Source: an uncultured Ectothiorhodospiraceae bacterium (GTDB lineage Bacteria; Pseudomonadota; Gammaproteobacteria; Nitrococcales; Nitrococcaceae). Taken from it: DNA of 47,678 nt. The stretch covers positions 1 to 47,678 of the forward strand of contig CAJXND010000012.1 in NCBI GenBank assembly GCA_913056385.1, written 5' to 3'. The notes below the pieces were generated by a model that made no database searches, had not been told where the DNA came from, and saw only the letters and a program-made list of their open reading frames with translations. Positions 1-47,678 of the stretch are shown piece after piece (position 1 is the stretch's first letter; every line of letters begins with the position of its first letter). The translations under genes and the position numbers were made by a program.

Positions 1-84
1 GATGCGGGCAGCGGTGAACTCCTGATCGAGTCCAGCCGGATCGAGGACGGGATCGACGCCGAGGGCGTGACCGTCACCCGGTAA
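1..84 (+). CDS. 3' end of an unidentified gene (partial)
   Basis: An open frame from the first base ends at TAA 82-84 and gives 27 residues, ending in GVTVTR. It is followed about 60 bases later by a strong intrinsic terminator, which supports a real gene end. The fragment is too short to assign a family. Confidence 0.6.
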   Translation, partial: DAGSGELLIESSRIEDGIDAEGVTVTR

Positions 85-144
85 GCGACCGAGGGAACTG
101 ACGGGGGATGCTGGATCCCCCGGGGCCAGGGAAGGCCCGCTCAG

Positions 145-172
145 GGGGGCAGTATCAACTGCCCCCTTTTTT
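145..172 (+). terminator. Intrinsic terminator
   Basis: A 9-bp perfect stem (145-153 with 158-166) has a 4-base loop and is followed by six T (167-172). It would end transcription of the partial gene at 1-84. The DUF411 gene on the other strand ends just beyond it. Confidence 0.85.
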
Positions 173-176
173 GTGA

Positions 177-647
177 TTAACGAATACGCGCGTCGTGGTG
201 GTGCGCCTCGAAAATCTCCGTGTCGCCATCCTCCAGGACCAGCAACGTTTCGTAAGCGTCGCGCTGATCACCCATCTCCATGCCGGGCGAACCGATGGGC
301 ATGCCGGGAACCGTCAGCCCGCGGGCTTCGGGCTCCTCTGCGAGCAGGCTGCGAATCTCGTCGGCATGGACATGACCCTCGATGAAATAGCCATCCACCA
401 TGGCTGTGTGGCAGGAGGTCAGTACCGGATCGATGTCGAGTCGGGCCTTGATATCATTCAGTTGCTGGTGGCTGACGTCATGGGCGATGGCCTCGAAGCC
501 GTTGGCCTGCAGATGGTCTACCCACGCACTGCAGCAACCGCAGCTGGCGGTCTTGGCCACCTCGATCTGCAACGGTTCGGCCTTCGCCAGCCCGATGCCC
601 AGCAAGACCCCGAAGGTCGCGGCAACTGCCGTTTTGGTCATCGTCAT
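177..647 (-). CDS. DUF411 family metal-binding periplasmic protein
   Basis: 156 aa. An N-terminal signal peptide ends near AKA-EP, followed by the family motif SCGCCSAWVDHL, where the CGCC cysteines are the likely metal ligands. Further conserved parts are the SCHTAMV segment, the GHVHADEI histidines and PGMPIGSPGME. DUF411 proteins are short exported proteins often found with copper-handling genes; no copper genes are seen here. The start is the ATG at 647 with GAGGAG about 9 bases upstream. The frame stays open much further upstream, across the tRNA region, but that extension is not protein-like and was not used. The metal role comes from family knowledge, not from context. Confidence 0.88.
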   Translation of the reverse strand: MTMTKTAVAATFGVLLGIGLAKAEPLQIEVAKTASCGCCSAWVDHLQANGFEAIAHDVSHQQLNDIKARLDIDPVLTSCHTAMVDGYFIEGHVHADEIRSLLAEEPEARGLTVPGMPIGSPGMEMGDQRDAYETLLVLEDGDTEIFEAHHHDARIR

Positions 648-742
648 TGTGAGTGACTCCTCAAATCTCCAGTGCTTCGGATCATAACCGATCAGCCGCT
701 CCCGCCGCCTCAATCCATTGAGGCCCTCGGCCGGCGCCGATC

Positions 743-771
743 TTGACGCTCCCGTCCAAACCCTCCATACT
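743..771 (+). promoter_or_regulatory. Sigma-70 promoter of tRNA-Arg
   Basis: TTGACG (743-748), a 17-base spacer and CATACT (766-771) are followed by a GC-rich discriminator. The expected transcription start is about 10 bases before the tRNA. The GC-rich discriminator fits stringent control of a stable-RNA gene. This is a motif match only. Confidence 0.6.
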
Positions 772-787
772 CCGCGCCTCTCACAAC

Positions 788-864
788 GCGCCTGTAGCTC
801 AACTGGATAGAGCACCTGACTACGGATCAGGAGGTTGGGGGTTCGAATCCTCCCGGGCGCGCCA
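788..864 (+). tRNA. tRNA-Arg (anticodon ACG)
   Basis: A complete cloverleaf can be drawn by hand. The acceptor GCGCCTG pairs with CGGGCGC (854-860) through one T-G wobble. The D arm is GCTC/GAGC. The anticodon stem CCTGA/TCAGG encloses the loop CTACGGA, giving anticodon ACG. The T arm contains GGTTCGAAT. CCA is encoded at 862-864. A long hairpin terminator follows directly, and the 3' end of the tRNA is duplicated 156 bases downstream. Confidence 0.96.
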
Positions 865-1122
865 TATGACGAAAGAGCCGGCCGACAGGCCGGTTTTTTC
901 GTCATATAACCGGGGTCCGGGAGGTTCGAACCCCCAACAGCCGGATCAGGGGTTCGACCCGAGCGCGCAGCGCGAGAGCACGAGGCCCGCAGGGCCGAGC
1001 TAATCCTCCCGGGCGCGCCATATGACGAAAGAGCCGGCCGACAGGCCGGTTTTTTCGTTATATAATGGGGACTTGGAAGGTTCGAGCCCCCGTGAGTCGG
1101 GGAGGGGGTCCGACCCGAGCGC
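846..1122 (+). repeat. 156-bp tandem repeat carrying the tRNA-Arg 3' end and terminator
   Basis: Bases 846-909 (T arm, acceptor 3' strand, CCA and terminator) recur at 1002-1065 with one mismatch (C903/T1059). The same 156-base register continues more loosely: TTCGA-R-CCCCC at 925-935 and 1081-1091, and CGACCCGAGCGC at 955-966 and 1111-1122. There is thus one full unit and a second unit truncated before the EamA gene. Bases 917-938 are an inverted copy of tRNA bases 834-856 lacking T848. This organisation resembles the 178-bp rtT repeats behind tyrT in Escherichia coli. Confidence 0.9.
864..907 (+). terminator. Terminator of tRNA-Arg
   Basis: The inner stem CCGGCC/GGCCGG (878-883/888-893) has the loop GACA and a run of six T (894-899). 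An outer arm, ATATGACGAAA (864-874) with TTTCGTCATAT (897-907), extends it into a very long hairpin that starts at the last base of the tRNA CCA. It is copied almost exactly at 1020-1063. Confidence 0.9.
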
Positions 1123-1171
1123 CGGGCACTGCACACGCAGCCACATTCACAACGGTCGTGGAGTGCCACGC

Positions 1172-2065
1172 ATGCCCGTGCTGCTCGTTGCCCTGGGCGC
1201 CTTTCAATGGGGCCTTTCCGGTGGACTTGCCAGCATCCTCATGGACGCAGGCTGGTCGCCGCAGGTCATCACGCTCTGGCGGGTCGTGTTCGGCCTGATC
1301 TGCATGGGGACCTGGCTCGCCTGGCGCTTCTACGGCGGCGTGCGGGGTGAGTTCGGCTGGCGGCTGATCGGCTGGTCCACCGTGGCCGGGCTTGGTGTTG
1401 CCGGCAACCTCGTCTACTACTTTCTCAGTATCAGTGCGGGCAGTGTCGCGGTTGCGATCACACTGATGTACACCGCGCCGGTGATGGTCTATCTGGTTTC
1501 TTTTCTGCTGCGTACCGAGCGACCGACCCTCGGTAGCGGGCTCGTGATCATTGCAACGCTGGTCGGGATCACGCTCATGACCGGAGTGTATACGGGCTCG
1601 TCAGTCCGCCTTACCACGTTTGCCATCACCAGCGGTCTGCTATCGGGCGCCTCCTACGCGCTTTTCATATTCGCGTTCAAGTCCGCCGGTCGTCATGGTT
1701 CGACGCCGGCCGCGCTCACGATCGCCTTTACGGCGGCCTTGATCGCGCTCGCACCGCTGGTGGACTGGTCGCAAGCGATGCAGGCGCCGGCATCGCCCGA
1801 TTTCGGTCTGTTCATCCTGTTCGGGCTGATGGGCGCGGGGCTGTCCTTCCTTTGCTATTTCACCGGCCTGCGTGGCGTGTTGCCATCGACGGCGGCGGTG
1901 ACCGCCATGGTGGAGCCTGCCACCGCCACCCTCTTCGGCGTTCTGCTGCTCGGACAGCTGCTCAGCCCCAGCGAAGCCGCGGGTATTGTTGTCATCCTCG
2001 TTGCAGTGACCTGGCTGAATCTGCAGCGACAGCTGCAGCGGCGCCGCGAGGCACGCACGCCCTGA
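1172..2065 (+). CDS. EamA/DMT family transporter (10 TM)
   Basis: 297 aa, almost entirely hydrophobic, with two repeated five-helix EamA halves typical of drug/metabolite exporters. The N-terminal half starts LLVALGAFQWGLSGGLASILMD, shortened here to LLVALGAFQWGLSGG. The second half includes SGLLSGASYALFIFAF and the TAAVTAMVEPATATLFG segment that is characteristic of the family. The start is the ATG at 1172, with GTGGAG about 8 bases upstream. The frame continues upstream through the repeat, but that part is not membrane protein-like. Substrates of this family range from amino acids to metabolites, and nothing here indicates which. The gene converges on sbtA with a 13-base gap. Confidence 0.9.
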   Translation: MPVLLVALGAFQWGLSGGLASILMDAGWSPQVITLWRVVFGLICMGTWLAWRFYGGVRGEFGWRLIGWSTVAGLGVAGNLVYYFLSISAGSVAVAITLMYTAPVMVYLVSFLLRTERPTLGSGLVIIATLVGITLMTGVYTGSSVRLTTFAITSGLLSGASYALFIFAFKSAGRHGSTPAALTIAFTAALIALAPLVDWSQAMQAPASPDFGLFILFGLMGAGLSFLCYFTGLRGVLPSTAAVTAMVEPATATLFGVLLLGQLLSPSEAAGIVVILVAVTWLNLQRQLQRRREARTP

Positions 2066-2078
2066 ATTTCGGGTTGGA

Positions 2079-3146
2079 TCAACCACCGATGAAAGCCTCG
2101 GCCAGCGCGATCCAAAGCGGAATGGACAGGATGGCGACCGGTGTTCCCAGTCCGGTTGAGGTCGCGATATAGGAGGAGGGGTTGGCCTCCGGAAGCGCGC
2201 CCCGAAGCGTCGGCGGGCCGGAAATGTCCGAGCTGGATGCGGCCATGACCGCCATGAGCACCACGCCACCCAGTGAAAACCCGGTTAATTCATGGGCGAT
2301 CAGTCCCAGTCCGAGACCAATGAGGCCGTGAACGAGCGGTGCAAACAGGCCATAGAAAATGTAGACGTGTGCGACGCGCCGCAACTCGCCGAGCCGGTTC
2401 CACGCCTCGAACCCCATCATCAGCATCAGAATCGACAGTAGCCCCCGGAACAGAGGCTCATAGAAGCTTTCGAACACACTGTCGGGCCGAGCAAACAGTC
2501 CCAGGCCCAGGCCGAGCAGCAGCGCCGAGATGGCGGGACTGCGGATGGTATCCACCAGAATCGAGCGGATCATCGCCCAATCCACCACCGAACCCTGACG
2601 ACCCCCGTCGCCGCCACCGATCGCGACCACGCCGCCCTGTGCGACATCGCCATGGGCCGCCCGCCGTTCGGCAGCCATCCGGCCCATGATGATGGCCGTC
2701 AGCAGGGCCGCCACATCCATGAACGGATAGAGGGCGCCGATGAAGCCTTCGTAGGCGATGCCAACGTCATCCAGCATCGCCATGCCGGCCGCCAGCGTGG
2801 ACGCCGAGACCGCACCGAACAGCCCGGCGGTCGCCATGCCATCCATTTCGCCGACCCCCCTGAGCCGGACCAGTGTGATTCGGCCGATCAGCACGATTGA
2901 GATGCCGGCAATCACCGCCAGCGCGCCGGGTACGGCCAGGGCGACGAGCTCCGCCTCACGCACCGAGATGCCCGCCGACATGCCGACCTTCAGAAGAAGC
3001 AGCATGACGACGAGTTTGTAGACGGGCTCGGGAAGCTCCAGTCGGCTCGACATGGCGGCAAGGAGCATGCCGCCAATCAGGAAGGCGAGGGTGGGTTTCT
3101 GCATCTGGGCCAGCAGTGTGCTGGCAAGTTCGGGAAAGAAATCCAC
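2079..3146 (-). CDS. sbtA: SbtA-type sodium-dependent bicarbonate transporter
   Basis: 355 aa. Strong resemblance to cyanobacterial SbtA runs end to end: the N-terminus LQ/MQ-KPTLAFLIGGM, the TAGLFGAVSASTLAAGMA block, YEGFIGALYPFMD, LFRGLLSILMLMMGFEAW and the C-terminal SSSDISGPPTLR signature. About ten membrane helices flank a hydrophilic central loop (about residues 155-190). The start is GTG at 3146 with AAAGGGG 6 bases upstream. Known members import HCO3- with Na+. No sbtB (PII-like partner) lies beside it and no carbon-fixation gene is in the window, so anaplerotic bicarbonate supply is one possible role (inference). It is divergent from the polyol-island epimerase. Confidence 0.9.
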   Translation of the reverse strand: MDFFPELASTLLAQMQKPTLAFLIGGMLLAAMSSRLELPEPVYKLVVMLLLLKVGMSAGISVREAELVALAVPGALAVIAGISIVLIGRITLVRLRGVGEMDGMATAGLFGAVSASTLAAGMAMLDDVGIAYEGFIGALYPFMDVAALLTAIIMGRMAAERRAAHGDVAQGGVVAIGGGDGGRQGSVVDWAMIRSILVDTIRSPAISALLLGLGLGLFARPDSVFESFYEPLFRGLLSILMLMMGFEAWNRLGELRRVAHVYIFYGLFAPLVHGLIGLGLGLIAHELTGFSLGGVVLMAVMAASSSDISGPPTLRGALPEANPSSYIATSTGLGTPVAILSIPLWIALAEAFIGG

Positions 3147-3203
3147 GGATAACCCCTTTGCGTTTGACGGTGACGCGACGCAGCATCGCCAAACTCGATC
3201 GTT

Positions 3204-3248
3204 AATACAAATACAACATTACTTTGTATTCGTTCTTATATAACGAAC
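3204..3248. promoter_or_regulatory. AT-rich palindromes between sbtA and the epimerase gene
   Basis: The divergent spacer 3147-3305 contains an inverted repeat AATACAAA (3204-3211) / TTTGTATT (3223-3230) and a second imperfect one around GTTC (3232-3235) / GAAC (3245-3248), in DNA much richer in A and T than its surroundings. These are plausible operator half-sites plus a promoter for one or both genes. I cannot fix the -35/-10 positions. Confidence 0.4.
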
Positions 3249-3305
3249 TATTGCGCATCCGCTTTCTGTTAAAAATGAAGCGTGGGTGATCAGGAGGAGG
3301 AAATA

Positions 3306-4187
3306 ATGAATCCCCTAGGTATTCATGCGCTCGTATGGGCCGGTGATATCGAACCGTCCAGCGTGGAGCTTGCAGCACGGCAGACACGAGCGGCGGGGTA
3401 CCAGTTTCTCGAACTCTCCCTCCATGACACGACGCAGCTCGACGTCGATCACGCGCGCACGACCCTTGCCGAACATGGACTGGGCGTTGCCTGCTCACGC
3501 GGACTCGCCTTTGATGCGGATATTTCCAGTGATGATCCCGCTGTTGTGGAGCGCGGCGCGCGCTTATTGCGGGAATCCGTTGACGTGGCCGCCGCACTGG
3601 GCGCCCGCAATCTCTGCGGGGCACTCTACAGCGCGCTTGGAAAGTACGCCCAACCGGTCACCAGGCAGGGTTATGCCAACGCCGTTGACGTGCTCAGGGA
3701 AGTGGCGGAGGAGGCCGGCCGTTGTGGTCTTGGCCTGGGCATTGAGGTCGTCAATCGCTACGAGACCCATGTGCTGAATACCGCGGCCCAGGCCCTTCGA
3801 TTCATTGATGCCATCGGCGCCGAGAACGTCTATGTCCATCTGGACACCTACCACATGAATATCGAGGAGACGGATCTCGTCCAGCCCGTGCTCGATTGTG
3901 GCGACCGGCTCGGGTATATCCATATCGGTGAGAATCACCGCGGGTACCTGGGCGCGGGGTCCATTGCCTTCGGCAGCTTCTTCCATGCCTTGCAGCGGAT
4001 TGACTACCGCGGTGGCATTACCTTTGAGAGTTTCTCGTCCGCCGTGGTGATGCCGGGTCTCTGCAGTGACCTCGCCGTGTGGCGGAATCTCTGGTCGGAC
4101 GGCATGGACCTGGCGGTCAGCGCCCGTGCGTTCATGCAATCCCACCTGCGCGCTGCGGCCGCCACGGTGAGGCAGGTCGGGTCGTAG
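3306..4187 (+). CDS. Sugar epimerase/isomerase of the D-tagatose (D-psicose) 3-epimerase family
   Basis: 293 aa TIM barrel. The metal-binding tetrad is visible as Glu147 (GIEVVNR), Asp180 (VHLDTYHMN), His206 (GYIHIGE) and Glu241 (ITFESF). Its spacing matches the E152/D185/H211/E246 tetrad of Pseudomonas cichorii D-tagatose 3-epimerase. The family epimerises free ketoses at C3 with a divalent metal. The start is the ATG at 3306 behind a strong AGGAGGAGG. It sits at the edge of the polyol island, opposite the SorC-DhaK operon. An inferred role is interconversion of ketose epimers before phosphorylation, for example D- and L-erythrulose or ketopentoses. Confidence 0.85.
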   Translation: MNPLGIHALVWAGDIEPSSVELAARQTRAAGYQFLELSLHDTTQLDVDHARTTLAEHGLGVACSRGLAFDADISSDDPAVVERGARLLRESVDVAAALGARNLCGALYSALGKYAQPVTRQGYANAVDVLREVAEEAGRCGLGLGIEVVNRYETHVLNTAAQALRFIDAIGAENVYVHLDTYHMNIEETDLVQPVLDCGDRLGYIHIGENHRGYLGAGSIAFGSFFHALQRIDYRGGITFESFSSAVVMPGLCSDLAVWRNLWSDGMDLAVSARAFMQSHLRAAAATVRQVGS

Positions 4188-4404
4188 GGGGCCGCGAGTC
4201 GCAGTAGCGCGCCGGCGGAAGGCAGATACCGGCGGCAATCGCAGGCACGAGGCCGAACAGGATCGCCTCGATGTCCGCGTTGAAGTCGATCAGGCCGGGC
4301 AGACAGACAGGCGTCATGCGCGTCAGCACCGCCAGCGGAAGGAGCAGTGCGGCGTAGAGCCCGGCGGCGATCAGGAAAGGATGCAGTCTCGAGCCCGAAT
4401 TCAT
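4132..4404 (-). CDS. Possible small two-helix membrane protein
   Basis: 90 codons from the ATG at 4404. Residues about 9-27 (PFLIAAGLYAALLLPLAVL) and 46-61 (AILFGLVPAIAAGICL) are convincing hydrophobic segments, and the tail is Pro/Arg-rich and low in information. It fills the gap after the SorC-DhaK gene on the same strand and overlaps the 3' end of the epimerase gene. There is no good ribosome-binding site and I know no homologue. It may be chance; otherwise 4188-4478 holds nothing I can name. Confidence 0.3.
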   Translation of the reverse strand: MNSGSRLHPFLIAAGLYAALLLPLAVLTRMTPVCLPGLIDFNADIEAILFGLVPAIAAGICLPPARYCDSRPPTTRPASPWRPQRAGGIA

Positions 4405-4478
4405 GGCGATAAGCCTGACATCGCAGGGCGCAACGAGGTCTGCCGGATATCAAGTCGGGCGCAGTCACCGGGCGGGCG

Positions 4479-6545
4479 TTACCAGGCGGTTGAATGCGCC
4501 GCGACCTGCAGGCCGAATCCGGCACAGGGATGGTCGAGAAGCTCCAGCAGCTCGTCATCCAGCTTCATCAGGCTGACCGAGGCGCCAACCATGTCCAGAG
4601 AGGTGCAGTAATGCCCGACAAAATTCCGCAGCGGCACGGCATTACGGGCCTCAATACGCTCGCGAAGACGGCGGGCGATGATGAAAAGCTCCATCATCGG
4701 TGTCCCCCCGAGGGAGTTGACGAGCATGGCGACCCGCTCGCCCGCGACGAGGTTCATCTCCGAGAACAGGCGGTCACACATGCGGTCCACCGCCAGATCG
4801 GCCGTGGTGATTTCCTCGCGGGCTGCCCCGGGTTCGCCGTGAATACCGACGCCAACCTCCATGTCTCCCGCGGCGATCTGAAAGGTTGGCCGGCGGGTCT
4901 CCGGCAGGGAGGAGGCCTCCAGCCCGATGCCCATGCTGAAGGTCGCATCATTCGCCCGGCGCGCGAGACGCTCGCAGTCATCCAGGTCGTAGAGCCGGTC
5001 GCATGCCGCGCCGGCGATCTTGAACACGAACACGCTGCCGGCGGTTCCACGCCGGGACTCGCGGTTCTCGGCGGCAGAGGAGGCCACATCGTCCGTGGTC
5101 ACAATGGTGCGTACGTCGATTCCGTCGGCACCGGCCAGTTCGGCGGCCATGTCGAAGTTCATGATGTCGCCGGTGTAATTGCCATAGATGTAGAGCACGC
5201 CGGCACCCTGGGAGGCGGCCCTCGTGCATCTGACAATACGATCCGGCGGGGGCGAGGCGAACACGTTGCCCACGGCGACGGCATCCGCCAGCCCACGCCC
5301 CACGTACCCGAGGAAGGCGGGCTCATGGCCGGCGCCACCACCAATCACCAGGCCGACCTTGCCCTCGCGGGGCGGTGCCGCGGTCTGCAGGGCGCGTCTC
5401 GAGTCGCCGATGGGCTGGATGAACTGCGGGTAGGTGCTCAATGCGCCTTCGAGGGATTCCAAGACCGCATCGCGCGGTGAGTTGAGGAATTTCTTGACGC
5501 GGGTGCGTTCCGGCAGGGCGGACTTCTCAGGCTTCGGCCAGCGGTTGGAGGAGCGCAGCCTCGGTGTTTCCACGCCATCCGCATGCAGGATCGCCTCGCC
5601 CGTGGCCGCGTCGGTGATCAGGACGCTGACGAATTGGCCGCGGAGGGCGGCGAGCATGGCCGGCACCTTGTCATAGCCCCCGGCGACGGCGATGCGCGTC
5701 TTGATGTCGCGGAGTGATTCCAGATCGATTGCCACGGTGCGGTCGCCAAGCGGTCCGTCCACGGGGATGCCGTTGGCATCGAAGAATCGGCCGGCGATGG
5801 ATCCCACTGCGTTCCGATAGTGGTCATGCTGCTCGAGGCTGCTGTCGAAGAAACCGCTCTCGTGAATCGTCGAGTCCGGACGCAGTGAGGATATCCCGAA
5901 GATGATGCGGTTGACGGCCGCCAGCGTGGCGAACTGCTCGGCGATGACAGGTTCGGAGAGCAGCAGTGATCTCGCCGCGGAGGAGGACAGAATGGCTGGC
6001 GCGGAAATCGGTATGCAGCGTGCATCGAGGCTTTCGGCCAGCTGCGAGGCGCAGGCCTCCGGCGTATAGGGGATAACGGCCGTGGTGCCGCCGGTGGCCT
6101 GTACCACCCGCAGATCGGTGAGGGCGGGGACGTGTGCGGACGCCGCTCTTGCCACGGAGAGCATCGTCCGGCCCCAGGTGATGGCCACCGTGTCACCGGA
6201 CTGGATGAGGCTTGCAAGGGCCTGCCCACCGGCGGCACCAAGTCGGTCGATCAACGACCGGGCGCCGCCTTCACCGGGGATGACAAGACACTCCTGGAGG
6301 CCGAAATGCGCCTGGAGCTGCTGGGCCACGGACAGCGATTTGAGCCGCTCACCGGAGATCGAGATATTGACGATGCCGCTGGCGCGCGCCTCGGCGAGGT
6401 AGCTGTTGACGGTCGGCCGGGAGACATTCATGGCCTTGGCGATATCGCCCTGCGTCAGACCTTCCTCGTAGTACAGCCAGGCCGCCCAGAGCAGGGCGTC
6501 GTCCTGGAACTTCAGGGGTGTCCGCTCCGCTGCGGCCGATGCCAT
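4479..6545 (-). CDS. SorC-family regulator fused to DhaK kinase subunit
   Basis: 688 aa in one uninterrupted frame. Residues about 29-52 are a helix-turn-helix (LTQGDIAKAMNVSRPTVNSY). Residues 70-325 are a SorC-type sugar-binding effector domain (ITWGRTM, VAGGYDKVPAM). Residues 326-347 form a linker. Residues 348-688 are a full-length DhaK with GGGAGHEP (His407), GNYTGDIMNF (Asp460) and the substrate-binding histidine in GIHGEPG (His569), so the kinase half looks active. The start is the ATG at 6545, two bases after the dhaL stop. It probably senses and phosphorylates a ketose while controlling the operon (inference). I recall database names describing such a bifunctional protein but know of no experimental study. 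Confidence 0.92.
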   Translation of the reverse strand: MASAAAERTPLKFQDDALLWAAWLYYEEGLTQGDIAKAMNVSRPTVNSYLAEARASGIVNISISGERLKSLSVAQQLQAHFGLQECLVIPGEGGARSLIDRLGAAGGQALASLIQSGDTVAITWGRTMLSVARAASAHVPALTDLRVVQATGGTTAVIPYTPEACASQLAESLDARCIPISAPAILSSSAARSLLLSEPVIAEQFATLAAVNRIIFGISSLRPDSTIHESGFFDSSLEQHDHYRNAVGSIAGRFFDANGIPVDGPLGDRTVAIDLESLRDIKTRIAVAGGYDKVPAMLAALRGQFVSVLITDAATGEAILHADGVETPRLRSSNRWPKPEKSALPERTRVKKFLNSPRDAVLESLEGALSTYPQFIQPIGDSRRALQTAAPPREGKVGLVIGGGAGHEPAFLGYVGRGLADAVAVGNVFASPPPDRIVRCTRAASQGAGVLYIYGNYTGDIMNFDMAAELAGADGIDVRTIVTTDDVASSAAENRESRRGTAGSVFVFKIAGAACDRLYDLDDCERLARRANDATFSMGIGLEASSLPETRRPTFQIAAGDMEVGVGIHGEPGAAREEITTADLAVDRMCDRLFSEMNLVAGERVAMLVNSLGGTPMMELFIIARRLRERIEARNAVPLRNFVGHYCTSLDMVGASVSLMKLDDELLELLDHPCAGFGLQVAAHSTAW

Positions 6546-6547
6546 GC

Positions 6548-7204
6548 TCAGTGCGCCTCCGGCGTTGCCTCGACGGTCTCGGCGAGTGCTTCGATGATGA
6601 TCGCCGCCGAGACGGCACCGGGGTCCCGATGACCGATGCTGCGCTCCTTCAGCCGCGCGGCACGCCCGCGCGAGGCGATCATGCTGGCGGTGGCCCGTGC
6701 CCCCTCGGCGGCGGCTTCGCAGGCATCGCGCGCCGCCTCGGCGGCGGATGCGCCGCGGGCGAGGCTGGCCTGGGCGGCCCGGGTCGCGGGCAGCCACGCA
6801 TCGAGCATGGTCTTGTCGCCCTGTCCGGCCTTGCCGCGGCGGGCGATACCCCGCGCGATGCCCGCCATGAATCGGGGGAACTCGCGGACCTGCCAGGGTG
6901 CATCCTTTTCCATGGCCTGCGCCGTATCGAGCAGCCCGGTGGCATAGAGGGGGCCGACCGTGGCCCCGACATGGCTCAGGAAGCGGTCCGCTGCTTCGCG
7001 CAGCAGGGCGGCCGGGCCTCTTGCGTGGCTGGAGCTGCCACGCACGAGCTCGGTCAGCGCAGCGAACCCATTGGCCATCGATGTGCCGTGGTCACCATCA
7101 CCGACAAACCCGTCAAGCTGGCAGAGTTCGTCGCGACGCTCCTCAAGCCGGATCGCCGCGTCGCGGAAGAATCGGGCGATGAAATCGGAATCGAGTTCGG
7201 CCAT
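6548..7204 (-). CDS. DhaL-type kinase subunit (partner of the SorC-DhaK fusion)
   Basis: 218 aa, the usual size of DhaL. The nucleotide/Mg-binding motif is DGFVGDGDHGTSMANGF near residue 30, followed by GATVGPLYATGLLDTA, GDKTMLDAWLPA and the C-terminal LKERSIGHRDPGAVS. DhaL supplies ATP/ADP to DhaK. No DhaM or other PTS protein is nearby, so an ATP-dependent kinase is expected. Its stop is two bases before the fusion gene, indicating translational coupling with that particular DhaK. The start at 7204 has a weak ribosome-binding site. The substrate is unknown; ketotetroses or dihydroxyacetone are candidates. Confidence 0.9.
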   Translation of the reverse strand: MAELDSDFIARFFRDAAIRLEERRDELCQLDGFVGDGDHGTSMANGFAALTELVRGSSSHARGPAALLREAADRFLSHVGATVGPLYATGLLDTAQAMEKDAPWQVREFPRFMAGIARGIARRGKAGQGDKTMLDAWLPATRAAQASLARGASAAEAARDACEAAAEGARATASMIASRGRAARLKERSIGHRDPGAVSAAIIIEALAETVEATPEAH

Positions 7205-7250
7205 ATGATCACTACCCGATGGCCGGGCGGGAGGCGCCCGGGCAGGTCGG

Positions 7251-7880
7251 TCAGGCCAGGCGGCGGATAATGCCGTCGGCCAGCGTGCACAGAATCATAC
7301 AGCATGATGTGGCGCCCGCATCCAGCACACCCCTGGAGCGCTCGCCCAGCCGGCTCGAGCGGCCGACGCGGGCGATCATGTCGCGGGTACTGTCGCGGCC
7401 CTCGGCCGCGGCGGCTTTCATGGCCTCCAGCCGGGCCTGAAAGTTGCCCGGTGTATTGGCGAATGCCTCGGTTGCCGGGCAGAGCGTATCAAGGAGGGTC
7501 TTGTCCCCGACGTGTGCCGAACCGATGGAAATGACCGCCTCCTGACCCGCCTCGAGCATGCGCTGGAACTGCGTCGCATCAACCATGGACTCGTCACCGA
7601 TGGCCTCTGCCATGTCCTCGAACATCATCCCGTAGAGGGGGCCCATGGAGCCGCCGATTTCCGTCATGAGCACGCCCGAGAGGGTCGAGAGGCCGTCGGC
7701 CAGCGAGTCATCGTCGCTGATCCGTTCCGCGGCCATCGCAAAACCCTTGGCCATATTGTTGCCGTGGTCTCCGTCGCCGATCCTGCCATCGATTTCCGAA
7801 AGGTAGGCCTTGTTGGCAATGATGCACTCGGCGATTTCCCGGACAATCGCGGCATTGTTGGCATTGCGGATGCCGCTCAT
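7251..7880 (-). CDS. DhaL-type kinase subunit (partner of stand-alone DhaK)
   Basis: 209 aa. It carries DGRIGDGDHGNNMAKGF (nucleotide binding), GGSMGPLYGMMFEDMA, GDKTLLDTLCPA and LGERSRGVLDAGA, the standard DhaL landmarks. Its ATG overlaps the dhaK stop by four bases (ATGA, 7877-7880), so this DhaK and DhaL form a cotranslated pair. It differs clearly in sequence from the DhaL at 6548-7204, so the operon encodes two distinct DhaKL kinases rather than a recent duplication. A 46-base gap separates the two dhaL genes. Confidence 0.92.
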   Translation of the reverse strand: MSGIRNANNAAIVREIAECIIANKAYLSEIDGRIGDGDHGNNMAKGFAMAAERISDDDSLADGLSTLSGVLMTEIGGSMGPLYGMMFEDMAEAIGDESMVDATQFQRMLEAGQEAVISIGSAHVGDKTLLDTLCPATEAFANTPGNFQARLEAMKAAAAEGRDSTRDMIARVGRSSRLGERSRGVLDAGATSCCMILCTLADGIIRRLA

Positions 7881-8881
7881 GGCGTCACCTTCAAGCCCGG
7901 GCAGCTGGCCTCGGTGGCCAGCAGTGCGCGGAGTTCGTCATCCAGTTTCATGACCGTGAGGGTGGCACCCATCATCTCCAGGGAGGTGAAGTAGTTGCCG
8001 ACCAGTGGTTGCATGATCTCCACGTTCATCGCGTCAAGCCGCGTCGCGATCCGGTCATACAGAATGTAGAGCTCGTTGACCGGTGTGGCTCCGAGCCCCG
8101 AGACCAGCACCGAGACGGTGTCGCCGGCGACCAGATTCTGCTCGGCGAGGACGATGTCGAGCATGTCATCGGCAACGGCGTCCGCCGCTTTGAGGTCCAC
8201 CACCTCCATGCCGGGCTCGCCATGATGGCCGATGCCGACCTCCATCGTGCCGGGCGCGATCTCGAAATTCGGTCTGCCGTTCGCGGGCAGGGTGCAGGGA
8301 GCAAGCCCCACGCCCACGGAGCGCGTCGCATCCAGTGCCTTCTGCGCGGTAGCCTGGACGGCCTCCAGTGATGCCCCGGTGGCCGCCCTGGCACCACCGG
8401 CTCTCCACATCAGAATCTCGCCGGCGACCCCGCGGCGCTTTTCCCGCTCCTCCAGCGGAGCCGAGCAGACATCATCATTGGCCACGACGGTCCGTACCTC
8501 GATGCCATCCTTGGCCGCCATCCGCGCGGCCATCTTCACATTCATGTTGTCGCCGGCGTAGTTGCCATAGAGCACACAGACGCCATTTCCGGCGTCGGCG
8601 GCCCTGATGGCATCGTAGAAGCTCTTGGCCGTGGGCGAGGAGAAGAGCTCTCCAACGGCCACGGCATCCACCATGTGACGGCCGACGTATCCCATGAAGG
8701 CGGGTTCATGTCCGGATCCGCCGCCGGTGACGAGTCCGACGCGCCCGCATTCGGGGGCGGTCCGCGAGACCACCACCCGGGCGTTGTCGGGATGCAGCGC
8801 GACGAGATCCCGATGGGCTTTCACGAAACCCCTGACCGCCTCGTCAACGAGATCGTCCGGGTTGTTGATGAATCTTTGCAT
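7877..8881 (-). CDS. DhaK-type ketose/dihydroxyacetone kinase subunit
   Basis: 334 aa, the normal DhaK length. Catalytic landmarks are GGGSGHEPAFMGYVG (His58), GNYAGDNMNV (Asp111) and GIGHHGEPG, where His220 aligns with the histidine that binds the carbonyl of the substrate covalently. DhaK/DhaL enzymes phosphorylate dihydroxyacetone, and in Mycobacterium smegmatis relatives act on D- or L-erythrulose. The dehydrogenase gene lies 30 bases upstream in the operon, consistent with oxidation of a polyol followed by phosphorylation of the ketose. Which ketose cannot be read from the sequence. Confidence 0.92.
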   Translation of the reverse strand: MQRFINNPDDLVDEAVRGFVKAHRDLVALHPDNARVVVSRTAPECGRVGLVTGGGSGHEPAFMGYVGRHMVDAVAVGELFSSPTAKSFYDAIRAADAGNGVCVLYGNYAGDNMNVKMAARMAAKDGIEVRTVVANDDVCSAPLEEREKRRGVAGEILMWRAGGARAATGASLEAVQATAQKALDATRSVGVGLAPCTLPANGRPNFEIAPGTMEVGIGHHGEPGMEVVDLKAADAVADDMLDIVLAEQNLVAGDTVSVLVSGLGATPVNELYILYDRIATRLDAMNVEIMQPLVGNYFTSLEMMGATLTVMKLDDELRALLATEASCPGLKVTP

Positions 8882-8911
8882 GGCTATGTCCTGCTCCCTG
8901 CATGCATGCGC

Positions 8912-9664
8912 TTATTTAACGGTGTATCCGCCATCGACCAGGATATCCGCGCCGTTGATCATGTCCGCGCCCTCGCTGGCGAGGTAGACGGCCGCCGCGG
9001 CGATCTCCTCGGGCTCCGCGAAGCGGCCGGTGGGGATCTGCGCCTTCATGGCCTCGCCCTTCGGGCCGCTCCAGGCCTTCCGGCCGAGCTCGGTGAGAAC
9101 AACCGTGGGCGATATCGTATTGACACAGATTCCATGGCGGCCCCATTCGAGGGCCATGGTCCGCGTCATGCCGATGACGCCGAACTTGGATGCGCAGTAG
9201 GCAATATGCCCGTCGATGGCCACCGATCCGGCCTGGCTGGCCATATTGATGATCTTGCCGCCATTCCCCCGCTTGATCATCACGTTGGCCACGGCCTGTG
9301 CCATGAGGAAACTGCCGGTCAGGTTGATGTCGATCGTCCGGCGCCAGATGCCGGGGTCGATGGTCTCGGCGGGGGCCAGGTCCACGATGCCCGCGCTGTT
9401 GACGAGGATGTCGATATGGCCGAAATCTTTCACCACGCCGGCGACGCATTCCTCGACGCTGGCGTCATCCGCTACGTCGCAGCGATACGCCCTGGCTTCG
9501 GCGTTCATTGCATTGGCGGTTTTTTCCGCCCGGTCACGATCGAGATCGCAGAGGGCAATCCTCGCGCCCTTGCCGGCGAATGCCTGCGCAATCGCCTCAC
9601 CGATACCCGATGCTGCACCCGTCACCAGGGCAACGCGGTCTGTCAGGGGGAAGTCGAAATCCAT
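8912..9664 (-). CDS. SDR polyol dehydrogenase (D-threitol dehydrogenase/GolD-like)
   Basis: 250 aa classical short-chain dehydrogenase. It shows TGAASGIG (residues 15-22), Asp40 at the end of strand 2 (CDLD, suggests NAD), the NSAG motif, and catalytic Ser143, Tyr156 and Lys160 (YCASK). The C-terminus GRFAEPEEIAAAAVYLASEG followed by DMINGADILVDGGYT resembles the polyol dehydrogenases GolD and DthD. The start is the ATG at 9664 with GGAGAGAGAG upstream. Placed between a sugar ABC transporter and a DhaKL kinase, it probably oxidises the imported polyol (threitol, glycerol or similar) to a ketose. Confidence 0.85.
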   Translation of the reverse strand: MDFDFPLTDRVALVTGAASGIGEAIAQAFAGKGARIALCDLDRDRAEKTANAMNAEARAYRCDVADDASVEECVAGVVKDFGHIDILVNSAGIVDLAPAETIDPGIWRRTIDINLTGSFLMAQAVANVMIKRGNGGKIINMASQAGSVAIDGHIAYCASKFGVIGMTRTMALEWGRHGICVNTISPTVVLTELGRKAWSGPKGEAMKAQIPTGRFAEPEEIAAAAVYLASEGADMINGADILVDGGYTVK

Positions 9665-9688
9665 TGATGCTCTCTCTCCGGTGAAATG

Positions 9689-9716
9689 GGCCGGCATCCC
9701 AGGGGAGATGCCGGCC
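9689..9716 (-). other. mRNA hairpin after the binding-protein gene (operon A)
   Basis: A perfect 10-bp stem, GGCCGGCATC (9689-9698) with GATGCCGGCC (9707-9716), has an 8-base loop between the substrate-binding-protein gene and the SDR gene. There is no T run, so it is more likely an mRNA-stabilising or processing barrier, giving extra binding protein, than a terminator. Similar hairpins follow the other two binding-protein genes. Confidence 0.65.
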
Positions 9717-9726
9717 GTTCCTGCGA

Positions 9727-10713
9727 TCAGCGCATTTCGAGGAGGCTGTCCACATTCTCCGGTGTAACCGGTGTCCAGGGGACGTTGTAGAGCTTGTCCT
9801 CACCGTTGTTCCAGGGCATCTGCGGATACTGCTCCCAGATGTCGGACTGCGGCTCGTAGCTCGGGTCAACCGCCTTCAGGGCAACATCGAGCGCACCCTG
9901 TGCCTGGGCACGGGCATCCTGAAGGATGGAGGCCATATCGCCTGCCTTGACGGCGTAGAGCGCATCGGTGATGCCATCAATGCCGGCGATGGCGAAGTCC
10001 TGCGGGTCGAGGCCCGCGGCCTTGATCGCCTCGATCGCGCCCAATGCCATCTCGTCGTTCTGGCCGATGACGCCATCAATCTCCCCCGGATGGGCCGTGA
10101 GCCAGTTCTCCATCAGGGTCTGGGCCTCGGCACGCGACCAGTTGGCGGTCTGCTGCTCGAGCACCTGCACGTCAGGGCACTCCGAGAGGGCCTGCATGTT
10201 GCCTTCGAGGCGGCTGATCTGGGCGGACTGGCCGATCGGTCCCTCGATAATGACCACGTTGCCCTCGCAACCGAGCTCGTTGAGTACGATCTCGGCCTCC
10301 ATGTAGCCCGACTTCACGTCATCGGAGCCCACGTAGGAGTGCAGCAGATCGCTGTTCACCCGGGTGTTCGAGCCAACCACCGGGATGCCCGCATCATAGG
10401 CCGCCTGCACTGCGGTGGCGCCGGCTTCGATATCGATGGGGGCGAAGATGATGGCGTCGTACTGCTGCGTGATCATGGTCTCGAACTGATCCTGCTGCAC
10501 CAGTGCGTCATAGCGGCCGTCGAACACGGTCAGATCGACCTCGCCGGAGAGCACCGCCGGGTGCTCCTCCATGGCCTCCGTCCAGATCTGCATGAACTCC
10601 GCCTGGAGTCCATAGGGCGCAGCCCCGACCTTGAACGGTTCGTCCTGGGCCGCCAACGGTGTCGCAGCGACAGCGAGGGCGGTCGACAGACCGAGCATGA
10701 TTTCTTTTCTCAT
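9727..10713 (-). CDS. Ribose-type ABC transporter substrate-binding protein (operon A)
   Basis: 328 aa with a signal peptide ending around TPLAAQ, then a periplasmic-binding-protein type 1 (RbsB-like) fold: FKVGAAPYG, a DAIIFAPIDIEAGATAVQAAYDAGIPVV block, here given only as its start DAIIFAPIDIE, then DGVIGQNDEMALGAIEA and the hinge segment FAIAGIDGITDAL. It captures a sugar or polyol in the periplasm and delivers it to the permease encoded upstream. The start at 10713 has a strong GGAGG/AAGGA site. The ligand is unknown; the downstream genes point to a small polyol. Confidence 0.9.
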   Translation of the reverse strand: MRKEIMLGLSTALAVAATPLAAQDEPFKVGAAPYGLQAEFMQIWTEAMEEHPAVLSGEVDLTVFDGRYDALVQQDQFETMITQQYDAIIFAPIDIEAGATAVQAAYDAGIPVVGSNTRVNSDLLHSYVGSDDVKSGYMEAEIVLNELGCEGNVVIIEGPIGQSAQISRLEGNMQALSECPDVQVLEQQTANWSRAEAQTLMENWLTAHPGEIDGVIGQNDEMALGAIEAIKAAGLDPQDFAIAGIDGITDALYAVKAGDMASILQDARAQAQGALDVALKAVDPSYEPQSDIWEQYPQMPWNNGEDKLYNVPWTPVTPENVDSLLEMR

Positions 10714-10773
10714 TCCTTATCTCCTCCAGTGGTAGAAACTTCCCGGCAGCACCGGAAATCGAGGCAGGCCCGG

Positions 10774-11805
10774 TCAGGCCCGCCTGTTCCGCGACTGATC
10801 GAGCAGCACGGCTGCCACGATCAAGACACCCTTGATGACCTGCTGGTAATAGGATTCCACTCCCATCAGGTCGAGTCCGTTGTTGACGACGCCGATCAGC
10901 AACGCACCAATCAGCGTCCCCGCCACGTGTCCGACGCCACCGGCGAGGCTCGTGCCGCCGATGACCACCGCGGCAATGGCGTCCAGCTCATAGGCGATGC
11001 CGGCCTGGGGCAGGGCAGAGCCCGTGCGGGCGGCGAGGATCATGCCGGCCAGCCCGGCCAGGGCGCCGGAGATGATGTAGACGGTCAGCCGGATCCGCCG
11101 GACGTTGATGCCGGAGACCTTGGCGGCGTGTGGATTACCGCCGGCCGCATAGACGCGGCGACCGAACCGGGTTGACGAAAGCACGTACCAGGACGCCAGG
11201 AAAACGATCGCGAAGATCACCACCGGCAGGGGAATGCCGGCGATATCGCCGGTGCCGATCCAGCGATAGCTGTCAGTAAGCGCCGGAACCGGCCGACCGT
11301 CAGCCGCAATCAGGGTCAGTCCCCGGGCAGCGGATAGCATGCCGAGCGTTGCCACGAACGCCGGTACATTGAAGCGCGCCACCAGTGTGCCGCAGACCGT
11401 TCCGGTGCCGATGCCCACGGCAATACCCACTGCGAACGCGAGACCGGCGGGATAGGGACCACCCGCCATGCCGGCAACCGATGAGGTGGTGGCAAAGGCG
11501 GCGGAGATGACGCCGGCCAGCGCCACCACGGAACCGACGGAGAGGTCGATGCCCCGGGTCAGAATGACGTAGGTCATGCCGATCGCCAGGATGCCGTTGA
11601 TGGATGTCTGGCGAAGGACGTTGAGGATATTGCGCGTTGTCAGGAAGTATTCATTGAAGATCGACAGCGCGACGCAGAGAACAACAAGGGCAATGACGAT
11701 CCCGAAGCGCTGAGCGAATGCCGTGACATGCAGCCCCGCCTGACTGTCCTTCTTTTCCGCCGGCGCCTGCTCGGCGGGTCCGGGCTGACTCGACTCGTTG
11801 CTCAT
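10774..11805 (-). CDS. Ribose-type ABC transporter permease (operon A)
   Basis: 343 aa RbsC-like permease. A short hydrophilic N-terminus is followed by about eight to ten helices. The typical family signatures are ILTRGIDLSVGSVVALAGVI, FVATLGMLSAARGLTL and DAIAAVVIGGTSLAGGVGH. The C-terminus ends near the SYYQQVIKGVLIVAAV segment. It forms the membrane channel for the adjacent ATPase and binding protein. The start is the ATG at 11805 with GAGGAG upstream. Gaps to its neighbours are short (38 and 60 bases), consistent with a single operon starting at 13325. Confidence 0.92.
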   Translation of the reverse strand: MSNESSQPGPAEQAPAEKKDSQAGLHVTAFAQRFGIVIALVVLCVALSIFNEYFLTTRNILNVLRQTSINGILAIGMTYVILTRGIDLSVGSVVALAGVISAAFATTSSVAGMAGGPYPAGLAFAVGIAVGIGTGTVCGTLVARFNVPAFVATLGMLSAARGLTLIAADGRPVPALTDSYRWIGTGDIAGIPLPVVIFAIVFLASWYVLSSTRFGRRVYAAGGNPHAAKVSGINVRRIRLTVYIISGALAGLAGMILAARTGSALPQAGIAYELDAIAAVVIGGTSLAGGVGHVAGTLIGALLIGVVNNGLDLMGVESYYQQVIKGVLIVAAVLLDQSRNRRA

Positions 11806-11843
11806 GCCCTTGCTCTCCTCAAGATGATGGATTGATTGTTCGG

Positions 11844-13325
11844 TCAGGCGGCGAGGTGGACGAGGGTCTCGGCATCGATCTCCTCGCGGGAGAGGACGCC
11901 GGAGACCGTGCCGTCCTTCATCACGACGACCCGATCCACCATGCCGATGATCTCGTCCGTCTCCGAGGAGCTCATGAGCACCGTTCCGCCCTGGCTCGCA
12001 AAGTCGGACATGATCCGGTAGATCTCCCGCTTCGCGCCGACATCGACGCCGCGGGTCGGTTCATCGAGGATCAGGATGTCCGGATTGGTCAGAAACCATT
12101 TCCCGAGGACCACCTTCTGCTGGTTCCCACCGGAGAGTCCGGAGACCTCGAGCCGGTCGGTGCTGGTCTTGATGCCGAACATCTCGATCATGCGATGCGC
12201 GGCGTCGCGTTCCGCGGCGGGGTGCATCCCGGCGGGGCTGGAAACCGACGGGAGGCTTGCCATGCACAGGTTGTTACGCACCGAGGCGAGCAGCACCAGC
12301 CCGCTCTCCTTCCGGTCCTCGGTCACGAGGGCGAGGCCGCTGTCGATGGCCTCCGCCGGGTCGTTGAACTGCACCTGCCGGCCTTGCAGCGTGATCGTGC
12401 CCGCCCGGCACTCAGACAGGCCGAAGAGTCGCTCGAATATCTCCGTACGGCCGGATCCCATCAGTCCATAGAAACCCAGAATCTCGCCACGATGCGCATC
12501 AAAGCTGACATCGTGAACGCCGTGGCTGGCATCGATCCCGTCAATCGACAGCGTCACCTCGTCGGTGGGCCGGTTCTCCTTGAAGAACTCCTCTGACAGG
12601 GGACGACCGACAATCATCCGGATCAGGTCGGTCTTGCTGACATCCGCGATCTCGCCGGCTTCGACGAAGGCGCCATCGCGGAACACGGTGTAGTGATCCG
12701 CGATTTCGAGGATCTCGGAGAGCCTGTGGCTGACGTAGATGACGCCCTTGCCCTCGGCCTTGAGCTTGTGAACCGCTTCGAAGAGCTGGTCTGCCTCGCT
12801 CTCGCCCAGTGCCGAGGTGGGCTCGTCCATGATGATGATCTCGGCATCGTAGGAGAGTGCCTTGGCGATCTCCACGAGCTGCAGCTTCGCCACGGAAAGC
12901 TCGCCCATGCGATCCGTTGCCGCAATCTGGAACCCGAGGCGGTTCAGGAGCGCCTGGGCCTGCTCGTTCATGCGGCGGAAGTCGACGCGTCCGAGGGCCC
13001 GGACCGGCTCCCGGCCGAGGAAGATGTTTTCGGCCACCGTCATCGCCGGAACCGGGCTGAGTTCCTGCTCAATGATCGAGATGCCATGGGCAAGCGCCTC
13101 GCGCGGTGTCGCGAACACCACGTCCTCGCCCTTGCAGCGGATCGTCCCGGCATCACGCGTCTGGATACCCATGATGATGGTCAGGAAAGTGGACTTGCCT
13201 GCGCCGTTGCCGCCGCAGAGTGCATGGACCGTGCCGCGCTCCAGCCGGAAGCGCCCGTCTTTCAGCGCGGCGACACCGCCAAATGACTTCTGCAGGCCGA
13301 CTACTTCAAGCAGTGGCGCGTCCAT
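11844..13325 (-). CDS. Ribose-type ABC transporter ATPase, two ABC domains (operon A)
   Basis: 493 aa RbsA-like protein with duplicated nucleotide-binding domains. The first Walker A is GGNGAGKST, where the family usually has GENGAGKST. The first Walker B is IIIMDEPTSALG. The second half has the characteristic degenerate Walker A region GLMGSGRTEIF, then LSGGNQQKVVLGKW and DILILDEPTRGVDVG. It energises import of the operon A substrate. The start is the ATG at 13325 behind GGAGGAG, and this is the first gene after a very good sigma-70 promoter at 13353-13381. Confidence 0.92.
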   Translation of the reverse strand: MDAPLLEVVGLQKSFGGVAALKDGRFRLERGTVHALCGGNGAGKSTFLTIIMGIQTRDAGTIRCKGEDVVFATPREALAHGISIIEQELSPVPAMTVAENIFLGREPVRALGRVDFRRMNEQAQALLNRLGFQIAATDRMGELSVAKLQLVEIAKALSYDAEIIIMDEPTSALGESEADQLFEAVHKLKAEGKGVIYVSHRLSEILEIADHYTVFRDGAFVEAGEIADVSKTDLIRMIVGRPLSEEFFKENRPTDEVTLSIDGIDASHGVHDVSFDAHRGEILGFYGLMGSGRTEIFERLFGLSECRAGTITLQGRQVQFNDPAEAIDSGLALVTEDRKESGLVLLASVRNNLCMASLPSVSSPAGMHPAAERDAAHRMIEMFGIKTSTDRLEVSGLSGGNQQKVVLGKWFLTNPDILILDEPTRGVDVGAKREIYRIMSDFASQGGTVLMSSSETDEIIGMVDRVVVMKDGTVSGVLSREEIDAETLVHLAA

Positions 13326-13352
13326 GATGGGCTCTCCTCCAGGTTTTTTACA

Positions 13353-13381
13353 TTTATAGAAGTCGGTCTGACAAATGTCAA
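13353..13381 (-). promoter_or_regulatory. Promoter and overlapping operator-like palindrome of operon A
   Basis: On the minus strand TTGACA (13381-13376), exactly 17 bases, then TATAAA (13358-13353) forms a near-consensus sigma-70 promoter about 20 bases upstream of the ABC ATPase start. A palindrome TGACA-AA-TGTCA at 13369-13380 overlaps the -35 box and spacer, where a bound repressor would block RNA polymerase. The DeoR-family gene immediately upstream is the obvious candidate regulator (inference). Confidence 0.75.
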
Positions 13382-13476
13382 ACCATGGTCGCTCAATGTT
13401 GGCCAGGCAAACCGGTAACGGCGCCGGCGCCGGGGCAGGCGGGGAGGCATTGATTGCGGGTGCGGGAGGGGCGGAG

Positions 13477-13492
13477 GGCGCCGGACGGCGCC
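13477..13492 (-). other. GC hairpin after the deoR-type gene
   Basis: GGCGCC (13477-13482) / GGCGCC (13487-13492) with the loop GGAC lies just past the stop of the DeoR gene. There is no T tract, so it is at best a weak transcription barrier separating operon B from operon A. Confidence 0.3.
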
Positions 13493-13501
13493 AGCGGTCG
13501 T

Positions 13502-14347
13502 CTAGCGGGTCCGGGCGATATGCAGCTCGACACCGGTCTCGCGCAGCATGGCGAGACTCTCGGCATCCACCTGATCATCAACGATCACGATATCGAACTC
13601 GGAGATACTGGCGAGGTGATAGAGGGCGCGCTGTCCGAACTTCGCATGATCGGCCATGAGGATGCGGCGCTGGGCGGCCTCGAACATCGCCCGTTTGGTC
13701 TCCACCATCTCCGGGGACTGGTGGAATAGCTCGCCCCGCATGATCGCCGATGTGGAGAGCAGATAGGTGTCGGCCATGAACAGGCCGATCTCCTGACGTG
13801 TCACTGGTCCGATAAAGGCATTGCACCAGTTCTGGAAGCGTCCGCCGAGGCCGATCAGCTCCAGGTCCCGGACCTCGTGCAGGGCATTCATCAGGGTCAA
13901 CGAATTGGTGATGACCGTCAGTGGCGTCTTCTCGCCCAGCAGCGGCGCCATCTGCAGCACCGTGGTGCTGTCATCCATCAGCAGCGCCTGGCCGGAGTCG
14001 ATGAATTCCATGGCCAGCTCGGCCAGTGCCTTTTTCTCATCCTGCTGCCGGGCGGCGCGGTAGACATCGCTCGCCTCGATGAGCGAGGTCGGCGCGGCCG
14101 ATACCAGCCCCCGGTATTTGCGGAGTAATCCCCGCGCCACGAGCTCGTCAATGTCCCGATGGGCGGTCATCAGGCTGATGCCGAACCGCTCGGTAATATC
14201 CTCGATCCGCACCGAGCCCTCCGCCATGACCAGCTCGGTGATCTTCTGCCGCCGATCGAGCTGTTTTGCCCGGCGACTGTCAGCCGGTGCCCGCTCGCTG
14301 AAAAGCGCATCCAATGCGTCGTTGGAAGGCGAGCCGTTCAAGGCCAT
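13502..14347 (-). CDS. DeoR/GlpR-family transcriptional repressor
   Basis: 281 aa. A winged helix-turn-helix (about residues 39-77: RRQKITELVMAEGSVRIEDI, then ISLMTAHRDIDELVARGLL) is followed by a DeoR sensor domain. That domain has the usual MDDSTTV, VITNSL, IGLGGRF and FMADTYLLSTSAI motifs and TKRAMFEAAQRRILMADHAK near the end. Members bind phosphorylated sugars or polyols and release DNA. Compared with typical DeoR proteins it has an extra N-terminus of about 25 residues before the HTH. The start chosen is the ATG at 14347. It is the last gene of operon B and lies next to the operon A promoter, so it may control both. Confidence 0.9.
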   Translation of the reverse strand: MALNGSPSNDALDALFSERAPADSRRAKQLDRRQKITELVMAEGSVRIEDITERFGISLMTAHRDIDELVARGLLRKYRGLVSAAPTSLIEASDVYRAARQQDEKKALAELAMEFIDSGQALLMDDSTTVLQMAPLLGEKTPLTVITNSLTLMNALHEVRDLELIGLGGRFQNWCNAFIGPVTRQEIGLFMADTYLLSTSAIMRGELFHQSPEMVETKRAMFEAAQRRILMADHAKFGQRALYHLASISEFDIVIVDDQVDAESLAMLRETGVELHIARTR

Positions 14348-14408
14348 GCGACGGTTCCCCTGTCTCCGTGTGGGGGCAGGATAGCGCCTGAGCGGGGGTG
14401 TTGCACGG

Positions 14409-16094
14409 TCATGCGGCGATGCGAACCCCATGGCTGACGGCCAGGCGCTCGAGTACACGCGCCACCTCGGCCTCGGTGCGGGCCGCGTCCCAGCCGAGCG
14501 CCCTGCCGGTCACCCCGGCGATCTGGTGGAGTCCGTCCCCTGTCAGCTGTCCCGTGATGGCGAGCAGGGTGCGGCGCATGACCAGATCCTCCAGATGCTC
14601 GACGTGTTCGTGCCTGGCGAGCCAATCGAGCTCCGCTGTTGTATGGTCCGGGGCATCGGCAATGCCGGTTGTTGCGGTGGTCGCTTCATGGGCCGCGATG
14701 GCCGCAGCCCGGGTACCGTAGCGTGCGAGCAGCGTCTCGAGGCGGGCACGGGACAGGTCAGTCTGCTGCGCGAGGGCATCCAGCCAGGCATCGCGTGCCG
14801 CCGGATCCGCGGGATAATCATGACCCCCGCCGATGGGCAGCGCCCGGGTCTGCCGGATTCTGGGTCGCTTCAGCGTATCCAGCACCCGGTCCGCGACCTG
14901 CTCGGCAAAGGCACGGAAGGTGGTCCACTTGCCCCCGACCAGGGAGAGGACGGGGAATGGGCGCTCCGGGTTGCTGTCGAGCAGCGGCGTGGAGTGATCC
15001 CGGCTGATCAGCCCGGGTGCATCCGATTCGCTGTTGGGTAGCGGGCGGATGCCGCTGTACCGATAGATGATCTGGTCCTCGGAGAATGCGAGACCCGGCA
15101 GCAGTTGCCGCAGGCTCTCCAGGAAGTACTCGACTTCATCCGCCTCGCAGTGGACCCGGTCCGGATCGTCGGCGGGGATGTCGGTTGAACCCACCAGGGC
15201 ACGGCCGTTGTAGGGGAATACCAGGCAGATGCGCCCATCATCGGCCTCGAAATAGATCATCCGGCCGTCGAGCTGGCGGACCAGTTCGTCATGGTCGAGC
15301 AGGATGTGCGAGCCCTTGGTGCCGCCGATGAACGCGGTTTTCTCGCCCAATCGTGCATTCACGCGGTCGATCCATGGACCCGCCGCATTCACCACGTAGC
15401 CGGTGGTCGCGGTCAGCTGACTCCCGTCCGGCCGGTCGAAGACAAGCTCATCGGCTTGTCGTTCCCGAAGCGGCGTCCAGTTGCAGGCCATGGATTCGGG
15501 GCTGGCGGCGAGGCCGTCCTCGACAAGCTCGAGCACGAGCCGCTCCGGTGCGGTGACCACCGCGTCGTAGTAGAGTCCCGCGGCGGTCACCCGTCCGGTC
15601 AGCGCGGGGATCATGCGCCGCGCGGTCCGTCGGCTGAACAGCCGATGCCGGGGCATGACCCGGTCACGGGCGCCGTAGAAGTCGTAGAGCGCCAGTCCGA
15701 TCTTGACCAGCAGAGCCCCCCGGCTGCGGGGCGCATTGGTGGCGCCGAACAGGGTCCGAAGCGCTGCACCGGTCCCGCGCAGCCATGAGAAGGCGGGCAG
15801 CATCGACGGCAGGGGATGGACCACATGCGGTGCATTGCGCAGGAGCCGATTGCGCTCGTGGGTCGATTCGGCGACCAGCCGCAGTTCCGCGGTCTCGAGG
15901 TATTTGAGCCCGCCATGGATCAGCCGGGAGGGGGCCGCGGACGTGCCGGCCCCGAAGTCGCCCTTGTCGACGATCAGGCACCGGAGCCCCTGTTCGCAGA
16001 GATCCCGGAAAAGCCCGGCACCATTGATCCCGGCGCCGATGATGATGACGTCGAATGCTTCGTCCTGCATGAGGGGTCGAGGCTCCTGTGTCAT
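14409..16094 (-). CDS. GlpD-like FAD-dependent polyol-phosphate dehydrogenase
   Basis: 561 aa, longer than E. coli GlpD (501). The N-terminal FAD site is VIIIGAGINGAGLFRDLCEQ. Further landmarks are GTSAAPSRLIHGGLKYLE, VNAAGPWID, LVFPYNGRALVGSTDIP and VGGKWTTFRAFAEQ, followed by a C-terminal helical domain (about 400-561). The family oxidises sn-glycerol-3-phosphate, or relatives such as erythritol phosphate, to the keto-phosphate and passes electrons to quinone at the membrane. Its ATG overlaps the kinase stop by four bases, so kinase and dehydrogenase work as a pair. It is distinct from the eryB product in this window. Glycerol, threitol or a pentitol phosphate are all possible substrates. 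Confidence 0.85.
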   Translation of the reverse strand: MTQEPRPLMQDEAFDVIIIGAGINGAGLFRDLCEQGLRCLIVDKGDFGAGTSAAPSRLIHGGLKYLETAELRLVAESTHERNRLLRNAPHVVHPLPSMLPAFSWLRGTGAALRTLFGATNAPRSRGALLVKIGLALYDFYGARDRVMPRHRLFSRRTARRMIPALTGRVTAAGLYYDAVVTAPERLVLELVEDGLAASPESMACNWTPLRERQADELVFDRPDGSQLTATTGYVVNAAGPWIDRVNARLGEKTAFIGGTKGSHILLDHDELVRQLDGRMIYFEADDGRICLVFPYNGRALVGSTDIPADDPDRVHCEADEVEYFLESLRQLLPGLAFSEDQIIYRYSGIRPLPNSESDAPGLISRDHSTPLLDSNPERPFPVLSLVGGKWTTFRAFAEQVADRVLDTLKRPRIRQTRALPIGGGHDYPADPAARDAWLDALAQQTDLSRARLETLLARYGTRAAAIAAHEATTATTGIADAPDHTTAELDWLARHEHVEHLEDLVMRRTLLAITGQLTGDGLHQIAGVTGRALGWDAARTEAEVARVLERLAVSHGVRIAA

Positions 16095-17617
16095 GGCGTT
16101 GCCGATGTCTCGAGGTTGGCGATGGCTTCCCAGTGGGGCATGAGCCCGCGGGCGACCTGCTGGTGGAGTTGGTAGCGCCGCTCGCGGCGCGCACGACCCG
16201 CCGGATCCGGCTCGTAGCGCGACTCCAGCTCGGCCATTCGGCGTGGATCCGCGTCGAAATCGCTATACAGCCCCACCGCCGCGCCGCCGCAGAGGGCGGC
16301 GCCCCAGGCGGCCGCCTCCTCGGTGGCGGATACCGTCACGGGCAGCCCGAGGACATCCGCGAAGAGCTGGGCGATCACCGGGTTGCGGGAGATGCCGCCG
16401 GTCAGGCGGATATCTTGGGCGGGGAAACCCTCCCGCAGGGCATCGACATGCACCCGGTGATTGAAGGCAATGCCCTCGAGCACCGCGGCCAGCATGTCGC
16501 CCCGCCCGTGCCAGCCATGCAGGCCGAGGAAACCCGCCGAGGCGACGGCACCATGGGGCGAGCCGAAGAGATAGGGGTGATACATCAGCGTCGAGGGGCG
16601 AGCCAGCGCCTCGGCGATCTCCGGGGACAGACGCTCGTGGATACTCGTGCCGGCGGCTGCGGCCGCGTCGCGTTCGGCGGTGCAGAGCGTGTCGATGAAC
16701 CAGTCGTAGTTAGTGGCGGAGGCGGGTGAGATGGCCATGTTGTTCCACTGGCCCGGGCGTATCGCGCTGCGGCAGAACCAGCGCGGGTCGGTGGCGGGCG
16801 CGGTGGAGAGCACCTCGTTGATCGAGTAGGTGCCCGCCACGATGCCGACCACATCCACTCGGTGGGCACCGATGCCCAGCGCCGAGGCGGTGACATCATG
16901 CAGTCCGGCCGCGACCGGCGTGCCTTCGACCAGGCCGGTGGCTGCCGCCGCCCGGCGGGTGACGCGGCCCGCCACGGCCGCGGAATGCAGCATGGGCGGC
17001 AGCGCGGGTTGCAGGGCGGACAGGCCCAGCAGGTCAAGCAGTGCCGGGCTGTAGTCCTGGGTATTCACGTCGGTGAAGGCGGTGCTCGCCTCGGTCCGAT
17101 CCATGCCCACTTCGCCGGTCAGGCACAGCCGGAGCCAGTCCTTGCAGCCCAGCACATGACCGATGCGCGCATAGCGCGCGGGTTCGTGATCGCGGATCCA
17201 GGCAAGCAGTGTCGAGGGGGCGGAGACATGCGGCTGCTGACCGGATAGCGTCAGTGCCTGATCGGGTAGCCCGGTGCGCTGCCAGGCCGACAGCGTGTCC
17301 CCGGCGCGGCTGTCCAGTGACAGTATGCCCGGCCCCAGCGGTTCTCCGTCACGGTCGACCAGATAGAGCCCGTCGCCATGCGCGGTCGCGGCGACCGCCG
17401 CGATCTCGCCGGCGCCACGGCCGGATTGCTCGATCGCGTCACGGACGGCACGTGCGGTGGCCTCCCAGAGTCCCTGCATGTCCCGTTCGACATGATGCGG
17501 TCGTGGCAGGGACTGGGGGACGCGCTCGCGGCAGACCGAGAGTGGCTGACCGGATTCGTCGAATACGACCGCCTTGGTAACGGTCAGTCCATTGTCGATG
17601 CCCAGCAGGCAGGCCAT
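16091..17617 (-). CDS. FGGY carbohydrate kinase (xylulokinase/LyxK-like)
   Basis: 508 aa. The N-terminal phosphate-binding strand is LLGIDNGLTVTKAVVFD. A substrate/Asp region follows (AGLHDVTASALGIG), then GTYSINEV and the C-terminal adenosine-binding LTGGISRNPVIAQLFADVLG. Overall layout is closest to E. coli LyxK among the kinases I know, and less like GlpK. It phosphorylates an imported sugar or polyol using ATP. It is coupled to the GlpD-like dehydrogenase through an ATGA overlap and follows the binding-protein gene in operon B. The exact substrate cannot be called. The ribosome-binding site before the ATG at 17617 is weak. Confidence 0.87.
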   Translation of the reverse strand: MACLLGIDNGLTVTKAVVFDESGQPLSVCRERVPQSLPRPHHVERDMQGLWEATARAVRDAIEQSGRGAGEIAAVAATAHGDGLYLVDRDGEPLGPGILSLDSRAGDTLSAWQRTGLPDQALTLSGQQPHVSAPSTLLAWIRDHEPARYARIGHVLGCKDWLRLCLTGEVGMDRTEASTAFTDVNTQDYSPALLDLLGLSALQPALPPMLHSAAVAGRVTRRAAAATGLVEGTPVAAGLHDVTASALGIGAHRVDVVGIVAGTYSINEVLSTAPATDPRWFCRSAIRPGQWNNMAISPASATNYDWFIDTLCTAERDAAAAAGTSIHERLSPEIAEALARPSTLMYHPYLFGSPHGAVASAGFLGLHGWHGRGDMLAAVLEGIAFNHRVHVDALREGFPAQDIRLTGGISRNPVIAQLFADVLGLPVTVSATEEAAAWGAALCGGAAVGLYSDFDADPRRMAELESRYEPDPAGRARRERRYQLHQQVARGLMPHWEAIANLETSATP

Positions 17618-17652
17618 GGGTGGGACCCCGCGGCTCGTGGGAGAGCGGTAGG

Positions 17653-17684
17653 GCGGGGTACCGGCGATGGTGCCGGTACCCCGC
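17653..17684 (-). other. mRNA hairpin after the binding-protein gene (operon B)
   Basis: A perfect 13-bp stem GCGGGGTACCGGC (17653-17665) / GCCGGTACCCCGC (17672-17684) with a 6-base loop lies between the binding protein and the kinase, without a T run. It probably protects or tapers the upstream transcript so that the binding protein is made in excess. Confidence 0.7.
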
Positions 17685-17692
17685 GATTCGGA

Positions 17693-18640
17693 TCAGTTGG
17701 AGAGCACGAACGGTGCGGTGTACTGATCGACGTTGTCCTCAGTGATGAGGATGCAGTCGAACAGCTGCTTTTCCTCAGCAACCTGCGGCTCGCCGTTATT
17801 GATGTAGTAGTCCGCCTGACGCACGGCCTCTTCAGCGAATACGGCCACCGGCTGCAGCACGGTGTAGGCCATCTCGCCGGCCTTGATGGCCTCGATGGCG
17901 TCCGGAGAACCGTCGAAGCCGCCGACCATGACCTCATCGAGCTTGCCACGCTCCTTGAGCACCGCAATGGCGCCGAGGGCCATCTCGTCGTTGCCCGAGA
18001 TCACGGCATCGATGTTCGGATTGGCCTGCAGCATGGCCGCCATCTTGTTGTAGCCCTGGGTCCGATCCCAATTGGCCACTTCCATGGCGAGGCGCTCGAC
18101 ATCCGGGTACTGAGTGATGACCGTCTCATAACCGTTTGAGCGGGTAGCGGCATTGTTGTCGGCGGGGTTGCCGAACAGCTCCACGTAGTCACCCTCACCG
18201 CCCAGGCGCTTGACCCACTCGGCGGCACCGATGGCGGCACCCTGAGCGTTATTGGAGACCAGCTGGGCCACGGCGAGACCCGACTCGTTGATTTCGGCGT
18301 TCACCAGGAAGACCGGGATGCCGGCATCCACGGCCTTGCGCACGGCGCCCACCGAGCCATCGGCGTTGGCCGGATCGAGGATAATGGCCGCGGATTCGTT
18401 GGTGATGGCGGTGTCGATGAGGCGGCTCTCGGCATTGGTGTCACCCTTGTGGGCGGACACATTGGCCTCGTAGCCGAGCTCTTCGGCGGTCTCCCGCGCC
18501 ACCTCGCCCTCGGTGAACCAGTAGGGGTTGGAGGGGTCGGTGACGATGATCGAGATGAGCCCCTCCGCCGATGCGGTCCCGGCGAAGAGCATGGAACCGG
18601 CCAGCACGGCCCGGCCGAGATGCTTGAGTGGATTGAACAT
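17693..18640 (-). CDS. Ribose/erythritol-type ABC substrate-binding protein (operon B)
   Basis: 315 aa. The signal peptide ends at GTASA-EG, followed by an RbsB-like fold: LISIIVTDPSNPYWFTEGEV, AAIILDPANADG, VISGNDEMALGAIAVLKERG and VMVGGFDGSPDAIEAI. The start is the ATG at 18640 with AAGGAG about 10 bases upstream. The operon begins with a DUF2291 gene and is divergent from eryA, which is the arrangement of the eryEFG erythritol transporter in rhizobia as I remember it. Erythritol is therefore the best guess for the ligand (inference). It is not a close copy of the operon A binding protein. Confidence 0.88.
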   Translation of the reverse strand: MFNPLKHLGRAVLAGSMLFAGTASAEGLISIIVTDPSNPYWFTEGEVARETAEELGYEANVSAHKGDTNAESRLIDTAITNESAAIILDPANADGSVGAVRKAVDAGIPVFLVNAEINESGLAVAQLVSNNAQGAAIGAAEWVKRLGGEGDYVELFGNPADNNAATRSNGYETVITQYPDVERLAMEVANWDRTQGYNKMAAMLQANPNIDAVISGNDEMALGAIAVLKERGKLDEVMVGGFDGSPDAIEAIKAGEMAYTVLQPVAVFAEEAVRQADYYINNGEPQVAEEKQLFDCILITEDNVDQYTAPFVLSN

Positions 18641-18749
18641 GGTTGTCGATCTCCTTTTAGTGCTGATTGCCCGGCCGATGAATCGACCGGCTCTCCTCCG
18701 CAGCGGGGTTATACCCGTCTCCATGGCGGTGAAGTCGTTTGGCCGGCCA

Positions 18750-19799
18750 TCAGGTCTTCCTGCGGCCGCCGTATTCCAGTGAATTGAGCAGGACGGCGAG
18801 CACGATCACGGCGCCGGTAAACACCTGCTGCCAGTACTCCGAGACGCCGATGATGACCAGCCCGTCGGCCAGGAAGCCGATGACGAAGGCGCCGAGCAGG
18901 GTGCCCCGCACGGTGCCACGCCCTCCGGCGAGCGCAGCGCCACCGATGACCACACCGGCGATGGCGGTCAGCTCGTAGGTGAACCCCGCGGTGGGCCCCG
19001 CGGAGGTCAGCTGGGAGCTGAGGACGATCCCGGCAATCGCCGCACAGATGCCGGAGAAGACGTACACGCTGATGGTCACGCGTCGTGTCGGGACGCCCGA
19101 GAGTTCGGCCGCCCGATAATTGCCGCCCGTGGCATAGAGCCAGCGACCGAAGGCGGTACGCGAGAGCAGCAGCGCCGCCACCAGGCTGACCAGGGCCAGG
19201 ATGATGACGCCGATCGGGACACCCGCGATCCGGTTGAACCCGAGCCAGTCGAAGCCCGTGTTGCCGAGCGCCGTGCTGCCCTCGAGGTTGTTGAAGGTCA
19301 GGCCGTTGGTCATGAGCAGTGCGACACCCCGCGCCACATAGAGCATGCCCAGGGTGGCGACGAAGGCGGGCACCTTGAAGATGGCGACCAGGACACCGTT
19401 GATGGCGCCGATAAAGGCGCCGAAGGCAATCGTGAGGACGGCGACGGCCCATACTGGCGGGTAGAGGATGACACCGGCGGACTCGATCTCCACGCCCTGC
19501 ATCAGGAAGCCGGCGAATACCCCGGAGACTGCGAGGACCGAGCCCACCGACAGATCGATGCCGCCGGTGAGAATCACCATCAGCATGCCGACGCTCAGCA
19601 GCCCGAAAATCGCGACATGCGAGGACATGGTGAGGAAGTTGCTGACCGTGAAGTAATGCGGGGAGAGCAGCGAGAACACCACGATGATGGTGATCAGGGC
19701 GAAGAACGCCCGGCCCTCAAGGAGGATGCGGCCGGGGTTGAAGCGCTGCCAGGCCGAAGGTTGAGCAGTCTTTTCGGTCATGGTCTGGGTGGTCTCCAT
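18750..19799 (-). CDS. Ribose/erythritol-type ABC permease (operon B)
   Basis: 349 aa RbsC-like permease with about eight to ten helices. Family signatures are VILTGGIDLSVGSVLAVSGV, FVATLGMLYVARGVAL, LTAIAGVVIGGAALAGGRGT and the C-terminal YWQQVFTGAVIVLAVLLNS. The start at 19799 was chosen because it lies five bases after the ATPase stop; the longer open frame upstream reads into the ATPase gene and is not membrane-like. About 110 bases separate it from the binding-protein gene. It should form the channel for a tetritol or related polyol. Confidence 0.9.
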   Translation of the reverse strand: METTQTMTEKTAQPSAWQRFNPGRILLEGRAFFALITIIVVFSLLSPHYFTVSNFLTMSSHVAIFGLLSVGMLMVILTGGIDLSVGSVLAVSGVFAGFLMQGVEIESAGVILYPPVWAVAVLTIAFGAFIGAINGVLVAIFKVPAFVATLGMLYVARGVALLMTNGLTFNNLEGSTALGNTGFDWLGFNRIAGVPIGVIILALVSLVAALLLSRTAFGRWLYATGGNYRAAELSGVPTRRVTISVYVFSGICAAIAGIVLSSQLTSAGPTAGFTYELTAIAGVVIGGAALAGGRGTVRGTLLGAFVIGFLADGLVIIGVSEYWQQVFTGAVIVLAVLLNSLEYGGRRKT

Positions 19800-19804
19800 G
19801 GCGT

Positions 19805-21316
19805 TTACGCGATCACGGCTTCGCCCGAGGCGGCCATGATTTCCTCCCGGGTGATGTCGTTGCTGAACTCCGCGGCAATCCGTCCGCGATTCATGACGAT
19901 GATCCGGTGGGCGATGGCGATGCACTCCTCGACCTCGGAGGTCGAGTAGATCACCGCGAGCCCATCCTCGGCATGCTGGGCGAGCAGCCGGAAGACCTCG
20001 CCCTTGGCGCCCACATCGATGCCGCGACTGGGTTCATCGAGCAGCATGACCGAGGGTGAGGTGGCGAGCATCTTGCCGATGACCACCTTCTGCTGGTTGC
20101 CGCCCGAGAGCGAGGTGACCGGCGCATCCGGACCATCCGTCTTGACCGTGACCTCCTTGATGGCCCGATCGACGATGCCCCGCTCCAGTCGGTCCGAGAC
20201 GAATGCCCGGCGGCAGAAATCCAGGATCGAGGCCAGCGAGAGGTTCTCGCCGACACTCATGGTCTGCACCAGGCCGTCGCGCTGACGGTCCTCGGGGACC
20301 AGTACCAGTCCATTGTCGATACGCTCGGGAATGGTCATATCACTGATGTCCTCACCGCGCATCAGGATCTGGCCGCCCTCGGCGGGGATCCGGCCGGCAA
20401 GGCACTCGAGGAGTTCGGTGCGGCCAGCGCCCATCAGTCCGTAGATGCAGACGATCTCCCCCGGGCGGACACTCAAGTTGAGATCATTGACCGCCTTGCC
20501 CCCGGCCGCCTCCATGCGGATGCTCAGATCCCGGATCTCGAGAACGGGGTCGGCATCCCGGTTCAGCGGTGGCGGGGTGCCCAGGTCGAAGTGGCTGCCC
20601 ACCATCTTCTGCACGATCCAGGGCAGGTCGACCTCTTCGCGCGGGGCGCTCGCGACCATGCTGCCGTCGCGCAGCACCACCGCCTGGTCCGTGACCTGGA
20701 GGGCTTCCTCGAGATGGTGGGAGATGTAGACGATGGACACACCGCGAGCCTTGAGTTCGCGGATGACGCCGAACAGCACTTCCACCTCCGACGCCGAGAG
20801 GGCAGAGGTCGGCTCGTCCATGATCAGAATCCGCGAATTGACGGAGAGTGCACGGGCGATCTCGACGATCTGCTGCTGGCCAAGGCGAAGGGACCCGACC
20901 GGTGCGAGCGGATCGATGGCCTCTTCCAGGTCGTCCATCAACGCCCGCGTCTGGCGCGTCTCCTCGGCGTAGTCGACGCCTCCGGTGCCGGGGATTTCCC
21001 GGCCGAGGAAGATGTTGTCCCGGACGCTCAGATTCGGGGCGAGACTGAGTTCCTGGTGAATGATGGACACACCGTGACGGGCGGCGTCCGTTGTCGATTC
21101 GAATTCCACCGGTTGGCCGTCAAGCAGTATCTCGCCCGCGGTGGGCTGGATAACGCCGGAGAGTATTTTCATCAGCGTCGACTTGCCCGCACCGTTCTCT
21201 CCGAACAGGGTCGTGACCTGGCCCGCATGGACGTCGAAATTCACGCCCTTGAGGGCCTGCACGCCACCGAATGACTTGGCGATATGACGGGCAGCCAGCA
21301 CGACGTTCTCGCCCAT
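19805..21316 (-). CDS. Ribose/erythritol-type ABC ATPase, two ABC domains (operon B)
   Basis: 503 aa RbsA-like tandem ATPase. Domain 1 has GENGAGKSTLMKIL, LRLGQQQIVEIARAL and ILIMDEPTSALS. Domain 2 has GLMGAGRTELLECL, LSGGNQQKVVIGKML and VMLLDEPSRGIDVG. A TTG two codons upstream is also in frame, but the ATG at 21316 lies two bases after the DUF2291 stop and fits the product better. It drives uptake by the operon B transporter. Confidence 0.92.
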   Translation of the reverse strand: MGENVVLAARHIAKSFGGVQALKGVNFDVHAGQVTTLFGENGAGKSTLMKILSGVIQPTAGEILLDGQPVEFESTTDAARHGVSIIHQELSLAPNLSVRDNIFLGREIPGTGGVDYAEETRQTRALMDDLEEAIDPLAPVGSLRLGQQQIVEIARALSVNSRILIMDEPTSALSASEVEVLFGVIRELKARGVSIVYISHHLEEALQVTDQAVVLRDGSMVASAPREEVDLPWIVQKMVGSHFDLGTPPPLNRDADPVLEIRDLSIRMEAAGGKAVNDLNLSVRPGEIVCIYGLMGAGRTELLECLAGRIPAEGGQILMRGEDISDMTIPERIDNGLVLVPEDRQRDGLVQTMSVGENLSLASILDFCRRAFVSDRLERGIVDRAIKEVTVKTDGPDAPVTSLSGGNQQKVVIGKMLATSPSVMLLDEPSRGIDVGAKGEVFRLLAQHAEDGLAVIYSTSEVEECIAIAHRIIVMNRGRIAAEFSNDITREEIMAASGEAVIA

Positions 21317-21318
21317 GC

Positions 21319-21975
21319 TCAACGGACCTCCAGCGCGACGGGGGTGACGAACCAGTTGTTCGGGTTGATCAGCTTGAACACCCCCGTGACCTTGATTCGC
21401 TGCCCAGGCAGGGCCTCACGGTCGAGTCCCTGCAGGACCTCCGCTTTCATGGCGTTGTTGATGCCGGAGCCGGCGTCCTGGTATTCGATCTGATTGGTGA
21501 ACTGACCAAAGCTGATGGTGCCCGTGGCGTCCCGCAGGTCCGTGCCGTTGATCGCCGGTCCCGTCTGCACACGGATGGTGCGGTCAGCCGGGATGCCATC
21601 GACGGAGACGTTGAACACCCCGGTGCTGCCCTCTCCCACGGTGCCGGTGAAGCGGACCGGGATCACCGCGCCGATGCCGGCGCTGACGCCGTACTGCTCG
21701 GCGGCGGCGCTCTGGTCGGCGTCGATGGCTTCACTGAGGAGGGGGGCGCTGACGGCGTTGTCGACGACGTAGTCCCGGATGCGCGGGAAATGCTCCTCAC
21801 CGAAGGCGGCCGGCGAGAACGCCGCTTCGCGCTGATCCGCGTCCGAGCCAATCGACACAACCGTGGTATCCAGCCCGAGGGCAATGACAAACACCGCCAC
21901 CGCCAGTGCCGACAGTAATGCTGCGCGGCGGGGTTTGCGCCTTACGGATGGGGTCTCGGCGGTCACGGACGCCAT
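21319..21975 (-). CDS. DUF2291 family exported protein of the polyol transporter
   Basis: 218 aa with a basic N-terminus, one membrane segment at about residues 18-35 (ALLSALAVAVFVIALGLD) and a periplasmic domain ending in LPGQRIKVTGVFKLINPNNW. The pattern fits DUF2291, a family of small envelope proteins encoded beside ribose- or erythritol-type ABC transporters. Its biochemical role is unknown to me. It is the first gene of operon B, has GGAGGAG before the ATG at 21975 and is coupled to the ATPase gene by a two-base gap. It is divergent from eryA across a 169-base control region. Confidence 0.8.
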   Translation of the reverse strand: MASVTAETPSVRRKPRRAALLSALAVAVFVIALGLDTTVVSIGSDADQREAAFSPAAFGEEHFPRIRDYVVDNAVSAPLLSEAIDADQSAAAEQYGVSAGIGAVIPVRFTGTVGEGSTGVFNVSVDGIPADRTIRVQTGPAINGTDLRDATGTISFGQFTNQIEYQDAGSGINNAMKAEVLQGLDREALPGQRIKVTGVFKLINPNNWFVTPVALEVR

Positions 21976-22039
21976 GCTTCTCTCCTCCTGCCTCTATCGC
22001 GGATCTGACGATCTCTGTGCGATAAACTTCGTTTAAACC

Positions 22040-22053
22040 TGTGATATATCACA
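22040..22053. promoter_or_regulatory. Perfect palindrome in the eryA / operon B control region
   Basis: TGTGATATATCACA at 22040-22053 is a perfect 14-bp palindrome, next to a second one, GTTTAAAC (22031-22038), between two divergent operons. The half-sites look like CRP (TGTGA/TCACA) but the spacing is 4, not 6. A SorC (EryD) or DeoR operator is an alternative. A minus-strand TTGACA lies at 22064-22059, without a well-spaced -10 box. Confidence 0.6.
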
Positions 22054-22106
22054 CGGGCTGTCAAGCGTTATTTCTTTGGTGTGTTTCCTGGCCCGCCTGG
22101 GGTTGG

Positions 22107-22135
22107 TTGACACCGCAAGGCTTGAATGAAATAAA
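22107..22135 (+). promoter_or_regulatory. Candidate promoter of eryABCD
   Basis: TTGACA (22107-22112), a 17-base spacer and AATAAA (22130-22135). Transcription would start near 22142, about three bases before the eryA ATG, giving a leaderless or nearly leaderless mRNA. This agrees with the lack of any Shine-Dalgarno sequence there. Confidence 0.5.
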
Positions 22136-22144
22136 TTACATAAT

Positions 22145-23710
22145 ATGAAAAAACATTCAAACAATAATTTGATCATCGGCATCGACGCCGGGACGTCGGT
22201 GATCAAGGCGGTGGCGTTCACGCTCGACGGGCGCCAGGTGGCGGTCGCCTCAAGGAACAACCGCTACACCACCGGAGACGATGGCCGGGCGGAGCAGCCT
22301 CTGACGCAGACCTGGGCCGACACTGCCGATGCGTTGCGGGCCCTGGGCGATGAAGTGGAGGGGTTGGCCTCCCGCACGGCCGCCATTGCCGTCACGGGAC
22401 AGGGCGATGGCACATGGCTGGTGGGACCAGAGGGCGAGCCGGTCGGGGATGCCTGGCTGTGGCTGGATGCCCGGGCCGCGGCCACCACCGCCGCGCTTGC
22501 GCAGTCAGGCCATGACCAGGCCCGCTTCGATGCCACCGGAACGGGGCTGAACACCTGCCAGCAGGGGGCGCAGATGGCCCATATGGACCGCCACTGTCCT
22601 GAACGGCTCGATCGGGCGGCCGTCGCGTTTCACTGCAAGGACTGGCTCTATTTCAACCTCACCGATGTGGCCGCGACGGACCCCTCCGAGGCGAGCTTCA
22701 CGTTCGGGGACTTCCGTACCCGCGCCTATGACAGCGCGGTGCTCGAGGCCCTCGACCTCGGCCACCGAAGTGCGTTGCTGCCCCCCATTGTCGAAGGCAC
22801 CGAGCAGACCTATCCACTGAGCGCATCCGCCGCCGCCGCGACCGGGCTTCAGGCCGGAACGCCGGTCTGCCTCGGCTACGTCGACATGGTGATGAGTGCG
22901 ATGGGCGCCGGGGTGCACACCGGGGAGTCCGGTACGGCCTGTTCGGCCATCGGGTCGACCGGCGTGCATCTCCGGAGCCGGGCCGACTGTGATGTACAGC
23001 TCAACGCAGAGCGCACCGGTTATGTCATCTGTCTGCCCGTACCGGGACAGGTCACGCAGGTGCAGACCAACATGGCGGCGACGCTGAACATCGACTGGAT
23101 CCTCGGCGTCATGGCGGAAATGCTGACCGAGTTCGACCAGCCGGTGACCGGCCGCGATCTGGTCCCACGCCTTGATGCATGGCTGCGCGAGACGGAACCG
23201 GCGGATCTCCTCTACCACCCCTACATATCCGAGGCGGGTGAACGCGGTCCGTTCGTCGAGGCCCGGGCCCGCGCCGGCTTCATCGGTCTGTCGACGCGCC
23301 ATGGCTTCAAGGAAATGCTTCGTGGGGTGGTCGATGGCATGGCACTGGCGGCAGCCGACTGCTATTCCGTCATGGGCGATCCGCCCACGGAACTGCGGCT
23401 CAGTGGCGGGGCGGTTCGATCCCCCATGCTGCGGGCGACGCTGGCCGCCGCGGTCGGCTCTCCGGTGCGGGTATGCAGTCGCGACGAGGCGGGCGCCGCC
23501 GGCTGCGCGATGATGGCCGCGGTGGCCATCGGCGCCTACCCCGACATGGAGTCCTGCATCGCCGACTGGGTGGTGCCACTGTTCGGCGACCGGGAGTCCC
23601 CGGACCCGGCCATTGCCGATCGCTATCAGTCATTGCTGCCTGCCTATCAGCAGGCCAGGCAGGATCTTCTGCCCGTCTGGGCCAGTCTTGCCGACAGAAA
23701 GGGAGTTTGA
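22145..23710 (+). CDS. eryA: Erythritol kinase (FGGY family)
   Basis: 521 aa. FGGY kinase with IIGIDAGTSVIKAVAFTLDG at the N-terminus, AVTGQGDGTWLVGPEGEPVG and DAWLWLDARA, the central GYVDMVMSAMGAG with the probable catalytic Asp, and LRLSGGAVRSPMLRATLAAA at the C-terminus. It matches my memory of Brucella/Rhizobium EryA in these blocks, and is followed by eryB, eryC and eryD in the same order as in Brucella. EryA phosphorylates erythritol to L-erythritol-4-phosphate in the cytoplasm. The start is the ATG at 22145; no ribosome-binding site precedes it. Confidence 0.88.
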   Translation: MKKHSNNNLIIGIDAGTSVIKAVAFTLDGRQVAVASRNNRYTTGDDGRAEQPLTQTWADTADALRALGDEVEGLASRTAAIAVTGQGDGTWLVGPEGEPVGDAWLWLDARAAATTAALAQSGHDQARFDATGTGLNTCQQGAQMAHMDRHCPERLDRAAVAFHCKDWLYFNLTDVAATDPSEASFTFGDFRTRAYDSAVLEALDLGHRSALLPPIVEGTEQTYPLSASAAAATGLQAGTPVCLGYVDMVMSAMGAGVHTGESGTACSAIGSTGVHLRSRADCDVQLNAERTGYVICLPVPGQVTQVQTNMAATLNIDWILGVMAEMLTEFDQPVTGRDLVPRLDAWLRETEPADLLYHPYISEAGERGPFVEARARAGFIGLSTRHGFKEMLRGVVDGMALAAADCYSVMGDPPTELRLSGGAVRSPMLRATLAAAVGSPVRVCSRDEAGAAGCAMMAAVAIGAYPDMESCIADWVVPLFGDRESPDPAIADRYQSLLPAYQQARQDLLPVWASLADRKGV

Positions 23711-23711
23711 G

Positions 23712-25223
23712 ATGTCCGATCTGCCAACCGTGGATCTTTTCGTGATCGGGGGCGGCATCAACGGCGCCGGCATGGCGCGGGATGCCGCCGGTCGAGGGCT
23801 CAGTGTCGTGCTCTGCGAAAAGGATGACCTCGCCGAAGGGACCTCCTCGCGCTCGGGCAAGCTGGTGCATGGCGGGCTGCGATACCTGGAATACTACGAA
23901 TTCCGTCTGGTGAGGGAGGCCCTGATCGAGCGGGAAGTGCTGATGAACGCGGCGCCCCACATCATCTGGCCGCTGCGTTTCGTGCTGCCGCACTCGCCGC
24001 AGGATCGGCCCGCCTGGCTGGTCCGGCTCGGGCTTTTCCTCTACGACCACCTGGGAGGGCGCAAGCGGTTGCCGGGCACCCGAACGCTGGATCTGCGCCG
24101 GGATCCCGAGGGCGCGGCAATACAGGATCGCTACAAGCGCGGCTTCGCGTATTCCGACTGCTGGGTGGATGACGCCCGTCTGGTGGTGCTCAATGCCCGC
24201 GATGCCGCCGAGCATGGTGCGACCGTGCTTACCCGCAGTCCCTGCACGGGGGCACGCCGGGAAGGGGACCACTGGCGTGTCGAGACCACGGATTCACTGA
24301 CCGGCGAGAAGCGCGAATTCCTCGCCCGTGCGCTGGTCAATACGGCCGGCCCCTGGGTGACCGATGTCATCACCCGCGTCGCCAAGGCCCACTCCAGCCG
24401 CAATGTCCGCCTCGTCAAGGGCTCGCATATCATCGTCCCGAAGTTCTGGGAGGGGACCAACGCCTACCTGGTGCAGAACCACGACAAGCGCGTCATCTTC
24501 ATCAACCCCTATGAGGGCGACAAGGCGTTGATCGGCACCACCGACATCCCCTGGGAGGGTCGTGCCGAGGATGTGGTCGCCGATGAGGCGGAGATCGACT
24601 ACCTCATCGCCGCGGTCAATCGCTATTTCAAGGCGCAGCTGCGGCGCGAGGATGTGCTGGAGACCTTTTCGGGCGTTCGGGCACTGTTCGATGACGGCCA
24701 GGGCAACCCCTCGGCGGTCACCCGCGACTACGTCTTTGATCTGGACGAGGCAGAGGGCGCGCCGCTTCTCAACGTCTTCGGTGGCAAGATCACCACCTTC
24801 CGCGAACTCGCGGAACGGGGTATCAGGCAGATCCGGCATCATTTCCCGGACATGGGCGATGACTGGACTGATCGCGCGCCCCTGCCGGGCGGGGATATGC
24901 CGGATGCCGATTACGAGGCGTTCATGCAGTCGGTCAAGGCCAGGTACCCGTGGATGTCACCCGAGCTTCGCCAGCACTATGGGCGGCTGTACGGCACCCG
25001 TGTGACATCCATCGTCGGGGATGCCAACTCATCGGATGATCTCGGCCGCCATTTCGGCGGGGATTTCTACGAGGCGGAGGCCCGCTACCTCGTGGAGAAT
25101 GAGTGGGCGCGGACGCCGGAGGATATCCTCTGGCGACGAACCAAGCATGGCCTGCATCTGGACGCGGCGCAGCGCGAGGCATTTTCCGCCTGGTTCCGTG
25201 ATCGGGCGCAGAAGGCGGCCTGA
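23712..25223 (+). CDS. eryB: Erythritol-phosphate dehydrogenase (GlpD family)
   Basis: 503 aa FAD protein. It has LFVIGGGINGAGMARDAAGR (FAD site), GTSSRSGKLVHGGLRYLEYY, VNTAGPWVTDV, FINPYEGDKALIGTTDIPW and GGKITTFRELAERG. Brucella EryB belongs to the same family and oxidises L-erythritol-4-phosphate to L-3-tetrulose-4-phosphate. The gene starts one base after the eryA stop region (ATG 23712, GGGAG six bases upstream) and is followed one base later by eryC. It is shorter than, and clearly different from, the GlpD-like protein at 14409-16094. Plain glycerol-3-phosphate dehydrogenase activity cannot be excluded, but context favours eryB. Confidence 0.87.
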   Translation: MSDLPTVDLFVIGGGINGAGMARDAAGRGLSVVLCEKDDLAEGTSSRSGKLVHGGLRYLEYYEFRLVREALIEREVLMNAAPHIIWPLRFVLPHSPQDRPAWLVRLGLFLYDHLGGRKRLPGTRTLDLRRDPEGAAIQDRYKRGFAYSDCWVDDARLVVLNARDAAEHGATVLTRSPCTGARREGDHWRVETTDSLTGEKREFLARALVNTAGPWVTDVITRVAKAHSSRNVRLVKGSHIIVPKFWEGTNAYLVQNHDKRVIFINPYEGDKALIGTTDIPWEGRAEDVVADEAEIDYLIAAVNRYFKAQLRREDVLETFSGVRALFDDGQGNPSAVTRDYVFDLDEAEGAPLLNVFGGKITTFRELAERGIRQIRHHFPDMGDDWTDRAPLPGGDMPDADYEAFMQSVKARYPWMSPELRQHYGRLYGTRVTSIVGDANSSDDLGRHFGGDFYEAEARYLVENEWARTPEDILWRRTKHGLHLDAAQREAFSAWFRDRAQKAA

Positions 25224-25224
25224 G

Positions 25225-26157
25225 ATGGCGCTATCCCTGTCCCTGAATACCAACCCGCTGGTCAACCGCTTTGCCGAGCCGGATGACCTGATCGAGACCG
25301 TGGCTTCCCGGATCCGCATCCGCGATCTGCAGCTCACCCACGAGTTCATCAACCCGAGCTGGCCGGCCAGCACCCTCCGGCGGCTGACGCGCGACATGGG
25401 GCGGGCGCTGGCGCGGACCGGGGTCAGGGTGACGTCGGGAATGACCGGTCCCTACGGGCGTCTCAACCACTTCGGGCATCCCGATCCCGAGGTCCGTGCC
25501 TACTATCTCGAGTGGTTCAGGACCTTCGCCGATGTCATCGCCGATCTGGGCGGGCGATCGATCGGCACGCAGTTCGCCATTCTCACCTATCGGGACTTCG
25601 ACGATCCGGCAAGGCGCGAGCGGATGATCGACATGGCGCTGGAATGCTGGTCGCAGGTGGCGGAGCATGCTCGCGCGGCGGGACTTGACTCCATCTTCTG
25701 GGAGCCCATGAGTATCGGCCGCGAGTTCGGGGAGACCATCCCCGCCTGTCTTGGCCTGCAGCAGCGGATCATGGACGCGGGGCTTCCCCTGCCGATGTGG
25801 ATGATGGCCGATATCGATCATGGCGATGTCACCAGCGACGATCCCGACGACTACGATCCCTATGCCTGGGCAAGGGCAGTACCGCCGGTCTCGCCGATTA
25901 TCCATATCAAGCAGAGCCTGATGGACAAGGGCGGTCACCGGCCCTTCACCGCCGAGTACAATGCGCGCGGCCGGATACAGCCGCGACCGCTGCTCGAGGC
26001 CCTTCGCGAGGGCGGTGCGAAGGATAATGAGATCTGCCTGGAGCTCAGCTTCAAGGAGCGCGAGCCCGACGATCGACGGGTGGTGGCGGATATCGCCGAG
26101 AGCGTGGCCTTCTGGGCCCCGCACATCGACACCGGTGTGGCGGATCTCTCGGATTAG
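25225..26157 (+). CDS. eryC: Tetrulose-4-phosphate racemase/epimerase EryC
   Basis: 310 aa, xylose-isomerase-like TIM barrel. Acidic/His residues of a metal site are seen in LQLTHEFINPSW, SIFWEPMSIGREFGETI, MMADIDHGD, IIHIKQSL and ICLELSFKERE. In Brucella EryC interconverts L- and D-3-tetrulose-4-phosphate, and was earlier mis-described as a dehydrogenase. Position third in an eryABCD operon supports the call. The ATG at 25225 is one base past the eryB stop, so translation is probably coupled; the ribosome-binding site itself is weak. It is unrelated in close sequence to the epimerase at 3306-4187. Confidence 0.85.
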   Translation: MALSLSLNTNPLVNRFAEPDDLIETVASRIRIRDLQLTHEFINPSWPASTLRRLTRDMGRALARTGVRVTSGMTGPYGRLNHFGHPDPEVRAYYLEWFRTFADVIADLGGRSIGTQFAILTYRDFDDPARRERMIDMALECWSQVAEHARAAGLDSIFWEPMSIGREFGETIPACLGLQQRIMDAGLPLPMWMMADIDHGDVTSDDPDDYDPYAWARAVPPVSPIIHIKQSLMDKGGHRPFTAEYNARGRIQPRPLLEALREGGAKDNEICLELSFKEREPDDRRVVADIAESVAFWAPHIDTGVADLSD

Positions 26158-26169
26158 GGAGGATGGGAC

Positions 26170-27138
26170 GTGGGCCGAGCAGGCAACGGAAATGGAATCG
26201 ATGAGCGCAGCCTGGCGCTGCGTGCTGCGTGGCTGCACTATGCCGGCGGGCATACCCAGGCGGCCGTGGCGCGCAAATTGGGCCTGCCCTCGGTCAAGAC
26301 CCATCGGCTCATCGCCCGCGCCGTCGCCGAGGGGGCGGTCAAGCTGCGCATCGATGGTGATATCGTCGAGTGCCTTGAGATGGAGGCCGCGTTGTCCGAG
26401 CGTTACGGGCTGCGGGTCTGCGAGGTTGCCCCGGACCTTGCCGAGCCGGGGCTACCGCTGCGGGCGCTGGGGATTGCCGGGGCGAGCTATCTCGGACGCC
26501 TGATCGATCAGGCGAGCACCGGCCCCATCGGCCTGGGACACGGCCGGACCCTGGCCGCGGCAGTGGCCGAGTTGCCCCAGCGCACGGCAGAGGACACCCG
26601 TTTTGTCTCGTTGCTGGGCGGATTGACCCGCAATTTCGCCGCCAACCCCCACGATGTCATGCATCGTATTGCCGAGCGGACCGACTCCCCGGCCCACGTC
26701 ATGCCAGTGCCCTTCTGCGCCAACAGCGCAGAGGACAAGGCGGTGCTGCTGGCGCAGCGCGGTGTGCGCGAGGTATTCGAGATGGCGCAGTCAGCGCCGG
26801 TCAAGCTGGTCGGCCTGGGGACCGTCGATGCGGAGGCACAGCTCGTCCGGGCCGGCATGATCGACGAATCCGAACTGGCCGGCATTGTGGCGTCGGGCGC
26901 CGTGGGCGAGTTGCTCGGCCACTTCTTTGATGCCGCCGGTCGCCTGGTGGCAACGCCCCTCGATGGACGAACCCTCACGGTTTCGCTACTGGAGCGCAGC
27001 GATCACGATCTCGTCGCGATCGCCGGCGGGGTCGAGAAGGCGGAGAGCATCGCCGCCGTCCTCGAGAGCCGCAGGCTCACCGGACTGATCGTCGACGAGG
27101 CGACGGCACGACATGTCCTGCATCGCCCCGCCGCCTGA
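26170..27138 (+). CDS. eryD: SorC-family regulator EryD
   Basis: 322 aa. Helix-turn-helix at about residues 26-50 (HTQAAVARKLGLPSVKTHRL), then a SorC sugar-binding domain with GLGHGRTLAAAV, FVSLLGGLTRNF, VKLVGLGTVDAEAQLV and VAIAGGVEKAESIAAVLESR. The start is GTG at 26170 with GGGAGGA six bases before it. Brucella EryD is the repressor of the ery operon and is relieved by erythritol. It lacks the kinase domain found on the other SorC protein of this island. It is the last gene of the eryABCD operon and converges on the transaldolase gene 12 bases away, with no visible terminator. Confidence 0.88.
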   Translation: MGRAGNGNGIDERSLALRAAWLHYAGGHTQAAVARKLGLPSVKTHRLIARAVAEGAVKLRIDGDIVECLEMEAALSERYGLRVCEVAPDLAEPGLPLRALGIAGASYLGRLIDQASTGPIGLGHGRTLAAAVAELPQRTAEDTRFVSLLGGLTRNFAANPHDVMHRIAERTDSPAHVMPVPFCANSAEDKAVLLAQRGVREVFEMAQSAPVKLVGLGTVDAEAQLVRAGMIDESELAGIVASGAVGELLGHFFDAAGRLVATPLDGRTLTVSLLERSDHDLVAIAGGVEKAESIAAVLESRRLTGLIVDEATARHVLHRPAA

Positions 27139-27150
27139 GCCATGCGGCGT

Positions 27151-27804
27151 TCAGCGGATCGACTGACCGGTCGCCTGCCAGTCGCGGACGAACTGGTCCA
27201 GGCCCTTGTCGGTGAGGACATGGCCGGCCAGCCCGCGGATGACCGCCGGCGGGATGGTGGCGACATCGGCACCGGCAATCGCGGCTTCCTTGACGTGGTT
27301 GCCGTTGCGAATGGAGGCGGCGAGGATCTCGGTGTCGAAACCGTAGTTGTCGTAGATCACCCGGATCTCGCGGATCAGTTCCATGCCGTCGAGGTTGATG
27401 TCGTCGAGCCGGCCGAGGAACGGTGAGATGTAACTCGCCCCGGCCTTTGCGGCGAGCAGCGCCTGGTTGGCGGAAAAGCAGAGCGTGACGTTGGTGCGAA
27501 TGCCGTCGGCGTGCATCCGGCGGCACGCCTTGAGGCCATCCAGCGTCAGCGGCAGCTTGACGACGACATTCTCGGCGATATCCGCCAGGATCCGTCCTTC
27601 GGCCATCATGCCGTCGAAATCCATTGCGGCGACCTCGGCGGATACCGGGCCATCGACGATCTGGCAGATTTCGCCGACCACTTCCTTGAAATCACGTCCG
27701 GATTTGGCCACCAGTGACGGGTTGGTGGTGACGCCATCCAGCAGGCCGTATTCATTCAACTCGCGGATGTCGTCGGCGATTGCGGTATCAACAAAAAACT
27801 TCAT
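27151..27804 (-). CDS. tal: Transaldolase, small (TalC-like) type
   Basis: 217 aa, the size of the FSA/TalC subfamily. It has [14 protein letters not shown], the Schiff-base lysine in VVVKLPLT (Lys83), [15 protein letters not shown] and [10 protein letters not shown]. Two positions separate true transaldolases (Glu, Phe) from fructose-6-phosphate aldolases (Gln, Tyr). Here they are Glu57 (VSAEV) and Phe129 (SPF), pointing to transaldolase. The reaction links erythrose-4-phosphate plus fructose-6-phosphate with sedoheptulose-7-phosphate plus glyceraldehyde-3-phosphate. It is cotranscribed with transketolase, an efficient sink for the erythrose-4-phosphate made by the Ery enzymes. The ATG at 27804 has AAAGGGAGAG upstream. 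Confidence 0.9.
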
Positions 27805-27824
27805 GAATGCTCTCTCCCTTTTGA

Positions 27825-29810
27825 TCAGAGGCCGAGGCGCGTGCGCGCGCGCTCGGCGATAGCGGCGGCGGTGATGCCAAAGTGCTCGTATAGTGCCGGA
27901 CCCGGGCCGGAGGCGCCAAAACCGATCATGCCGATGACATCGTCTTCGGTTTCAACATAACGGGTCCAGCCGAACTTGCCAGCGGCCTCCACCGCCAGTC
28001 GGGGTGCATCACCCAGCACCGCCGACTGGTAATCCGCCGGCTGTGCCTCGAAATGCTCCCAGCAGGGCATGGAGATGACCCTGACGCCGAGGCCATGTTG
28101 TGCGTTGAGGGTCTCCGCCGCCTCCACCGCGAGCGCGACCTCCGTGCCGGTGGCCAACAAGGCGAGGTCATCCCCGCTGCCGTAGCGACGCAGTACATAG
28201 GCACCACGCTCACAGAGATTCATGCCGTTCTCGCCGTGCCGGAGCTGGGCGATGGCCTGGCGGGAGAGGGCGAGGAGCGAGGGTGCATGACGGTGACGAA
28301 TGGCCAGCTCCCAGCACTCCAGCGTCTCCATGGCATCGGCAGGGCGATACACATTGAGGCCGGGGATGGCCCGCAGCGCGGCGAGATGCTCCACCGGCTG
28401 ATGGGTCGGGCCGTCCTCGCCCAGCCCGATGGAGTCGTGGGTCATGACGAAAATGGTCCCCAGCCTCATCAGCGCCGCCAGTCGGATGGCGTTGCGGGCA
28501 TAGTCGGAGAAGACCAGGAAGGTGCCACCGTAGGGAATGATGCCGCCATGATTGCCCATGCCGTTCATGGCCGCTGCCATGGCGAACTCCCGCACGCCGT
28601 AGCCGATATATCGCCCGGGTGAGTCGCGTGTGTACAGCGGTTCCACGGCGGGCACGCGGGTGAGGTTGGAGCCGGTGAGATCGGCGGAGCCACCCACGAG
28701 TTCCGGCAGGCTGCCGGCCAGCGCTTCCAGTGCCATCTGGCTCGCCTTGCGGGTGGCGACTTTCTGCGGTTCGGCGAGCAGGGCGTCGCGGGCGGCCTCG
28801 ACCGCCTGATTGAATGCCGCCGGGAGTTCGCCGGCCATGCAGCGCTGGAATTCGCTGCGCTGCTCCACCGGGAGCGAATCAATGCGTCCCTGCCATGCGG
28901 CTCGGGCCTCGGTCCCGCGGGCGCCGATGGCCTGCCATGCCGACTTCAGATCATCGGGGATGGTGAACGGTTCGGCATCCCAGCCCAGTGCCCGCTTGGC
29001 GGCAGCGGCCTCGTCGGCGCCCAGTGGCGCGCCGTGGGAAGCGGCGCTACCGGCCTTGGTCGGGGCGCCATAACCGATGATGGTTTTCATGGCGATCATC
29101 GATGGCTGATCGGTATTGGCTTTCGCGGCCGTGATGGCGACATCCAGCGCGTCCGGATCGTGTCCGTCGCACTCGGCGACATGCCACCCGCAGGCGGCAA
29201 ATCGCGCCGGCACATCTTCCGAGAAAGACACCCGTGTATCGCCGTCGATGGTGATGCCGTTGTCGTCATACAGGACGATCAGTCTGCCCAGACCCAGGTG
29301 CCCGGCCAGCGAGAGGGCCTCCTGACCGATGCCTTCCTGCAGGCAACCGTCACCCAGCATTACATAGGTGTGATGATCCACCGCGGCGTCACCGAACCGG
29401 GCGCGCAGTTGCCGTTCGGCCATGGCCATGCCGACGGCGGCGGCGAAGCCCTGACCCAGAGGGCCTGTGGTGGTCTCGATGCCCGGCAGATGACCGAACT
29501 CCGGATGCCCCGCCGTGGGGGAGCCGATCTGCCGGAAGTGGCGAAGGGTCTCGAGTGTCACGTTCTCTACGCCGACCAGATGGAGCAGCGCATAGAGCAG
29601 CATCGAGGCGTGACCGTTGGAGAGAACAAGCCGGTCACGATCGGCCCACTCGGGGGCGCGGGCATCGAACTTGAGATGATGGCGGGCCAGCACCGTCACC
29701 GCATCGGCCATGCCCATGGGCGCGCCGGGGTGACCTGACTGGGCGGCCTCTACCGCGTCGATCGCCAGCGCGCGAATGCAGTTGGCAAGTGAAGCATGAT
29801 CGGTGGCCAT
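27825..29810 (-). CDS. tkt: Transketolase
   Basis: 661 aa, normal full length. Thiamine-diphosphate and substrate motifs are [60 protein letters not shown] and [11 protein letters not shown], with the C-terminal domain ending [20 protein letters not shown]. It transfers two-carbon units, for example xylulose-5-phosphate plus erythrose-4-phosphate to fructose-6-phosphate plus glyceraldehyde-3-phosphate. Being encoded inside the island, upstream of transaldolase on the same strand and divergent from eryH-eryI, it is probably a polyol-induced copy. Whether another tkt exists elsewhere cannot be seen. Confidence 0.95.
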
Positions 29811-29838
29811 GTTGGTTGTTCTCTCCTCGGGCAGGCGG

Positions 29839-29895
29839 TTGAGTGCTCAATTTATCAATTCTATATGTTATAAAAAAGACTAGACGTGTTATAAA
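29839..29895. promoter_or_regulatory. Control region between tkt and eryH
   Basis: AT-rich divergent spacer. A palindrome TTGAG-TG-CTCAA lies at 29839-29850, and GTTATAAA occurs twice in direct orientation (29868-29875 and 29888-29895), 20 bases apart. Several TATA-like boxes exist on both strands. On the plus strand TTGAGT (29839-29844), 17 bases, TATATG (29862-29867) is one possible promoter. Operator and promoter assignments are tentative. Confidence 0.4.
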
Positions 29896-29937
29896 GCACG
29901 CATTGCAATGATCGGCGAACCACGGAGTAGAGACGGG

Positions 29938-30702
29938 ATGGCAACCGGGGCGCTTTGGATCGGGACCAGCTGGAAGATGAACAAGACCCGCGATGAGGCA
30001 CGGCAATGGGCATCGGCCGTCGCCGCGGCCGCCTACCCCGAGGCGCTCCAGCCCTTCGTGATACCGCCCTTCACGAGCATTGCTCCGGTCGCCGACAGGC
30101 TGGCCGATAGCCGCTTTCGCGTTGGCGCACAGAACATGCACTGGGCGGAAGCCGGCCCCTGGACGGGCGAAGTTTCGGCGGCAATGATCCGGGATTGCGG
30201 CGCAACAATGGTCGAGCTCGGCCATTCGGAGCGTCGGTCCAACTTCGGTGAAACCGATGAGACGGTTGCCCTCAAGGTGGCCCCGGCATTGCGTCATGGT
30301 CTGACGCCGCTGATCTGCATCGGCGAGACGGCGGCGGAGAAAGCGGACGGCCGCGCCGATCAGGTCCTCGAGCACCAGGTACGCATGGCGCTGGGCGGTG
30401 TCCCGGCCGAGTATCGCCAGTCGGCCGTTCTGCTTGCCTACGAGCCCGTGTGGTCGATCGGGGAAGGGGGGGCGCCGGCGACGGCAGCGTATGCCGGTGA
30501 ACGCCATGCGGCAATCGCCCGGGTCGCGCAGGAGGTGCTCGGGCGGCCGGTCCCCTGTCTCTACGGCGGTTCGGTCAACGCCGGCAACTGCCGCGATTAC
30601 GTGGACCAGCCGGGTATCGATGGATTGTTCATTGGCCGTTCCGCCTGGCAGGCGGAGGGCTATCTGGAGATCGTCGGCCTGTGTGCCGACGCATGCGCCT
30701 GA
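29938..30702 (+). CDS. eryH: Triosephosphate-isomerase homologue EryH (tetrulose-phosphate isomerase)
   Basis: 254 aa TIM-family isomerase with all catalytic landmarks: Lys13 in [10 protein letters not shown], the His of [14 protein letters not shown], the Glu of [12 protein letters not shown] and the phosphate loop [10 protein letters not shown]. The N-terminus [10 protein letters not shown], rather than the GNWKMN of housekeeping TpiA, is as I recall it in Brucella TpiA2/EryH, which isomerises D-3-tetrulose-4-phosphate. The start is the ATG at 29938; an in-frame ATG at 29908 is less likely. It is followed after 29 bases by eryI, the same pairing as in Brucella and Rhizobium. Confidence 0.85.
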
Positions 30703-30731
30703 TTCATTCCCATCCAGCAGGAGGAAACGAC

Positions 30732-31190
30732 ATGAAGATTGCCGTTGCCGGAGACAGCGCCGGAGAAGGACTGGCCGAGGTGCTCGCGGAACACCTGTCG
30801 CAAACCCACGACGTGGAGAACGTCTCCCGGACCGATCAGGGGCCCGACCCGTTCTATGCCATGCTCTCCGATCGGGTGGCCTCCGCGGTGCTCGACGGGA
30901 CCTATGATCGGGCGATACTGGTCTGCGGCACGGGCATTGGAGTGTGCCTGTCGGCGAACAAGGTGCCGGGCATCCGCGCCGCGCAGTGCCATGATACCTA
31001 CTCGGCGGAGCGCGCCGCGCTGTCGAACAATGCCCAGATCATTACCATGGGCTCGCGCGTTGTGGGGCCGGAGCTGGCCAAGTCGATCGTTGATGCGTTC
31101 CTGGCCTGCGAGTTTGACCCCGAGGGCCGGTCGGCGGGCAACGTGGCGGCGATCAACGAGGTGGACGCCAAGTATCACGCCGGCGCCTAG
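30732..31190 (+). CDS. eryI: RpiB-family isomerase EryI (D-erythrose-4-phosphate isomerase)
   Basis: 152 aa, RpiB/LacAB fold. It shows [13 protein letters not shown] at the N-terminus, the catalytic Cys65 in [20 protein letters not shown], His87 in [11 protein letters not shown] and [15 protein letters not shown]. RpiB members isomerise aldose and ketose phosphates. EryI of Brucella carries out the last step of the erythritol pathway and yields D-erythrose-4-phosphate. The ATG at 30732 has GAGGAAA upstream. Pairing with eryH and with the transketolase operon across the promoter favours EryI over a general ribose-5-phosphate isomerase. Confidence 0.87.
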
Positions 31191-31212
31191 GTCGGCGGGT
31201 CGCCCGGTCGAA

Positions 31213-31569
31213 TCAGTTGCCGGGCCAGGGTGGCCAGCCCATGCTGCGCCCGCCCATCAGGTGCAGATGGATATGCCAGACGGTCTGGCCGGCATCACTG
31301 CCGCAGTTGAAAATGCTGCGGTAGCCGCCCTCGGCAATATCGAGCTCCCGGGCGAGTTGGCGGGCCGTCAGGTGCATGTGGCCGAGCAGCTCGGCATCCT
31401 CGGGCGTGATCTCCAGCATGCTGGCGATGTGCTTTCTCGGGATGATGAGGACATGCACCGGCGCCTGCGGGTGAATGTCGCGGAACGCGACGACATGGTC
31501 GTCTTCGTGGACGATCTCCGCGTTCATCCGCCCGGCGGCGATTTCACAGAAAATGCACGGCTTGTTCAT
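31213..31569 (-). CDS. HIT family nucleotide-binding hydrolase
   Basis: 118 aa. The N-terminus has CIFCEIAAG, and the histidine triad is VWHIHLHLMGG near residue 105. HinT-like proteins hydrolyse purine nucleoside phosphoramidates and related adenylated compounds in the cytoplasm. The start is the ATG at 31569, which overlaps the stop of the preceding gene by four bases, so the two are translated together. It converges on eryI with a 22-base gap and is outside the polyol island by strand and function. Confidence 0.92.
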   Translation of the reverse strand: MNKPCIFCEIAAGRMNAEIVHEDDHVVAFRDIHPQAPVHVLIIPRKHIASMLEITPEDAELLGHMHLTARQLARELDIAEGGYRSIFNCGSDAGQTVWHIHLHLMGGRSMGWPPWPGN

Positions 31570-32072
31570 GTCGGCGAGCCTAAGTCGGAATTCCGGGGCG
31601 GCGCAAGCCCCGCCTGGTCGACGCGCTCGCGCAACGAGGCGGCAAGATCCCTGGCCTGTTCGTTGTCGGATGCGTCGACGGCGCTGAGGCCCTCTCGGGT
31701 GAGGAACGTGTCCGACCAGTGATCGCCTCCCGCCGCGAAGGTGACGAAATCTCCCCACCAGAGCAGCTGATAATGCCCGTCGGTGACGGCATTGTGGGCA
31801 ATGCGGCTTGCCTCCTCGAGTCCATGCACATCAACCCGGGTGAGGACCGGCTCCAGCTCGGCCTTGATGGCGATGAGCGCCGGGCCGCGAAGCCCCCAGC
31901 GCTGCGGCTCCATCCGCCGAAGCCATTGCGATATCTCCGGCATGTTGCGGAACCACTGGAGGATAATCCGTTCTCCGTTCGACGTCGCGCAGCCCACCTG
32001 GAAGCGTCGCGGGTCGCGACGCTGTGGCAGCAGGTCGACGTCGGTGAAGTTCTGACCTTCCCAGGCGTGCAC
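31566..32072 (-). CDS. Hypothetical protein coupled to the HIT gene
   Basis: 168 aa, soluble, no signal peptide or membrane segment. Not recognised. It is rich in Trp (WEGQNF, QWFRNMPEISQWLRRMEPQRW, shortened here to QWFRNMPEISQW, and LLWWGDFVTFAAGGDHWSDT). Start at the GTG at 32072 with GAGGA six bases upstream. Its stop overlaps the HIT gene start (ATGA). A role with the HIT hydrolase is only suggested by the overlap. Confidence 0.75.
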   Translation of the reverse strand: MHAWEGQNFTDVDLLPQRRDPRRFQVGCATSNGERIILQWFRNMPEISQWLRRMEPQRWGLRGPALIAIKAELEPVLTRVDVHGLEEASRIAHNAVTDGHYQLLWWGDFVTFAAGGDHWSDTFLTREGLSAVDASDNEQARDLAASLRERVDQAGLAPPRNSDLGSPT

Positions 32073-32182
32073 GATATTCCTCTAGGTTATATTGAAATGC
32101 AGCTTTAATCTTTTGATGCGCTGCCGATCCCTACTATCGTGCCTCCCGGTGAACTGAACAGACAACCTGCAGGAGGCCATTG

Positions 32183-32845
32183 ATGGGACTGCGTATCGGT
32201 AGCATCGCACCAGATTTCACGGCCCGGACCACGGAGGGCGAGATCCGCTTTCATGACTGGATTGGCGACCACTGGGCCATCCTGTTCTCGCATCCGAAGG
32301 ACTTCACACCGGTGTGCACCACCGAGCTGGGCTACATGGCCCAACTCAAGCCCGAGTTCGACCGCCGTGGGACGCGCGTGATCGGCCTGTCCGTGGATCC
32401 GGTGGAGAGCCATGCCACGTGGGCAAAGGACATCGAAGAGACCCAGGGGATGGCGCCAAACTATCCCATGATCGGCGATACAGACCTCCAGGTGGCCAAG
32501 CTCTACGACATGCTGCCGGAGGATGAGGGCGACAGCTGCGAGGGCCGCACGGCCATGGACAACGCCACCGTGCGGGCCGTCTACGTCATTGGGCCGGATA
32601 AGCGCATCAAGGCCATGCTGGTCTATCCGATGACCAGTGGTCGGGATTTCAACGAGATCCTCCGGCTGCTGGATTCCCTCCAGCTCAATGCCCGCCACAC
32701 CGTTGCGACGCCGGTGAACTGGCGGGAGGGTGACGACATCATCATCCCGCCGGCGGTCAGTGACGCGCAGGCGAGGGAGAAATTCCCCGAAGGCTGGCAG
32801 ACCCTGAAACCGTATCTGCGCGTCGCCAAGCAGCCTGCAGATTGA
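32183..32845 (+). CDS. 1-Cys peroxiredoxin (Prx6 class)
   Basis: 220 aa, the length of the Prx6 group. The peroxidatic cysteine is Cys45 in HPKDFTPVCTTELG, followed by GLSVDPVESHATWAKDI, VRAVYVIGPDKRIKAML and the long C-terminal domain starting VNWREGDDIIIPPAVSD that typifies Prx6 enzymes. It reduces H2O2 and organic or lipid hydroperoxides in the cytoplasm. The start is the ATG at 32183 with AGGAGG six bases upstream; a TTG one codon earlier is ignored. It adds to katG as peroxide defence within 5 kb. Confidence 0.95.
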   Translation: MGLRIGSIAPDFTARTTEGEIRFHDWIGDHWAILFSHPKDFTPVCTTELGYMAQLKPEFDRRGTRVIGLSVDPVESHATWAKDIEETQGMAPNYPMIGDTDLQVAKLYDMLPEDEGDSCEGRTAMDNATVRAVYVIGPDKRIKAMLVYPMTSGRDFNEILRLLDSLQLNARHTVATPVNWREGDDIIIPPAVSDAQAREKFPEGWQTLKPYLRVAKQPAD

Positions 32846-32885
32846 GCCGGGACGGGGGCGCCGGCACGGTTTGAGGCGGGGCATG

Positions 32886-32915
32886 GGCGCCCGGGGCCTC
32901 TGGTCTCCGGGCGCC
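32886..32915 (+). other. GC hairpin between peroxiredoxin and DUF1820 genes
   Basis: GGCGCCCGG (32886-32894) pairs with CCGGGCGCC (32907-32915) around a 12-base loop. There is no T run, so termination would be inefficient or factor-dependent. Confidence 0.4.
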
Positions 32916-32981
32916 GACCCGCGCCCGGCAGGGCGTGGTAGACTACAGCGCTTGTCCGCAGCAAATACCGGCAGGGCTGGC

Positions 32982-33314
32982 ATGGCGTCTGCAGAGCGAA
33001 TTTACCGCGTTATCTTCCACAATCAGGGCAAGGTCTACGAGATCTACGCCCGCAACATCTCCGATGGTGGCCTGCTCGGTTTTGTCGAAATCGAGGAGCT
33101 GACCTTCGGCGAGCGAACCCAGGTGGTGGTCGATCCGGCCGAGGAGAAGCTCAAGAGCGAGTTCGCCGGCGTGAAGCGCACCTACGTCCCCATGCACGCC
33201 GTGATCCGCGTTGATGAGGTCGAGAAGGAAGGCCAGGCCAGGATCTCCGATACCGACGGTAACGTCACCCCGTTTCCCATGCCGGTCTACGGCCCCGGGA
33301 AGGGTAGCGATTGA
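32982..33314 (+). CDS. DUF1820 family protein
   Basis: 110 aa. The family pattern is RIYRVIFHNQGKVYEIYARN, LLGFVEIEELTFGE, VVVDPAEEKLKSEF and KRTYVPMHAVIRVDEVEKEG. DUF1820 is a small cytoplasmic protein widespread in gammaproteobacteria whose role is unknown to me. The start is the ATG at 32982 with AGGG upstream. The stop overlaps the presumed -35 box of tRNA-Ser. Confidence 0.9.
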   Translation: MASAERIYRVIFHNQGKVYEIYARNISDGGLLGFVEIEELTFGERTQVVVDPAEEKLKSEFAGVKRTYVPMHAVIRVDEVEKEGQARISDTDGNVTPFPMPVYGPGKGSD

Positions 33315-33339
33315 TCGCGCAAGGGCAGTGAATTAAGCT
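33311..33339 (+). promoter_or_regulatory. Candidate promoter of tRNA-Ser
   Basis: TTGATC (33311-33316), a 17-base spacer and TAAGCT (33334-33339), placing the transcription start a few bases before the tRNA. The -35 box includes the TGA of the DUF1820 gene. Motif match only. Confidence 0.4.
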
Positions 33340-33350
33340 GCACGCTTTCT

Positions 33351-33479
<129 letters not shown>

Positions 33480-33490
33480 GACAGTGCCCG

Positions 33491-33617
33491 GGGTTCGAAC
33501 CCTCGGTACAGACAGACAATGGGTTCGACCAATCGCCGCTGGCGATTGGGACGCCGAGCGGAGCGAGGCGCCCGAAGGGTGAGGCCCGAAGCATGAGGGC
33601 CGAATCAATCCCTCCCT
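33491..33617 (+). repeat. tRNA-Ser-derived repeat element
   Basis: 33494-33509 is a perfect 16-base inverted copy of tRNA bases 33409-33424. It continues through GGG (33491-33493) with the T-loop base T33425 missing, making the palindrome GGGTTCGAACCC. Next come GGGTTCGACC (33521-33530), GAGCGGAGCGAG, and GAGGCCCG...AGGGCCGA (33581-33603). Last is a direct copy AATCCCTCCCT (33607-33617) of tRNA bases 33423-33433, 184 bases apart. The same blocks in the same order occur behind tRNA-Arg at 917-1010. The GNAT gene starts just after. Confidence 0.8.
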
Positions 33618-33632
33618 GCTGAGGGTACGCAG

Positions 33633-34160
33633 ATGTCACATCGCGAACGGCAGCTTGTCGAATTATTCGAGGGCGCTTTCACGGATTCGGAAGGCGCGAC
33701 CGAGGGGCGGCTGATCGGCGGTCTGGTCAGACAGCTCCTGGAGACGACGCCATCGGAAGATCTGCGTCTATTCACCCTGGACAACGCGACCGGATCGGCA
33801 CCAGTCGCCGCCGCAATCTTCACCCGCCTCGTCTATGACAAGGATGCCCGGTGCGCTTTCCTGCTCTCACCGATGGCGGTGCGCACCGACCGCCAGCGCC
33901 AGGGCATGGGGAAGAACCTGCTGTCAGGCGCCCTGCAGGCGCTCAAGGACGATGGAGCTGATATCGCGGTGACCTACGGCGATCCCGCCTTCTATGGTCA
34001 GGCTGGATTCAAGTCCGTTGCGACGCATACCATGCCACCGCCGTTTGATCTCAGTCAGCCGGACGGATGGCTGGCGATCGCACTTGATGGCCGGCCGATC
34101 CACCCCCTCGCTGGCGCGGCGCGCTGCGTCGAAGCCCTGAATCGCCCCGACGTCTGGTGA
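33633..34160 (+). CDS. GNAT family N-acetyltransferase
   Basis: 175 aa. The acetyl-CoA-binding region is visible as FLLSPMAVRTDRQRQGMGKN followed by LLSGALQALKDDGADIAVTYGDP, here read only to GALQALKDDGAD, and then FYGQAGFKSV. This resembles YhbS-type acetyltransferases. The acceptor substrate is unknown. The ATG at 33633 has GAGGG about nine bases upstream, and that ribosome-binding site lies right after the tRNA-derived repeat. It converges on the FAH-family gene. Confidence 0.88.
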   Translation: MSHRERQLVELFEGAFTDSEGATEGRLIGGLVRQLLETTPSEDLRLFTLDNATGSAPVAAAIFTRLVYDKDARCAFLLSPMAVRTDRQRQGMGKNLLSGALQALKDDGADIAVTYGDPAFYGQAGFKSVATHTMPPPFDLSQPDGWLAIALDGRPIHPLAGAARCVEALNRPDVW

Positions 34161-34196
34161 TCGCCGGGGAGACAACCTCGTTGCGTTGGCGATAAC

Positions 34197-34898
34197 CTAC
34201 TCGGGCTCGCCAACGGTCATGTTGACAGGCGCCAATCCCTCGATCTCTCCGACAAGTCTGTCCCCCGGCTGTACCGGTCCTACGCCAGCCGGTGTCCCGG
34301 TCATGATCAGATCCCCCGGTGCCAGGTGGTAATAACGCGAGAGATCCGAGATCAATTCATCAACACCCCAGACGAGCTCCCCCAGTCGACCAGCCTGTCT
34401 GCGTTCCCCGTTGACGGTCAGCTCGATATGTTGGTTAACCGGAGTGCCGAACCGGTCTGCCGGGGTCAGTTCCCCAATGACGGCGGAATGCTCGAGATCT
34501 TTCGCTGTATCCCAGGGCCGTTGTTTCTCGCGGGCAGCCAGTTGCAGGTCGCGGCGCGTCATATCCAGCCCGCAGCTATAGCCATAAATGGTTTCCCATG
34601 CTTCGGCCGGCTCGATGCGGAAAGCCTCGGCACCAAGTGCTACGACCAACTCAACCTCATGATGATAGTTCGATGTGGCAGGCGGATACGGCAGTGTCCG
34701 ACCGCTTGCGGCAAATGCAAGCGCCGACTTGGTGAAATAAAAGGGCGCCTCGCGGTCAACCTCCGCTCCCATTTCGGCGGCATGTGCCGCGTAATTACGG
34801 CCGACGCAGAAAATACGGTGAACGGGGTAGGCCGCCGTTTCGCCATTGATCGGGACCCGGGGCCATTCCGGGGAAGGGAAGCGCGTATTCACCGTCAT
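34197..34898 (-). CDS. Fumarylacetoacetate hydrolase (FAH) family enzyme
   Basis: 233 aa. Conserved features are IFCVGRNYAAHAAEMGAEV, the metal ligands in HHEVELVVALG, GYSCGLDMTRRDLQ, KDLEHSAVIGEL and IMTGTPAGVGPVQPGD. Size and motifs fit YcgM/FAHD1-like acylpyruvate hydrolases or oxaloacetate decarboxylases rather than the two-domain FAH of tyrosine degradation. The ATG at 34898 has CAGGAG upstream. It is a single-gene unit divergent from katG across 283 bases that hold no other gene I can see. Confidence 0.9.
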   Translation of the reverse strand: MTVNTRFPSPEWPRVPINGETAAYPVHRIFCVGRNYAAHAAEMGAEVDREAPFYFTKSALAFAASGRTLPYPPATSNYHHEVELVVALGAEAFRIEPAEAWETIYGYSCGLDMTRRDLQLAAREKQRPWDTAKDLEHSAVIGELTPADRFGTPVNQHIELTVNGERRQAGRLGELVWGVDELISDLSRYYHLAPGDLIMTGTPAGVGPVQPGDRLVGEIEGLAPVNMTVGEPE

Positions 34899-35052
34899 GG
34901 GGAATCTCCTGTACGGTCGCTGCGGGAGAGGCGAGACAGATCAAATCGCGCACGCAGCGCGAAGTCAACGAGGATGATCGTCCGGCGGGCCGAAGCGCGT
35001 ATTATTGATGTAGGCTAACGGATCGGCATGCACCGATGTGTCATGCCTATAG

Positions 35053-37359
<2,307 letters not shown>

Positions 37360-37382
37360 TTCTTCGTCTCTTTACCTGAAAG

Positions 37383-37417
37383 GCCCCGTCGTGCCCCCTG
37401 CACGGCGGGGCTTTTTT
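37383..37417 (+). terminator. Intrinsic terminator of katG
   Basis: A 12-bp stem (37383-37394 with 37400-37411, one G-T pair) and a 5-base loop are followed by six T (37412-37417), 23 bases after the katG stop. Confidence 0.93.
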
Positions 37418-37575
37418 ATGGTTCTTCGCACATCAGTGGGGTAATGGCTGATCGTCCGACTGCGGTTCCGGCTCGGCGGTCGCGGCTTTTCATGGCAATA
37501 TTACGCTGCACAAATCCGGTATCGCCCCGAGAGGGAACGGGGCATTCCGACATTAGCTTGCAGGAGTCGATCTCA

Positions 37576-38307
37576 ATGCCGCATCTTTTCGTCAATCGCA
37601 GCCGGGCGTATGACCTGCTGGAGTCCTCCGAGAAGGCTGGCAAGACCTTTGTCTGGGAGAGTGTGAACGCGATTCTCTATATTTTCGGGGGCGTTGCATT
37701 TGTCGTCGGGAGCATTTTCTTCTTCCCGGAGCTGGCGGCAGAGATCAACTGGGGGGTGTGGGCCTTTTTCATCGGCTCGGTGCTCTATCTCATCGTGACG
37801 GGTCATGACCTGATCGAGGTGATTCGCTACCACCATCATTCCGATCAGGGCCGTCGTCTGGAACTGATCGCCGCCAGCGGATACCTGATTGGCACGATGC
37901 TTTTTCTCGTCGGTAGCGCATTCTTTTTTACCTTCGTTAATTTAATTGTCGCGGGGGCCTGGTGTTTCATCGTTGGCAGCGTCCTGTTCACGGTCGCACC
38001 GTTCGTGAATGTCCTCCAGGTCCACCATTTCAGTAAACGCGCCCTGCAGCTCTACACCCTCACCGGGATCAGTTTCGTCGCCGGCGCCGTGCTCTTCACC
38101 ACCGCGTCCATTCCCTACCTGTGGAATGTCGGTGACTCGCCACTGGGAACGGAGCTGTTCAATTTCCTCGGCGCGCAGTACCTTGTCGGTAGCGTCCTGT
38201 TCCTGGCGGGCGGGCTGCTCAACTACCGACGTGCCTGGGTCCGGGTTGGCGAGTTCCGCCGGCAGCGGGCGGGCGGTGACGAGCCCGCCACGGAGCAGGT
38301 GTCTTGA
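37576..38307 (+). CDS. YrhK-domain multi-helix membrane protein
   Basis: 243 aa with about eight membrane helices arranged as four helix pairs. A short motif recurs in each: FVVGSIFFFPE, FLVGSAFFF, FIVGSVLF, FVAGAVLFTT and LVGSVLFLAGG. His-rich loops lie between pairs (YHHHSDQGRR, VHHFSKRA). This fits the YrhK-like domain family, whose function is unknown to me. The start is the ATG at 37576 with CAGGAG nine bases before it. It heads the efflux operon: its TGA overlaps the TTG start of the next gene. Confidence 0.8.
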   Translation: MPHLFVNRSRAYDLLESSEKAGKTFVWESVNAILYIFGGVAFVVGSIFFFPELAAEINWGVWAFFIGSVLYLIVTGHDLIEVIRYHHHSDQGRRLELIAASGYLIGTMLFLVGSAFFFTFVNLIVAGAWCFIVGSVLFTVAPFVNVLQVHHFSKRALQLYTLTGISFVAGAVLFTTASIPYLWNVGDSPLGTELFNFLGAQYLVGSVLFLAGGLLNYRRAWVRVGEFRRQRAGGDEPATEQVS

Positions 38308-38501
38308 TCCCGCTTTTCGGCACCCTGTTTCCGGGCTGGATCCTGGTGGTTACCGGTGCCGCGGTGGTCACCATCGGGCTGACCGTGGCGCTGCGTCTTG
38401 CCGGGCTCAGCCGGGCGATACCGCTCAAGCCGGTGTTCAACCTGGCGCTTTTCCTGCTGGTGACGTTCATTCTCTGGGAGTTGCTCTATGGCAGTCGTTG
38501 A
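38304..38501 (+). CDS. Small two-helix membrane protein (AaeX/DUF1656-like)
   Basis: 65 aa with two hydrophobic helices (about residues 10-31 and 45-61) joined by an Arg/Lys loop. Its length, topology and position before an HlyD/FUSC pair match AaeX-type peptides of aaeXAB operons; direct sequence similarity is weak. The start is TTG at 38304, overlapping the previous stop as TTGA, with GGAG eight bases upstream. The precise job of such peptides is unknown. Confidence 0.7.
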   Translation: MIPLFGTLFPGWILVVTGAAVVTIGLTVALRLAGLSRAIPLKPVFNLALFLLVTFILWELLYGSR

Positions 38502-38531
38502 TCGGTGCGCACTCCGTCCGCGGTTACGGCG

Positions 38532-39665
38532 ATGACGGATCGCGAGGACATGCGCCGGATGGTGGCCGGCCGCAAGGGCGAAGGCCGGGAGAAGCCGGGC
38601 CGCTTTCGCCGCGTCGTGGGCATCGTCCTGTTGATCGTCGTCCTCGTCGCCGCCGCCGTGATGGGCGAGCGGGTGGTTCGGACGCTCGATACCAGCCCGA
38701 GAACCAGCGACGCCCAGATTGGCGCGGACACCACGCTCATGAGCGCGCCCGTGGCTGGGCAGATCCGCGAGTTGCATGTGAGAGAGAATCAACGGGTCAG
38801 CGAGGGGGATGTGCTGTTCCGCATCGATCCCGTCCCCTATCGCCTGGCGCTGAGGCAGGCCGAGGCCAACCTCGCCGCGATCAGTGCCGAGCTGGCCGAG
38901 GCACGCCGCCGGGCGGAAGCGGAGCTCGCGAATGCCGGTGGCGCCGTGGAGGAGATTCAGCGAGCCGAGGATGATCTCGCCCTCGCCGAGCGCACGGTGG
39001 AGAGGCTCGCTCCGCTTGCCGAGCAGGGCATTGTCTCGCAGCAGGAATTCGATGAGGCCATGACGGCGCGTGAGAATGCCCGCACCTCATTGCGGCAAGC
39101 GCGACAGGCCGCGGAGGCCAGCGTCGATCTGGTGGAGACCACCGACGCGCTGGAGGCGGAACGCGATGCGGCGAGGGCCGCCGTCGAGCTCGCCCAGTGG
39201 GAGCTCGACCGCACAACGGTGGTCGCGCCGTTCGATGGACTGGTCGCCGGCCTCACGGCGTCCATCGGTCAGTACCTCCTCCCCGGTGCGTCGATCTTCA
39301 CCCTCATCGACGATCATTCCTGGTACGCCACCGCGCTGGTCCGCGAGACCGATCTGGCGGGAATCAGCAATGGCGATCTCGCCGAGGTGACCGTCGCCAT
39401 CAACCCCGGCTCGCCGATCAAGGGTGAGGTGGACGGCATCGGTCGCGGCATCCAGCCCAAGGATGATGTCGACCTGGCTGGGCAACTCCCCTACGTCGAG
39501 GCGACCCTCGACTGGGTGCAGGTGGCGCGACGGTTTCCGGTGCGGGTGCGTCTGAGCGATCCGCCGGATCAACTCCAGCATCTTGGTGCCTCGGCGCGTG
39601 TGGTTTTCTCGCCGGCGGACCCGCCCGCATCCGACAGAAACAACGCCGCAGGGGCCGCGCGTTGA
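38532..39665 (+). CDS. HlyD-family periplasmic adaptor (AaeA/MdtN-like)
   Basis: 377 aa. One N-terminal membrane helix (VVGIVLLIVVLVAAAVMG), a biotinyl-lipoyl-like half motif (MSAPVAGQIRELHVRENQRV), a long alpha-helical hairpin rich in Ala/Glu (about residues 110-215), then ELDRTTVVAPFDGLVAGLTA and a beta-barrel end. It bridges the FUSC pump and the outer-membrane factor. The start is uncertain: GTG 38505, ATG 38532 and ATG 38556 (with GAGGA ten bases upstream) are all in frame, and ATG 38532 is given as a compromise. Confidence 0.88.
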   Translation: MTDREDMRRMVAGRKGEGREKPGRFRRVVGIVLLIVVLVAAAVMGERVVRTLDTSPRTSDAQIGADTTLMSAPVAGQIRELHVRENQRVSEGDVLFRIDPVPYRLALRQAEANLAAISAELAEARRRAEAELANAGGAVEEIQRAEDDLALAERTVERLAPLAEQGIVSQQEFDEAMTARENARTSLRQARQAAEASVDLVETTDALEAERDAARAAVELAQWELDRTTVVAPFDGLVAGLTASIGQYLLPGASIFTLIDDHSWYATALVRETDLAGISNGDLAEVTVAINPGSPIKGEVDGIGRGIQPKDDVDLAGQLPYVEATLDWVQVARRFPVRVRLSDPPDQLQHLGASARVVFSPADPPASDRNNAAGAAR

Positions 39666-41611
39666 GCATCCTGGCCGATCTGGCCCCCCGTCCCGGGCGT
39701 TTTCGCGATGCAGTGTCCATTGGTGGGCTCTGCACCGCGATCGTGGTGGTCTCGATGACGCTTCGCATTCCTGAGGCGGGCCTTGCGGCTTACATCGTTT
39801 TCTTTGCCTATCGCCCCGATGCCAACGGCACCATCGCGGTGGCGGTGGTCTTCGCCTTCCTCTCGATCTTCGTGGTCGCCGTGTCCATCCCCATGCTCGG
39901 GATGGTGCTCGACAATCCACCGGCGCGCATGGCGCTGGTGGCCGGCATCACGTTTGTCGGCATGTGGCTCGCGAGTGCCACGCCCCTGGGGCCAATCGCC
40001 AGCACCCTCGCTTTCTTGCTGACTTTCCTGGTGATACTCCCGGACGTCGTCAATCTGCCCATTCCCAATGAGGTGGAGCTGCTCACGCACAGCATTGCCT
40101 GGGTAGCGCCCATCGTCATCATCGCCATGATCACCATCGGCGTATTGGCCTACCTGTTCGGGCGCAATGCCATCGGTGTGGTGGAGGATCGCATGGCCGA
40201 GCGCCTGGCCGCGGTGAATGATCGGCTGGCGGGACGGATCAATGCCGCGGCCTTTGCCGAGATCGTCACGGCGGCGCCGGCGAAGGTGGAGGATCTGGAG
40301 AAGTTCGCCAAGCTCTCGACGTCAAAGGGCGACTGGAACCGGCTGATGGCGCTGGACCGCGAATTGCTGGAACTCATGCTGGCCGTGGCCGCGCTCGACG
40401 AGGCCGAGGCCGACCCGCAAACCCGGGCGGCGCTGCAGGGGCAATTGGCCGATGTCCAGTCGATGGCCCGGGCCAGTATGACGATGCCGACCGGATCCCG
40501 GCCACTCGTCGCCGCCACCGCCGAGGATGTCGCCGCCTGCATTCGCCGTGTGGGCCGGATCCTGAACGGCGAACAGCTGCCGGAGGCCCTCGCAACCGCC
40601 AAGGAGGGCGGTGGCTTCCGGGCGCTGCTCACCGAGCCCAGGCACTGGCAGTTCGCCACCAAGGTCACCCTGGCGGTCATGGCCTGTATCTTCCTGTTCA
40701 CGGGACTGGACTGGGTCAGTATCCACACCTGCATGATCACCTGCTATTACGTCTCCGAGGCGACCCTCGGTGAGTCGGTCCACAAGATGACGTTGCGCAT
40801 GATCGGCTGTCTGATCGGTGCGGCGATGGCCGCGCTCAGCCTGATCTATCTGATCCCGCTGATGAACGATGTGGGTCAGCTCGCCCTGCTGGTCTTCGTG
40901 GTGGCTTCCATCGGCGGGTGGATCGGCGTCGGCTCGGAGCGTATTGCCTACGCAGGCTTCCAGATCGTGCTGGCGTTCTTTCTTGTCGTACTGGAGGCCT
41001 TCGGCGCCTTCGGACTCAACTTCGGGCCGAGCTACGATTTCGAGCCGGCCACTGGCCGGATTCTTGGTATCCTGTTCGGGTCACTGGCCTGTGCCTTCGC
41101 CTTTGTCATGCTCTGGCCGCTGCCCATGCGGGTGGATGTCGCCGACGGAATCGCACGCACCCTCCGGGCGGTGGCCGCAGGGCTCCGGCAGGAGCCGGCG
41201 ACGGCACGCGCCGAGGTCCTCGCCGGGCTCGGTCGTGCCCGGGATCTACAGGACTACACTCTCTTCGAACGCGCCGTCGAGGTGGATTCGATCACGCCGG
41301 ACTGGTGCGCCGCGACCGATGAGGCCTTCCGGACACTGGCCATCGCATCGGTGCTGGAGCGACGCCGGGTGCGCGGTGGGGAGACCGACGTGGCCGGTGT
41401 GGATGCGCTGGCCGGGGCCTTCGAGCAGGATGCCGACCATTTTGCACAGGGCACCCTGGCGCCGCGACGGGAAGCCGCGATTGCCGAAGCCGCCGACCGC
41501 CCGGCTGCCGACCCGCGCGACGAGGCCCTCGTCAAACACCTCCAGGAGATTGCTGGATGCCGAACCGTTCCTTCGCAGGCAGCGTCGCCACAGCCGGCGC
41601 TCTCCTCCTGA
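39662..41611 (+). CDS. FUSC-family inner-membrane efflux protein (AaeB/MdtO-like)
   Basis: 649 aa. An N-terminal helical bundle (about residues 20-165) is followed by a cytoplasmic region (about 170-335), a second helical bundle (about 340-500, including FTGLDWVSIHTCMITCYYVS) and a soluble C-terminus. This two-bundle layout is typical of FUSC proteins, which export aromatic acids or related compounds together with an HlyD adaptor. The start is TTG at 39662, overlapping the previous TGA, with AGGGG about seven bases before it. The 3' end overlaps the next gene by 55 bases. Confidence 0.88.
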   Translation: MSILADLAPRPGRFRDAVSIGGLCTAIVVVSMTLRIPEAGLAAYIVFFAYRPDANGTIAVAVVFAFLSIFVVAVSIPMLGMVLDNPPARMALVAGITFVGMWLASATPLGPIASTLAFLLTFLVILPDVVNLPIPNEVELLTHSIAWVAPIVIIAMITIGVLAYLFGRNAIGVVEDRMAERLAAVNDRLAGRINAAAFAEIVTAAPAKVEDLEKFAKLSTSKGDWNRLMALDRELLELMLAVAALDEAEADPQTRAALQGQLADVQSMARASMTMPTGSRPLVAATAEDVAACIRRVGRILNGEQLPEALATAKEGGGFRALLTEPRHWQFATKVTLAVMACIFLFTGLDWVSIHTCMITCYYVSEATLGESVHKMTLRMIGCLIGAAMAALSLIYLIPLMNDVGQLALLVFVVASIGGWIGVGSERIAYAGFQIVLAFFLVVLEAFGAFGLNFGPSYDFEPATGRILGILFGSLACAFAFVMLWPLPMRVDVADGIARTLRAVAAGLRQEPATARAEVLAGLGRARDLQDYTLFERAVEVDSITPDWCAATDEAFRTLAIASVLERRRVRGGETDVAGVDALAGAFEQDADHFAQGTLAPRREAAIAEAADRPAADPRDEALVKHLQEIAGCRTVPSQAASPQPALSS

Positions 41612-43014
41612 CGCTTGCCGGTTGTGCAAACCACGCGGGCGACCTCGCCCCGGCGCAGCCGGACAGGCAGTGGGCGGTGCCGGCCGAGCTCGCCGGGGAG
41701 GTCGACCGGGCGCTGACGCAGCCGGATCCACATGCCGTTGACGTGGATCGGGCCAAAGGCTACGGCCTCCCCGGCCTGATCGATCTCGCCCAGCGCCTTG
41801 ACCCCGAGACCCGCCTGGCCTGGGAGCAGGCGAGGGCAGCGGCCTACGCCGTGGACACGGCGCGCGCCGATTATTTCCCCCAGATCGGGGCCGCACTGGT
41901 GGCGGGCAGGGGTCGCTCCGATATCACCTACGACCTGCCCGGCCTTGGCAGTACCACCGTGGACAACACGGCCACCTCGACGATCCCGAGCGTATTCGTC
42001 GAATGGATGCTGTTCGATTTCGGCGAGCGCGAGTCGGCGGTGGCGCTGGCCGAGAAGCTCGCCATCTCCGAGAACCTCGGGTTCAATCTGGCGCACCAGC
42101 AGACCCTGCTGGACGTGAGCCGGGATTACCATGCGCTGCTTTCCGCCCGGACCCAGGCCGAGGCCGCCGAGCGGGCGCTGGAGAACAGTCGGCGCATCCT
42201 GTCATCCGCCGAGGCGCGGCTGGCGCGTGGGGTCGGCAACGTCGTGGAGGTGGCCCAGGCGGAACAGGCCCTGGCCCAGTCCCGGCTGGATGCCGTCCGT
42301 GCACGGGGGGATGCCAGGACGGCCTACGCCAGCCTGATGGCCACGGTGGGGCTGCCGGCGGGGCGTGGCGTCGACGTGACGAGCCGGCCGATGCCGTTGC
42401 CGGAGGCGATGCCGGAACGACTCGATGCGGTGGTTCGTGATGCCTTGCGTCACCGGCCGGATATCCTCCAGGCGGTCGTCAACCTGCAGGCGCAGCGGGC
42501 CGCCCAGGATGGGGCGGAGGCCGCCTTCCGCCCCAAGGTCGGCCTGGTGGCATCCGCGGCCCGAAACAACGGTGGGCTTGCCATCAACGGCAGCCGCTTC
42601 GATATCCCGGCCACGGATACACTGGCGCTGCTCACGGTCGAAGTGCCACTGTTCGACGGGGGACTGCGGGAGAGTCGGCGCCGGGCGGCAGCCGTCGAGG
42701 TCGCCGGTGCGGAGGCGCAGCTCGCCGCGGTCCGCCGCGCGGCGGAGGCGGAGATCGTGACTGCCTACGAGGGGCTGGCGACGGCGCTTTCCGCATGGGA
42801 GAGCGCCGATGCGCTCGTCGCGGCGGCCCGTCGGACCGCCGATGCGACCCTGTCGGCCTACCGTCAGGGGGTGGGGAATCTCCCCGAGGTGCTGGCCGCG
42901 CAGAATGGCCTGTTTGATGCAGAGGAGGCCCGTTCCCAGGCCCGGGCGGATGCCCAGATCGCGATGACGGTATTCGCCTTTGAAACCGGATCTCTCAACC
43001 AAGGAGTGAAATGA
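41557..43014 (+). CDS. TolC-like outer-membrane factor lipoprotein
   Basis: 485 aa. Lipoprotein signal LLLTLAGCANHA with the acylated Cys at about residue 23. Two OEP repeats follow: ARADYFPQIGAALVAGRG, NVVEVAQAEQALAQSRLDAV and then HRPDILQAVVNLQAQRA, VEVPLFDGGLRESRR and YRQGVGNLPEVLAAQN. It should form the outer-membrane channel of the FUSC/HlyD system, as MdtP does for MdtNO. The ATG at 41557 has CAGGAG seven bases upstream, inside the FUSC gene. Confidence 0.92.
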   Translation: MPNRSFAGSVATAGALLLTLAGCANHAGDLAPAQPDRQWAVPAELAGEVDRALTQPDPHAVDVDRAKGYGLPGLIDLAQRLDPETRLAWEQARAAAYAVDTARADYFPQIGAALVAGRGRSDITYDLPGLGSTTVDNTATSTIPSVFVEWMLFDFGERESAVALAEKLAISENLGFNLAHQQTLLDVSRDYHALLSARTQAEAAERALENSRRILSSAEARLARGVGNVVEVAQAEQALAQSRLDAVRARGDARTAYASLMATVGLPAGRGVDVTSRPMPLPEAMPERLDAVVRDALRHRPDILQAVVNLQAQRAAQDGAEAAFRPKVGLVASAARNNGGLAINGSRFDIPATDTLALLTVEVPLFDGGLRESRRRAAAVEVAGAEAQLAAVRRAAEAEIVTAYEGLATALSAWESADALVAAARRTADATLSAYRQGVGNLPEVLAAQNGLFDAEEARSQARADAQIAMTVFAFETGSLNQGVK

Positions 43015-43361
43015 TGTACAAGGATTGGCCCCAAACCGCCCAGGAACTCTCGAAGCTGATGCAGAACTTCGGCAAGGGGCATCCCGAGGTGGCCAAGGGC
43101 TTTACCCAGTTGTCAAAGGCCGCTGAAAAGGACGGTGCGCTGAGTGCCAAGGACAAGGAGTTGATGGCGCTCGCCATTGGCGTGGCGATCCGTTGTGAGG
43201 GCTGTATCGCCTTCCACGCCAAAGCGGCGGCCCAGTACGGCGCCAGCCGGGACGAGGTGCTGGAGACCATTGGTGTCTGTCTGTATATGGGTGGTGGCCC
43301 GTCGTTCGTCTACGGCTCGCAGGCGCTCGAGGCATTCGATCGCTTCGCCGGCGAATACTGA
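43011..43361 (+). CDS. Carboxymuconolactone decarboxylase/AhpD-like protein
   Basis: 116 aa. The CxxC-x3-H motif appears as IRCEGCIAFHAKAAAQYGAS, followed by DEVLETIGVCLYMGGGPSFV, the usual pattern of CMD/AhpD-like alkylhydroperoxidase-type proteins. The Cys pair and His suggest a thiol redox activity. The ATG at 43011 overlaps the OMF stop; a second ATG at 43014 has better spacing to AAGGAG (43001-43006) and may be the true start. It is the last gene of the efflux operon. Confidence 0.88.
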   Translation: MMYKDWPQTAQELSKLMQNFGKGHPEVAKGFTQLSKAAEKDGALSAKDKELMALAIGVAIRCEGCIAFHAKAAAQYGASRDEVLETIGVCLYMGGGPSFVYGSQALEAFDRFAGEY

Positions 43362-43385
43362 GACGGGCAAGGTCCGCACCGAATG

Positions 43386-43416
43386 AAAAAGGCCCCTCCG
43401 CAGGAGGGGCCCTTCT
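43386..43416. terminator. Bidirectional terminator between the CMD gene and the betaine transporter
   Basis: GGCCCCTCC (43391-43399) / GGAGGGGCC (43403-43411) with a 3-base loop. It is flanked by five A (43386-43390) on the left, which serve as a T run for the minus strand, and by CTTCTT on the right. It ends the two converging operons. Confidence 0.88.
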
Positions 43417-43443
43417 TATCGAATAAAGATCGCTGGTGCGGGT

Positions 43444-44505
43444 TCAGTAATTCCCGCGTACGCCGTCTTCCGCCGCACTGGTGGGCACCAGCGCCCGGAC
43501 CAGGGTTTTCATGTCGAGCACGCCGATCTGCTCGCCGTCACTGACCACCCGATAGGTCAGGTTGGTATCCCCCTCGGACTCGGCGATAACCGCCTCCAGG
43601 TTCGTGTCTCCGTCGACATCGCCCGCGATCGTCCGGTCCAGCGCCTCGGTGGTGTGTTCCATGACCGAGCGCACCCGGAGCACACGTGCCCGGTTGATGT
43701 CGCTGATGAAGTCCACGATGTACGGATCGTTGGGGTGCAGGAGGATTTCCTGCGGCTCGCCCTGCTGGACGATATAACCGTCCTTGAGAATGACCAGATG
43801 GTCGGCAAGCTTGAGCGCCTCGTCGAGATCGTGGGTAATGAACACGATGGTCTTGTGGAGCTCTTTCTGCAGCTCGAGCAACAGGTCCTGCATATCCGTT
43901 CGGATCAGCGGGTCCAGCGCCGAGAAGGCCTCGTCCATCAGCATGATATCGGAGTTGGACGTCAGCGCCCGGGCAATGCCCACGCGCTGCTGCATGCCGC
44001 CCGAGAGCTGATGGGGGTGCTGGTTGTCGTTACCCTGGAGGCCGACCCGGTCGAGCCACTTGCTCGCCTCCTCGAGGGCCGAGTCCTTGTTCTCGCCCCG
44101 CACGATCAGCGGCATGGCGGCATTCTCCGCGACGGTGCGATGGGGCAGCAGGGCGAACTTCTGGAAAACCATCGACATACGCTGACGACGCATTTTCCGA
44201 AGCGCCTCCGCGTCGTAGCTGATGACGTCGTCGCCGTCCACGAGCACCTTACCGTCGGTGGGCTCGATCAGGCGATTCAGGTGACGGATCAGGGTCGACT
44301 TACCGGAGCCCGACAGGCCCATGATGACGGTGATCCTCCCGTCCACCATGTCGACGTTGATGTCCTGAAGGCCCAGCACATGGCCGTACTGCTCGAGCAG
44401 CTCGGCCTTGCCCACTCCGGCCTTGACCCGCTCCAGCGCCGCGGCCGGGTCATCACCGAAGATCTTGTAGAGATGCTGGATCGAGATCTTGATCTGATCG
44501 CTCAT
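43444..44505 (-). CDS. proV: Glycine betaine/proline-type ABC transporter ATPase
   Basis: 353 aa. ABC ATPase of the ProV/OpuAA type with its N-terminal extension (IQHLYKIFGDDPAAALERV). Walker A is GLSGSGKSTLIRHLNRL, the Q loop MVFQKFALLPHRTVAENAAM, the signature QLSGGMQQRVGIARAL and Walker B IMLMDEAFSALDPLIRTDMQ. A C-terminal domain of about 80 residues probably represents shortened CBS modules, which sense ionic strength in related OpuA. It powers uptake of compatible solutes. The ribosome-binding site is weak. Choline or proline betaine are alternative substrates. Confidence 0.9.
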   Translation of the reverse strand: MSDQIKISIQHLYKIFGDDPAAALERVKAGVGKAELLEQYGHVLGLQDINVDMVDGRITVIMGLSGSGKSTLIRHLNRLIEPTDGKVLVDGDDVISYDAEALRKMRRQRMSMVFQKFALLPHRTVAENAAMPLIVRGENKDSALEEASKWLDRVGLQGNDNQHPHQLSGGMQQRVGIARALTSNSDIMLMDEAFSALDPLIRTDMQDLLLELQKELHKTIVFITHDLDEALKLADHLVILKDGYIVQQGEPQEILLHPNDPYIVDFISDINRARVLRVRSVMEHTTEALDRTIAGDVDGDTNLEAVIAESEGDTNLTYRVVSDGEQIGVLDMKTLVRALVPTSAAEDGVRGNY

Positions 44506-44523
44506 GATTTCGGTTCCGTCCGC

Positions 44524-45543
44524 TTACTGCTGGGCCGTGTTGACCCGGGCGAGGGCCGCCTTGGTCACACGGTCGAGAATGATGGCGAGTAGCACGATGC
44601 CGAGACCGGAGACCAGTCCGACGCCGAGCTCGAGGTTACGGATGCCGCGCAGCACCAGCACGCCCAGGCCAGGGGCAGACACCAGTGAGGCGATGACCAC
44701 CATGGCGAGACTCATCATGATCGTCTGGTTGACGCCGGCCATGATGTTCGGCAGCGCCAGCGGAATCTGCACACCGTAGAGCTTCTGCCGGTCGGTCATA
44801 CCGAAGGCATCCGCTGCCTCGATCACATCCTTGTCCACCAGGCGAATGCCGAGGTCTGTCAGGCGGATCACCGGGACGATGGCGTAGAGGATGATCGCGA
44901 TGCCATAGAGCTTGGGTTCGGTCACCGAGAAGAGGAAGATCAGTGGGATCAAGTAAACGAACGGTGGCAGCGTCTGGAGCATGTCCAGTATGGGTATGAC
45001 GCTCTTCTGTAATCGGTCGCTGCGCGACATCGCGATGCCGATGGGCACGCCCAGAAGGACGCATATCGCCGAGCACACGAAGATGATCGCGAGCGTCTGC
45101 ATCGCATAGTCGTAGTGGTCGATGAAGGCGAGAAACAGGATCATCGTGGCTACCGTCACCACCAGGCGGCTCGACCGCGAGGCGAGGAAGACCACGAGCA
45201 GCAGCGCCGGGATCATGATGAACCACGGCACCGTTTGAAAAAGGTTCAGGGCGCCGCTGAGAAACCAGCTGAGCGGCTGGGTGATCGGATCAAGCACAAA
45301 CTTGAGGCTGTCCTTCACGCCCAGAAAGCCATTCTCCAGACCGGTCGTCAGCTGCCGGGTCTGGGCAATGGCCGGACAGGCATCATGCAGGTTGTCGAGT
45401 GAGGGGAACGGGGTTTCCCAGACTGACGGAGTCTCTCCGCTTCCCTTGGCGATAAGGTCCTGCATGCTCATGGCGCCGCCGCCGCTCTCGCCGCACCAGC
45501 CCCGCAGTCCGAGTCCGTCAAAAATGAAATCGTAGGTCGCCAT
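44524..45543 (-). CDS. proW: Glycine betaine/proline-type ABC transporter permease
   Basis: 339 aa. A long N-terminal part with one or two helices precedes a BPD_transp_1 domain. The core carries VCSAICVLLGVPIGIAMSRS, DMLQTLPPFVYLIPLIFLF, the EAA-like loop DVIEAADAFGMTDRQKLYGV and NQTIMMSLAMVVIASLVSAP. The architecture is that of ProW/OpuAB. The ATG at 45543 has AGGGA upstream. It lies 18 bases before the ATPase gene and 77 bases after the binding protein, the gap holding a terminator-like hairpin. Confidence 0.9.
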   Translation of the reverse strand: MATYDFIFDGLGLRGWCGESGGGAMSMQDLIAKGSGETPSVWETPFPSLDNLHDACPAIAQTRQLTTGLENGFLGVKDSLKFVLDPITQPLSWFLSGALNLFQTVPWFIMIPALLLVVFLASRSSRLVVTVATMILFLAFIDHYDYAMQTLAIIFVCSAICVLLGVPIGIAMSRSDRLQKSVIPILDMLQTLPPFVYLIPLIFLFSVTEPKLYGIAIILYAIVPVIRLTDLGIRLVDKDVIEAADAFGMTDRQKLYGVQIPLALPNIMAGVNQTIMMSLAMVVIASLVSAPGLGVLVLRGIRNLELGVGLVSGLGIVLLAIILDRVTKAALARVNTAQQ

Positions 45544-45571
45544 GCCAGGTCCCTTTGCTCGAATTCGAAAA

Positions 45572-45597
45572 AGCGCCGGAGCAATTGCCCCGGCGCT
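45572..45597 (-). terminator. Leaky terminator-like hairpin after proX
   Basis: On the minus strand AGCGCCGG (45597-45590) pairs with CCGGCGCT (45579-45572), followed by a T run from the complement of A45568-A45572. Lying inside the operon between the binding protein and permease genes, it probably attenuates transcription so that more binding protein is made. Confidence 0.65.
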
Positions 45598-45620
45598 TGA
45601 TGACTCAGGTCAGTCCCGTT

Positions 45621-46583
45621 TTAGAACATGCCCTGGAGGTTGGCCTTTGCATCGTCGCTCAGCCAGCTCATCCACTGATCCTGGTTGTTCTGCAGGTAGT
45701 GGACGACGGCCTCGTCGATGCTGGCCTGGTTATCCGAATGCCAGGCAAGGAGGCTGTTCATCTCGTTGTTGGTGAACGTGATGTTCTCCATCAGCTCGAA
45801 CGCCTCCGGTTCGCGCTCGGCGAGATCGGCGGTCACGACGTTGAAGACGTCAGCGGACGGGAAGCCGGAGACACCCACCTCGGTGCAGTCCGTGTCCTGG
45901 TTGCAGGCGTGGATGTCCTCTTCGTACGGACCAAGGTCGACGCTGACCATGTCATACTTGCCGAGCGGTGCCGTGGGGCCCCAGTAGTAGCCGAAGTAGG
46001 GCTCGCCGTTCTCGTAGGCCGACGCCATGGCGCCTGCCAGCGTCTCACCGGAACCGTGGTTGAAGACCTCGATACCGTTACCCTCGAGATCAAAGGCCTC
46101 GGCCAGCGAGTCGCTCACGATGCGGCAGCCCCAACCGTCCGGGCAGTTATGGAACATGCCACCAACGGCCTCCGGGTTGTTCAGGATGCCCTCGATGGTC
46201 GCTGCCTCCGGGTATTCCTCAACGACATAGTCGGGCACCAGCCAGTGCTCGGTACCACCGTCGCTGAAGGTGTCGGAGGCCTTGATGACCTTGCCTTCCT
46301 CGGCCAGCTCGAAGTAGACCGGCGCCGAGTTGACCCAGAGCTCCGGCACGATGTCGGGCTCGTTGTTCTCGGCGAGCGAGGTGATGGCGGTGGTCGTGGC
46401 CGACGGCACAACGGTGACGTCACAGCCGTAGCCCTGCTCGAGCAGGAAGGCGGTGATGCCGGTGATGATGCCACCGGAGGTCCAGTTCATTTCACCGACG
46501 GACACCTCGCCGCACTCGGCGTTGGCGGCCATTGGCAGCATTGCGCCCGTCAGGGCGAGTGCATACAGGGAACGCTTACTCAT
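45621..46583 (-). CDS. proX: Glycine betaine/proline-type substrate-binding protein
   Basis: 320 aa. The signal peptide ends at AANA-EC, then comes an OpuAC-type fold: GEMNWTSGGIITGITAFLLE, SLAENNEPDIVPELWVNSAP, FGYYWGPTAPLGKYDMVSVD and a C-terminal helix bundle. Several Cys pairs (CGE..YGCD, CPDGWGC, CNQDTDC) suggest disulfides in the periplasm. The protein is acidic, as expected in a halophile. The ATG at 46583 has GGAG seven bases upstream. It is the first gene of the operon, behind a good promoter and a leader of about 190 bases. The ligand could be betaine, choline or a related solute. Confidence 0.88.
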   Translation of the reverse strand: MSKRSLYALALTGAMLPMAANAECGEVSVGEMNWTSGGIITGITAFLLEQGYGCDVTVVPSATTTAITSLAENNEPDIVPELWVNSAPVYFELAEEGKVIKASDTFSDGGTEHWLVPDYVVEEYPEAATIEGILNNPEAVGGMFHNCPDGWGCRIVSDSLAEAFDLEGNGIEVFNHGSGETLAGAMASAYENGEPYFGYYWGPTAPLGKYDMVSVDLGPYEEDIHACNQDTDCTEVGVSGFPSADVFNVVTADLAEREPEAFELMENITFTNNEMNSLLAWHSDNQASIDEAVVHYLQNNQDQWMSWLSDDAKANLQGMF

Positions 46584-46631
46584 GGTTAGCTCCGTTCTCT
46601 TTCGCTTGGTTAGCGGTTAGTGGATGGCGGA

Positions 46632-46702
46632 GTCGCCCATCGATCGGTGTCCCGGGCGCGATTGCCGGGAACCTTTTCGATGTTCTGGGGAATATGGGCG
46701 AC
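46632..46702 (-). other. Structured leader of the proX operon
   Basis: Within the predicted 5' untranslated region, GTCGCCCAT (46632-46640) is a perfect inverted repeat of ATGGGCGAC (46694-46702). Inside it TCCCGG (46650-46655) pairs with CCGGGA (46665-46670). The RNA could fold into a branched or interrupted stem. There is no known riboswitch I can recognise. Confidence 0.45.
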
Positions 46703-46777
46703 CAGACTGTGCCGGACGCCGATGACAGGATGGTGCGGGTTTCCGATGACCCGGTCTCCTTGCCCAAGTATGGCTTA

Positions 46778-46806
46778 ACTATAGATCAACTTTTCTGATA
46801 AGCCAA
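46778..46806 (-). promoter_or_regulatory. Sigma-70 promoter of the proX operon
   Basis: On the minus strand TTGGCT (46806-46801), 17 bases, TATAGT (46783-46778). Transcription would begin near 46771, leaving a leader of about 190 bases before the proX ATG. The DNA between 46771 and 46815 is AT-rich compared with its surroundings. Confidence 0.65.
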
Positions 46807-46820
46807 ACGCCTGACCTGGA

Positions 46821-47306
46821 TCAATGCAACCAGAGCGTGAGCAGACCCGCGAGTGGCGCGAGAATCAGGCTGACCACCCAGCGCCGCCAGACGAAGGGCC
46901 AGCCGAGCGTAGGGAGCTCATAGGAAAGGACCCGATGCAGTGCGAAACACGACCAGCCGGTCAGCAGGGCGATAAGCTGCGGCGTCCCGACTCCGGCCTT
47001 CTCCACCACCAGTATCAGGGGGAAGGTGACGATGGGGCCACCCGGCAGTATGCCACCGAGCACCGAGGCAATCAGGATGCCGACGATCCCCGATGCGTCA
47101 CCCAGCCAGCGGCCGAACAGGGCCTGCGGGATCAGTTCGCCGATGAAACTGGCCGCAATGAGTGCAACGGGCAAACGCATGAGCAGCGGTGCGAGTTGTT
47201 TCCAGGCCTGCTGCATGACCGTGCGGTGGCGGATGGTCACGTCGCGATGGGCGGCCGCCGCAAGGACCACCGTCAGCCCGAGGATGCTGAGGTAGGCAAA
47301 GACCAT
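46821..47306 (-). CDS. Half-size permease, second part of a split pair
   Basis: 161 aa, about four helices. The central motif GGILPGGPIVTFPLILVVEKAG and FALHRVLSYELPTLGW mirror TPGGPFMAFPLVVGL and LGIQRVLMWELPFFGL in the gene just upstream (47307-47678). This internal likeness suggests two homologous halves of one transporter. The GGP motif recalls predicted permeases of the DUF318/ArsP type, but I am not sure of the family. The ATG at 47306 directly follows the upstream stop. Its 3' end lies about 15 bases beyond the proX promoter, on the same strand. Confidence 0.7.
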   Translation of the reverse strand: MVFAYLSILGLTVVLAAAAHRDVTIRHRTVMQQAWKQLAPLLMRLPVALIAASFIGELIPQALFGRWLGDASGIVGILIASVLGGILPGGPIVTFPLILVVEKAGVGTPQLIALLTGWSCFALHRVLSYELPTLGWPFVWRRWVVSLILAPLAGLLTLWLH

Positions 47307-47678
47307 TCAGCGGCGCTCCGGATCACCCAGCCATTGGGTCGCGATGCCCGCGATCAGTGGCAGGGGCAGCGAGACGAGCAGCCTCAGCACCACGAAGTCG
47401 AGGCCGAAGAATGGCAACTCCCACATCAGCACTCGCTGGATGCCGAGCACCGACCAGGCGGTCAGGTAGGTGATGCACACGGGCAGCGAGGCACCCACGG
47501 CCCGGAGTCCGACTACCAGCGGAAAAGCCATGAACGGACCGCCGGGTGTGACAACGCCGGCGGCGGTGGCAATGAAAAGGCCGCGCCAGCCAGCGTCCCG
47601 TCCCAGCCAGTGCTCAACCATTCGCCGGGGTAGCAGTGCCTGCGCATAGGCGGCCATGATCAGGGCGATGATCACCAG
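47307..47678 (-). CDS. Half-size permease, first part of a split pair (partial)
   Basis: At least 123 codons, open to the window edge. A GTG at 47675 could be a start, but no stop precedes it, so the true start may lie outside. Three to four helices with VVTPGGPFMAFPLVVGLRAV and SVLGIQRVLMWELPFF match the following gene in motif order. The substrate is unknown. The stop abuts the ATG of the second half, so the two products are probably made together. Confidence 0.65.
   Translation of the reverse strand: MVIIALIMAAYAQALLPRRMVEHWLGRDAGWRGLFIATAAGVVTPGGPFMAFPLVVGLRAVGASLPVCITYLTAWSVLGIQRVLMWELPFFGLDFVVLRLLVSLPLPLIAGIATQWLGDPERR

Follow-up and report, generated by a model that had tools for sequence, protein, structure and literature searches.

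The window, by which we mean the whole 47,678-nt stretch of DNA analyzed here, carries a tRNA-Arg(ACG) gene with an encoded CCA end at positions 788-864 of the forward strand (ARAGORN; Rfam tRNA model, 65.9 bits), and behind this gene lies a tandem repeat built in part from the tRNA itself. Each unit consists, in order, of the acceptor strand with CCA, a palindromic terminator and an inverted copy of the T-arm. The 3' end of the gene (846-864, forward strand, tRNA nucleotides 58-76) is the first copy of the stretch that recurs, and the second is found on the same strand at 1002-1020. Because position 846 is nucleotide 58 of tRNA-Arg(ACG), in the T loop, each unit begins exactly in that loop. 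The first copy is followed by a palindrome at 864-907 (inverted repeat I3), a terminator with extended arms that is terminator-like on both strands, and the second by a duplicate of this palindrome at 1021-1063. Comparison of 1002-1065 with 846-909 revealed a single mismatch in 64 positions (C at 903, T at 1059), and the 156-base register could be followed from 846 to about 1122, with 85% identity across 121 nt. The first unit spans 846-1001, and the second runs from 1002 to about 1122, where it ends inside the body of the element described below as an RtT. Recurrence, register and unit anatomy (T-loop start, CCA, terminator hairpin and inverted T-arm copy) are all as an earlier note on this DNA had claimed.

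The same downstream architecture accompanies tRNA-Arg(ACG) in the related genomes G005, G007, G009, G012 and G013. In G009 it was recovered in three contigs, with a neighboring EamA-type gene that is 93% identical, and in G005, which has three units, and G012 it lies within a single contig. Since relatives share this architecture, chance or misassembly can be excluded; an assembly artefact, which we considered, is ruled out by the recovery of the layout in independent, partly closed genomes. The earlier note had named a single genomic copy or an artefactual duplicate as what would overturn its description, and the presence of the same layout in related complete genomes establishes that the duplicate is real. 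An exact search of the genome contigs for the terminator sequence gave no match. We also observed that the arms of the terminator hairpins, in the window (864-907) and in congeners, reach past the T-run; their sequence differs between species, but complementarity is preserved.

The array varies among relatives. In the window it consists of one complete and one truncated unit, the latter bearing a second, diverged RtT (1064-1122, forward strand) of which the 156-bp register, sliding identity and comparison with G009 reveal the 5' arm and the start of the body only. At the Arg locus, G005 has three complete units, G007, G012 and G013 have one, and G000 and G009 have one plus a remnant. G002 keeps a body-less stub and G006 has none, with the same downstream gene present; relatives without an Arg RtT (G006 and G010) have retained the terminator alone. 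In G017 the tandem unit starts at the same tRNA position and is enlarged to 2,112 bp by a group II intron reverse transcriptase gene (RVT_1, GIIM) that lies inside it; over the 1,519 bp that were compared, the two units are 100% identical. Variable copy number among relatives and the perfect 2,112-bp tandem unit support the earlier suggestion that the repeat records slippage or recombination; the other possibility raised in the note, that the second unit might act as a decoy for tRNA-processing enzymes, is a conjecture. Unequal exchange between the tRNA 3' end, together with its terminator, and the identical RtT end would multiply or shrink the 156-bp unit. Such exchange would always leave the tRNA whole, and would thus explain how arrays grow and shrink without harm to the tRNA gene.

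Identity and fold of the RtT element

A cmscan search aligned the Rfam RtT model, RF00391, to positions 904-1020 of the forward strand along its entire length (model positions 1-130), with a score of 26.5 bits and E-values of 0.0036-0.0063. Taken alone, the Arg copy misses the curated Rfam reporting score of 45 bits, which is a cut-off and not a biological trait; an RtT behind tRNA-Gln in a congener scores 45.7 bits with the same model. A search of 95 related genomes with RF00391 found RtT in 36 of them at E <= 0.05. We then trained a covariance model, R1, on 18 RtT copies of the window's genus, with the window copy left out. R1 matched the window at 947-1020 (25.9 bits, E 3.7e-5), gave RtT matches in each of the 14 genus genomes and detected E. 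coli rttR (E 4e-12), so that window copy and rttR are linked through intermediate members of the family. In addition, the element lies directly behind the tRNA-Arg gene, on the same strand, and all 19 of its last nucleotides are identical to the host tRNA 3' end, CCA included. Judged by sequence, the Arg repeat is therefore a genuine, divergent homologue of E. coli rtT and not a mere analogue. In naming the rtT array behind tyrT as the nearest parallel, the earlier note had pointed to the right system, but RF00391 and R1 make the relationship one of homology; its anatomical reading also stood, but it had missed the hairpin body, a second RtT at 33482-33617, and sense and antisense ends that follow the host. 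Matches to further Rfam families (RNAI, plastid ycf2 and others) fell far under their cut-offs, overlapped the terminator or the tRNA antisense, and were taken as chance.

The predicted minimum free energy (MFE) fold of the window copy is multibranched (MFE -55.2, z -2.2). It is closed by P1, in which 915-924 pairs with the T-stem/acceptor 3' strand at 1005-1014, leaving a single-stranded GCCA 3' overhang. Next to the P1 strand, 925-947 is an inverted copy (inverted repeat I2) of the T-arm and variable region of the host tRNA at 825-847, 87% complementary over 23 nt, and its first part forms P2 with downstream bases (926-934/949-957). The body (947-1001, GGUUCGA(C)..hairpins..GAGCU) folds into two more hairpins and is shorter than the body behind tRNA-Ser, a shortening found in Arg copies generally. 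Pairing of the 5' arm with the 3' end around a multi-hairpin body, as in other RtT, was thus recovered in this fold and in the full-model alignment. Across aligned copies, an inverted host T-arm is followed by GGUUCGA(C), a repeat of the T-arm's 5' side, then by hairpins P3, P4 (with tandem G-A pairs), P5 (GCCC-GNA-GGGY) and P6, and finally by host nucleotides 58/59-76. In its sequence, RtT resembles a T-arm that is interrupted after nucleotide 58 by a hairpin-rich insertion and has its own inverted copy in front; when the tRNA-Ser T-arm itself is aligned to R1, a 73-nt gap falls at this insertion point.

The second RtT of the window (33482-33617, forward strand; R1 95.3 bits, E 5e-24 at 33518-33621) follows a tRNA-Ser(GGA) gene (33351-33441, forward strand; ARAGORN). 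Its antisense arm matches the T-arm/variable arm of that tRNA at 33492-33509, and its 3' tRNA copy ends after about nucleotide 68, without CCA. A further RtT with an intact CCA is located behind tRNA-Ser(UGA) elsewhere in the same genome (L130). In E. coli K-12, cmscan on individual loci found one RtT between tyrT and tyrV, three behind tyrV, and short copies behind lysT, lysW, lysY and lysZ (L199), as well as one at lysQ, where tRNA, terminator, RtT and an identical terminator follow each other in exactly the order of the window; among these copies, only rttR is annotated in the RefSeq record.

Several further copies were observed. Family f74 (L156-L176), outside the window's class, has RtT copies with host-matched ends. 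The RtT of tRNA-Ser(GCU) in G001 is apparently split by a rearrangement (L086 705-808, L201), with its 5' arm behind the tRNA at 810 kb, its body and terminator at 175 kb, and seven bases, AAGGACG, shared by both parts at the breakpoint. A locus in G313 (L187, 1053-1171) is a chimera in which the 3' half of a tRNA-Lys is fused at the T loop to an RtT body. Long tRNA-Lys matches in G257 and G370 had suggested that RtT might be inserted into the T loop of tRNA genes that are otherwise complete; this was rejected, the model having run over an intact upstream tRNA.

Host matching and covariation

The 3' end of RtT was compared with tRNAs in 65 genomes, for the 135 copies that have a tRNA upstream. 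Of these, 105 end in nucleotides 58/59-76 of their own host tRNA, matching it at no fewer than 15 of the last 16 nt; the match to tRNAs of other isotypes averages 9.4 of 16. In 86 of 92 comparisons within genomes, the own host gives a better match than any other host. Host match per position is 94-100% at nucleotides 59-76, 82% at nucleotide 58 and 0% at nucleotide 57, a sharp edge between 57 and 58. The hosts comprise at least nine isotypes (Ser, Gln, Tyr, Arg, Lys, Pro, Asp, Glu and Val) in two bacterial classes. The CCA end is not always kept, as many last copies of arrays, including the Ser(GGA) copy of the window, lack it.

The antisense arm, which spans mainly nucleotides 48-63 of the host tRNA, follows the host as well. 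Its best match within genomes is the own host in 71 cases, a tie in seven and another tRNA in four, and the observed mean was reached in none of 10,000 permutations. It also follows the isoacceptor-specific variable-arm bases of tRNA-Ser, reading CCCUCGGUAC with GGA, CCCCCGGAGC with UGA or CGA, and CCCACGAAG or CCCUCGAAG with GCU, and in G012 it tracks a T-to-C change of tRNA-Arg. The copied variable-arm bases have no pairing partner inside RtT, so folding of RtT alone cannot explain this match. In the sequences compared, the rule is that each RtT copies its own tRNA twice, nucleotides 58/59-76 in sense and the T-arm in antisense. We did not find this stated in the papers searched, a set outside which the founding rtT paper lies. 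The rule makes the RtT family more interesting than the single copy of the window, and turns a 30-year-old curiosity into something testable.

In the body, as aligned over 133 distinct RtT copies, both sides had changed in 22 of 24 base pairs and 91.6% of cells were paired. The covariation score was 0.519, whereas shuffles scored 0.133 and slid controls no more than 0.040; since this alignment was fitted to the structure, and can favour G-U, these figures lean upward. A MAFFT alignment of the genus copies gave the same picture (0.249 versus 0.092). RNAalifold on the mixed alignment A1 recovered only four pairs, all in P5, a limit due to poor alignment of the variable hairpins that the genus alignment and covariance model overcame. 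G-U appositions exceeded A-C appositions in P4 (24:1), P5 (68:19) and P6 (10:2), together 102 versus 22, and P3 had no such excess (23:25). Such an excess is what selection on the RNA of the tRNA-sense strand predicts, whereas DNA palindromes alone would have no such bias. As read from these alignments, the RtT body has four hairpins with strong covariation, and its structure appears to be under selection.

Possible functions and known relatives

Presence, homology, location behind tRNA genes, host matching, covariation and array variation can be read from the sequences; the transcription, processing, mutation mechanism and function of RtT are inferences. Overall, we consider it somewhat probable that the locus is a divergent RtT array behind tRNA-Arg(ACG) that acts as RNA, its ends probably held to the host sequence by tandem exchange and template switching. 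Its structure would be selected as RNA of the tRNA-sense strand. In the window a terminator separates tRNA and RtT, so that this RNA would have to come from read-through of the tRNA terminator, followed by trimming to the CCA, and its expression may be low. In other bacteria, where no terminator lies between the two, co-transcription would take the place of read-through.

What such an RNA might do is suggested by joint folding. In the predicted joint fold of the window, host T-arm and antisense arm form a duplex that encloses the terminator hairpin, and the 5' acceptor strand of the tRNA is bound by the second acceptor copy, with four nucleotides again left unpaired; the gain over separate folding of tRNA and RtT is 21 kcal/mol. 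Across 104 loci, the mean was -12.3 kcal/mol with the own tRNA and -3.9 when a tRNA of a different isotype took its place; the own tRNA did better at 99 of 104. Part of this gain follows from the antisense match as such, and it comes from MFE folding, which ignores co-transcriptional folding and tRNA modification. On the basis of these folds we propose, with low confidence, that RtT may act in cis on the run-on pre-tRNA. In the most speculative step, the antisense arm of the read-through transcript would bind the host T-arm and the first acceptor copy would give way to the second, thereby disabling or re-ending the run-on pre-tRNA. That RtT is a tRNA-templated switch or quality control of run-on pre-tRNA, with arms matched per host that take over the T-arm and supply a second acceptor 3' end, is in our estimate rather unlikely.

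Other explanations account for parts of these observations. RtT may be a DNA-level repeat without cellular function, in which slippage amplifies the hairpins, tandem exchange homogenizes the direct ends and template switching the inverted arm. Template switching during replication is known to create and repair inverted arms and hairpins (PMC8794818); it could by itself yield matched inverted arms, and probably keeps the inverted arm host-matched in the reading we favor as well. Variable copy number, decay of distal copies and an antisense arm copying variable-arm bases that lack a partner inside RtT fit such a repeat, but body motifs conserved with compensatory changes in two classes, the preference for G-U over A-C in three of four helices, and an E. 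coli RNA annotated as rttR do not, and we regard it as possible but doubtful. We think it unlikely that RtT is a free small RNA acting in trans on the stringent response, the role proposed for E. coli rtT. According to PMC4986893, which cites Bosl and Kersten 1991, transcripts of tyrT and of further tRNA operons yield free RtT, which modulates that response. Host matching of both arms argues for cis action or a mutation mechanism rather than a common trans target, and an E. coli sRNA screen that scored biofilm, motility and fimbriae lists RttR at 97% and marks no effect for it (PMC4606813).

RtT might also insulate the tRNA gene or back up its transcription terminator, which would be in keeping with the terminator palindromes on both sides of each unit and with the proposal that rtT-like BIME elements are attenuators (PMC2965389). 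Yet G006 and G010, which lack RtT, retain the terminator alone, and host-matched ends and conserved body motifs would be left unexplained, which makes such a role quite unlikely. The direct repeat of a tRNA 3' end and its flank also resembles the attL and attR sites left by tRNA-targeting integrases, for which the tRNA 3' end is the attachment site. A remnant of an integrative element is nevertheless highly improbable, as the sequence between the repeats is a conserved, structured family present at many tRNAs, with an antisense arm, and the 156-bp unit is too small for an integrase gene.

As a divergent RtT array, the Arg locus shares with the rttR/tyrT repeats of E. coli (RF00391) its position behind a tRNA gene on the same strand, an end made of nucleotides 58-76 with CCA, a tandem arrangement (in the window, of one complete and one truncated unit), a hairpin body and a 5' arm complementary to the T-stem/acceptor strand. 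It differs from them in its host, tRNA-Arg, in an intrinsic terminator that precedes it and is included in the duplication, in a unit of 156 rather than 178 bp, in its shorter body and longer antisense T-arm, and in scoring under the Rfam cut-off. Closer in layout is E. coli K-12 lysQ, with its tRNA, terminator, RtT with inverted T-arm, copy of the tRNA 3' end and identical terminator, although there the host is tRNA-Lys and the body is fuller. REP and BIME elements are likewise palindromic intergenic repeats, and some rtT-like sequences have been classed among BIMEs (PMC2965389), but the RtT of the window is tied to tRNA genes and has host-specific ends.
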